Assembly (NCBI GenBank): GCA_005889405.1
Contig: VBFY01000066.1
Coordinates: 1-44,122, forward strand
DNA from: Chloroflexota bacterium
GTDB lineage: Bacteria; Chloroflexota; Limnocylindria; P2-11E
DNA: 44,122 nt
Direction of reading: 5' to 3'
In this document: piece after piece, positions 1-44,122 of the stretch
How the letters are laid out: the number at the start of each line of letters is the position of its first letter
Numbering within the stretch: position 1 is the first letter of the stretch
Notes under the pieces: generated by a model
Database searches by the model: none
Seen by the model: the letters and a program-made list of their open reading frames with translations, nothing else
What the model was told of the DNA's origin: nothing
Made by a program: the position numbers and the translations under genes

Positions 1-1707
1 GAACGCGAGCTGCAGGGTCTCGAAGCCGACATCGCGACGGGCGATCCCGAGACGCTCGAGCGCTATGCCGACGCGCAGCATCACTTCGAGCACGCAGGTG
101 GCTACGACTTCGAGGCGACGCTTCTACGTGTCCTCGGCGGGCTCGGCCTCGGCGGTCTGCTCGACCGCGAGGTCGCGACCCTCTCGGGTGGGGAACGAAC
201 GCGTCTCGGTCTCGCGCGCGTGTTGCTCGATGACCCCGACGTACTGCTCCTCGACGAGCCCACGAACCATCTCGATGTCGCGGCCTTGGAGTGGCTGGAG
301 AACTTCCTCGTCGAGCAAGAGGCCACCGCCGTGATCGCGTCCCATGACCGATGGTTCCTCGACCGCGTCACGTCGCGCACGCTTTCGATCGAGGACCGCA
401 CCGTCGTCGAGTATCGCGGCGGCTACTCGCACTACGCTCGTCAGCGCCTTGACCGCGAGACGGCGCAGATGCGCGCGCACGCGCGGCAGGCTGAGGAGAT
501 CGCGCGCACGGAGGAGTTCATCCGGCGCTACGGCGCGGGTCAGCGCTCGAAGGAGGCGCGCGGCCGTGGGAAGAAGCTCGCGCGCGTCGAGCGCATCGAG
601 GCTCCGACGCAGTCGACGCGACACAGCTGGGGGCTCGAGGCCGCGGACCTCGGGAGCGACACCGTGCTGGAGACGACGGCGCTCGCCGTTGGCTACTCCG
701 ATCCGGTGATGCGCACGGGACCGCTTCGCGTGGCGCGCGACGCGCGCGTGGCGCTTGTGGGAGCGAACGGCGCGGGAAAGACCACTTTGGTGCGGACCTT
801 GGTCGGCGACCTCGGTCCGCTTGAGGGATACGTGAGCGCCGCGCCGGGCGCACGCGTCGCTTATCTGGAGCAGGCGCAGGCCGAGCTGACCGGCGACCAG
901 ACTGTCCTCGAGGCGATGCGCTCTGCTGGCGCAATGGATGACCAGGAGGCGCGGAATCTCCTCGCGCGCTTCCTGTTCCGCGGTGACGAGGTCAACCGCG
1001 CCGTCTCGGTCTTGTCCGGAGGCGAGCGCAGCCGTCTCGCGCTCGCTCGGCTCTCGCTGCGTCACGCCAACCTGCTCGTGCTCGACGAGCCGACGAATCA
1101 TCTCGACCTCGCCGCGCGCGAACAGCTAGAGGCTGTTTTGGCGGCCTACGAGGGCACCCTGATCTTCGTGAGTCACGACCGCTACTTCATCGACAAGCTT
1201 GCCTCAGAGCTCTGGCTGATCTCAGGCGGCCTTCTTCGTCGCTGGGAGGGGAACTGGAGCAGCTATCAGCGCGAGCGCGCGGCGGGCCGGGACGCGCCCG
1301 TGATCGAGTTCGTCGGTAGCACGAGCGGCCGGCCGGGTGGCGGGGCGAGTCCGGGTCTTCGCGAGCGAGACTCGGGCCCCCGCCAACAAAAGGACGCGAC
1401 AAGGAGAGGGGAGGGGGCCCGTTTCGAGCGAGCGAAGACCCCGAGTCCCGACAGGACCCGGCCGGCCCTCAGACGCAACGCGAAAGCATCAGAACTGCGG
1501 CGCGTCAGCGGCACGCGCGCGCTGGAAGCACGGATAGCGGCGATGGAGCTGCAGCTGAGGCAGCTGACGGAGAAGGTCGCCCAGATCGCCCAGAGCGGCA
1601 ACTACTTGGAGACGCGGCGGATCGGCGAAGAGCATGCCGCGCTCGAGCGGTCGCTCAAGGAGCTGTACGAGGAGTGGGCGCGCGCGGGCGAGGCCGAGAA
1701 GGAGTGA
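1..1707 (+). CDS. ABC-F family ATPase (Uup/EttA-like), 5'-truncated by the window edge
   Basis: This is a soluble ABC protein with two nucleotide-binding domains and no membrane domain, a family that acts on ribosomes. Reading frame 1 is open from the first base. The first domain enters after its Walker A: signature LSGGE near visible residue 61 and Walker B VLLLDEPTNHLD near 81. An ABC-F type linker follows, then a complete second domain with GANGAGKT near 253, LSGGERSR near 339 and LLVLDEPTNHLD near 360. The C-terminal 60 residues look like the coiled-coil domain seen in Uup. Between domain 2 and the coiled coil lies a Gly/Pro/Arg-rich stretch encoded by an imperfect palindrome at 1327-1467. 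The stop overlaps coaE by 4 nt, so the two are probably co-translated. The subtype cannot be set without the N-terminus. Confidence 0.95.
   Translation, partial: ERELQGLEADIATGDPETLERYADAQHHFEHAGGYDFEATLLRVLGGLGLGGLLDREVATLSGGERTRLGLARVLLDDPDVLLLDEPTNHLDVAALEWLENFLVEQEATAVIASHDRWFLDRVTSRTLSIEDRTVVEYRGGYSHYARQRLDRETAQMRAHARQAEEIARTEEFIRRYGAGQRSKEARGRGKKLARVERIEAPTQSTRHSWGLEAADLGSDTVLETTALAVGYSDPVMRTGPLRVARDARVALVGANGAGKTTLVRTLVGDLGPLEGYVSAAPGARVAYLEQAQAELTGDQTVLEAMRSAGAMDDQEARNLLARFLFRGDEVNRAVSVLSGGERSRLALARLSLRHANLLVLDEPTNHLDLAAREQLEAVLAAYEGTLIFVSHDRYFIDKLASELWLISGGLLRRWEGNWSSYQRERAAGRDAPVIEFVGSTSGRPGGGASPGLRERDSGPRQQKDATRRGEGARFERAKTPSPDRTRPALRRNAKASELRRVSGTRALEARIAAMELQLRQLTEKVAQIAQSGNYLETRRIGEEHAALERSLKELYEEWARAGEAEKE
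1327..1467. repeat. 141-bp imperfect inverted repeat inserted in frame in the ABC-F gene
   Basis: The outer 12 bp are perfect inverted copies (GGCCGGCCGGGT at 1327-1338, its complement at 1456-1467). Moving inward at constant register, GGGTCTTCGC pairs perfectly with the right arm, then GGGCCCCC does so, separated by poorly matched blocks of 14 and 11 nt. The arms are about 57 nt around a purine-rich centre (1385-1408). The length is 47 codons exactly, so the frame is kept. It could be a non-autonomous palindromic element or simply a low-complexity GC-rich linker. Confidence 0.55.
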
Positions 1708-2306
1708 GCGCGCGCGTCATCGGGCTCACGGGTCCGATCGGAGCCGGCAAGTCGCTCGTCGCGAGCATGCTGCGCGAGCTCGGCGCCAAGGTCATCGACG
1801 CCGACGCGATCGTGCACGACGAGCAGTCGCGCGGAACGGTCGGTTACAGCGCGATCGTTCAGACCTTCGGCACCGGTGTGCTCGGCGAGGACAAGGAGAT
1901 CGACCGCGCGAAGCTCGCGGCCGAGGTCTTCGCCGATCCGAAGAAGCTCGCGCGACTCGAACGGATCATGCACCCGCGTGTCATCGCACGGATCCTCGAG
2001 GCGCGCAAGATGCTGCGCGAGAACGACGTCATGATCGTCGAAGCCATCAAGCTGCTCGAGTCGGATCTACGGAACGTCTGCGATGAGATCTGGATCGTGC
2101 TTGCGCCGCGCGCGCTGTTGCTCGAGCGTCTGCGCGCGCGCGGCCTGCCGCAGCCTGAAGCCGAGATGCGTCTAGCGCGGCAGGCGAGTGAAGAGGAGTT
2201 CCGCGCCGCGGCCGACGTCGTCATCTCGAACGACGGCGACCGCGACGCGACGAAAGCTCGTGTTCGCGATGCCTGGGAGCGCTTGCGGTCCGCGCCCCGC
2301 GGCTAG
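1704..2306 (+). CDS. coaE: Dephospho-CoA kinase
   Basis: CoaE catalyses the last step of coenzyme A synthesis, ATP-dependent phosphorylation of the ribose 3'-OH of dephospho-CoA in the cytoplasm. The 200-residue product has the P-loop GPIGAGKS at residues 10-17, followed by the family pattern of an early Asp-Ala-Asp (VIDADAI) and the later HPRV motif. The length matches the family. The GTG start at 1704 overlaps the ABC-F stop as GTGA and puts the P-loop at the usual distance from the N-terminus; an upstream in-frame start at 1674 would add ten residues lying within the ABC-F gene. The gene ends five bases from the convergent cpaB gene. Confidence 0.95.
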   Translation: MSARVIGLTGPIGAGKSLVASMLRELGAKVIDADAIVHDEQSRGTVGYSAIVQTFGTGVLGEDKEIDRAKLAAEVFADPKKLARLERIMHPRVIARILEARKMLRENDVMIVEAIKLLESDLRNVCDEIWIVLAPRALLLERLRARGLPQPEAEMRLARQASEEEFRAAADVVISNDGDRDATKARVRDAWERLRSAPRG

Positions 2307-2311
2307 TTCGG

Positions 2312-3097
2312 CTACTGGGTGATCTTCTCCGGGATCTTGATGTGGAAGTTCGTGTAGATGTCGCCGAACGTCGCGCCGGTCGAACCACTGGCACGCTCGT
2401 CCTTCGGCGCGCGCAGGAGGAATGCGAGCTGACCGCCCGCCGACTGCAGGTACGCGATCCGCTCGGCGGTGAGGGCATCGACGCGGATCGTGTACACGCT
2501 CGCGAGGCGCGCGAGGATGGGCAGACGCTCCAGGATGATCTTCGTGCTGAAGTCGGTGGTCTGGGTCGGCGTCGCCCGCTGGAACTTCGACGCTGGATCG
2601 AATTGGAAGGTGAACATGAGGTCGACCGAGTCGCCTACCGCGACCGCGCCACCGACCGCATTCGGGTCAGGGACCGTGATCGACATCGCGCGGTAGTTCG
2701 GCGAGTTCGGCGCGGGCGCTCCGTCGGGCCCGATGAAGCTGGCGGGGATGACGACGAACGACGGGTTCTTGGGGTCGGCGAACTTCGTCGGCAAGATCGG
2801 CTCGCCGACGCTGATGCTCTGGATCGTGATCTTGCCGAGCGCCTGGTCGGCCGAGGTCATCGCGGCGGCCGGTTTCGCGTCGAGGTTGAACTCCTGCAGC
2901 TTGACGTCCGCTGGAGTGAGCGTCGTCTTGGCCGGGATCTCGCGTGCCGCGACGAGCACCGCCACGGTGGGCACCGCGACCGGCTGGTCGCTCTTGGCCC
3001 CCGAGGCGTAAACGAACGTGCCCACGCCCGCGACGAGCGCGAGCGCGACACCAACGATGAGAATGAGCCGCGCGCGGCGGCGTGAACCGTCCTGCAC
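2312..3097 (-). CDS. cpaB: Flp/Tad pilus assembly protein CpaB (SAF domain)
   Basis: CpaB/RcpC proteins are periplasm-facing, membrane-anchored parts of the Tad (Flp) pilus machine, thought to work with the secretin or at the cell wall. The 261-residue product has a basic N-terminus, one membrane segment at about residues 10-31, then a SAF-like domain with the typical ARxIPAKTxLTPAD motif near residues 50-65, and a CpaB C-terminal domain. The GTG start at 3097 has a strong purine-rich ribosome site (AGGAGAGGG) upstream. It lies 75 bp behind tadE on the same strand, consistent with one pilus operon. No secretin, CpaE, CpaF, TadB or TadC gene is in view, so the locus is split or continues elsewhere. 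Confidence 0.85.
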   Translation of the reverse strand: MQDGSRRRARLILIVGVALALVAGVGTFVYASGAKSDQPVAVPTVAVLVAAREIPAKTTLTPADVKLQEFNLDAKPAAAMTSADQALGKITIQSISVGEPILPTKFADPKNPSFVVIPASFIGPDGAPAPNSPNYRAMSITVPDPNAVGGAVAVGDSVDLMFTFQFDPASKFQRATPTQTTDFSTKIILERLPILARLASVYTIRVDALTAERIAYLQSAGGQLAFLLRAPKDERASGSTGATFGDIYTNFHIKIPEKITQ

Positions 3098-3172
3098 TTT
3101 GTCTTCCCTCTCCTCTGTGCTGCTGTGCTAGCGGACTCTAGCCAATGCTTCGTTCATTATTGACGACACTTT

Positions 3173-3778
3173 TCAGTTGATGACCACCGTGATGCGTCCC
3201 GGCAGCCGGATCCACGGTGCCCCCTTGACCGGGTCGTCGGGAAGGAACTGCTGGAGCAGCGGGATGAAGACCTGGAGGTGGTACCAGGTCTCGACGTCAA
3301 GGTAGTAGCCGCGGCGCGGGTCGCTCGTCGGCACGCTGGCGAGTTGCGCATAGCAGACCGTTACATCGGGGTTGGTGGCGTTCGCGCCGTAGTACCAGGC
3401 GGCCACCGCGGGCGCGGTGACGGTCTGGTTGGCGCACGACCCCGTGGGGTAGGGCCCGGTGGTCGCGGTGTTGAAGTTGCTGCCGGCGGTTCCGCGGACC
3501 GGGATGTTGAGGATGCCGCGCGAAAAGTACATGCGGTCGACCATTCCGTCGTTGCGAGCGGTGTCATTGGCCGTGGCGCTCAGCGTGTTGTCGTAGACAT
3601 AGATGGAGCCCCAGCGGGCGGCCTCGCGGACCGAGTTGTTGATCGTCACGTACACCGCGAAGATCAACCCGAACTGGATGATCCCCATGAGGATGTACAG
3701 GAGAATCGGCAGCAGCAGGGCGAACTCAACGAGGTTCTGCCCTTCCTCGCTATGTACCAGGCCGCGAAGCTTTTCCAG
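3173..3778 (-). CDS. TadE-like pseudopilin/pilus assembly protein, probable CTG start
   Basis: TadE-family proteins are small membrane-anchored pseudopilins of Tad secretion systems. The diagnostic N-terminal motif EEGQNLVEFALLLPILL lies upstream of the first ATG (3688), so that ATG cannot be the start. Going back from it, the frame is open to a TAG at 3797-3799 with no ATG, GTG or TTG. The best candidate is CTG at 3778, giving 201 residues with the hydrophobic helix at about 17-40, and a purine-rich AGGAAGGG lies at 3791-3798. A later CTG (3760) or ACG (3790) is possible. The rest is a secreted domain rich in Asn, Thr and Pro. It is followed by cpaB. Confidence 0.8.
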   Translation of the reverse strand: MEKLRGLVHSEEGQNLVEFALLLPILLYILMGIIQFGLIFAVYVTINNSVREAARWGSIYVYDNTLSATANDTARNDGMVDRMYFSRGILNIPVRGTAGSNFNTATTGPYPTGSCANQTVTAPAVAAWYYGANATNPDVTVCYAQLASVPTSDPRRGYYLDVETWYHLQVFIPLLQQFLPDDPVKGAPWIRLPGRITVVIN

Positions 3779-3916
3779 TGGTGTAGCCGTCCCTTCCTAG
3801 ACACAGGTGACGCTAGGGAGCGGTCAGGGGTACCGCAATAGCGCTTTGGTGGGAAAAACGCGGCAGATAGTCGGCTGGTGCGCGACAATTGCGGGAGTCG
3901 GGGAGCTCCCAGTCAC

Positions 3917-3930
3917 CGAACATCTGTTCT
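3917..3930. promoter_or_regulatory. LexA-type SOS box upstream of uvrB
   Basis: CGAACATCTGTTCT fits the Gram-positive type LexA (DinR) operator CGAAC-N4-GTTCG at all but the last base. It ends on the first base of a TAGAAT -10 element and lies 15 bp before the uvrB start, exactly where bound repressor would block RNA polymerase. This implies DNA-damage induction of uvrB and the genes behind it. Confidence 0.8.
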
Positions 3931-3935
3931 AGAAT
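3930..3935 (+). promoter_or_regulatory. -10 element of the uvrB promoter
   Basis: TAGAAT followed by GAG, nine bases before the GTG start. No convincing -35 is visible at 16-18 bp spacing. The predicted transcription start would leave almost no 5' leader. Confidence 0.5.
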
Positions 3936-3944
3936 GAGGCGCCC

Positions 3945-6071
3945 GTGCCCAAGAGCGACATTCTTCAGGTTCCGATGGACCGTCCGAGCGGACGCGCTCC
4001 GTTCGAGCTCGTGCTGCCCTGGGATCTCGCCGGAGACCAGCCGAGGGCATCCGAGGCACTGACGCGCGGTCTCCGTGAGGGGATGAGATCGCAGACCCTG
4101 CGCGGCGTGACCGGTTCGGGCAAGACGGTGACGATGGCGAAGGTCATCGCCGACGCGGGCCGCCCGGCGCTGGTGCTGGCACACAACAAGACGCTTGCGG
4201 CGCAGCTGTACGGCGAGTTCAAGGAGTTCTTCCCCAAGAACGCCGTCCAGTACTTCGTCTCGTACTACGACTACTACCAGCCGGAGGCGTACATCGCCCG
4301 CAGCGACACCTACATCGAAAAGGACTCCTCGCGGAACGAGGAGATCGACCGCATGCGCCACGCGGCCACGCGCGCGCTCTTCGAGCGGCGGGACGTGCTC
4401 ATCGTGGCGTCGGTCTCCTGCATCTACGGCCTCGGTGCGCCCGTCGATTACGGCGCGGTCACGGTGCGCCTGAACAAGGGCGAGCGCGTTCGTCGCGACA
4501 CCGTCCTCCGCCACCTCGTCGACATCCAATACGAGCGCACGAACAGCGACCTCGTGCGCGGCAAGTTCCGCGTCATGGGTGACACCCTCGAGGTCCAGCC
4601 GTCGTATGAAGAGCTCGCCATTCGCGTTGAATTCTTCGGTGACGACGTCGAGCGGATCACGGAGCTCGATCCGCTCACCGGCGAGGTGCTCGCGGAGCGG
4701 GACCGCATCGACATCTACCCGGCGCGCCACTTCGTCACGCCGCGCGAGAAGCTCATGGAGGCGATCCGCGACATCGAGGCCGAGCTCGTCGAGCGTGTCA
4801 CCGAGCTCGAGGCGAATGGTCGACTCCTGGAAGCGCAGCGCCTTCGGCAGCGCACGAACTTCGACCTCGAAATGATGCGCGAGACCGGCTCCTGCGCGGG
4901 GATCGAGAACTACTCGCGGCACCTTGCGCGCCGTCCCGCCGGGAGCCGACCGTGGACGCTGCTCGACTACTTCCCGCCGGACTTCCTCATGTTCGTCGAC
5001 GAGTCGCACATCAGCATCCCGCAGGTCCACGGCATGTGGGGCGGCGATCGGTCGCGCAAACAGATCCTCGTCGAGTACGGGTTCCGCCTGCCGAGCGCGC
5101 TCGATAACCGCCCGCTCACGTTCGAGGAGTTCGAGGCCCGGCTGGATCAGACGATCTTCGTGTCGGCGACGCCGAGCGCGTACGAGGTCCAGCGTTCCGG
5201 CCAGGTCGTCGACCAGATCATCCGGCCGACCGGACTCATCGATCCCGAGATCGACGTCCGGAGGACGGACGGACAGATCGACGATCTGCTCGCCGAGCTC
5301 CGCCTGCGTGTGGATCGCGGCCAGCGCGCGCTCGTCACGACGCTCACGAAGAAGATGGCCGAGGACCTCGCGGACTACCTGCGTGAGATGGGCGTGAAGG
5401 TCCAGTACCTCCACTCGGAGATCGAGACGATCGAGCGCGTCGAGATCCTGCGCGATCTCCGTCTCGGCGTGTTCGACGTCGTCGTCGGCGTGAACCTCCT
5501 GCGCGAGGGCATCGACCTGCCCGAGGTGACGCTCGTCGCGATCCTCGACGCCGATAAGGAGGGCTACCTGCGGTCGGAGGGATCGTTGATCCAGGTCATC
5601 GGCCGCGCGGCGCGGCACGTCGAGGGCCGGGTGATCATGTACGCCGACCGCGTTACGGCCTCGATGCGCGCGGCCATCGACGAGACCGAGCGCCGGCGCG
5701 AAGTCCAGCTCGCCTTCAACAAGGAGCACGGCATCGACCCGCAGACGGTGGTCAAGGCGATCCGCGATGTCGGCATGCGACTACGCGAGGTCGCCGAGGT
5801 CGAGGGCGTCTATGAGAAGGGCGGCCGCCCGATCGCTGCCGGCGAGCTGCCCAAGGACGAATTGGCGCGGCTCATCAAGGACCTCGAGCTCCAGATGAAG
5901 ACGGCGGCGAAGGAGCTCGCGTTCGAGAAGGCGGCCGCCCTGCGCGACGAGATCGTTGATCTGCGCGGACTGCTCGTGTTGCAGAGCGGACCGGAAGGGC
6001 TCGACGATTCCGCGATGCCGACCGGTCCGCGGACCACGCAGCGGGTCATGGGCCGCCGCCGGGGATCGTGA
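3945..6071 (+). CDS. uvrB: UvrABC excinuclease subunit B
   Basis: UvrB is the damage-verifying helicase-like subunit of nucleotide excision repair; it is loaded by UvrA and recruits UvrC. Seen here: Walker A GVTGSGKT at residues 54-61, the damage-probing beta-hairpin region ([10 protein letters not shown] and the following IEKDSS), the DEAD-box variant MFVDESH, helicase motif [11 protein letters not shown], and a C-terminal UVR domain ([17 protein letters not shown]) that contacts UvrC. The 708 residues are slightly longer than usual because of a tail after the UVR domain. The GTG start at 3945 lies just behind an SOS box and a -10 element. The stop overlaps the next gene by one base. Confidence 0.98.
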
Positions 6072-6909
6072 TGCTGAGTTTGCTGCTCCCGGTCGCGATC
6101 GTGGCGATCGTCGTCATCATCGGCGTGCTCGCGTTCCAGCGCGGCCGCGAGGGCTTCGATCTGACAGGCAACAACCTCCTGCGCGCGTACCTCTACCTCG
6201 GCCTGTTCGCCGGGGTGCTCGCGATCGCGTTCGGCTTCTCGGCCCTGCTGAACGCGGCCCTCGCCACAGTGGTCGGAAACGAGTTCGTATACGGCGGCGT
6301 CCCCTCGATCCCACCGTGTCCGGTGGGCGTGGACTGTCCGCAGCCACCTATTCAGATCCTCGTACCCGCGGTCGAGGGGCTCGAGCGGCGACGTCTCGAG
6401 GACCTCGTGCGCGGCGTCACGTTCGCGTTCTTCGGCGTGCTCTTCTATCTCGCGCACCGCTGGGCGTTCGGCGCGATGTATGGGCGCGCCGCCACCGTGG
6501 GCCAGCACGACGGCCTGCGACGCGCGTACCTCTTGGTCGGCACGATCGTGTTCGGGATCGGTGCGATCGCGCTGCTCCCGATCGGGGTCTACCAGATCGT
6601 CGCGAACGTGGTGCTGCCACGATCGACGAACTTCTACCAGCCCGGCGTCGCCGAAAGCCTGAGCGGCGGTCTGGTGTCGCTCGTCTTCTGGCTCATCTTC
6701 CTTCGGGCGGTCGTGAGCGACGCGCGTGGTGGGTCGCCGCGGCTCTATCGCACCGGACCGAGCGGTCCGCCGGCTGAGCCCGCTCCGGTCGGTGCGCGCA
6801 TCGGGCCGGGTCCCGGCGAGCGATCCGCGGGCGCTGAGGCGCAGCCGCCGCAGGAGTTCAGGCGGTGGCGCATCGTTCGTAGCCAGTCCACGTACAGAAA
6901 GCGCGACTG

Positions 6910-6910
<1 letters not shown>
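6071..6910 (+). CDS. Unknown multi-pass membrane protein between uvrB and uvrA
   Basis: No family was recognised with confidence. The 279-residue product has about five membrane segments (near residues 3-21, 36-64, 115-135, 150-175 and 195-215). Between the second and third lies a proline-rich outer loop with two cysteines nearby ([13 protein letters not shown]), which could form a disulfide. The last 65 residues are a hydrophilic, Pro/Gly/Arg-rich tail. The ATG at 6071 shares one base with the uvrB stop; a GTG one codon earlier is also possible. The stop shares one base with the uvrA ATG, so the gene is tightly built into the excision repair operon and would be induced with it. A link to DNA repair is only implied by position. 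Confidence 0.8.
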
Positions 6911-9780
<2,870 letters not shown>

Positions 9781-9792
<12 letters not shown>

Positions 9793-9819
9793 CGCATGTC
9801 GGTCGAGCCAGGCGATGCC
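9781..9819. terminator. Stem-loop across the uvrA stop codon
   Basis: GGCATCGCCTG (9781-9791) is repeated as a perfect inverse at 9809-9819 with a 17-nt loop. The left arm contains the last uvrA codons and the stop. There is no T-run, so it is not a textbook intrinsic terminator. It lies between convergent genes and could end transcription from both sides or protect 3' ends. Confidence 0.5.
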
Positions 9820-9830
9820 GCGGCCAGCGC

Positions 9831-10289
9831 CTACTTCACCGTGACGGTCAGGCAATCCGACTCGAGGATCGTGCCGTCGGTCCCGACGACTCGCCACATG
9901 ACGTTGAAGCTCACACCGTCTACAAAGGGCGCGCCCCGTTGGATCTCGAAGTGAAGCGCGCCGGCTCCGCCGGCCGACGTCGTGAGGACCGGATTTCCCG
10001 GCAGCGTTAGCCAGGTGGTCCCGCTGCAAATGCCGTTCGGGTTGAGATCGACCCGGCGCAGCACGGTGAAGTCGGTGTTCGGTGTGGCACCGTGGATGTT
10101 GACGGTCCCCTGAACGTCGAAGGTAAGTCCCCCTTCGTCCTTCGATGTGGGCGAGACCTCGACGAAGCCGCTTCCGCTCCCGCTGAGCGGCGTGAGCTGG
10201 CTTTGCCTGCTGGTGTCGGCGCTGGCTGCGCCGCCGAAAAGAGCGAAGAGCGCTGCTGCGAGCACGAGAACACGGGACGACGTGCGCAT
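9831..10289 (-). CDS. Small secreted protein of unknown function
   Basis: The 152-residue product starts with a clear signal peptide: basic MRTSSR, a hydrophobic core and an ASA cleavage site before DTS near residue 24. The mature part is rich in Gly, Thr, Ser and Val, with alternating hydrophobic residues that suggest a beta-sandwich, and has only two cysteines (in GICSGT and SDCLTV), possibly one disulfide. No known domain was recognised. The ATG at 10289 is chosen because GGAGGT sits 5 bases upstream; a TTG 12 bases earlier would include that ribosome site in the coding region. It is a monocistronic gene, convergent with uvrA and divergent from the CvpA-CAP gene, with about 190 bp of shared upstream DNA. 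Confidence 0.8.
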   Translation of the reverse strand: MRTSSRVLVLAAALFALFGGAASADTSRQSQLTPLSGSGSGFVEVSPTSKDEGGLTFDVQGTVNIHGATPNTDFTVLRRVDLNPNGICSGTTWLTLPGNPVLTTSAGGAGALHFEIQRGAPFVDGVSFNVMWRVVGTDGTILESDCLTVTVK

Positions 10290-10468
10290 GTCTACCTCCA
10301 AGTGTTTTAGCCGAGAACTGCGGCGTGCGATCCGCGGTGCTTAGCCCATGCCTTTCCACTTGCAGCGGGAATCGTGTCGCTGAAGCGGACGCCACTCGCC
10401 GTCGACCTGCGCCTCCGTCCCGGCTGGGTCGCAAACCACGGTGGACAGCCTAGGACGAGCCGCGTCGC

Positions 10469-10474
10469 TAGCAT
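10469..10474 (+). promoter_or_regulatory. Possible -10 element of the CvpA-CAP gene
   Basis: TAGCAT lies nine bases before the GTG start, the same geometry as at uvrB. No -35 match is obvious in the 190-bp divergent region, and nothing else was identified there. Confidence 0.3.
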
Positions 10475-10483
10475 CTAAAACAG

Positions 10484-11467
10484 GTGAATCTGCCCTTCAG
10501 TCCGATCGACGCGGGCCTGTTGCTGCTCCTCGCCGCGGCCATCTGGGGCGGTTATCGATCCGGATTCATCGCGACGACGTACGGACTCGCCACCTGGATC
10601 GTGTCGTTCGCCGCGGCCGTGGTGTTCCAGGTCGGGGCAGGGCAGCTGGTCGAGAAGCTCGGCGTGCTCCCGGCCACGGCGCGACCGATCGGCTTCATCC
10701 TCGTGCTCGTTCTCGTCGAAGGGCTCTTTTCGCTGGCCGGGTTCTTCGCGCTGACGCCGGTCGTTCGCGCGATACACCGTGTGCGAGCCATCGAGGTGAC
10801 CGATCGCGTCCTCGGGATCTTCCCCGCGGCGGCCCGGGCGCTGTTCGTCATGGCGATCGTGCTCGCGGCGTTCGTCGTATCGCCGGTCAGCAGCGACCTC
10901 AAGGCCGCGGTCGAGAGCTCTCGCATCGCGCGCGAGCTCATCGATCAGATCACCCAGCTGCAGCCAACGCTCGCGAAGCTCTCCGGGCAGCTGGGGGGCG
11001 AGACCGTTCCGTTGTTCGTCACCAAGCTCGGCGAGGACCAGCGCGAAGACCTGGATCTCCCGAACGACCTCCAGCTTTCGCCAGATCCCGTGGCCGAACG
11101 GCAGATGTTCGATCTGGTGAACGAGGAGCGGACCGCGGTCGGCCTGCGCGCGCTGACCTGGGATGATCGCGTCTTACCCGTGGCGCGCCAGCACTCGGAG
11201 GAGATGTTCAAGCTGAAGTACTTCGCGCATCAGTCGCCGGTCAGCGGGTCGCCGTTCGATCGGCTGAAAGCCGCGGGCATCACGTACTCGCGGGCCGGTG
11301 AGAACCTCGCGTACGCCCAGTCGGTCTCGGTCGCCCACCGCGGTCTCATGCAGAGTCAGGGGCACCGCGAGAACATCCTGCGGCCGGAGTTCACGAATAT
11401 CGCAATCGGCGTGATCTCCACGGGTCCGTACGGGCGAATGTTCACGCAGCTGTTCGTGACGCCGTGA
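10484..11467 (+). CDS. CvpA-like membrane protein fused to a CAP/SCP domain
   Basis: The N-terminal 130 residues have four hydrophobic helices in the pattern of CvpA (colicin V production) proteins, starting with DAGLLLLLAAAIWGGYRSGF. A linker of about 70 residues leads to a CAP (SCP/PR-1, YkwD-like) domain from about residue 205 to the end. This carries the family signatures LVNEERTAVGL, ARQHSEEM, SPFDRLKAAGI, GENLA and GHRENIL, including the two His and the Glu that form the conserved cavity. The CAP domain should lie outside the membrane. The function of CAP domains in bacteria is mostly unknown; some act at the cell wall. The GTG start follows a possible -10 element. The next gene begins five bases after the stop. 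Confidence 0.88.
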   Translation: MNLPFSPIDAGLLLLLAAAIWGGYRSGFIATTYGLATWIVSFAAAVVFQVGAGQLVEKLGVLPATARPIGFILVLVLVEGLFSLAGFFALTPVVRAIHRVRAIEVTDRVLGIFPAAARALFVMAIVLAAFVVSPVSSDLKAAVESSRIARELIDQITQLQPTLAKLSGQLGGETVPLFVTKLGEDQREDLDLPNDLQLSPDPVAERQMFDLVNEERTAVGLRALTWDDRVLPVARQHSEEMFKLKYFAHQSPVSGSPFDRLKAAGITYSRAGENLAYAQSVSVAHRGLMQSQGHRENILRPEFTNIAIGVISTGPYGRMFTQLFVTP

Positions 11468-11471
11468 TCTC

Positions 11472-12098
11472 GTGGCGGTGCTGACGCTCGCGGACCTCGT
11501 CGCGAACGGCACGATGTCGCCCGAGATCGCGGCGACGCTTCACGCCACCGCGAACGGACGCCATTCCTTCCTCGTCTGCGCGATACCGCGTCTGGCCGGG
11601 AAGAGCACGGTCATGGGCGCGATGCTCGCGCATGCGCCGGAGGGTGCGTCCGTGAAGACGGTGGGCGATGACGGCGTCGACATCGAGGCACTGGCGGTCG
11701 GGGCCGCGGGCGGGTACCTCGTGATCCCCGAGATCAGCGAGTACCCCGTCGCGCCGGGCTACATCTGGGGCTCCCCGGTGCGCCGCGTCTTCGCTGGCGT
11801 CAGCGGCGACGTGGCGCTCGCGGCGGCGCTGCACGCGCCGGGTCCCGACGAGGCGATCGATATCGTGTGCCGCGGCAACGGTGTGCCGGACGAGCGAGCC
11901 GCCCGCATCACGATCGTGGTGTACATCCGGTCGCTGGGAAGGGACTGGCGGCAGCCGACCGGTCGGCGGATCGCGACCGTGCACGAGATCGTCGCGGTGC
12001 GGGGCGGCCGAGCCGAGACCCGGCTCCTCCACCGCTGGGACGAGCGTGCTGACCGCTTCGAGGCGGTCGCGCCCCCGCGACGCCTCGCGGCTCGCTGA
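11472..12098 (+). CDS. Small secretion-ATPase-like (PilT/GspE-related) protein, probably degenerate
   Basis: The 208-residue product has a P-loop-like segment AIPRLAGKST near residues 37-46, which keeps GKS/T but lacks the usual GxxxxGK glycines. Further on come VIPEISEYPVAPGY, then SGDVALAAALHAPGPDEAIDIVC and a GVPDERAARITIVVYIRSL segment. This order resembles the C-terminal half of type II/IV secretion ATPases (Walker B region, HxxxA box, arginine-rich end). The N-terminal domain of true GspE/PilB/CpaF proteins is absent. It may be a remnant or a regulatory relative. The GTG start at 11472 is five bases after the CvpA-CAP stop. No pilus genes flank it, although cpaB and tadE lie 8 kb away. 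The assignment is tentative. Confidence 0.65.
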   Translation: MAVLTLADLVANGTMSPEIAATLHATANGRHSFLVCAIPRLAGKSTVMGAMLAHAPEGASVKTVGDDGVDIEALAVGAAGGYLVIPEISEYPVAPGYIWGSPVRRVFAGVSGDVALAAALHAPGPDEAIDIVCRGNGVPDERAARITIVVYIRSLGRDWRQPTGRRIATVHEIVAVRGGRAETRLLHRWDERADRFEAVAPPRRLAAR

Positions 12099-12147
12099 GC
12101 GCCGCGTTACCATGATCCACATACCGACAACCGAAAGAGGTGCAGCG

Positions 12148-12462
12148 ATGATCGAGATGACGCCCGTCGCGGCCGAGAAGCTCCACGAGCTCCGCGGCAC
12201 GGACCCGTCGCGAGCCTTCCTTCGGATGTACGTCGCGGGCAAGAGCTGCTGCTCGTACCAGTACGGCCTCGCGTTCGACGCCACGCCGGACGAGAAGGAC
12301 ACCGTCAGCGACGTCGCAGGGATCCCACTCGCGGTAGACCCGCTGAGCCAGCCGTACGCAGACGGCGCGATCATCGACTTCGTCGACGGGCCAGAGGGAA
12401 CGGGCTTCCTCGTGAAGAATCCCACGCTCGGCGGCGGCTGCGCCTGCGGCGGAGCCGGCTAG
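12148..12462 (+). CDS. HesB/IscA/ErpA-family iron-sulfur carrier protein
   Basis: A-type carriers bind Fe-S clusters and pass them to apoproteins. The 104-residue product has the family layout: N-terminal MIEMTPVAAEKLHEL, a cysteine pair in GKSCCSYQYGLAFD near residue 34, and the C-terminal GGGCACGG with the conserved Cys-x-Cys. The ATG at 12148 is preceded by AAAGAGG at good spacing; an in-frame ATG at 12112 would add 12 residues. It faces the lutBA fusion, whose product carries several Fe-S clusters, though such a partnership is only suggested by position. The three Cys agree with IscA/ErpA, but the subfamily is not resolved. Confidence 0.88.
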   Translation: MIEMTPVAAEKLHELRGTDPSRAFLRMYVAGKSCCSYQYGLAFDATPDEKDTVSDVAGIPLAVDPLSQPYADGAIIDFVDGPEGTGFLVKNPTLGGGCACGGAG

Positions 12463-12479
12463 TCCAAGGCTAGTCCGGC
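12454..12479. terminator. Bidirectional stem-loop between convergent genes
   Basis: GCCGGCTAG pairs with CTAG-T-CCGGC (one bulged T) around the 7-nt loop TCCAAGG. The stem includes the TAG stop codons of both the IscA-type gene (plus strand) and the lutBA fusion (minus strand), which face each other seven bases apart. There is no T-run on either side. Confidence 0.5.
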
Positions 12480-14635
12480 GCGGCGAGCGACTCCCACAGC
12501 ACCTCGGCCAAGTGCCGTACCTTGACGCGCTGGTCTCGCGCGTCCAGGCCGCCGCGCAGATGCGTGAGGCAGCCCGGGTTGTCGGTGATCACGATGTCGG
12601 CACCGGTCGCCGCGATGTTCGCGAGCTTGGTCTCGAGCACGAAGTTCGCGACGTCGGGATGCTCGAACGAGAACGTCCCGCCGAATCCGCAGCACACCGC
12701 TGAGTCCGCCATCTCGACGAGCTGGACACCGACGCCACGCAGGAGCTCGCGCGGCTCGTCGTGGAGGCCCAGCACGTTCGCCGACTGACAGGCGTCGTGA
12801 TAGGTCGCGCGGATTCCGAGCTGCTTGCCGCTCGCGCCGCGCTCGACCGCCAAGTCGTGCGCGAACTTTGTGAACGACACGATGCGCTCGCCGAGGCGCC
12901 GCGCGCGCTCTGCCCACTCGGGCTCGTCCGCGAGGATCCGCTCGTAGTCCTGCGCGATCGTGATCGCGCAGGACGACGAGGGCGCGACGAGCTTGTCAGC
13001 CTGGACCCGCTCGAGCGCGGCGATCATCTCCTTCGCCATCGCCCGCGCGTTCTTGCGGTCGCCGCTGTTCATATGAGGCAGGCCGCAGCAGCGGCGGCCC
13101 TCGACGATGTGCACGTCCGCGCCGAGCGCCTGCAGCGTCCGCGCGGCCGCGTATCCGGCGCCAGGCAGGAAGTGGTCGACGATGCACGAGGGGAAGAGGC
13201 CGACGCGGACGACCGGGTCGGTCGGGTTCGTCTGCGTGATCTCGCGGGCTCGGTAGTGGAGCGGCTGCTGCGCCACCGCCGGGAGGCTCTTCTCCTTGCC
13301 GAGCTCGCCGAACGGCAGACGCACCAGGCTGCCGTGACGGAGCGGGCCCTGGAGCGCGGAGAGCCACCCGGTCATGCGATCGATGCGCTGTGGCGAGGTC
13401 CACTGCGACAGCGCGACGCGTTTGGCCCACGAGATCCCGGTGCGCTGGACCGCGAGCGCGCGCACGTCGGTGATGAGCGAGGCGATCGGGATGCCGACCG
13501 GGCACACCGTGTCGCACGCGTTGCAGCCGACGCACATCTGCTGCTCATAGGCGACGCTGTCGAGGCCGTGGTGGAACGGTGACACGACCAGCCCGATCGG
13601 CCCGGTATAGATATGGCCGAAAACGTGTCCTCCGACCACCTGGTACGTGGGGCAGACATTGCTGCACGCGCCGCACTTGATGCACCGGAGCGCCTCGCGG
13701 AACGCTGGATCCTCCCGCATGGCGGTGCGGCCGTTGTCGATGAGAACGAAGTGGAGCTCCTTCGGGCCGTGCACGCCGATCTGCGTCTTGAGCTCGATGT
13801 CCGCGGAACGCGACGGGCCCGTGATGAACTGCGTGTAGGTGCTGATCTTCTGGCCGGTCGCGCTGCGCGCGAGGAGCTTCAGGACCGCGGCGGCGGCGTC
13901 GAGCGACGGAACGACCTTCTCCACGCCGACGACGGCGATGTGCACCGCGGGAAGGCTTGTCGCCAGGTCGGCGTTGCCCTCGTTCGTGACGAGGACGAGC
14001 GTGCCGGTGTCGGCGATGAGGATGTTGCCGCCGGTGATGCCGACGTCCGCTTTGAGGAACGAGCTGCGAAGCTCATCGCGCGCCACCGCGACAAGGGAGG
14101 CCGTGTCGTCGCTGACCGGATGTCCGACGGCCTTCGCGAACAGCGTGGCGATCTCCTCGCGCGTCTTGTGGATCGCCGGCGCGATGAGGTGCGATGGGCG
14201 CTCGCCGGCAAGCTGGATGATCCATTCGCCGAGGTCGGTCTCGACGGCGGTGATGCCGTTCGCGGCGAGGTGCTCGTTGAGCTCGATCTCCTCGGTGGCC
14301 ATCGACTTCGACTTCACCACCAGCTTCGCCTTCTTGGCGCGGCAGATCGCGGTGACCACTCGGCGCGCCTCCTCGGCATCGACCGCGCGATAGACCTTCG
14401 CGCCCACCGCCTCGGCTTCCTTCGTGAAGCGGTCGATGAGCGCGGGGAGGTCGTCGATCGCCTGCTTCTTGCGCGAGGTGAGGTCGGCGCGGAGGCCGGG
14501 CCAGTCGACCTCGCGCATGCGGTCGGCGCGTCGCAGGCCGAGCGCAGGCAGCGCGCGATGCAGCGCGACGCGCAGCTTGTCCGAGTTGAGCGCGCGATCC
14601 AGCTTGCGGCGGAATTCGGTCTTCGAGGCGGTCAT
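12470..14635 (-). CDS. LutB-LutA fusion: LUD-domain iron-sulfur protein with C-terminal CCG domains (L-lactate oxidation)
   Basis: The 721-residue protein joins two proteins that are separate in the LutABC/LldEFG lactate oxidation complex. Residues ~70-290 are a LUD domain (with TEEIELNEHL, GEWIIQL, ITGGNILIADTGT and a later FITGPSRSADIE). Two ferredoxin-type motifs follow, CIKCGACSNVCP near 316 and CVGCNACDTVCP near 365, as in LutB/LldF. The C-terminal third, from about residue 480, matches LutA/LldE with two CCG repeats: FPSCIVDHFLPGAGYAA with RCCGLPH, and HDACQSANVLG with VCCGFGG. The ATG overlaps the permease stop (ATGA). It is the last gene of the iclR-led operon. No LutC is in view. Lactate is the likely substrate by family, but a related 2-hydroxyacid is possible. 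Confidence 0.92.
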   Translation of the reverse strand: MTASKTEFRRKLDRALNSDKLRVALHRALPALGLRRADRMREVDWPGLRADLTSRKKQAIDDLPALIDRFTKEAEAVGAKVYRAVDAEEARRVVTAICRAKKAKLVVKSKSMATEEIELNEHLAANGITAVETDLGEWIIQLAGERPSHLIAPAIHKTREEIATLFAKAVGHPVSDDTASLVAVARDELRSSFLKADVGITGGNILIADTGTLVLVTNEGNADLATSLPAVHIAVVGVEKVVPSLDAAAAVLKLLARSATGQKISTYTQFITGPSRSADIELKTQIGVHGPKELHFVLIDNGRTAMREDPAFREALRCIKCGACSNVCPTYQVVGGHVFGHIYTGPIGLVVSPFHHGLDSVAYEQQMCVGCNACDTVCPVGIPIASLITDVRALAVQRTGISWAKRVALSQWTSPQRIDRMTGWLSALQGPLRHGSLVRLPFGELGKEKSLPAVAQQPLHYRAREITQTNPTDPVVRVGLFPSCIVDHFLPGAGYAAARTLQALGADVHIVEGRRCCGLPHMNSGDRKNARAMAKEMIAALERVQADKLVAPSSSCAITIAQDYERILADEPEWAERARRLGERIVSFTKFAHDLAVERGASGKQLGIRATYHDACQSANVLGLHDEPRELLRGVGVQLVEMADSAVCCGFGGTFSFEHPDVANFVLETKLANIAATGADIVITDNPGCLTHLRGGLDARDQRVKVRHLAEVLWESLAAPD

Positions 14636-15915
14636 GAGAGCACCAGGTAGCGGATCCAGATGTCGATGGACGCGACGACCAGCGTTGCGAGCGTGGCTGG
14701 GACGCCGTACCGCAGGTACTGCATGAAGGTGATCGGGTAGCCGCGCGCCTCGCTCATGCTCGCGACGACGACGTTCGCGGAAGCGCCGACGATCGTGGCG
14801 TTACCTCCCAGGTTCGCGCCGAGCGCGAGCGCCCAGATGAGCGGCTCTCGGTCGACATTTTGCCCGAGCGCCTGGATCAGCGGGACCATCGTCACGGTGT
14901 ACGGGATGTTGTCGACGATCGCCGAGATGAAGCCACTCATCCATAAGACCACGAGCGCCGCCAGATGGGTGCGGCCACCGGTCCAGGACAGGACGCCCGC
15001 CGCAAGATCCGAGATGATGCCGGCCTTGACGACGGCGCCGACGAGGATGAACAAGCCGATGAAGAAGAATAGGGTCGGCCACTCGACCGTGTTGAAGATC
15101 TCGTGCACATCCTCGCGCGCCGCGATCATGAGCACGACCGCGCCGGTCATGGCGATGGTCGCCCCTTCCAGCCCGAGTGTCCGACTGAATAGGAACCCCA
15201 GGATCGTGAAGGCCATGACGACGAGTGAGATCCGCATGAGCGGCACGTTGACGATCTTGCGCTCCGCCTCGACCAGGCGCGTGATGTCGTCCGGCTCCAG
15301 GGCCGAGGTCGCGGCCCTGAGCTCATCCCTGAACAGCCAGCGGGCCAACAGGAGATAGACCAGGAGTGCGGCGGCGGCGGCCGGTGTGAGGTTCAGTAGG
15401 AAGTCGTTGAAGTCCTTGCCCATCTGGCTGCCGATGATGATGTTGGGCGGATCGCCGATGAGCGTCGCGGTCCCTCCGATGTTCGACGCGATCACCTGCG
15501 AGATGAGGAAAGGGACCGGCGAGGTCCCGAGGCGCTGAGCGACGAAGAACGTGATCGGTGTCAGCAGGACGACGGTCGTCACGTTGTCGAGGAACGCGCT
15601 TACGACGGCCGTGATCACGCTCGTGAGCAGGAGCAGGCGGTACGGCTGACCCTCCGCGCGGCGGACGGCCTCGACCGCGATCCATTGGAAGATACCGGTC
15701 TTCGCCATCACGTTCGCAATGATCATCATGCCCGCGAGGAGGAAGATCACGTTGAAGTCGACGAAGGCGAAGGCCTCGCGCTGGTCGACGAGCTTCAGCA
15801 ATATGACCAGCGAGGCACCGAGCAGGGCGGCAAGGGTGCGGTGGATCTTCTCCGTGACGATGAGTGCATAGATCCCGAGGAAGATCGCGCCCGCGAGTAG
15901 CTCTTCGCCTCTCAT
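14632..15915 (-). CDS. ArsB/NhaD/SLC13-superfamily (ion transporter) permease
   Basis: The 427-residue product has about eleven membrane helices and the two internally repeated motifs of the ion transporter superfamily: VSAFLDNVTTVVLLTP followed by NIGGTATLIGDPPNI in the first half, and ISAIVDNIPYTVTMVP followed by GANLGGNATIVGASAN in the second. Length and repeats resemble ArsB and the P-protein/citrate-transporter group. No arsR, arsC or arsA is nearby. It lies between glcF and the lutBA fusion with 4-nt overlaps on both sides, so import or export of an organic acid (glycolate, lactate, or a product) coupled to Na+ or H+ is the more likely job. The ATG at 15915 lies in the last codons of glcF. 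Confidence 0.88.
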   Translation of the reverse strand: MRGEELLAGAIFLGIYALIVTEKIHRTLAALLGASLVILLKLVDQREAFAFVDFNVIFLLAGMMIIANVMAKTGIFQWIAVEAVRRAEGQPYRLLLLTSVITAVVSAFLDNVTTVVLLTPITFFVAQRLGTSPVPFLISQVIASNIGGTATLIGDPPNIIIGSQMGKDFNDFLLNLTPAAAAALLVYLLLARWLFRDELRAATSALEPDDITRLVEAERKIVNVPLMRISLVVMAFTILGFLFSRTLGLEGATIAMTGAVVLMIAAREDVHEIFNTVEWPTLFFFIGLFILVGAVVKAGIISDLAAGVLSWTGGRTHLAALVVLWMSGFISAIVDNIPYTVTMVPLIQALGQNVDREPLIWALALGANLGGNATIVGASANVVVASMSEARGYPITFMQYLRYGVPATLATLVVASIDIWIRYLVLS

Positions 15916-17213
15916 CCGCCGCCAGTATCGCCGCTCGAGCGATACGCGCGGTCGAGCAGATCCATGAGGTGCACGACGGTGACCGGCGCACGCGCCGCGC
16001 GCAGTCCGGCGGCGATCTGCATCTGGCAGCCCGGGTTCGCCGTCACGACCAGCTGCGCGCCGCTGCGCGTGATGTGGCCGACCTTGCGCTCGAGGAGCTT
16101 CGCCGAGAGCTCGGGCTGCGTGAGGTTGTACGTGCCGGCGCTGCCGCAACACCAGTCGGCTTCCCCGAGCGGCATCACCTCAAGCCCCGGGATCGCGGCG
16201 AGCAGCGCACGTGGCTGCTCGCGTATGCGCTGCCCATGGAGCAAATGGCACGGATCGTCGTACGCGACGCGCGTTCGGAGCGGGCCCGGCATGACGCTGA
16301 GGCCGGCATCGGCGAGGAACTCGCTCGCGTCCTTCACGCGTTTCGCGAAACGTGCCGCGCGCTCCGACCAGGCGGCGTCGTCCTTCAGGAGCCAGCCATA
16401 TTCCTTTAGCGCCGCGCCGCAGCCCGCCGCGTTCACGATGAACGCGTCCACCTCGAGACCTTCGAGAGACGCGATGTTGCGTCGTGCGAGGTCGCGAGCA
16501 TCCGCCCGCTCACCGGCGTGCGCGTGCAGCGCCCCACAACACGTCTGCGACGCGGGCACGATGACCTCGAAACCGTTGCGCGAGAGCACGCGCGCGGTCG
16601 CCGCGTTGGTGTCGGCGAATGCCGCGCGCATCACGCATCCGGTGAAGAGCGCGACGCGGCCGCGGAGCGTCCCGTGCGCGGGATAGGCCGTCGGCAATGC
16701 GCGCGAGGACGCGCGATCGGGGACGAGCGCCAGCAGATTCGCGAGCCGCCCGGCGACGCCGATGCGCTTTCCGATCGCACGTAGGACCGCCGCGGCACCG
16801 AGACGTTTCGAGAGCACCGAGAAATGCGCGAAGGTCCCGAGCACCGCGGGCCGGGGCAGCAGGAGGCGGAACGCGAGCCTCCGGATGAGGCGTTCGGAGG
16901 CCGAGCGCGGCCGCGCCGCCTCGATCTGCGAGCGCGCGCCTTCCATGAGCTTGCCGAACTCCACTCCGGAGGGGCAAGCGGTCTCGCAGGCTCGGCAGTC
17001 GAGGCAGCCGTACATGTGCCGCTCGAATGGATCGCTGGTGACGTCGACGCGGCCTTGCCACACGGTCTCCATGAGCCGGATGCGCCCGCGCGGCGAATCC
17101 ATCTCGACGCCGAGCAACGTGTACGTCGGACACGTCGGCAGGCAAAAACCGCAGTGCACGCAGCGCTGCAGCAGCTCGGGAGACGGCGCGTCGGCGTTCG
17201 GGTATCCGGTCAT
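15912..17213 (-). CDS. glcF: Glycolate oxidase iron-sulfur subunit
   Basis: GlcF carries electrons from the flavin subunits GlcD/GlcE toward the respiratory chain. The 433-residue product starts with two 4Fe-4S motifs, CVHCGFCLPTCPTY near residue 18 and CLDCRACETACPSG near 69. Two CCG domains follow: FTGCVMRAAFADTNAA with QTCCGALHAHAG, and DDPCHLLHGQR with WCCGSAGTYN, ending in TANPGCQMQIAAGL. This layout and length are those of GlcF. The ATG at 17213 overlaps the end of glcE by 4 nt and the stop overlaps the permease start by 3 nt. The upstream extension of the frame is GC-rich shadow of glcE. Confidence 0.95.
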   Translation of the reverse strand: MTGYPNADAPSPELLQRCVHCGFCLPTCPTYTLLGVEMDSPRGRIRLMETVWQGRVDVTSDPFERHMYGCLDCRACETACPSGVEFGKLMEGARSQIEAARPRSASERLIRRLAFRLLLPRPAVLGTFAHFSVLSKRLGAAAVLRAIGKRIGVAGRLANLLALVPDRASSRALPTAYPAHGTLRGRVALFTGCVMRAAFADTNAATARVLSRNGFEVIVPASQTCCGALHAHAGERADARDLARRNIASLEGLEVDAFIVNAAGCGAALKEYGWLLKDDAAWSERAARFAKRVKDASEFLADAGLSVMPGPLRTRVAYDDPCHLLHGQRIREQPRALLAAIPGLEVMPLGEADWCCGSAGTYNLTQPELSAKLLERKVGHITRSGAQLVVTANPGCQMQIAAGLRAARAPVTVVHLMDLLDRAYRSSGDTGGG

Positions 17214-18370
17214 CCCGCGGCGGATCGGCCCGGCTCCAGGATCCCGCGTGGATCGAAGGCTTCCTTCAGCCGGCGCATGAGGAAGAGCCCCGCCGGCTCG
17301 GCGTCGCCCCACGCGCGAAGACGCGCGCGGAGTGACTCAGGCCGCCGCTCGATCCGCGCGGAGCCGCCGCACACGCGCGCGGCCGCGAGCAGCGCGTCGG
17401 CGCCGCCGAGGACCACCGCGTCGTCGGCGCGTAGCACCACGCGCACGATCCCGCTCGCCGCGTCGGCCACGAATTGGGTGAAGCCTTCGAGCCGAGCCGC
17501 GCTCGACGCGAACGCGGGCTGCGCGGCGAGCGGCAGCGCCGCCCGCACGACCGTGCCGTCCCCGCGGGCCGAGACGTCATTCAGTGTCGCGAGCACCGCG
17601 GGCACCCCTTCATGACGCTGCGCGCTCGCTCCATGCGCGCGCGCTGAGCGTGAGAAGAGCTCGAGCGTCCGCTCGACCGGCGCCGCGTCACCGTCGGCTT
17701 GCAGCAAGAGCTCCCATGCGCCACCCGGTCCGCCGGAGATCGCGAGCGCCGCCGGACGCGCCGAGGTGCGCACGATCGCGTCAGCCGCGGCGAACGCCTC
17801 GGCGCTGCGCGCGAACTGAGCGTGCGCGCCCGAGCTGACGGGCGGTCGCGGCAGGACCTTGAACGTGCACTCCACCAGCACGCCGAGCGTGCCGAGTGAT
17901 CCGACGAAGAGCTTGTTGAGGTCGTAGCCCGCGACGTTCTTCACGACGCGGCCGCCGGACCGGGCGACGGTGCCGTCTCCCAGGACCGTCGTCGTACCGA
18001 TGAGGAGATCCCGTACGCCGCCATACCGTGAACGCGAGAATCCGTTGCTGTCCGCTGCGACGATCCCGCCGATCGTGGCGGCGTCTGCGTGCGGGGGGTC
18101 GAGTGGGAGGAACTGACCTGCACGTGCGAGCGCGGCGCGCATATCGGCGAAGCGCGTGCCCGCCGCAACGGTGACGGTGAGGTCGGCGGGTACGTGCGCG
18201 ACGATGCCCGCGAGCGCCGTCGTGTCGAGCACCGCATCAACTGGGAGCACCTCGCCGAGGTAGTCCTTCGTGCCGGCGCCTCTGATCCGCAAGCTGAGCG
18301 ATGCCGCGGCGGACTCGGCGACCGCGCGCGCACAGGCGGCGGCGTCGGCGGGGCGGATGCGGTCCGTCAT
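17210..18370 (-). CDS. glcE: Glycolate oxidase FAD-binding subunit
   Basis: GlcE is the shorter FAD-binding partner of GlcD. The 386-residue product has the PCMH-type FAD domain: VTVAAGTRFADMRAAL, LDPPHADAATIGGIVAADSNG, the RYGGVRDLLIGTT segment, and GGRVVKNVAGYDLNKLFVGSLGTLG, which binds the flavin pyrophosphate. The C-terminal half is the less conserved GlcE substrate-domain remnant, ending with DPRGILEPGRSA as in GlcD/E proteins. The ATG at 18370 overlaps the glcD stop as ATGA; the frame continues upstream only as glcD shadow. The stop overlaps the start of glcF in the same manner. Confidence 0.95.
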   Translation of the reverse strand: MTDRIRPADAAACARAVAESAAASLSLRIRGAGTKDYLGEVLPVDAVLDTTALAGIVAHVPADLTVTVAAGTRFADMRAALARAGQFLPLDPPHADAATIGGIVAADSNGFSRSRYGGVRDLLIGTTTVLGDGTVARSGGRVVKNVAGYDLNKLFVGSLGTLGVLVECTFKVLPRPPVSSGAHAQFARSAEAFAAADAIVRTSARPAALAISGGPGGAWELLLQADGDAAPVERTLELFSRSARAHGASAQRHEGVPAVLATLNDVSARGDGTVVRAALPLAAQPAFASSAARLEGFTQFVADAASGIVRVVLRADDAVVLGGADALLAAARVCGGSARIERRPESLRARLRAWGDAEPAGLFLMRRLKEAFDPRGILEPGRSAAG

Positions 18371-19794
18371 CGCCTTGCGGCGAGCTGGAACTCGCGACAG
18401 CGTCCCGGCGTGGGGAAGATCTTTCCCGGATTCGCGAGACCGGCCGGATCGAACGCGGACTTCACACGACCCATGGTCGCGAGATCGTCCGCGGTGAACT
18501 GCAGCGGCATGAAGCAGTTCTTCTCCATGCCCACGCCGTGCTCGCCGGTGATCGAGCCGCCCGCCGCGACGCACGCCTCGAGGATCTCGAGGCCCGCCTC
18601 CTTCACGCCCTCCAGCTCGCTCTCGTCCGCGAACAGGATGAGCGGATGGAGGTTGCCGTCACCGGCGTGGAAGACGTTCGCGATGCGGACGCCGTGCCGC
18701 TGCGCGACTTCGCGGACCGTCCGCAACACCTCGGGCAGGCGCGTGCGTGGGATCACGCCGTCCTGCACGTAATAGGCGGGCGCGAGACGGCCCATCGCCG
18801 CGAACGCGCCCTTGCGCCCCGCCCAAAGGCGGTCGCGCTCGAGCGACGTCGCCGCGCGCCGCAGCGTCGTCGCGCCGTTCGCGCGGCAGATCTCCTCGAT
18901 GCGCGTGGCGGCCTCGTCGAGACCGTCGCGCAGGCCGTCGACCTCCATAAGAAGGATCCCGCCGGCATCGAGCGGATAGCCCGCGCCGACGGCCGCTTCG
19001 ACCGCCTCCGTCGCGAGCTGGTCCATCAGCTCGATCGCGCTCGGCACGATCCCGGCACCGATGATCGCCGAGACCGTCTCGGACGCGCCGTCGATCGTCG
19101 GGAACGCGGCAAGGATGGTGCGCTTGTCCTCGGGCAGTGGTGTGAGCCGCACGGTGATCTCAGTGACGATGCCGAGCGTCCCCTCCGAGCCGACGAACGC
19201 GCCGATGAGGTCGTAGCCCTCGTACTCGACCGCCTTGCCGCCGAGGCGCACGACGCTGCCGTCGGAGAGCACCAGCTCCAGACCGGTCACGTGGTTCGTC
19301 GTCACGCCGTAGGCGAGCGTGTGGGGCCCGCCGGAATTCTCGGCGACGTTGCCGCCGATCGTGCAGGCCTTCTGGCTCGACGGATCCGGCACGAAGTAGA
19401 GCCCGTGCGGCGCGGCCGCGGTGGAGAGATGCAGGTTCACGAGGCCGGGCTGCACGACCGCACGCATGTTGGGCACGTCGATCTCGAGGATGCGCGACAT
19501 CCGCGCGAACGAAACGACCACACCGCCCTCAACGGGGATGGCTCCGCCGGACAGCCCGGTGCCCGCGCCGCGCGGCACGATCGGCACGTCGTGCTGATGG
19601 CAGAAGCGCGAGAGCTTCGCGACGTCGGCCGTGTCGTTCGGAAGGACGACCGCATCGGGCGTCGCCGTGTCGACCGCGCCGTCGAATTCGTAGACGAGGA
19701 GATCCTCGCGCGTCCCGAGCACCTTGTCGGTTCCGAGCAGAGCGATGAGCGCGGAGACCAGCGGCGCTCCGCGGAGGCCCGCGCGCACCGTCAC
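18367..19794 (-). CDS. glcD: Glycolate oxidase subunit GlcD (FAD-linked 2-hydroxyacid dehydrogenase)
   Basis: GlcD oxidises glycolate (or a similar 2-hydroxyacid such as D-lactate) with FAD. The 475-residue product has the FAD_binding_4 domain with PRGAGTGLSGGAIP near residue 75, CTIGGNVAENSGGPHTLAYG, and the YDLIGAFVGSEGTLGIV motif. The C-terminal oxidase domain has FHAGDGNLHPLI and GSITGEHGVGMEK, which hold the active-site His residues of this family, and ends in the usual DPAGLANPGKIFP. The GTG at 19794 overlaps the iclR stop (GTGA); a second GTG two codons later is an alternative. Substrate choice within the family cannot be read from the sequence. Confidence 0.96.
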   Translation of the reverse strand: MTVRAGLRGAPLVSALIALLGTDKVLGTREDLLVYEFDGAVDTATPDAVVLPNDTADVAKLSRFCHQHDVPIVPRGAGTGLSGGAIPVEGGVVVSFARMSRILEIDVPNMRAVVQPGLVNLHLSTAAAPHGLYFVPDPSSQKACTIGGNVAENSGGPHTLAYGVTTNHVTGLELVLSDGSVVRLGGKAVEYEGYDLIGAFVGSEGTLGIVTEITVRLTPLPEDKRTILAAFPTIDGASETVSAIIGAGIVPSAIELMDQLATEAVEAAVGAGYPLDAGGILLMEVDGLRDGLDEAATRIEEICRANGATTLRRAATSLERDRLWAGRKGAFAAMGRLAPAYYVQDGVIPRTRLPEVLRTVREVAQRHGVRIANVFHAGDGNLHPLILFADESELEGVKEAGLEILEACVAAGGSITGEHGVGMEKNCFMPLQFTADDLATMGRVKSAFDPAGLANPGKIFPTPGRCREFQLAARR

Positions 19795-20615
19795 GCCGAC
19801 GGCTCGGTCTTCTCGCGTAGCGCCGCGGCCAGCTCGGCGGCGGAACGACGCAGCAACGGGACGAGCTCGGTGCAGCGCTGGCGCGTGAGGCGGTTGGCCG
19901 GCGCCGAGATCGAGAGGGCTCCGATGAGCTCGGTCGGAGCGCCCATGACCGGGACGGCGACGCACCGGACCCCGTCGTCGTACTCCTCGTCGTCGATCGC
20001 GTAGCCACGCTCGCGGACCTCCTCGATCGCGCGGCGCAGCACGGCCGCGTCGACGATCGTGTGCGGCGTGTAGGGTCGAAGCTCCAGGCGGTCGAGCACG
20101 CTGTCGCGCCGCGCCGCCGGAAGCGCTGCGAGTAGCGCCTTCCCGGCACCGGTCGCATGAAGGGGCACGCGGTTGCCTGCCTGCGTGAAGAGCCGCACGA
20201 CCTGGGGGCTGGGGATCGTCTCGATGTACACCGCGGCGAGATCGTCGAGCACGACGAGGTTGGCCGTCTCGCGCGTGGCCTCGGTGATGGCGCGCAGGAC
20301 CGGCCGCGCGCGTAGGCGGAGCTCCCCGAACCGCGAGCGGCCCTCGGCCAGGGTCGCGAGCTTCGCCCCGGCGTAGTAGCGGCTGGTCTCTGGGTTCTGG
20401 CGCACATAGCCGCGACGCAGGAGCGTGGATAGGAGACGATGGACGGTGGAGACGTGGAGGCTGGTGCGCGCCGCGAGCGCGGTAATCGAGACCTCACCCT
20501 CGGCCGCCGCGAGTGCCTCGAGCAGGTCGAGCGCCCGATCGACCGACTGGACCGATCGGCGAGGGCGCTTGGGTGCTGGAGAATCTTTCGCTTCGCGCAA
20601 TCTCTTCTCTACCAC
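19791..20615 (-). CDS. IclR-family transcriptional regulator of the glc-lut operon
   Basis: IclR regulators bind DNA with an N-terminal winged helix-turn-helix and sense small carboxylic acids with a C-terminal GAF-like domain. The 274-residue product has the HTH at about residues 20-75 (SVDRALDLLEALAA through STVHRLLSTLLRRGYV) and an effector domain with LHATGAGKALLAALP, ERGYAIDDEEYDDGVRCVAVPV and GALSISAPANRLT, all typical. The GTG at 20615 is preferred because TATCCT lies five bases upstream as a likely -10; a TTG nine codons earlier is possible. As first gene of the overlapping operon it probably regulates its own transcription and that of glcDEF, the permease and lutBA, in response to glycolate, glyoxylate or lactate. 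It is divergent from uvrC, only 29 bp away. Confidence 0.93.
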   Translation of the reverse strand: MVEKRLREAKDSPAPKRPRRSVQSVDRALDLLEALAAAEGEVSITALAARTSLHVSTVHRLLSTLLRRGYVRQNPETSRYYAGAKLATLAEGRSRFGELRLRARPVLRAITEATRETANLVVLDDLAAVYIETIPSPQVVRLFTQAGNRVPLHATGAGKALLAALPAARRDSVLDRLELRPYTPHTIVDAAVLRRAIEEVRERGYAIDDEEYDDGVRCVAVPVMGAPTELIGALSISAPANRLTRQRCTELVPLLRRSAAELAAALREKTEPSA

Positions 20616-20620
20616 GTGAA

Positions 20621-20626
20621 AGGATA
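20621..20626 (-). promoter_or_regulatory. Possible -10 element of the iclR-glc-lut operon
   Basis: TATCCT on the minus strand lies five bases before the GTG start, which would give a leaderless or nearly leaderless message. The palindrome CACGTG covers the start codon and could take part in autoregulation. The -35 region would fall within the uvrC start. Confidence 0.4.
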
Positions 20627-20644
20627 GCGGTTGGACCCTCAAAC

Positions 20645-22519
20645 ATGAACAAGGACGAGCGCCGTGAGAGCCTCGAAGCCCAGGTCGCGTCCTTTCCGGA
20701 CGCGCCCGGCGTCTACCTGTTCAAGGATCCCCGCGGACGTGTCCTTTATGTGGGCAAGGCCGACGTCCTGCGCGACCGCGTCCGGGCGTACTTCGGGCCG
20801 ACCCTCGACGTCCGCCACATCCGCATGGTCGAGCGGGCGGAGCGCGTGGAATTCGCCGTCACCGGCTCGATCTCCGAGGCGTACCTCCTCGAGGCCAACC
20901 TCATCAAGCAGCACAAGCCTCGCTACAACATCCGGCTGAAGGACGACAAGTCCTATCCGTACGTGAAGATCACGCTCGGTGAAGATTTCCCGCGCATCCT
21001 TCGCACGCGCTCGCTCGGCGACCGCACCGCGCGTTACTTCGGGCCGTTCGCGAACGCGAAGTCGGTCGACCAGTCGCTCGACCTGCTTCAGAAGCTGTTC
21101 CCGTATCGGACCTGTAAGCTCACGATCCTCGCCGGCGACGAAGGCCGCGGGCACACCGTGCCGCCGAGCGCGCTTCCCGGTGGACGGCCCTGCCTGCTGT
21201 TTCACCTCAAGCGCTGCACCGCACCGTGCGTCGGGAACACGACGAAGGACGAATATCGCGCGACGGTCGACAAGAGCGTCCTTTTCCTGGAGGGCCGCTA
21301 CGAGACGCTCGCGCGCGCGACGCGCAGGGAAATGGAGTCCGCCGCCGACACCCTGGAGTTCGAGCGGGCGGCCGCGCTGCGTGACCGTCTCACCGCCATC
21401 GATCGCACCCTCGACCGGCAGGAGGTGCACGCGTACAAGGGCGATGACTTCGACGTCCTCGCGGCCGCGATCGACGAAGGCGACGCCGTCGTCCAGCTGT
21501 TCCGCGTCCGCGACGGCACGATCGTCGGCCGCGATCACTTCGCACTCGAAGGATCCGAGGGCGCGGGCGCGCCGGAGGTGATCGCCTCGTTCCTGCGCCA
21601 GCACTACAGCGCGGCGACGATGCTGCCGCCGGAGATCGTGACGCCCGCGACGCTCCCCGATGCCCCCGCCCTCGAAGCCTTCCTCACCGAGCGTCGCGGC
21701 GGACCGGTGCGTTTGCACGTGCCCCAGCGCGGCAAGAAGCGGCATTTGGCCGAGCTCGCCGAGCGCAATGCGAAGGACGCGCTCGAACAGGAGCGCGTGC
21801 GGTGGCTCGCTGACCGCGGCAAGACCGACGTCGCGCTGCGCGAGCTGCAGGAGGCGCTCGGCCTCGAAGGACCGCCGAAGCGGATCGAGTGCTACGACGT
21901 GAGCCACGTGCAGGGCACGAGCGTCGTGAGCTCGATGGTCGTCTTCGAGGACGGCCGGCCCGCGAAGTCGCAGTACCGGCGTTTCCGCGCGCGCATCGCC
22001 GACCGCAACGACGACTTCACGAACATGCACGACACACTCAAGCGTCGCTTCGCACGCTCCGCGTCGCCCGAGGCACAGTCGTCATGGCCGCTGCCCGATC
22101 TTGTCATCCTCGACGGAGGCAAGGGGCAGCTCTCCGCCGGTCTCGCGGCGCTGGCGGACGCGGGCCGGCTGCAGATCCCGATCGCCGCGCTCGCGAAGGA
22201 GCGCGAGGAGCTGTTCGTGCCGAACCGTCCAGATCCGATCGTCCTGCCGCGCAATGCGCAAGGCCTCTATCTCGTGCAGCGCATCCGCGACGAGGCGCAC
22301 CGCTTCGCCGTCACGTACCACCAGAAGGTGCGCGCGCGCCGCGCGGTCCGCTCGATCCTCGACGACATCGCGGGTGTTGGTCCCGCACGCAAACGTGCGC
22401 TACTCCGGAAGTTCGGCTCGGTGCGGGCGATGCAGGAGGCGCCGGTCGAGGATCTCGCCGCGGTCGGTGGCGTCGGCGTCGCTCTCGCGGAGCGGATCAA
22501 GTCGGCTCTTACGTCCTGA
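20645..22519 (+). CDS. uvrC: UvrABC excinuclease subunit C
   Basis: UvrC makes both incisions in nucleotide excision repair. The 624-residue product begins with a GIY-YIG nuclease domain (PGVYLFKD, VLYVGKAD, and the EAYLLEANLIKQHKPRYN segment), has the four-cysteine cluster region YRTCKL with RPCLLFHLKRCTAPC, a UVR domain (AADTLEFERAAALRDRL), the RNase H-like endonuclease half (CYDVSHVQGTSVVSSMVVF, DLVILDGGKGQ) and a C-terminal helix-hairpin-helix pair (IAGVGPARKRALLRKFGS). Length is normal. The ATG at 20645 puts the GIY-YIG domain at its usual place; the open frame upstream is antisense to iclR. No LexA box was seen here, unlike at uvrB. Confidence 0.97.
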   Translation: MNKDERRESLEAQVASFPDAPGVYLFKDPRGRVLYVGKADVLRDRVRAYFGPTLDVRHIRMVERAERVEFAVTGSISEAYLLEANLIKQHKPRYNIRLKDDKSYPYVKITLGEDFPRILRTRSLGDRTARYFGPFANAKSVDQSLDLLQKLFPYRTCKLTILAGDEGRGHTVPPSALPGGRPCLLFHLKRCTAPCVGNTTKDEYRATVDKSVLFLEGRYETLARATRREMESAADTLEFERAAALRDRLTAIDRTLDRQEVHAYKGDDFDVLAAAIDEGDAVVQLFRVRDGTIVGRDHFALEGSEGAGAPEVIASFLRQHYSAATMLPPEIVTPATLPDAPALEAFLTERRGGPVRLHVPQRGKKRHLAELAERNAKDALEQERVRWLADRGKTDVALRELQEALGLEGPPKRIECYDVSHVQGTSVVSSMVVFEDGRPAKSQYRRFRARIADRNDDFTNMHDTLKRRFARSASPEAQSSWPLPDLVILDGGKGQLSAGLAALADAGRLQIPIAALAKEREELFVPNRPDPIVLPRNAQGLYLVQRIRDEAHRFAVTYHQKVRARRAVRSILDDIAGVGPARKRALLRKFGSVRAMQEAPVEDLAAVGGVGVALAERIKSALTS

Positions 22520-22959
22520 TGCTCGTGAGACGTGCCGGCCTCGGGGACGTCGACGACCTGGCACCGCTCTTCGATCTCTATCGCCAGTTCTACGGACAGG
22601 CCTCCGATCTCGCGGCTGCGCGCGCGTTCCTCTCCGAGCGGCTGCGCCGCGACGAGTCCGTGATCTTCATCGCGAGCGCGGACGACGTGGCGCTGGGCTT
22701 CACCCAGCTGTATCCATCTTTCTCGTCCGTCTCGGTGAGGCGGCTCTGGATCCTCAACGACCTCTTCGTGAGCCCGGCCGCGCGACGCGGTGGCGTCGGC
22801 AGGCGCTTGCTCGAGCGTGCGCGGGAGTGGGCTGTCGAGACCGGAGCCAAGGGCCTGACGCTCACGACGGCGCTCACCAACAGCGCGGCGAGATCGCTGT
22901 ACGAGTCCTGCGGTTGGCGGCTGGACGACGAGTTCGCGCACTACCAGCTGCTCGTGTGA
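22519..22959 (+). CDS. GNAT-family N-acetyltransferase
   Basis: The 146-residue product is a single GNAT domain that would transfer an acetyl group from acetyl-CoA to an amine. The acetyl-CoA site is clear: LNDLFVSPAARRGGVGRRLLERA contains the Q/RxxGxG/A loop as RRGGVG near residue 95, and the last strand-helix unit is NSAARSLYESCGWRLDDEF. The N-terminal part starts directly with MLVRRAGLGDVDDLAPLF, the usual first strand and helix. The ATG shares its first base with the uvrC stop (TGATG), so it is co-transcribed with uvrC. The substrate is unknown; related proteins often carry activity on small amines or amino acids. Confidence 0.92.
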   Translation: MLVRRAGLGDVDDLAPLFDLYRQFYGQASDLAAARAFLSERLRRDESVIFIASADDVALGFTQLYPSFSSVSVRRLWILNDLFVSPAARRGGVGRRLLERAREWAVETGAKGLTLTTALTNSAARSLYESCGWRLDDEFAHYQLLV

Positions 22960-23040
22960 CCCCACAGCTCGACTGTGACGCGCGATGCGGTCCGTCACCT
23001 CATCGTTTCGATATCTCGGCTACAGAACCGTGAGGAACGC

Positions 23041-23070
23041 TTGACTTTCAATTAGGTCGAGTCGCATCTT
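23041..23070 (+). promoter_or_regulatory. Possible promoter of the DUF2089 gene
   Basis: TTGACT at 23041-23046 is a good -35 match. A weak CATCTT -10 follows at 23065-23070 with 18-bp spacing, six bases before the ATG. The remaining 80 bp back to the GNAT gene hold a short GTGACG/CGTCAC stem at 22975-22998. Confidence 0.35.
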
Positions 23071-23076
23071 CGGTCT

Positions 23077-23460
23077 ATGCCCAATCCGGTGGTCGCGAAG
23101 TGTCCGATCTGCGCCGCGCAGCTCAAGGTGGTGCGCCTCGACTGCGACAGCTGCGGCACGCGTCTGGAGGGCTCGTTCTCGCTCGGCCGCTTCCACGCCT
23201 TGTCCCCGGATCAGCTGGAGTTCCTCGAGACATTCATTCGTGCGCGCGGCAACTTCAAGGACATCGAGCGCGAGCTCGGCATCTCATATCCGACGGTCCG
23301 CTCGCGGCTCGACGCGATGATCCGCGCGCTCGGCTTCCCGTCGCAGGCCGAGCCGGACCGCGAGAGCGAGCGACGCAAGGAGATCCTACGCGAGCTGGCG
23401 GAAGGCCGCATCGCGGCGGACGACGCCGCGAGCCTCCTCGAGAGTGAGCCGAGCGCATGA
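23077..23460 (+). CDS. DUF2089-family zinc-ribbon/HTH protein
   Basis: The 127-residue product has an N-terminal zinc ribbon with CPIC near residue 9 and CDSCG near 25, then the LSPDQLEFLETFIRARGNFKDIERELGISYPTVRSRLD region that defines DUF2089 and looks like a helix-turn-helix (GISYPTVRSRL as recognition part). The last 25 residues form a short helical motif, KEILRELAEGRIAADDAASLLES, also found in the next two genes. A DNA-binding regulator is likely but not proven. The ATG start lies after a possible promoter. The next gene overlaps its end by 4 nt. It heads the cassette that leads to the ABC exporter. Confidence 0.9.
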   Translation: MPNPVVAKCPICAAQLKVVRLDCDSCGTRLEGSFSLGRFHALSPDQLEFLETFIRARGNFKDIERELGISYPTVRSRLDAMIRALGFPSQAEPDRESERRKEILRELAEGRIAADDAASLLESEPSA

Positions 23461-24788
23461 GCGAGGAACGCCAGGGTCCCGACGAGCGTGATGCGCCGCG
23501 CGACGAACGCGCTGCCGGGAGCGACCAGGCCGCCTCGGGTGAGGGTCACCGGCGCGAAGAGCGTCGTGCCGAACGGGAGGCGCGTCGGGCGGAGCGCGAC
23601 GCCGAGCGAGCGGCGCGCCACGCGGAGCATGCCGCACGCCGTGCGGAGCACCAGTCGCACCGGTTCGAATTCAAATCAGGTTCCGGTCGCTTCACGTTGG
23701 ACGGCACTGAGTTCGATCCGGGTCAGTTCGCGCGCGCGTTCGTCGGCGACTTCGTAGGCGACGTCGGAGGCGAGAGCTACACGGACACGGCTGAGGAGCG
23801 CTTCACGTTCGACCACACGCCGCGGCTGCACGTGCGCAACGTCTCGGGAGAGACGTCGATCACCGCTGGAGGCGCCCCCGGCGAGATCAGGGTCGTGGCG
23901 CGCAAGCGCGTGAGCGCCGGCGGCGAGGACCGCGCGAAGCGCCTCCTGAAGAACCTCGAGATCCGGATGGAGAAGCACGGCGACGAGCTGCTCATCGAAC
24001 CGCACCTTTACGAGCAGGAGCGCGGTTGGATCGACCTCTTCCGCGGCAAACGCTTCCGCGTCGATTTCGAGATCACCGTACCCGCGGAGTGCGCGATCGA
24101 TGCGCAGACCGTGAGCGGCGAGCTCTCCGTCGAGGGCGTTCGTGGACCGCTCGAGATCCAGACGGTCTCGGGCGACGTGCGGCTCGAGGATCTGCAGGGG
24201 CCGATGCGGCTCAAGTCGGTGAGCGGCGATGTCGATTGCCGTCGCTACGTCGGGCACTTCGAGGGCAACACCGTCAGCGGTGACGTGACGATCAGTGCCG
24301 CGCGCCTCCGCTCCAGCCTGCTGCACACCGTGAGCGGTGATGTCCAGATCGAAGGTCGACTCGATCCGCGGAAGGAGCACCGCTTCAAGACCATCAGCGG
24401 CGACATCGACCTGGCCCTCGTCGAGCCCGATGCGACGATCGAGTACCGCACCGCGAGCGGAGATGTCGAGTGCGAGCTGCCCGCTCGCATGGTGCGACAT
24501 GGCCGCCACGAGTTCAGCATCGTCATCGGCGGTGGACACGGCGGCGTCGGCGTGAAGACGGTGAGCGGCGACCTCACGGTGCGCGGCACCAGCGTGGCGG
24601 CCCCGGATGACGCGCAGCCCGAGGAGGCCGCGCCCGAGGAGGCCTCCGCCGCCGACGCCGAACGGACACAGCCGATGGACATGTCGTCGCGCGAAGAGGT
24701 GCGCTCGGTGCTCGAGCGGCTTGCGCGCGGCGAGCTCGGCGTCGACGACGCCGCGGCCGCGCTCGATTCAGCCCGCCGGGGGCGCTGA
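23457..24788 (+). CDS. DUF4097-family beta-repeat protein with C-terminal SHOCT-like motif
   Basis: The 443-residue product starts with a highly charged region, about residues 20-65 rich in Glu, Arg and Ala and probably one long helix. From about residue 120 to 385 come repeated units centred on VSGD/VSGE (at least eight copies, such as QTVSGELSVEGV, QTVSGDVRLEDL and HTVSGDVQIEGR), the right-handed beta-stack typical of DUF4097. The C-terminal 25 residues carry EEVRSVLERLARGELGVDDAAAALDS, matching motifs in both neighbours. No signal peptide or membrane segment is visible, so it is probably cytoplasmic or bound to the membrane face. B. subtilis YvlB and enterococcal LiaX combine similar parts and belong to envelope stress systems. 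The start overlaps the preceding gene by 4 nt. Confidence 0.88.
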   Translation: MSEERQGPDERDAPRDERAAGSDQAASGEGHRREERRAEREARRAERDAERAARHAEHAARRAEHQSHRFEFKSGSGRFTLDGTEFDPGQFARAFVGDFVGDVGGESYTDTAEERFTFDHTPRLHVRNVSGETSITAGGAPGEIRVVARKRVSAGGEDRAKRLLKNLEIRMEKHGDELLIEPHLYEQERGWIDLFRGKRFRVDFEITVPAECAIDAQTVSGELSVEGVRGPLEIQTVSGDVRLEDLQGPMRLKSVSGDVDCRRYVGHFEGNTVSGDVTISAARLRSSLLHTVSGDVQIEGRLDPRKEHRFKTISGDIDLALVEPDATIEYRTASGDVECELPARMVRHGRHEFSIVIGGGHGGVGVKTVSGDLTVRGTSVAAPDDAQPEEAAPEEASAADAERTQPMDMSSREEVRSVLERLARGELGVDDAAAALDSARRGR

Positions 24789-24789
24789 C

Positions 24790-25197
24790 GTGCCGAGCGA
24801 CGAAGGCAAGCAGGTCCTGAAGCTTCTTGCCGAGGGCAAGATCGACGTCGAGCAGGCTTTCCGGCTTTTACGCGCGCTCGGCGACATCGATGAGAGACCG
24901 CGCGGGTCGGTCGCACCGCCGCCACCGGCTCCACCCGAGCCCCCGATGCCTCCCGGCGCCCGTGGCCGGATCCTGCGCATCCGGGTCACCGAGAATGGCC
25001 AGCAGAAGGTCAATGTCGCGATCCCCCTCGCGATCGCGCGGGTGGGGAAGATGAAGCTCGCGTCCAGCGGGCTTGTTCGGGGCCACCTGGCGAAGTTCGG
25101 GATCGATCTCGACGAGCTCCTGCGCACGATCGACTACCCCGGGAAGTTCGTCGACATCGCCGACGACGAGGATCGGGTGGAGATCTTCGTCGAGTGA
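24790..25197 (+). CDS. Small protein with N-terminal SHOCT-like motif upstream of the ABC exporter
   Basis: The 135-residue product begins with EGKQVLKLLAEGKIDVEQAFRLLRAL (residues ~5-30), the same short helical pattern as the C-termini of the two proteins before it. A proline-rich linker (residues ~40-58, containing APPPPAP) leads to a compact domain of about 75 residues with RILRIRVTENGQQKVNVAIPLAIARVG and a repeated Val/Ile pattern ending in DDEDRVEIFVE. This kind of domain accompanies DUF4097-type proteins, but no function is known. The GTG at 24790 follows the DUF4097 stop by one base, and the stop overlaps the ATPase start by 4 nt. Confidence 0.85.
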   Translation: MPSDEGKQVLKLLAEGKIDVEQAFRLLRALGDIDERPRGSVAPPPPAPPEPPMPPGARGRILRIRVTENGQQKVNVAIPLAIARVGKMKLASSGLVRGHLAKFGIDLDELLRTIDYPGKFVDIADDEDRVEIFVE

Positions 25198-26201
25198 GCA
25201 GCGCCGTCGTCGCGACGGAGCTGGTCAAGGAATTCGATAGGGGTCGGTACACGCTGTGGCAGCGGCTTCGCCGCGAGCCCGATCGTCGCACGCGCTTCCG
25301 CGCTGTCGATGGCATCGATCTGCGCGTGGAGACCGGCGAGATCTTCGGTCTGCTGGGACCCAACGGCGCCGGGAAGACGACGACGATGAAGATGGTCTCC
25401 ACGCTGCTGGAGCCGACGAGCGGAACGATCGAGGTCCTGGGCATCGACGTGGCGCGACATCCGCGCGAGGTGCGTGCGCGGCTCGGCGCGATGCTCTCCG
25501 GCGAGCGGAGTCTCTACTGGAAGCTCACCGGTCGCGAGAACCTCGAATATTTCGCCGCGCTGTATCACGTTCCGCCGAAGGACACTCGGGAGCGGATCGA
25601 TCGATCGCTGGCGGCGGTGAAGCTCAGTGACCGCGAGGACGATTACGTCGAACGCTACTCGACGGGCATGCGCCAGCGCCTCGCGCTGGCGCGAGCGCTG
25701 CTGCCCGATCCGCCGCTCGTCATCTTGGACGAGCCGACCGTGGGTCTCGATCCGCAGTCGTCACGCGATCTGCGCGACCGCGTTCGCGATCTTCGCGCGC
25801 AGGGCCGCACGATCCTTCTGACGACGCACTACATGGAGGAGGCCGACCAGCTCTGCGACCGCGTGGCGATCATCGATCACGGCAAGATCGTCGCGCTGGA
25901 TTCGCCGGCCGCGTTGAAGCAGACCATTCGCGCTGAGGAGATCGTCCGCCTCGAGATCGGCCTTAACGGCGACGGCCTTGGGCTTCTCGCTCAGCTCGGT
26001 CGCGCCGGGACCGTCGCTCGTCAACAGCAGACGAACGGCACCCTCGCCGTGACGATCCATTGCACTTCCGCTCGCGACCTGGTGCCGGCCGCCTTCGATG
26101 CCGCGCGGGCGCACGGTGCGACCGTGCAGCACGTCGAGGTCGTGCCGGTAACGCTCGAGGACGTGTTCCTGTCGGTGACCGGGCGCGAGCTGCGGGAGTG
26201 A
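25194..26201 (+). CDS. ABC-2 type exporter, ATP-binding subunit (DrrA/NatA-like)
   Basis: This subunit powers an exporter formed with the two permeases that follow. The 335-residue product has Walker A GPNGAGKTT near residue 56, the Q-loop region LGAMLSGERSLYWKLTGREN, signature YSTGMRQRLALARAL (the STGMRQR variant common in ABC-2 systems), Walker B LVILDEPTVGLD and H-loop TTHYMEEAD, then a C-terminal regulatory domain of about 90 residues. An N-terminal insert YTLWQRLRREPDRRTRF precedes the first strand. The GTG start overlaps the preceding stop as GTGA. The cargo (drug, lipid or polysaccharide) cannot be told. Confidence 0.95.
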   Translation: MSSAVVATELVKEFDRGRYTLWQRLRREPDRRTRFRAVDGIDLRVETGEIFGLLGPNGAGKTTTMKMVSTLLEPTSGTIEVLGIDVARHPREVRARLGAMLSGERSLYWKLTGRENLEYFAALYHVPPKDTRERIDRSLAAVKLSDREDDYVERYSTGMRQRLALARALLPDPPLVILDEPTVGLDPQSSRDLRDRVRDLRAQGRTILLTTHYMEEADQLCDRVAIIDHGKIVALDSPAALKQTIRAEEIVRLEIGLNGDGLGLLAQLGRAGTVARQQQTNGTLAVTIHCTSARDLVPAAFDAARAHGATVQHVEVVPVTLEDVFLSVTGRELRE

Positions 26202-27037
26202 CGGTCGCCGCCGACATCCGGGCGTTCGTCGCGTCCGCGCGCAAAGAGCTGCGGATCATGCGGCGCTATCCGACCCTGCTCCTCAGCGTGCTCTTCTGGC
26301 CGATCCTGCTCCCGGCCGCGGCCGTGCTGATGGGTCGTGCGTACTCCGGGTCGAACGATCCGCAGGCGATCCAGGCGTTCGCCGAGCGCGCGGGCACGTC
26401 CGAGGTCACGGGGTTCGTGTTCGTGGGCTACGCGATGTACATGTGGCTCTCGGCGATGCTGTGGGGGCCCGGATCGGCGCTGCGCACCGAACAGGTGCGC
26501 GGCTCGCTCGAGGCGGTCTTCCTCACGCCCACGTCTCGGCTCGTGCCGCTGTTCGCTCCGCCGATCGCCGCGCTTCCGGCGATCATCCTCGACTTCGCCG
26601 TGATCTTCCCGGCGATGTGGCTGCTCTTCGGGGTCGTGCTGCCGTTCGACGCAATGCTGCGCGCGGTCGCGGTCGCGGTCGTCGGGATCCCGGCGCTCTA
26701 CGCCATCGGAGCGCTGTTCGCGTCGCTCGTGCTGCGCTACGGCGAGATCGGGCCGGTCGTGCACCTGACGCGCGGGATCTTCGTGCTCGCGTGCGGTATC
26801 ACGTTCCCGGTCGCGATGTTGCCCGCGTGGGCGCAGATCGGCGCGGCGCTGCTCCCCCCGACGTACACGGTCGCGGACACCCGCGCGGTGCTGCTCCGCG
26901 GCGAAGGGCTTGGCGCCGTCGCGGGCGATCTCATCTTCGTCGTCGCGCTCACAGTGATCGTTGCCGCGCTCGCCTCGGTGGTATTCCGGTGGCTCGATCG
27001 GAGTGCGAGGCGCACGGGCATGTTGGGGCGCTATTGA
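26198..27037 (+). CDS. ABC-2 type exporter permease subunit 1
   Basis: The 279-residue product is an ABC-2 family permease with six likely membrane helices. The N-terminus carries the amphipathic stretch before the first helix (SARKELRIMRRYPTLLLSVLFWPILLPAA), a long outer loop follows, and the C-terminal part has the family pattern GITFPVAMLPAWAQIGAALLPPTY near residue 200-225. The GTG start overlaps the ATPase stop (GTGA) and the stop shares one base with the ATG of the second permease, so ATPase and both permeases are translated together and probably form a heterodimeric channel. Confidence 0.92.
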   Translation: MTVAADIRAFVASARKELRIMRRYPTLLLSVLFWPILLPAAAVLMGRAYSGSNDPQAIQAFAERAGTSEVTGFVFVGYAMYMWLSAMLWGPGSALRTEQVRGSLEAVFLTPTSRLVPLFAPPIAALPAIILDFAVIFPAMWLLFGVVLPFDAMLRAVAVAVVGIPALYAIGALFASLVLRYGEIGPVVHLTRGIFVLACGITFPVAMLPAWAQIGAALLPPTYTVADTRAVLLRGEGLGAVAGDLIFVVALTVIVAALASVVFRWLDRSARRTGMLGRY

Positions 27038-27858
27038 TGTACGAGCTGCGAGCGGCGGTCGCGATCGCGAAGAAGGACCTCAAGACCTTCTTCCGCTACC
27101 GGATCGCGGTCGTCTCACAGATCTTCGTTCCCCTGTACCAGGGCGTGATCCCGGGTCTGCTCTTCGGCGCGTCTTTCGCCGTGGGCGGCCGGGTGGTCGG
27201 CCTCGAGGAGACCGTCGGCACGGAGAACCTCGCGGGCTTCATCTTCATGGGCGGCGTGATGAGCGGCCTCATCGCCACGGGCTTCTGGAGCATGGCGATG
27301 GGCATCCGGAACGAGATGGATGCGGGAACGCTCGAGCCTAGCTGGCTCACGCCGACGCACCACGAGACGCTGCTCATCGGTCGCGCGCTCGGCGGGGTCG
27401 TGTGGCAGATCCTGGGTCAGACCGCGCTGTTCACGATCGGCATCGCCTTCTTCGGTCTGCGCTTCCGGACCGAGATCGTCTACGCGGTGCCTGCCGTGCT
27501 CGTCGCGGTCGTGGCGATGGTCGGCGTCGCGTACCTGCTCGCAGCGGGCGTCCTGCTGATCCGCGAGGCGAACTTCTTCATCGACACCACGAACTTCCTC
27601 TTCTCGATCGCGTCGGGCACCGCGTTCCCGGTCACGATCCTGCCGGCGGTCTTCCTGCCGGTCGCGTTGCTTCTGCCGACCACCTACGCCGTCGACCTGC
27701 TCCGCGTCCATGCGATCGGTCAGCGGCCACTCTTCGATCCGCTGCTGGAATGGGCCGCCCTGCTCGCGACGACCGCGCTCGTCATCGTCCTCGGTCGGTG
27801 GGCCTTCGCGCGGGCCGTGCATGTCATGCGGGTCCGGGGGACGCTCGCGCAGTACTAG
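27037..27858 (+). CDS. ABC-2 type exporter permease subunit 2
   Basis: The 273-residue product is a paralogue of the preceding permease, with six membrane helices, a basic N-terminus (IAKKDLKTFFRYRIAVVSQIF), the central MGIRNEMDAGTLEPSWLTPT segment that precedes the coupling region of ABC-2 permeases, and SGTAFPVTILPAVFLPVALLLPTTYAVDLLR near the end. The ATG overlaps the preceding stop as TGATG. After the stop there are 24 bp to the next gene, which has its own possible -10 element. Confidence 0.92.
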   Translation: MYELRAAVAIAKKDLKTFFRYRIAVVSQIFVPLYQGVIPGLLFGASFAVGGRVVGLEETVGTENLAGFIFMGGVMSGLIATGFWSMAMGIRNEMDAGTLEPSWLTPTHHETLLIGRALGGVVWQILGQTALFTIGIAFFGLRFRTEIVYAVPAVLVAVVAMVGVAYLLAAGVLLIREANFFIDTTNFLFSIASGTAFPVTILPAVFLPVALLLPTTYAVDLLRVHAIGQRPLFDPLLEWAALLATTALVIVLGRWAFARAVHVMRVRGTLAQY

Positions 27859-27869
27859 ACGCGGGCCGC

Positions 27870-27875
27870 TAGGCT
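27870..27875 (+). promoter_or_regulatory. Possible -10 element of the YvlD-like gene
   Basis: TAGGCT lies seven bases before the GTG start, in the short gap behind the second permease gene. It has the same distance to the start codon as other TAnnnT elements in this window. Confidence 0.3.
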
Positions 27876-27882
27876 AACGGCC

Positions 27883-28269
27883 GTGGGCATCGTCTGGCGG
27901 ACGCTGATCAATGCCGTGGCGATCGTCGTGGCGGCATACATCGTGAACCTCTACTCGCCGGACTCGATCAAGTGGGGCCAGGTCGATTACGGGCTCGGCG
28001 ACGTCGGCCGTTACCTGTCGCTCATCCTGACCGGTCTCGCACTCGGCGTCGTGAACGCGATCGTGAAGCCGATCTTGGTCATGGTCTCCCTGCCGATCAC
28101 GTGCGTCACGCTCGGTCTCTTCATCTTCGTGATCAACGCCCTGATGTTGCTGCTCGTATCGCTGATCCCGTTCCTCGGTTTCGTGGTGAACGGGTTCGTC
28201 GTCGCGCTCGTCGCCTCGATCGTGATCTCGATCGTCAGCTGGGCCCTTTCGATGGTCCTGCCCGACTGA
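27883..28269 (+). CDS. YvlD-like four-helix membrane protein (phage holin family IV-type)
   Basis: The 128-residue product has four membrane helices with the family motif LALGVVNAIVKPILVMVSLPITCVTLGLFIFVINALMLLL in the middle. This family is named after holins, but most members, such as B. subtilis YvlD, are chromosomal membrane proteins without lytic role. In B. subtilis yvlD lies in one operon with the DUF4097 gene yvlB. Here the two families are again within 4.5 kb, with an ABC exporter between them. No phage genes are nearby. The GTG start at 27883 is chosen because the first helix begins eight residues later. Confidence 0.88.
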   Translation: MGIVWRTLINAVAIVVAAYIVNLYSPDSIKWGQVDYGLGDVGRYLSLILTGLALGVVNAIVKPILVMVSLPITCVTLGLFIFVINALMLLLVSLIPFLGFVVNGFVVALVASIVISIVSWALSMVLPD

Positions 28270-28282
28270 CGCCCCGCGCGTG

Positions 28283-29161
28283 ATGGCGACGAAGGGCTCG
28301 CCCGATTTCGTCGTCGTGACCGGCCTCTCCGGCTCGGGCAAGTCGCAGGCGGTGAAGGTCTTCGAGGATCTCGACTACTACACGCTCGACAACCTTCCGC
28401 CCGCACTCATGAAGACGACGCTCGACGTGTGCCGGCGCGGCGGTCACCCGCGCGTGGCGTTCGTCATCGACGCACGGAGCGGTGCGCTGTTCTCGGAGGC
28501 GAGCGCCGCACTCGACGCGCTCGCCGCGGACGGCGATCGGCCGCACATCCTGTTCTTCGACGCCTCCGACGACGTGCTGCTCCAGCGGTACAGCGAGACC
28601 CGCCACCGGCATCCCCTCGAAGGCGCGGGCGGTGTCCAGCCATCGATCGACGAGGAGCGGCGGGTGCTGGTTGCGCTGCGCGCGCGCGCCGACAAGGTCA
28701 TCGACACGACGCACCTCACGGTGAAGGATCTGCGCGACACGCTCCACTCCCTGTACGGCGGTGGCGTCACGGGAATGCTCGTTCACGTGACGAGCTTCGG
28801 CTACAAGTACGGCGTGCCTCCCGGCGCCGATCTCGTGTTCGACGTGCGATTCATGGAGAACCCGTTCTACATCCCCACACTTAGACCGAAGACCGGTCGC
28901 GACCGGGAGGTGATCGATTTCGTGCTCGGACATCCCGCGACAGCGGAGTTCCTGACGCACCTCATGCCGTTCCTCCAGTTCGCGCTCCCGCGATACGAGG
29001 AGGAGAAGAAGGCACGGCTCGGAATGGCCTTCGGCTGCACCGGAGGACGTCACCGCTCGGTCGTGATCGCGAACGAGGTCGCGAAGCGCCTCCGGGAATT
29101 CTGGCCCGGAGAGATCACCATCGAGCACCGCGACGTCGAGCGGCCGGAGGTGACGACCTGA
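28283..29161 (+). CDS. rapZ: RNase adapter protein RapZ (YvcJ) nucleotide-binding protein
   Basis: RapZ/YvcJ proteins bind nucleotides; in E. coli RapZ guides RNase E to the small RNA GlmZ and so controls amino-sugar synthesis, while in Gram-positives the exact role is less clear. The 292-residue product has Walker A GLSGSGKS at residues 14-21, the early DLDYYTLDNLPPAL segment, DTTHLTVKDLR, SFGYKYGVPPGADLVFDVRFMENPFY and the C-terminal GCTGGRHRSV, all diagnostic. Length is typical. A GTG one codon upstream of the chosen ATG is possible. Eight bases separate it from whiA. The yvcK gene that usually lies between them is missing. Confidence 0.95.
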   Translation: MATKGSPDFVVVTGLSGSGKSQAVKVFEDLDYYTLDNLPPALMKTTLDVCRRGGHPRVAFVIDARSGALFSEASAALDALAADGDRPHILFFDASDDVLLQRYSETRHRHPLEGAGGVQPSIDEERRVLVALRARADKVIDTTHLTVKDLRDTLHSLYGGGVTGMLVHVTSFGYKYGVPPGADLVFDVRFMENPFYIPTLRPKTGRDREVIDFVLGHPATAEFLTHLMPFLQFALPRYEEEKKARLGMAFGCTGGRHRSVVIANEVAKRLREFWPGEITIEHRDVERPEVTT

Positions 29162-29169
29162 GACGCGGC

Positions 29170-29901
29170 GTGACCCGCGCGGATCGATCGCCGCTGTCCG
29201 AGGAAGTGAAGGCCGAGCTCGCGCGCGTACGCCCCTCGGACTGCGATCGCCGCGTCCTCGCCGCGCTGCTGCCGCGCGCGAAGCATCTCGGCGCTCCCGC
29301 GCGTCGCCTGGCGCACGCGGCCGAGCTCGTCGGCGGCCGGGCCTCGCTCCGGCGCGAGTGCTGCCGCCGCACGTACCTGCGCGGGCTGTTCCTCGCCGGC
29401 GGCTCCGTCTCCGCCGGGCCATCCGGGTATCTCCTCGAGCTGCGACCGCCGCGGGGCGAGGCAACGCGGTCGCGCGCCGTGTTGAAACGCGAGGGTTTCG
29501 CGCCGCGTGGCCGGGTGAGACGCGGCCGTCAGGTGCTCATGCTGCGCGCCGCCGATGAGATCGCGTCGTTCCTGCGCCACGCGGGGGCGGGCGAGACGCT
29601 GCTCCGCTTCGAGACGCGGCGCGTCTCGCGTGAGATGCGTGGCCACACGAACGCGAGTGTCAACGCGGATGCGGCGAATCTCGCGCGTGCCGTCAGGGCG
29701 GCACACGACCAGGTCGAGGCGGTGCGTGCGCTCGCGGAGTCCGGGCGGTTGGCGGGGATGCCGGTCGAGGTCCGCGCCGCCGCCGCCGCGCGGCTCCGCG
29801 CACCGGAGGCGACCCTGTCCGAGCTCGCGGTGCGTCTCGACACGACGAAATGGGTGGTCCGTCAGCGGCTGCGCCGCATCACCCGTGAGGCCGCGCGGTG
29901 A
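29170..29901 (+). CDS. whiA: WhiA-family DNA-binding protein, shortened N-terminal part
   Basis: WhiA is a DNA-binding protein of Gram-positives and relatives, needed for sporulation genes in Streptomyces and linked to cell division in Bacillus. The 243-residue product has LSEEVKAELARV at the N-terminus, RRECCRRTYLRGLFLAGGSVS near residue 60-80 (a LAGLIDADG-derived segment), the central TNASVNADAANLARAVRAAHDQVEAV stretch, and the C-terminal HTH LSELAVRLDTTKWVVRQRLRRI. WhiA proteins are usually about 310-330 residues. Here most of the first LAGLIDADG-like half seems replaced by a short Arg/Ala-rich segment. The stop overlaps tpiA by 4 nt. The GTG start at 29170 fits the usual N-terminal motif. 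Confidence 0.9.
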   Translation: MTRADRSPLSEEVKAELARVRPSDCDRRVLAALLPRAKHLGAPARRLAHAAELVGGRASLRRECCRRTYLRGLFLAGGSVSAGPSGYLLELRPPRGEATRSRAVLKREGFAPRGRVRRGRQVLMLRAADEIASFLRHAGAGETLLRFETRRVSREMRGHTNASVNADAANLARAVRAAHDQVEAVRALAESGRLAGMPVEVRAAAAARLRAPEATLSELAVRLDTTKWVVRQRLRRITREAAR

Positions 29902-30653
29902 CGCGGCCCCGCTTGGTCGTCGGGAACTGGAAGATGAATCCGCCGACGATCGCAGAGGCGGTCGCGCTCGCCCGCGCGGTCGTCAGCGCCGCGCCCGCGG
30001 GCGATGTCACCATGGCGGTCGCGCCGCCAGCGGTCGCGCTCGCCATGGTCGCCGAGGCGGTGCGCGGTACACGTGTGCTCGTCTACACGCAGGACGTGCA
30101 TTGGGAGGACAAAGGCGCCTACACCGGTGGGATCGCGGCTTCGATGCTCGCCGGCGTTGCGGTGGGGACGATCGTCGGTCACTCAGAGGTACGCCGCGAC
30201 CTCGGCGACGACGACATCCGCGTGGCGCGCAAGCTCGCGCGCGCGATCGCCGCCGGGCTGCGCGTCGTGCTCTGCGTCGGCGAAAGCGAGGCGCAACACC
30301 TGGCGGGCGAAACGGAATCTGTCGTCGCGCGGCAGGTCGCCGCCGATGTCGCGCCGCTGCGCGCGAATCGCGAGCGCGCGGCGCAGCTTGTCATCGCCTA
30401 CGAGCCGATCTGGGCGATCGGCACCGGGCGTCCCGCGACCGCCGCGCATGCGACCGCTGCCGCCCGCATGATCCGTCGCACGCTCGAGACCGCCGGCCTC
30501 CCCGGCGACGGGACGCCCGTTCTCTATGGCGGCAGCGTCACGGCCGCCGGCGTCCGTGAATTTTCGACCGCCGATGGCATCGACGGGGCGCTCGTCGGCG
30601 GAGCGTCGCTCAAGGCCGAGGAGTTCGGAGCGATCGTGCGGGCCTTCGCGTGA
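29898..30653 (+). CDS. tpiA: Triosephosphate isomerase
   Basis: TpiA interconverts dihydroxyacetone phosphate and glyceraldehyde 3-phosphate. The 251-residue product has the substrate lysine in GNWKMN (K12), catalytic His95 in GHSE, the catalytic glutamate E169 in AYEPIWAIGTG with its mobile loop, and the phosphate-binding YGGSV and GALVGGASL segments. The residue after GHSE is Val98 rather than the usual Arg (GHSERR). The GTG start overlaps the whiA stop and the stop overlaps gpmI, each by 4 nt. Genes gap and pgk, often found before tpiA in such clusters, are not here. Confidence 0.97.
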   Translation: MTRPRLVVGNWKMNPPTIAEAVALARAVVSAAPAGDVTMAVAPPAVALAMVAEAVRGTRVLVYTQDVHWEDKGAYTGGIAASMLAGVAVGTIVGHSEVRRDLGDDDIRVARKLARAIAAGLRVVLCVGESEAQHLAGETESVVARQVAADVAPLRANRERAAQLVIAYEPIWAIGTGRPATAAHATAAARMIRRTLETAGLPGDGTPVLYGGSVTAAGVREFSTADGIDGALVGGASLKAEEFGAIVRAFA

Positions 30654-32170
30654 CCGCGGCGTCTGCATACCGGCCGGTCGTGCTCTGCGTGCTCGATGGC
30701 TGGGGGATCGCGCCGGACGGGCCAGGCAACGCCGTGACGCGCGCGAAGACGCCGCATCTCGACGCGCTCTTCGGGCGCTATCCGCACGCGAAGCTCGACG
30801 CGAGCGGCCGCGCCGTCGGGCTGCCGGACGGCGTGATGGGGAACAGCGAGGTCGGCCATCTCACGATGGGCGCCGGCTACATCAGTTATCAGGAGCTCGT
30901 CCGCGTCAACGACGCGATCGACGACGGCAGCTTCTTCGAGAATGCCGCGCTCCGCGCGGCGTGTGCCACCGTCCGAGAGCGCGGGACGCTTCATCTCCTG
31001 GGGCTCATCTCGACGGGTGGCGTGCATGCCGACATGAAGCATCTCGCCGCGCTCATCGGTCTCGCGAAACGCGAGCGCGTCGCGCGCGTCGTCGTGCACG
31101 CCTTCCTGGATGGGCGCGATATGGCGCCACGCAGCGCGCTCGGGCTGCTACCGCGGATCACCGCGCCGATCGCGACGGTGCATGGCCGTTACTACGCGAT
31201 GGACCGCGACAAGCGCTGGGAGCGCACCGAGCTGTCGTACGACGCGATCGTCGATGGCAAAGGAACCCGCGCTGACAGCGCGACAGCGGCCGTCGAGCGG
31301 TGCTACGAAGACAGCTCGTGCAGCGACGAGCTGATGAAGCCGCACGTCGTGCGTGACGGCGCGCCGATGCAGGACCGCGACGCGGTCATCTTCTTCAACT
31401 TCCGTCCCGATCGCGCGCGACAGCTCACCTGGGCGCTCACGCAGAAGGACTTCGACGGCTTCGCACGCGCGCGCGTCCCGCGGGACCTGACGTTCGTGAC
31501 CCTGACCGAGTACAAGGTCGGGGTCCCCGGCGTGAAAGCGGCATTCGCGCCTGCCGAGGTGGTGCCGATGGCCCAGGTCCTCTCGGAGGCCGGATTGAAG
31601 CAGTTCCACGCCGCCGAGACCGAGAAGTACGCGCACGTGACGTACTTCTTCAACGGCGGCCGCGAGCCGCCGTTCCCAGGTGAGGAGCGGATCCTCGTGC
31701 CGTCACCGAAGGTCGCGACGTACGACCTGCGTCCCGAGATGAGCGCTGCGGGCGTGGCGGACACGGTGGTGAACGCGATCGAAGGCGGCACGTACGACTT
31801 CGCGATCGTGAACTTCGCGAACCCGGACATGGTCGGTCACACCGGCGATTTCGAGGCGACGCGCGCCGCGATGGCGGCGACCGACGATGCGGTCGGACGG
31901 GTCGTCGACGCGGCCCTGGCCGCGGGCGGCTGCGTCATCGTCACCGCTGATCACGGAAACGCCGAGGAGCTCCTGTTCCCCGATGGCAGCCGGAACACGC
32001 AGCACTCCATGAATCCCGTGCCGGTCGTGTTCGTCGCGCGCGACGGCGACCGTTTCTCGCTGCGGGACGGCGGGCTCCGCGATATCGCGCCAACGCTGCT
32101 CACGCTTCTCGGTCTCCCCGTTCCCGATCGCATGACCGGGCGCTCGCTGCTTCAGCCGCGGGCGCTGTGA
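30650..32170 (+). CDS. gpmI: 2,3-bisphosphoglycerate-independent phosphoglycerate mutase
   Basis: GpmI converts 3- and 2-phosphoglycerate in glycolysis using two manganese ions and a phosphoserine. The 506-residue product has the first metal Asp in VLDGWGI (D16), the catalytic Ser66 in MGNSEVGH, HAFLDGRDM and RYYAMDRDKRWER in the transferase domain, and the C-terminal metal-binding NFANPDMVGHTG and TADHGNAEEL motifs. Length is as expected. The GTG start overlaps tpiA by 4 nt; the stop shares one base with the ATG of the following membrane-protein gene. Confidence 0.97.
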   Translation: MTAASAYRPVVLCVLDGWGIAPDGPGNAVTRAKTPHLDALFGRYPHAKLDASGRAVGLPDGVMGNSEVGHLTMGAGYISYQELVRVNDAIDDGSFFENAALRAACATVRERGTLHLLGLISTGGVHADMKHLAALIGLAKRERVARVVVHAFLDGRDMAPRSALGLLPRITAPIATVHGRYYAMDRDKRWERTELSYDAIVDGKGTRADSATAAVERCYEDSSCSDELMKPHVVRDGAPMQDRDAVIFFNFRPDRARQLTWALTQKDFDGFARARVPRDLTFVTLTEYKVGVPGVKAAFAPAEVVPMAQVLSEAGLKQFHAAETEKYAHVTYFFNGGREPPFPGEERILVPSPKVATYDLRPEMSAAGVADTVVNAIEGGTYDFAIVNFANPDMVGHTGDFEATRAAMAATDDAVGRVVDAALAAGGCVIVTADHGNAEELLFPDGSRNTQHSMNPVPVVFVARDGDRFSLRDGGLRDIAPTLLTLLGLPVPDRMTGRSLLQPRAL

Positions 32171-33582
32171 TGCGCGCGAGTCGCTCGTGGTGGACATACG
32201 CGATCGTTGCCGCGGCGTTCGCGGTGCTTGCAGTTGGTCACTGGCTGTGGGCGCTGGCGGGGGACGGGCCCGTGCTCTATGGAGAGGGTGCCGTCGCGCA
32301 TGCCGCGATCCTCGCGCGTGATCACCTCGAGTACACGTTCACCGCGCGTTATGGAGACGTCACGCCGATCTTCACCGCGGCGAACTATCCCCCGCTGTAC
32401 TTCCACCTCGCGGGCGTTGCCGATCCATTCATCGCGGGCCGCCTTGTGAGCATCCTCGCCAGCCTCTTCGTGGCCGGCGCGATCGTGTGGCGTGCACGTG
32501 CGGCTGGGGCGGTCGTCGCGGGGACCGTCGGGCTCGCGTGGCTGGGTTCCGTTCCGGTGATGCAGTGGGGTCCGGCACTAAAGCCCGACGCCGTTGCGCT
32601 TGCACTTACCGTGGGCGCCGTTCTCGCACTTGGGCGTGAGCGCCCGATGCACGCTCTCTCCGGCGCGCTGGTGGGCCTGGCGGCGATGACGAAACCGACG
32701 GCGCTGCTGCCGGCAGCCGTCCTTTTCATTTTCGTCGCACGTCGCGACCCGATCGCGGCCCTCCGGGCACTCGGCGCCGGCGTTGTGGCGGCGCTCGCCG
32801 TCGCGCTCCTGACCGAAGGACCGTCGAAGGCGCTGTACGTTCACGTCTTCGACTGGAACGCGCTGCCCTGGCGGATCGAGCTTCTCGTGGGGCTGGCGGT
32901 CGTTGCCATTCTCGTTCTCGCGGTGCCGACGGCCACGATCGTCGCGACGCGACCGGCCGACAGCGCGATCGCTGCGTATGGCATCTCCGCCATCGGCGTG
33001 CTGCTGCTCGGAGGCCGTGAGGGCGCGACGCTCAACTATTTTCTCGACCTGTCCGCCGCTCTCGCGCTCGGCGCGGCGGCCGTCGCACCACGCCTCGCGA
33101 TGGGCCGCGCATACCCCGTGGCTTCTCTCGCGCAGCTCGTGGTCGGCGTAGCTCTGCTCAACCCATTCCCTTCCGTTCCCAGCGTGCTGCAGCCGACCGG
33201 CAAATGGAGCGATCCCTCGCGCGCGGCGCTCGTGCGGGAGCTGCCCGGCACGCTGCTCGTCGAGGACAGCGGCCTCCTCGTTGCGAACGGCCGTGAGCCG
33301 ATCGTCGACGATCTTTTCCTGTGGTCGCGCGTCTACGCAACGGGCCGTTTCTTTCTGGAGGGCGAGCGACTTCTTGTCGCGGTCCGGGCCGGCACCTTCG
33401 ATGCGATCGTGAGCGAGGTCGAGCTGGACCACATCGATGCTGGGCCGGGCTACGAGCGTCAGAGGTGGAACAGCGACCTAGTCACCGCGGTGCTCGAGCG
33501 TTATCAGATGCTGACGCGAGCGTATGGTCTCTGTCAGCCGCTCGTGCGATGCCAGCAGCTGTACGTGTACACGCGCCGCTAG
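32170..33582 (+). CDS. Multi-pass membrane protein, GT-C (ArnT/PMT-like) glycosyltransferase candidate
   Basis: The 470-residue product has about ten membrane helices in the first 330 residues and a soluble C-terminal domain of about 130 residues. An outer loop after helix 1 carries EGAVAHAAIL and then NYPPLYFHL, and further on come WGPALKPDAVALAL and MTKPTALLPA. The YPP-loop and KPD/TKP motifs are seen in lipid-linked sugar transferases of the GT-C fold, but the usual acidic pair at the first loop is not clear, so the activity is uncertain. The start is ATG at 32170 (TGATG with gpmI); GTG at 32167 is also possible. secG follows after 20 bp. Confidence 0.8.
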   Translation: MRASRSWWTYAIVAAAFAVLAVGHWLWALAGDGPVLYGEGAVAHAAILARDHLEYTFTARYGDVTPIFTAANYPPLYFHLAGVADPFIAGRLVSILASLFVAGAIVWRARAAGAVVAGTVGLAWLGSVPVMQWGPALKPDAVALALTVGAVLALGRERPMHALSGALVGLAAMTKPTALLPAAVLFIFVARRDPIAALRALGAGVVAALAVALLTEGPSKALYVHVFDWNALPWRIELLVGLAVVAILVLAVPTATIVATRPADSAIAAYGISAIGVLLLGGREGATLNYFLDLSAALALGAAAVAPRLAMGRAYPVASLAQLVVGVALLNPFPSVPSVLQPTGKWSDPSRAALVRELPGTLLVEDSGLLVANGREPIVDDLFLWSRVYATGRFFLEGERLLVAVRAGTFDAIVSEVELDHIDAGPGYERQRWNSDLVTAVLERYQMLTRAYGLCQPLVRCQQLYVYTRR

Positions 33583-33585
33583 CCA

Positions 33586-33591
33586 TAGAAT
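33586..33591 (+). promoter_or_regulatory. -10 element of secG
   Basis: TAGAAT followed by GAT, 11 bases before the secG ATG, in the 20-bp gap behind the preceding gene. The core is the same as at uvrB (3930) and at the tRNA-Leu gene on the minus strand (35570). Confidence 0.5.
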
Positions 33592-33602
33592 GATGTGAAC
33601 CC

Positions 33603-33824
33603 ATGGATCTTCTGCAGGTCGCCCAGATCGTCATTGCCGTCGCCGTCGGCGCCTCGATCCTGTTGCAGGCACGCGGCACCGGGCTGTCCTCGACCTTCGG
33701 CGGTGAGTCGACCGCGTATCGCAGCCGTCGTGGTCTCGAGCGGACGCTATTCCGGCTGACGATCGTCCTCATCGTCGTCTACGTGGTCATATCGCTTTTG
33801 GGCGCTCGTTCAGCCAGCGCGTAA
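33603..33824 (+). CDS. secG: Preprotein translocase subunit SecG
   Basis: SecG is the small accessory subunit of the SecYEG channel in the cytoplasmic membrane. The 73-residue product has the two membrane helices (about residues 4-22 and 49-67) joined by the conserved cytoplasmic loop LLQARGTGLSSTFGGES, close to the family consensus with its Gly/Ser-rich part. Length is typical. The ATG start at 33603 is clear. The solute-binding protein gene begins on the base after the stop. SecG lies after glycolytic genes in many Gram-positive genomes, as here. Confidence 0.93.
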   Translation: MDLLQVAQIVIAVAVGASILLQARGTGLSSTFGGESTAYRSRRGLERTLFRLTIVLIVVYVVISLLGARSASA

Positions 33825-35462
33825 GTGAGGGCCCGCGACAAGTTCATCGTCGTCGCATTGATCGCGCTTCTGGTCGTCGTCAGCGGCGTGGCGATCGCGA
33901 TCGATCGGGCGGAGAACAAGACCATCGTGCCGGCATACGGCGGCACCTACGTCGAGGGCGTCACCAGCGCCGCGCAGTATCTCAACCCGGTGCTCGCGGC
34001 GACCCCGGTCGATGACGACGTCGTGCGCCTCGTGTTCAGCGGTCTCAGTCGCTTTCGCAGCGACGGCTCAATCCAGGGCGATCTCGCCAAATCCTTCTCG
34101 ACCAGTGAGGACGGCAAGGTCTGGACGTTCCAGATCCGCGGCGATGCCACCTGGCAGGACGGCAAGCCGGTCATTTCCGACGACGTCGTCTACACCGTCG
34201 CGCTCCTGCAGGACAAAGCGTACGTCGGCCCGTACAGCGATGCGTTCCGCGGCGTGAAGGTCGAGCGCGTCGACGATCGAGTGGTGCGCTTCACACTCCC
34301 CGACGCGTACGGTCCATTTGCGGCGAGCACGACCGTGCCGCTGCTCCCCTCGCACCTGCTCGCGAAGGTCGAGTACGCCGGACTCGCGCGCGTCGCATTC
34401 AACCAGCATCCCGTGGGCAGCGGCCCGTTCCGCGTGATCGAGGCCGACGTTCGGCAGACGGTCCTCGCGCGCAACGACTCCTTCTATCGCACACTCCCGG
34501 ACCGCTCCCGGCCATATCTCGATCGGCTGGTCCTTCGGTCGTATCCCGACACATCGGAGGCGCTCACCGCGCTCGGCCGCGGTGAGATCGACGGAGTCGG
34601 CGGCCTCTCCACCGGGGATGCGGAGCGAGCGCGCACTCTGAAGAACGTGAACCTCTACAGCTTTGGCACGAACGACTTCACCGCCCTCTTCCTGAACATG
34701 CGGCCGGACAAGGCGATGTTCCGTGACCGGGCGGTGCGACAGGCGATCGCGACGGCGATCGACCGCGGTCGGGTGCTTCAGGTGGCGGCCGATGGCCGCG
34801 GCGCCGTCGCCGACGAGTTCGTTCCGCAGTCGTCGTGGGCGTACATCCGCGACATCACGCGCTACACACGCTCCTATGACGACGCGAAGGCCCTGCTCGA
34901 CGGCGCGGACTGGAAGGACCACGATGGCGACGGCGTCCGCGATCGCGGAGGCGTGAAGCTCTCGTTCGCGATCACGACGTCCAACGAGCCCGCGCGCGTG
35001 GCAGCGGCGCTGCAGATCACCGACGACCTCGCCGCGATCGGGATTCGTGTGGAGCTGAAGGCGATGCCGTTCACGGAGCTCATCGAGAACGCGGTTCCCG
35101 ACCGGACGTACGACGCCCTGCTCATCGGCGTGAACGTGAGTGGCGATCCCGATCCGTACTCGTTCTTCCATTCCAGCGAGGTCAAGGACCCCGGTCGCAA
35201 TTTCTCCGGCTACTTCACGTTCACGATGGACCGCAGCCTCGAGACTGCGCGCCGTACGACGGATCAGGCGAAACGCCGCGAGCTGTACACGTCGGTCTTC
35301 CAAACGCTGTCGACCGAGGTGCCGGTCGTGTTCCTGTACTTCAGCGACTACCTCTACGCCCAGGGGAAGCAGGTGCAGGGCCTGAAGATCGCGCCGATCA
35401 ACGATCCGCGCGAGAGGCTGTGGAACGCCGAGGACTGGTATGTAAGGACCGCGCGCCGCTGA
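33825..35462 (+). CDS. ABC transporter solute-binding protein, family 5 (peptide/nickel type)
   Basis: Family 5 binding proteins capture peptides or other solutes outside the membrane for an ABC importer. The 545-residue product has an N-terminal hydrophobic helix (residues ~7-27) without a lipobox cysteine, so it is membrane-anchored or processed by signal peptidase I. The family pattern is clear: YLNPVLAATPVDDDVVRLVFSGL, WTFQIRGDATWQDGKPVISDDVVYT, NQHPVGSGPFRVIE, and RDRAVRQAIATAIDR near residue 305. The C-terminal lobe includes LLIGVNVSGDPDPYSFFHSSE. No permease or ATPase partner lies next to it. The GTG start directly follows the secG TAA. Confidence 0.93.
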   Translation: MRARDKFIVVALIALLVVVSGVAIAIDRAENKTIVPAYGGTYVEGVTSAAQYLNPVLAATPVDDDVVRLVFSGLSRFRSDGSIQGDLAKSFSTSEDGKVWTFQIRGDATWQDGKPVISDDVVYTVALLQDKAYVGPYSDAFRGVKVERVDDRVVRFTLPDAYGPFAASTTVPLLPSHLLAKVEYAGLARVAFNQHPVGSGPFRVIEADVRQTVLARNDSFYRTLPDRSRPYLDRLVLRSYPDTSEALTALGRGEIDGVGGLSTGDAERARTLKNVNLYSFGTNDFTALFLNMRPDKAMFRDRAVRQAIATAIDRGRVLQVAADGRGAVADEFVPQSSWAYIRDITRYTRSYDDAKALLDGADWKDHDGDGVRDRGGVKLSFAITTSNEPARVAAALQITDDLAAIGIRVELKAMPFTELIENAVPDRTYDALLIGVNVSGDPDPYSFFHSSEVKDPGRNFSGYFTFTMDRSLETARRTTDQAKRRELYTSVFQTLSTEVPVVFLYFSDYLYAQGKQVQGLKIAPINDPRERLWNAEDWYVRTARR

Positions 35463-35469
35463 TCACCAG

Positions 35470-35553
35470 TGCGGAAGGAGGGACTTGAACCCTCACGACC
35501 TTACGGCCACACGCCCCTGAAGCGTGCGCGTCTGCCAATTCCGCCACATCCGC
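35470..35553 (-). tRNA. tRNA-Leu (anticodon CAG)
   Basis: An 84-nt class II tRNA. The acceptor strand GCGGATG pairs with CTTCCGC except for one T-T mismatch (sixth pair). The D-arm is GCG/CGC, the anticodon stem CACGC/GCGTG holds loop TTCAGGG (anticodon CAG), the long variable arm is TGGCCGTAAGGTCG, and the T-arm GAGGG/CCCTC has loop TTCAAGT. The discriminator is A and CCA is not encoded. TAGAAT lies 11 bases upstream. Confidence 0.95.
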
Positions 35554-35564
35554 TCGAGACACTC

Positions 35565-35570
35565 ATTCTA
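35565..35570 (-). promoter_or_regulatory. -10 element of the tRNA-Leu(CAG) gene
   Basis: TAGAAT, then GAG, on the minus strand, 11 bases before the mature 5' end of the tRNA. No clear -35 is seen. Confidence 0.5.
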
Positions 35571-35599
35571 CCCTCGACACGCCTGCGGTGTGGACCTCC

Positions 35600-35605
35600 T
35601 ACCAT
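35600..35605 (+). promoter_or_regulatory. Possible -10 element of the D-aminopeptidase gene
   Basis: TACCAT lies seven bases before the GTG start in the short divergent gap shared with tRNA-Leu(CAG). Confidence 0.3.
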
Positions 35606-35612
35606 CGCGTCC

Positions 35613-36467
35613 GTGCCGAAGCGCGCCGCCACGAGCGTGTGGATCTCCATCGATATGGAAGGCATCGGCGGCGTCGCGGCGTACTCCCAGGTGATGATGC
35701 AGGGCATCGAGTACGAGCGCGCGCGCCAATGGATGGCACACGAAGCCAACGCGTGCATCGACGGTGCGGCGAGCGGGGGAGCGCGGCGGTTCTGCGTGAA
35801 CGACTCGCACGGCGCGATGCACAACATCTTCGCCGATGATCTCGACCCGCGCGCCGAGCTCGTCGTCGGCACCGCGAAACCATGGAGCATGGGCCAGGGC
35901 ATCGACGGCGGATACGACACGTGCTTCTTCGTCGGCTACCACGGACGCGCGGGACATCCAAAGGCGGTGCTGGATCACACCTACGCGAGTCGCGCGATCT
36001 TCGAATGCCGCCTGAACGGCAAGGCCGTGGGCGAGACCACGCTCAACGCGTACCTTGCCGGCCATTTCGGTTCCACTGTCTCGCTCGTGGCGGGCGACGA
36101 CGCAACGTGCCGCGAGGCGCGCGCCCTCGTGCCGGACGTCGTCACGGTGAAGACGAAGGACGCGACCGGCCGCTTCTCCGCGAAGATGCTCCATCCAAGT
36201 CGCGTGCAGGAAGCGCTGCGCGAAGGCGCTGCGCGCGCGGTCGAGACCTCCACGCGACTGAAGCCGCTTGTTCCGAAGGGCAGCAACGAGATCGAGCTGG
36301 TCTTCCTGACATCGGCGATGGCCGACATGGCGGAGCTCATCCCCACGACACGACGCAGCGGCCCGCGCGCGGTGTCGTACGCGTCGCGTGACTACCTCGA
36401 GCTGTACAAAGCCATGCTCGCGATGGTCCGCATCGCTCCGGCGGCCGTCCCGCCGGAGCAGTCCTAG
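35613..36467 (+). CDS. M55-family D-aminopeptidase (DppA-like)
   Basis: DppA-type enzymes remove D-amino acids from peptides such as those released from the cell wall, using two zinc ions in a decameric ring. The 284-residue product has the zinc ligands in SIDMEGIGG (D14 and E16), NDSHGAMHN (H66), GYHGRAG (H110) and VGETTLNAY (E141), all at the spacing of the family. The GTG at 35613 is chosen because it precedes the first strand directly; the frame stays open further back only because it runs antisense through the tRNA-Leu gene. The family-5 binding protein 150 bp away could supply peptides, but the genes are separated by the tRNA. Confidence 0.93.
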   Translation: MPKRAATSVWISIDMEGIGGVAAYSQVMMQGIEYERARQWMAHEANACIDGAASGGARRFCVNDSHGAMHNIFADDLDPRAELVVGTAKPWSMGQGIDGGYDTCFFVGYHGRAGHPKAVLDHTYASRAIFECRLNGKAVGETTLNAYLAGHFGSTVSLVAGDDATCREARALVPDVVTVKTKDATGRFSAKMLHPSRVQEALREGAARAVETSTRLKPLVPKGSNEIELVFLTSAMADMAELIPTTRRSGPRAVSYASRDYLELYKAMLAMVRIAPAAVPPEQS

Positions 36468-36476
36468 CAGGAGCAC

Positions 36477-37631
36477 GTGCCGCCCGGGGTGGACCGCGCT
36501 GATGTCGTCATCGTCGGTGGGGGCGTCGTCGGGGCGTCCATCGCGTACCACCTCGCTCGACGCGGCGTGCGGGACGTCGTCGTGCTCGAGCGTGACGAGC
36601 TCGGCAGCGGCTCGACGACGCGCAACGCGGGTGGCGTGCGCCTGCAGTTCTCGACCGAGATCAACGTTCGGCTGTCGCTGCGCTCACTGCCGCGGATCGA
36701 GCACTTTGCCGAAGAGATGGGCGTCGACCCGCAGCTCCGCCAGGTCGGCTACCTGTTCCTGATCACCGAAGAGCGCGACGTTGGGCCGTTCGAGGAGTCG
36801 CTCGCGATGTGGAAGCGCCTCGGTGTGCCGGTGCAGCGCCTCGACGCCGCCGCAGTCCATGGCGTGTTCCCCGAGCTTCGCGTGGACGACGTTCGCTTCG
36901 CGACCCTCTGCATGCGCGACGGGTACTGCGACCCGACCAGCCTGCTCAACGGCTACGTCGCGCGCGCGAGAGAGAAGGGCGTGCACTTCCGCGAGCGCGA
37001 GCCGGCGATCGGCATCGCGCGCGAAAGCGACCGCGTGACCGCGGTCCGCACCGCGAACGGCGAGATCGCGTGTGGCACCGTCGTGAACGCCGCTGGCGCG
37101 TGGGGAGCGGAAGTCGGAAAACTCGCTGGCATCGATCTGCCGATCAGACCGCTGCGACGACAGATCTTCGTCACCGATCCCGTTGCCGGTCTTGACCGCG
37201 AGTTCCCCCTCACCGTCGAGTTCGCGACGTCCTTCTATTTCCACCGGGAGTCGGGCGGCGTGCTCATGGGGATGGCCGATCCGACCGATGGTCCCGGCTT
37301 CGATGTCACCGTGAACTGGGATTTCCTGCCGACGCTCGTCGAGCGTGCGCTCTACCGCCTCCCGATCCTCGAGCGGGCCAACGTCAAGACGGGTTGGGCC
37401 GGCTTCTACGAGGACACGCCGGACAAGCATCCGATCATCGGCGCGGTCCCGGGCATCCAGGGATTCCTCTGCGCGGCCGGATTCTCCGGGCACGGGATCA
37501 TGCACGCGCCCGCGGCGGGCGAGGCCATCGCCGAGCTGATCGTCGATGGCCGGACGTCGTTCGATGTCACGCCGCTCGCGTACGATCGGTTCCGTCGCGG
37601 CGACCTCATCAAGGAGCACAACGTCATTTGA
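36477..37631 (+). CDS. FAD-dependent oxidoreductase of the DAO family (sarcosine/glycine oxidase-like)
   Basis: DAO-family flavoenzymes oxidise N-methyl or primary amino acids. The 384-residue product has the dinucleotide-binding motif VVIVGGGVVGASIAYHLARRG at the N-terminus, followed by VVLERDELGSGSTTRNAGGVRLQF, the second FAD motif VVNAAGAWGAEV near residue 205, and the C-terminal GFSGHGIMHAPAAGEAIAELI that closes over the flavin. The GTG start has CAGGAG just upstream and lies nine bases behind the D-aminopeptidase gene, so the two are probably co-transcribed; a peptide-to-amino acid route is a reasonable guess. The substrate is not readable from the sequence. Confidence 0.92.
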   Translation: MPPGVDRADVVIVGGGVVGASIAYHLARRGVRDVVVLERDELGSGSTTRNAGGVRLQFSTEINVRLSLRSLPRIEHFAEEMGVDPQLRQVGYLFLITEERDVGPFEESLAMWKRLGVPVQRLDAAAVHGVFPELRVDDVRFATLCMRDGYCDPTSLLNGYVARAREKGVHFREREPAIGIARESDRVTAVRTANGEIACGTVVNAAGAWGAEVGKLAGIDLPIRPLRRQIFVTDPVAGLDREFPLTVEFATSFYFHRESGGVLMGMADPTDGPGFDVTVNWDFLPTLVERALYRLPILERANVKTGWAGFYEDTPDKHPIIGAVPGIQGFLCAAGFSGHGIMHAPAAGEAIAELIVDGRTSFDVTPLAYDRFRRGDLIKEHNVI

Positions 37632-37813
37632 ACGCGCTCAGCTTGTTCCTGGTGCTCGACCTCGCACTCGTCGCGGCGGCCGCCGTGCTTCTCCTGCTCG
37701 TCGTCATCGGACGCGGCCGATCCATCCAATATCTCGCGCTTGCCGCGCTTCTGATCGTTCTCGCGGTCGGCGTCTGGTACACGACGATCCGGAGTCCAGT
37801 GGCGCTGCCCTGA
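37628..37813 (+). CDS. Small two-helix membrane protein (TTG start)
   Basis: The 61-residue product would be two membrane helices (about 4-26 and 34-52) with a short basic turn GRGRSIQ. The TTG start overlaps the oxidoreductase stop by 4 nt (TTGA), the same coupling as elsewhere here. No family was recognised and the small size makes it less certain than its neighbours. Confidence 0.5.
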   Translation: MNALSLFLVLDLALVAAAAVLLLLVVIGRGRSIQYLALAALLIVLAVGVWYTTIRSPVALP

Positions 37814-37839
37814 CGGTTGTGGGCTCAGGCACGCAAGAG

Positions 37840-38364
37840 ATGATCGTCCGCACACTCTTCGTACTCGCCCTGGTGCTCGTGAGCGTCGCCTGCGGCAACC
37901 GGCCGTTGGCCGAGGAGACGAACGCAACAGGGTCAGAGGGAGGTCAGGCCGGGAGCCTCGATACGACCTGCAGTCCAACGGACCAAGCTCAATATGTTTA
38001 TCGGCCGGCGCGCTTGCAGGTGGTCGAGGCCTGCGTCCGCGTGGCCGGAACGGTCGTCTCGAGCTCGACCGAGGCGGATGGGGACGTTCACCTCCAGGTC
38101 CGACTCGATCCTCCGTATCAGGTACTGCTGAGACCCGGGAATCAGTTTGAGGACGGCAACCTGATCGTCGAACCGGTTTGCCAGTTTCCTCCTCTGCAAG
38201 CCGACGCCATACGAGTCTGCGCCTCCGATCCCGATCCACTCCTCGGTGGGATCCCAGGAGTTGGCGACCATGTCTGGATGGAGGGGCGTTACATCCTCGA
38301 CTCGCAGCACCACGCGTGGGCGGAGCTCCATCCCCTCTATCGCTGGGGCGCCATCAACCCGTGA
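37840..38364 (+). CDS. Putative lipoprotein of unknown function
   Basis: The 174-residue product starts with a lipoprotein signal, VRTLFVLALVLVSVACGN, with the lipidated cysteine near residue 18. A short Ser/Gly/Thr-rich linker follows, then a domain of about 120 residues with alternating hydrophobic strands (RLQVVEACVRVAGTVVSSSTEADGDVHLQVRLDPPY) resembling an OB-fold, and two further cysteine-containing turns. It ends in HHAWAELHPLYRWG. Similarity to a named family was not established. The base composition looks slightly less GC-rich than in the operons around it. The stop overlaps the next gene by 4 nt. Confidence 0.75.
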   Translation: MIVRTLFVLALVLVSVACGNRPLAEETNATGSEGGQAGSLDTTCSPTDQAQYVYRPARLQVVEACVRVAGTVVSSSTEADGDVHLQVRLDPPYQVLLRPGNQFEDGNLIVEPVCQFPPLQADAIRVCASDPDPLLGGIPGVGDHVWMEGRYILDSQHHAWAELHPLYRWGAINP

Positions 38365-38963
38365 GAGTGCCGACCTGGATCGGATGGACCGGAGCGACGA
38401 CGGTCGGTTTTTCGCTGGGCACGACGCTCAGCACGTTTCTTGTCGGTGCAGCTGCGCGACCGCTCAGTCCACTCCTCGGCGGCATCATTTTCGTTCTGTC
38501 ATACGGCGTTCTCATCGGGATCGTCATCGGCCTCGCGCAGTGCCTGGCGATCCCGCGCGGCACGGCCCGCTGGAGGGTGTGGATCCTCGCGACGCCGCTC
38601 GGTGCCGGAGCTGGCTATGTTCTCGCGTCGGTCGTCGGCGAGATCCTCGGTAACACCATCGATCCGAGCCTGAACGTCGTGATCGGAGAAGGTGCGATCG
38701 AGACCGCGTCCGGCGCGGTCGTCGGGCTCGGGATCGGATTTGCGCAATGGCTCGTCCTGCGACGAGGCCTGTCCGATGGGCGCTGGTGGATCGTCGCGAG
38801 CGTGGTCGGTGGAGCGCTGGGCTATGGGGCGGCCGCCGCGGTGCTGGAGCTCTTTGATCTGCCGGTATTGAAAGCGAACCTGGTGCCGTCGTTCGGCGCG
38901 ATCCTCGGTCTCTTTGTCGGGGTCTCGCAGGGTCTCGTTCTCCGGCCGGCCTACCTAGACTGA
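38361..38963 (+). CDS. Multi-pass membrane protein with glycine-rich repeats, function unknown
   Basis: The 200-residue product has about six membrane helices arranged as repeats, each with a pattern like GxxxGLAQ or GxGIGFAQWLVLRR (LIGIVIGLAQCLAIPRG, VGLGIGFAQWLVLRRG, LFVGVSQGLVLRP), pointing to an internally triplicated helical hairpin. No transporter or enzyme motif was seen. The GTG start overlaps the lipoprotein stop as GTGA. It ends four bases before the selD start. It may work with the lipoprotein. Confidence 0.75.
   Translation: MRVPTWIGWTGATTVGFSLGTTLSTFLVGAAARPLSPLLGGIIFVLSYGVLIGIVIGLAQCLAIPRGTARWRVWILATPLGAGAGYVLASVVGEILGNTIDPSLNVVIGEGAIETASGAVVGLGIGFAQWLVLRRGLSDGRWWIVASVVGGALGYGAAAAVLELFDLPVLKANLVPSFGAILGLFVGVSQGLVLRPAYLD
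38956..38961 (+). promoter_or_regulatory. Possible -10 element of selD
   Basis: TAGACT lies six bases before the selD GTG, overlapping the end of the preceding gene. The same hexamer and spacing precede the PH-like gene at 42828. Confidence 0.35.
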
Positions 38964-38967
38964 CGAC

Positions 38968-40011
38968 GTGTTCACACGCGAAGAGGTGCGCCTCACGACC
39001 CTGGCGACCTGCGCCGGCTGAGGCGCGAAGCTGGGCCCCGGCCCACTGGCGCAGGTCCTGCGCCCTCTGCAGCAACAGCCGAGTCCCGCGGAGCTGCTCG
39101 TCGGTCTCGCACCGAGCGACGACGCGGCGGTGTATCTCGTCGCGCGCGACGTCGCCGTCGTGGAGACGCTCGATTTCTTTCCGCCGATCGTCGACGACGC
39201 GTACGCCTCCGGCGCCATCGGGGCCGCGAACGCGATGTCCGACGTGTTCGCAATGGGAGGCGAGGTGCTTTTCGCGCTGCAGATCGCGGCTTGGCCCGAG
39301 GACCTGTCGATGGAGCAGCTCGAGACGCTGTTCCGCGGCGGCGTCGACAAGGTGCGTGAGGCGGGTGGTGTGGTCGCCGGAGGCCACACGGTGATCGACC
39401 GCGAGCCGAAGTACGGCCTCGCGGTCACCGGCCGGGTGCATCCCGAACGCATCCTGCGGAAGAACGCGCTGCGCGTGGGCGACGCGCTCTGGCTGACTAA
39501 GCCGATCGGCACCGGCGTCCTCACGACCGCGCACAAGAACGGAAAGCTCGCGCCCGAGGACCTCGCGTCGGTCATCGCGTCGATGGTGTCGCTCAACCGC
39601 GGCGCCGCGCGCGCGGCCGTCGACGCGGGCCTTCACGCGGCGACGGACGTCACCGGATTCGCGCTCGCGGGGCATGCGTTCGAGATGGCGGATCAGTCGC
39701 GCGTCGGCATCCGCATCAGCGCAGGGTTGGTGCCGCTCCTGCCAGCGGCGCGCGAGCACGCGGTCGGCGCGAGCTTCGGTGGGCTCGAGCGGAACAAGGC
39801 GCACTTCCTGGACGGCGGGCGCGTTCGCTTCGACGGTGTCGATGATGTCGTGCGCACGCTGCTGCTGGACCCGCAGACGTCCGGCGGGCTGCTCATCGGT
39901 GTGCCCGCCCCTCACGCGACGCCGTGGGAGCGCGCGCGCGCCGCGCACAGCGTGACGGCGACACGGATCGGCGAGGTGACCGAAGGTCAGGGCGTGATCG
40001 TCACCGCGTGA
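38968..40011 (+). CDS. selD: Selenophosphate synthetase with selenocysteine at residue 18 (UGA at 39019-39021)
   Basis: SelD makes selenophosphate from selenide and ATP, the selenium donor for selenocysteine and selenouridine. Read from GTG 38968, the frame runs to TGA at 39019-39021 and then on to 40011. Around that codon the peptide is TTLATCAG-U-GAKLGPGPL, matching the SelD active-site loop in which this residue is Sec or Cys, so the UGA is Sec18. Downstream come LAPSDDAAVYLV, AIGAANAMSDVFAMGGEVLFAL, GGHTVIDREPKYGLAVTG and TDVTGFALAGHAFEM, all SelD. A hairpin with a GGTC apex lies at the right distance (39048-39064). Total 347 residues, normal for SelD. Standard gene finding would truncate it to an ATG at 39130. 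Confidence 0.95.
39048..39064 (+). promoter_or_regulatory. Bacterial SECIS-like hairpin in selD mRNA
   Basis: GGCGCAG and CTGCGCC form a perfect 7-bp stem around GTC. The apex reads GCAGGTCCTGC, very close to the GCAGGUCUGC apex of the E. coli fdhF SECIS, with the GU pair needed by SelB. The G of that apex is 34 nt behind the UGA, within the range known for bacterial elements. Confidence 0.75.
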
Positions 40012-41396
40012 GCATCCAGCAGGTCGAGGAAGTCGAGGGAGAAGAGACACCGGTCCCAAGCGCGCGAGCGGCGGAGCTCGCGCGTCTGTCCCCGAGCCGC
40101 GCCGCGCTCGAGCTCGCGTGGCCCGGCATCATCGAGCAGTCGGTCAGCGCTCTCGGCACGGCGATTGTGTTCGCCTTCGTCGGACATCTCGGAGCGACGG
40201 CGACCGCGGCGGTCGGCGCCGCCGGCCAGTTCCTCTTCCTGCTTTTTCCGGTGTGGCGCTCCCTGGCCATCGGCACCATCGCCGTGGTGAGCCGGCGGAT
40301 GGGGGAGGGTCGCCCGGTTGAGGCGGCTGATGCGACTCGCCAGTCGTTGATCCTCGGCGGACTGGCAGGGATCGTGTTCGGCGCGGGGTTCGTCATCTTC
40401 GCTGCGCCTCTGCTGCGACTGCTCGGAGCGAGCGACGATGTTGTCGCGATCGGAGCTCCGTTCCTCGCGGTCATAGGCGCGACAAGCGGCACGGCGACCG
40501 TCGCACTCATCGGGACGTCGGCGATGCGCGCTGCCGGCGACACGCGGACGCCGATGTTCCTCGCGCTCGCGAGCGTCGGTGTCGCCGTCGCCCTCGCCTA
40601 CCTCTTGATCGACGTGCTCGGGATCGGCCCGATGGGGTCGGCCTACGCGTCGTCGATCGTCTGGATCCTCAACATGATCGTGGTCGTCGTGCTGCTGCTA
40701 CGTGGAGTAGCCGGCCTCAGCATCGCGGGCGGTCCGTGGCGACTCACGCGCCAGACGACCCGCACGCTCTTCGCCATCAGCCTCCCGTCGGGACTCGAGA
40801 GCGCGACCTTCAGCTTCGGCATCCTCTTCCTTTCTGGTCTGGTGTTTCGCCTCAGCACCGAGGACGTCGCAGCGCATCAGATCATCGGGCAGATCGAGAC
40901 GTTCTCCTTCTTCCCGTGCATCGGTTTCTCCGCAGCCGCGAGCGCACTCGTGGGTCAGGCGCTCGGCATGGGCGATCCGGAGCGCGCCCGCCGCGCGGGT
41001 TGGGCCGCGGCGGGCATGGCGCTGGTCTGGGCGACCACCGCGGGGATCACGTTCCTCGTCGTCCCGAGCTTCCTGCTCGGCATCTTCACCATCTCCGGCG
41101 CGGTCGTGACCGCCGGGATCGGTGCGCTCGCGGTCGTCGGCATCGGCCAGCCTGCGCAGGCACTGATCTTCGCGCTCGGCGGCGCGCTGCGCGGTGCCGG
41201 GGACACGCGCTACCCGCTGATGGTTTCGCTGGTGAACTGGTTCCTCGTCCGACTGCCGCTCGCGTATGTCTTCGGGTTCGTCTTTGGGCTCGGACTGACC
41301 GGGATCTGGCTCGGAGTGACGATCGACTACTTCGTGCGTGCCGCGCTGCTCGCGGTGCGGTTCAGGAGCGGTGCGTGGGCGAAGGTGCGAGTGTGA
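40008..41396 (+). CDS. MATE-family efflux transporter
   Basis: MATE proteins export drugs or metabolites by Na+ or H+ antiport. The 462-residue product has about twelve membrane helices in two six-helix halves: WPGIIEQSVSALGTAIVFAFVGHLG and ALAVVGIGQPAQALIFALGGALRGAGDTRYPL are typical, and the first half has its own ALIGTSAMRAAGDTRTPMF copy of the latter motif. About 30 charged residues precede helix 1. The GTG at 40008 overlaps the selD stop as GTGA. Pairing with selD may be chance or may reflect co-expression; nothing points to a selenium compound as cargo. Confidence 0.93.
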   Translation: MSIQQVEEVEGEETPVPSARAAELARLSPSRAALELAWPGIIEQSVSALGTAIVFAFVGHLGATATAAVGAAGQFLFLLFPVWRSLAIGTIAVVSRRMGEGRPVEAADATRQSLILGGLAGIVFGAGFVIFAAPLLRLLGASDDVVAIGAPFLAVIGATSGTATVALIGTSAMRAAGDTRTPMFLALASVGVAVALAYLLIDVLGIGPMGSAYASSIVWILNMIVVVVLLLRGVAGLSIAGGPWRLTRQTTRTLFAISLPSGLESATFSFGILFLSGLVFRLSTEDVAAHQIIGQIETFSFFPCIGFSAAASALVGQALGMGDPERARRAGWAAAGMALVWATTAGITFLVVPSFLLGIFTISGAVVTAGIGALAVVGIGQPAQALIFALGGALRGAGDTRYPLMVSLVNWFLVRLPLAYVFGFVFGLGLTGIWLGVTIDYFVRAALLAVRFRSGAWAKVRV

Positions 41397-41411
41397 TCGG
41401 CTCCGCGTCTG

Positions 41412-41495
41412 TGCCCAGGGCGGGACTTGAACCCGCACGTCCTTTCGGACACGAGCCCCTCGAACTCGCGTGGCTGCCGATTACACCACCTGGGC
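41412..41495 (-). tRNA. tRNA-Leu (anticodon GAG) with unusual C33
   Basis: An 84-nt class II tRNA with perfect 7-bp acceptor GCCCAGG/CCTGGGC, D-arm GTG/CAC, anticodon stem CGAGT/GCTCG (last pair T-G), long variable arm TGTCCGAAAGGACGT, and T-arm GCGGG/CCCGC with loop TTCAAGT. The anticodon loop is TCGAGGG: anticodon GAG, but C where U33 is nearly universal. The last D-loop base is C, where the other Leu tRNA of this window has A. Discriminator A, no encoded CCA. Confidence 0.88.
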
Positions 41496-41505
41496 GGGTG
41501 AGTCC

Positions 41506-42312
41506 TCATTTTAGTCCACCGTCGAGTTCATGGCGCGCTGCGTAGGAATCCCAGATGACCCGCTTGCGCTGGAGGCACGGAACGTCGAGTCCCGAATACA
41601 GCCATGGCAGGAGTCGAGACGACTCGTGGTTGGCGTACGCGAGACGATGCATCGGATGGATCCGGTTGCTCGGCTGGTGCGTGCCGATCGATCCCCAGAT
41701 CCCCAGCTGCGACCGTAGACGTTCGCGGAGCCATTCGACGTGTGCGCGACTCGCCGAGTTGAAGACCGTGCGGAGTGCTTCATACGTTCCCCTTGCCTTA
41801 CCCGTTCCCTGGTACGTGTAATTCAGGATCGATCCATCACCATCGAGTAGTCCTCGGACGAGGTGGGACACGTTCGAGTCGGGGACGTCGATGGCACCGA
41901 GGACAAGGCTCTTGCGTGGCATCAGACCGACGCTCCGGAACCACTCGTACAGGCGCGCATCGCCGAACTGGATGTGGTAAACGACGTTGCCGTCGCGGGT
42001 CAGCTCCACGCCGATCGTGTTCGTTCGTCCAAGCAGGGCCAAGTAACGCGACACGAGCTCGAAGTCTTCTGATTTGAAGTTGATCGAGCGGCGTCGACCA
42101 AAAGTGAGGCAGCCGTCGGTTGCGGTCAGCCCAACGATGTATGCCATCGAATCTGACCAGGCCAGGGGCAGCGTCGTTGCGGTACGAACAAGCCACCCCA
42201 GTCTCCCCAATGGAGTTCGGCGCACATAAAGCTTGCCCCGATGCCCTTCAGCCATGCGTGCCACGCGCGCATCCGTCTTGGCTGTCAGGCCCTTGGCCCA
42301 GCCCTTTCCCAT
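41506..42312 (-). CDS. LAGLIDADG homing endonuclease-like protein
   Basis: The 268-residue product has two LAGLIDADG motifs, AYIVGLTATDGCLTFG near residue 60 and HLVRGLLDGDGSILNY near 150, each with the catalytic Asp, and the helix and strand spacing of a monomeric double-motif enzyme (about 200 residues between about 50 and 260). Such enzymes cut long DNA targets and spread their own gene. No intron or intein splice elements surround it, so it is free-standing. Its stop lies 10 bases before tRNA-Leu(GAG) and covers that gene's -10 element. The base composition is visibly lower in GC than its neighbours, which suggests recent transfer. Confidence 0.85.
   Translation of the reverse strand: MGKGWAKGLTAKTDARVARMAEGHRGKLYVRRTPLGRLGWLVRTATTLPLAWSDSMAYIVGLTATDGCLTFGRRRSINFKSEDFELVSRYLALLGRTNTIGVELTRDGNVVYHIQFGDARLYEWFRSVGLMPRKSLVLGAIDVPDSNVSHLVRGLLDGDGSILNYTYQGTGKARGTYEALRTVFNSASRAHVEWLRERLRSQLGIWGSIGTHQPSNRIHPMHRLAYANHESSRLLPWLYSGLDVPCLQRKRVIWDSYAARHELDGGLK
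41508..41513 (-). promoter_or_regulatory. -10 element of the tRNA-Leu(GAG) gene
   Basis: TAAAAT, then GAG, 11 bases before the mature tRNA 5' end, the same arrangement as at tRNA-Leu(CAG). It overlaps the last codons of the endonuclease gene. Confidence 0.45.
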
Positions 42313-42317
42313 GTCGA

Positions 42318-42323
42318 TATCTA
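42318..42323 (-). promoter_or_regulatory. Possible -10 element of the endonuclease gene
   Basis: TAGATA on the minus strand lies five bases before the ATG. About 20 bases further upstream is an imperfect palindrome TGTGTTGTCACACA (42342-42355). The rest of the gap to 42500 is less GC-rich and shows nothing else recognisable, apart from a CTTGCGC direct repeat near 42390-42410. Confidence 0.3.
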
Positions 42324-42500
42324 CGCACGGAATTGCCTATCTGTGTTGTCACACAAATGCGTGAATGGCCAGCTATTTCGTGCGACAAGACTTGCGCGAC
42401 ACCTTGCGCAGTCACGCTCCATGCGAGCGTTAGGAGGTCTTGGGCCGCGCGGGTCGGGAGCAGCTCCTTTACCGCCCACCGCGCCACACTGTCGGGACCG

Positions 42501-42806
42501 ATGCGCATTTTCCGGTGCCCGCGCTGCCGCGCCGAAGATATCAGCGCCGACGCACATCCGACGCGCGTCCTCGACAACGGCGTCGAGCGTCCGGTCTTCG
42601 TCTGCCGCAACTGCTACCGCGCGGCCGAGCTCGAGTTCCGTATCGCGAGCCAGACCGGCGATGTCGGCTACGTTCCACTCGCTATCCGTGATGGACTACG
42701 GCAGCTCCGCGATTTCTATCGCGCGCGCCTTGCCGAGGACGATGACGAGCGCGTCCGCGCCGCACTCGCCGAGGTCGAGCGTCGTCTCGCCATCGATGTG
42801 GTCTGA
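42501..42806 (+). CDS. Small zinc-ribbon protein
   Basis: The 101-residue product has two CxxC knuckles, CPRC near residue 6 and CRNC near 36, spaced as in zinc ribbons, followed by a helical part YVPLAIRDGLRQLRDFYRARLAEDDDERVRAALAEVERRL. The ATG at 42501 directly precedes the first knuckle (MRIFRCPRC), and the open frame further back does not show protein-like composition. Function unknown; zinc ribbons of this kind often bind nucleic acid or protein partners. Confidence 0.75.
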   Translation: MRIFRCPRCRAEDISADAHPTRVLDNGVERPVFVCRNCYRAAELEFRIASQTGDVGYVPLAIRDGLRQLRDFYRARLAEDDDERVRAALAEVERRLAIDVV

Positions 42807-42815
42807 AGGTCGACC

Positions 42816-42821
42816 TAGACT
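42816..42821 (+). promoter_or_regulatory. Possible -10 element of the PH-like gene
   Basis: TAGACT is six bases before the ATG at 42828, in the 21-bp gap behind the zinc-ribbon gene. Confidence 0.35.
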
Positions 42822-42827
42822 CGCGGT

Positions 42828-43334
42828 ATGAACCCGATCCGTCCGGACCTGGGGCTGCTCTGGCCGTCGTTCACGTTCTTCCCTCTCGCCGCGCTCGCGG
42901 TCCTCGTCTTCGGCGCGGCCGGCAGCGACCCGGTCATGATCGTCATCGGGCTGCTCCTGCTCGCGGTGAACATCGCGATCGTCGCGAACCAGGCGTACTT
43001 CACGACGCTTGACATCGAGGGCGATGCGGTGGTCTTCCGCACGAATTTCGGCCTGCACGAGGAGCGCGTCCCGATCGGTGCGCTGCAGCGGATCGACGCC
43101 AAGCGATACCCGGGTGCGCACTCGGGCGTGTCGGCGCCGTTCTTCGTCGCGCGCGGACGTGACTCCACGGTGAAGGTCAACACGAAGCCATATCGGCTGC
43201 GGAGCTTCGCGCCGTTCATCGCGCTCCTGCGGCAGGCCAACTCGCATGTCGAGCTCGATCCGTTCTGGTCGCGCGTCGCCGCCGGCGAAGACGTGTCGAA
43301 GGAGATCAGCCTCACCCCGCGCAGCCGGTGGTGA
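42828..43334 (+). CDS. Membrane protein with bacterial PH-like domain
   Basis: The 168-residue product has two N-terminal membrane helices (about residues 13-31 and 34-53) and a soluble domain with alternating strands: FTTLDIEGDAVVFRTNFGLHEERVPIGALQRIDAKR, then APFFVARGRDSTVKVNTKPYRLRSFAPFIALL. This is the layout of small PH-domain membrane proteins (DUF304/bPH_2 type). Function is unknown. The ATG start is clear. It ends two bases before the convergent CoA-binding gene. Confidence 0.8.
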   Translation: MNPIRPDLGLLWPSFTFFPLAALAVLVFGAAGSDPVMIVIGLLLLAVNIAIVANQAYFTTLDIEGDAVVFRTNFGLHEERVPIGALQRIDAKRYPGAHSGVSAPFFVARGRDSTVKVNTKPYRLRSFAPFIALLRQANSHVELDPFWSRVAAGEDVSKEISLTPRSRW

Positions 43335-43335
43335 C

Positions 43336-43755
43336 CTAGCCGGAGCGCATCCGCCGGTGCTCGATCGCGGTGCACCGATCCCAGACGACGCCGATCCCGG
43401 CCGCTTCGGCGCGCCGCGCCGCTCCGATGTTGCCGAGGTCGAGCTGGAACCAGATGGCGGGGATCTTCGCGGCGATCGCGTCATCGACGACCGCGTCGAG
43501 GAAGTCGCCGCGACGGAAGATGTCGGCGAGGTCGATGTGCGTCGCCGGCGGAATGTCCGCCAGGTGGTCGTATGCCTGCTCGCCGTCGACGACGGCCCCG
43601 CGCAGCTTCGGATTCACCGGGATGATCCGGAAGCCCTGGCCGCGCAGGTAGCGCGACACGGAGTTGCTCGGCCGTGTGGGATCGGTGGAGTAGCCGACGA
43701 CGGCGATGGTCCGCTCGCCCGTGAGGACGTCATGGATGAGGGCGGCGTCGTTCAT
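43336..43755 (-). CDS. CoA-binding domain protein (YccU-like)
   Basis: The 139-residue product is a single Rossmann-type CoA-binding domain: IAVVGYSTDPTRPSNSVSRYLRGQGFRIIPVNPKL near residues 17-50, HIDLADIFRRGDFLDAVVDDAI, IPAIWFQLDLGNIGAARRAEAAGIGVVWDRCTAIEHRR. This is the YccU family, related to the N-terminal domain of succinyl-CoA synthetase alpha; members bind CoA, but their biological role is not established. The ATG at 43755 gives the family length; the frame extends further upstream without homology. Confidence 0.92.
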   Translation of the reverse strand: MNDAALIHDVLTGERTIAVVGYSTDPTRPSNSVSRYLRGQGFRIIPVNPKLRGAVVDGEQAYDHLADIPPATHIDLADIFRRGDFLDAVVDDAIAAKIPAIWFQLDLGNIGAARRAEAAGIGVVWDRCTAIEHRRMRSG

Positions 43756-43807
43756 TATCTCACGTTGTCGTCGCGCGCGGAAGTCTTGAACGGCGCATCG
43801 TCCGCAG

Positions 43808-43813
43808 GATAAT
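43808..43813 (+). promoter_or_regulatory. Possible -10 element for the gene at the right edge
   Basis: GATAAT lies ten bases before the ATG at 43824. Confidence 0.3.
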
Positions 43814-43823
43814 CGCGAGCGAC

Positions 43824-44122
43824 ATGCCACCACGCGCACCGGTCATCTGGTCGACGATCGCGGTCGGCGGCGAGCGCTTCCACAAGCGTCTCGACGAGCG
43901 ACACCGCGAGCTCTCCGTGCAGGCGAAGCTCCGCGCGCGCACCTACCGGCGCTCGCGTGCGTTACCGACCAGCGAGGAGTCGATACGCCTGCGCGCGGAT
44001 TTCCTGGCGGCACTCGGCCGGCTGTCGTCGTTCGAGACCGCGAGCCTTCGCCTATCGCGCTGCCGCTACACCGTGCAGCTGTCCGAGCGCGCGGACGACA
44101 TCACGCGCGACTACTTCCAGCT
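43824..44122 (+). CDS. Partial gene at the right edge, function unknown
   Basis: From ATG 43824 the frame is open to the end of the window (99 codons). The peptide is rich in Arg, Ala and Leu with likely helices (ERFHKRLDERHRELSVQAKL, RLRADFLAALGRLSSFETA). No family was recognised. It is divergent from the CoA-binding protein and has a possible -10 element; the open frame alone is weak evidence in DNA of this composition. Confidence 0.45.
   Translation, partial: MPPRAPVIWSTIAVGGERFHKRLDERHRELSVQAKLRARTYRRSRALPTSEESIRLRADFLAALGRLSSFETASLRLSRCRYTVQLSERADDITRDYFQ

Follow-up and report, generated by a model that had tools for sequence, protein, structure and literature searches.

The selD gene of the analyzed window, a 44,122-nucleotide stretch that corresponds to one contig (C99) of a Chloroflexota assembly, is interrupted by an in-frame TGA codon, which raises the question of whether this codon ends a protein or encodes selenocysteine (Sec). 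When the TGA is read as U, positions 38968-40011 of the + strand give one continuous translation, VFTREEVRLTTLATCAG-U-GAKLGPGPLAQVLRPL..., which runs from a GTG start, whose context (VFTRDEIRLTTL) is kept in relatives, to a TGA stop. The frame contains a single internal TGA (39019-39021, codon 18), the next one being the true stop at 40009-40011. As the first-pass annotation of this DNA had proposed, this internal codon lies in the active-site motif of SelD (TCAG-U-GAKLGP), the U being followed by GAKLGPGP in the translation. The product is a selenide water dikinase: it matches nearly the full length of the SelD equivalog model TIGR00476 (positions 1-308 of the model on residues 8-314) with 339.7 bits for a curated cut-off of 125, and PRK00943.1 with 306 bits for a cut-off of 299. 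The SelD homology that had been noticed on both sides of the TGA forms one TIGR00476 match that spans the codon. It had also been predicted that a default annotation would begin at 39130 and lose the active-site residue, and the mechanical list of open reading frames indeed gives a truncated frame of 293 aa without active site (39130-40011, + strand). The issue raised by this locus is mainly one of annotation, since default calling strips SelD of its active site here and would likewise do so in Sec-type relatives of this gene.

The host assembly (3.05 Mb, 96% complete, draft of 114 contigs) was searched for the Sec machinery, which the first-pass annotation had expected to be encoded elsewhere in the genome. 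All three components were found: (i) selA (C70:191994-193304, 517 bits), (ii) selB, located 0.6 kb behind selA (C70:193888-195732, 341 bits), both above cut-off in profile searches, and (iii) a tRNA-Sec gene (C48:5461-5552, 74.3 bits against RF01852) that ARAGORN names tRNA-SeC(tca) and whose anticodon is UCA. Another match to RF01852 above the cut-off (C38, 50.6 bits) is a tRNA-Ser(UGA) and was rejected as tRNA-Sec. The search for further UGA-containing selenoproteins, which had been suggested as a check of the initial reading, identified formate dehydrogenase-N alpha (FdhA; C18:7624-10383, locus L059), which carries one in-frame TGA (QQARV-U-HGPTVV) and matches TIGR01553 with 977 bits (cut-off 814). 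Default annotation would break this gene at its TGA. Among bacterial selenoproteins, FdhA and SelD have the widest distribution (PMC1794560), SelD being the second most expansive selenoprotein family (PMC13188914). The selenouridine synthase SelU/MnmH (TIGR03167) was searched for in the host and not found. Therefore, no second use of selenophosphate was seen beyond Sec, which does not conflict with a Sec-type selD.

The kin sample comprised 61 genomes, and selD was detected in 32 of them, 23 from the same family or order (including the host) and nine from class-mates outside the order. One in-frame TGA is kept in all the 22 kin selD genes of the family or order (23 with the host), whereas the nine genes of the class-mates are devoid of in-frame stop, the eight that were read encoding CGGC with a cysteine (Cys). 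The alignment with Sec-type and Cys-type SelD, also suggested beforehand, thus places the TGA on the active-site Cys of the Cys-type homologues. The latter belong to the same protein family and have similar flanks (CGGCAAKLG in class-mates) but carry TGT or TGC where the host has TGA. The selA gene was found in most genomes of the host family and also in class-mates with Cys-type SelD; therefore, selA alone does not predict a Sec-type SelD. The nine class-mates that harbor selA together with a SelD gene devoid of in-frame TGA are G029, G033, G039, G041, G045, G047, G051, G055 and G057, in which the Sec trait presumably serves other selenoproteins.

At the scale of the phylum, a draw of 400 Chloroflexota genomes showed that, among the selD matches listed, most by far of those with the best scores contain one TGA, the Sec type being the commonest SelD type among the strongest matches listed. 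A Sec-type SelD is therefore ordinary for this phylum, and the enzyme found here is of a kind that is already well known and causes little surprise. It shares with other bacterial Sec-type SelD the UGA at the active site, a SECIS hairpin behind it and the presence of selA, selB and selC in the genome. It does not differ from them in kind, although its motif is CAG-U-GAK (CxxU) and not the GAG-U-(A/G)CK found in other Chloroflexota. The named relatives that come closest (73-79% identity) are CF_129 and further metagenome assemblies of Chloroflexi, whose depth labels, such as 30cm, suggest a soil origin.

Three other explanations of the TGA were weighed against its reading as Sec. Since TGA differs by only one base from TGT and TGC and the host genome is a draft, the gene could be a Cys-type selD in which sequencing or assembly introduced a false TGA. 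However, the host shares this codon, at the same site, with 22 other genomes of its family and order, among them many separately assembled species, which refutes an error for practical purposes; the covarying hairpin behind the TGA (see below) and the Sec machinery of the genome also speak against it, so that the probability of this explanation is negligible. It is also very improbable that selD is a decaying pseudogene or that the protein starts at 39130, the TGA being a real stop. Although the default open reading frame does start at this position, the 54 residues ahead of it, on both sides of the TGA, are also conserved in the relatives, the selD frame has no other stop or frameshift, and the shorter form would be devoid of the active-site loop.

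An in-frame TGA by itself cannot tell which residue is inserted, and readthrough or a reassigned code could in principle lead to a residue other than Sec. This is very unlikely, since TGA is a normal terminator in the host, including for selD itself, tRNA-Sec (UCA anticodon), selA and selB are present, and the TGA falls exactly on the site known to be occupied by Sec or Cys in SelD. The selD gene at 38968-40011 is thus almost certainly a genuine selenoprotein gene whose UGA is read as Sec, a reading based on sequence data: the gene itself, its TGA and the conservation of this codon, the machinery genes and the covarying hairpin. From the known pathway, SelD would make selenophosphate, which SelA would use to turn Ser-tRNA-Sec into Sec-tRNA-Sec. 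SelB would then bring Sec-tRNA-Sec to the ribosome and bind a hairpin located after this codon, for which 39048-39064 is the most likely candidate, and the UGA at 39019 would be decoded as Sec rather than as a stop. The inserted Sec is expected to be the active-site residue of SelD and to have a catalytic role.

The published constraints of the bSECISearch model were applied, with a script, to the hairpins behind the UGA. In this model, bacterial SECIS have a stem of 4-16 bp, a loop of 3-9 nt with a G in its first two positions, a spacing of 16-37 nt and an energy of at most -7.5 kcal/mol (PMC13188914). The distal hairpin (GGCGCAG-GUC-CUGCGCC; 39048-39064, + strand) satisfies all of them, with a stem of 7 bp, a 3-nt GUC loop that starts 33 nt behind the UGA and an energy of -11.3 kcal/mol, a stability that was equalled by none of 200 shuffled sequences. 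Its small loop starting with G-U, its GC stem and its spacing are shared with the model (E. coli fdhF type), but the host selD differs from it by an additional, proximal hairpin between the UGA and the distal one, which is also favored in Sec-type genes. In minimum-energy folding, the 52-67 nt that follow the UGA did no better than shuffled sequences, and the Rfam scan of the window matched only a tRNA and no SECIS family. Since the region is GC-rich, the folding of longer stretches is uninformative and comparative tests were therefore used: fold stability alone proves little for a SECIS, and the support beyond chance is comparative.

A distal stem of at least 5 bp is present in 74% of 84 distinct Sec-type sequences compared to 27% (maximum 48%) in synonymous recodings, and in 20% of 15 Cys-type sequences compared to 21% in recodings. 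In the covariation set (61 LAxVL-type sequences), the proportion of paired stem cells is 92.5%, compared to 85.5% (sd 0.6) when the 3′ letters are shuffled and 22-48% in slid versions. Furthermore, at the pair 39051/39061, the third position of an Ala codon tracks the first position of the codon located four codons further on: GCG occurs with CGN in 46 sequences, GCT with AGY in seven and GCC with GGY in three, whereas the five others include one clear mismatch class each (ACA-CAA and GCT-GCT); since many of the sequences are related, these counts do not represent independent events. The distal stem is thus kept among relatives through compensatory changes, and three types of Watson-Crick pairs made by different codons at the same position would be hard to explain without an RNA structure. 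Overall, the comparison of Sec-type and Cys-type genes clearly supports a bacterial SECIS through covariation that is linked to codons. The 7-bp SECIS-like stem noticed in the first reading of the sequence hence fits the model, covaries and exceeds synonymous recoding; judged by its energy, model fit, covariation and recoding test, it is the best SECIS candidate in selD and the most likely binding site of SelB.

The proximal hairpin (UGGGC-CCCG-GCCCA; 39032-39045, + strand; -7.0 kcal/mol) is a second structured element with a putative role. Corresponding stems of 5 bp or more, in shifting registers, are found in 86% of Sec-type genes compared to 25% in recodings and in none of the 15 Cys-type sequences, the Cys type showing no excess of either hairpin. 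Among 79 distinct sequences, model-compliant hairpins are distal only in 40, proximal only in 10, at both positions in seven and at neither in 22; by chance, the same criteria find a compliant hairpin in 4 of 15 Cys-type sequences. The Chloroflexota selD loci (L018-L134) show a pair of hairpins in tandem after the UGA of the Sec codon, and both are also present in one sequence from outside the phylum, that of a Zixiibacteriota relative (L028).

The true SECIS of the host could be the proximal hairpin or both hairpins together, given the excess of the proximal one over recoding, the 10 sequences where it is the only compliant one and, in our own reading of the geometry, a distance to the UGA that resembles that of E. 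coli fdhF. This remains an unlikely variant of the reading as Sec, since the proximal hairpin of selD just misses the published model in three respects, with a loop (CCCG) that lacks G at positions 1 and 2, a spacing of 15 nt and an energy of -7.0 kcal/mol, whereas the distal one fits it, and since the excess of its stem over recoding is small in the host family (5.00 vs 4.44 bp). Beyond the host, because only the proximal hairpin is compliant in some lineages, the position of the SECIS, near or far, may vary across the phylum. A tentative and rather doubtful extension, drawn from sequence comparison, is that both hairpins of Chloroflexota Sec-type selD are under selection, the SelB site having switched between lineages or both hairpins acting. 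Which of the two SelB reads is a testable question.

Directly after selD, with an overlap of at most a few bases, the window carries a gene encoding a MATE-family transporter (40008-41396, + strand), whose start is likely a GTG inside the stop region of selD. This arrangement suggests that the two genes are co-transcribed. Further on, a tRNA-Leu(GAG) gene (41411-41495, - strand) is directly adjoined by an open reading frame of 268 aa (41506-42312, - strand) whose match to LAGLIDADG_3 is weak (E = 3e-4) and narrowly fails to reach the Pfam cut-off. This frame may be a relic or encode a homing endonuclease of the free-standing kind.
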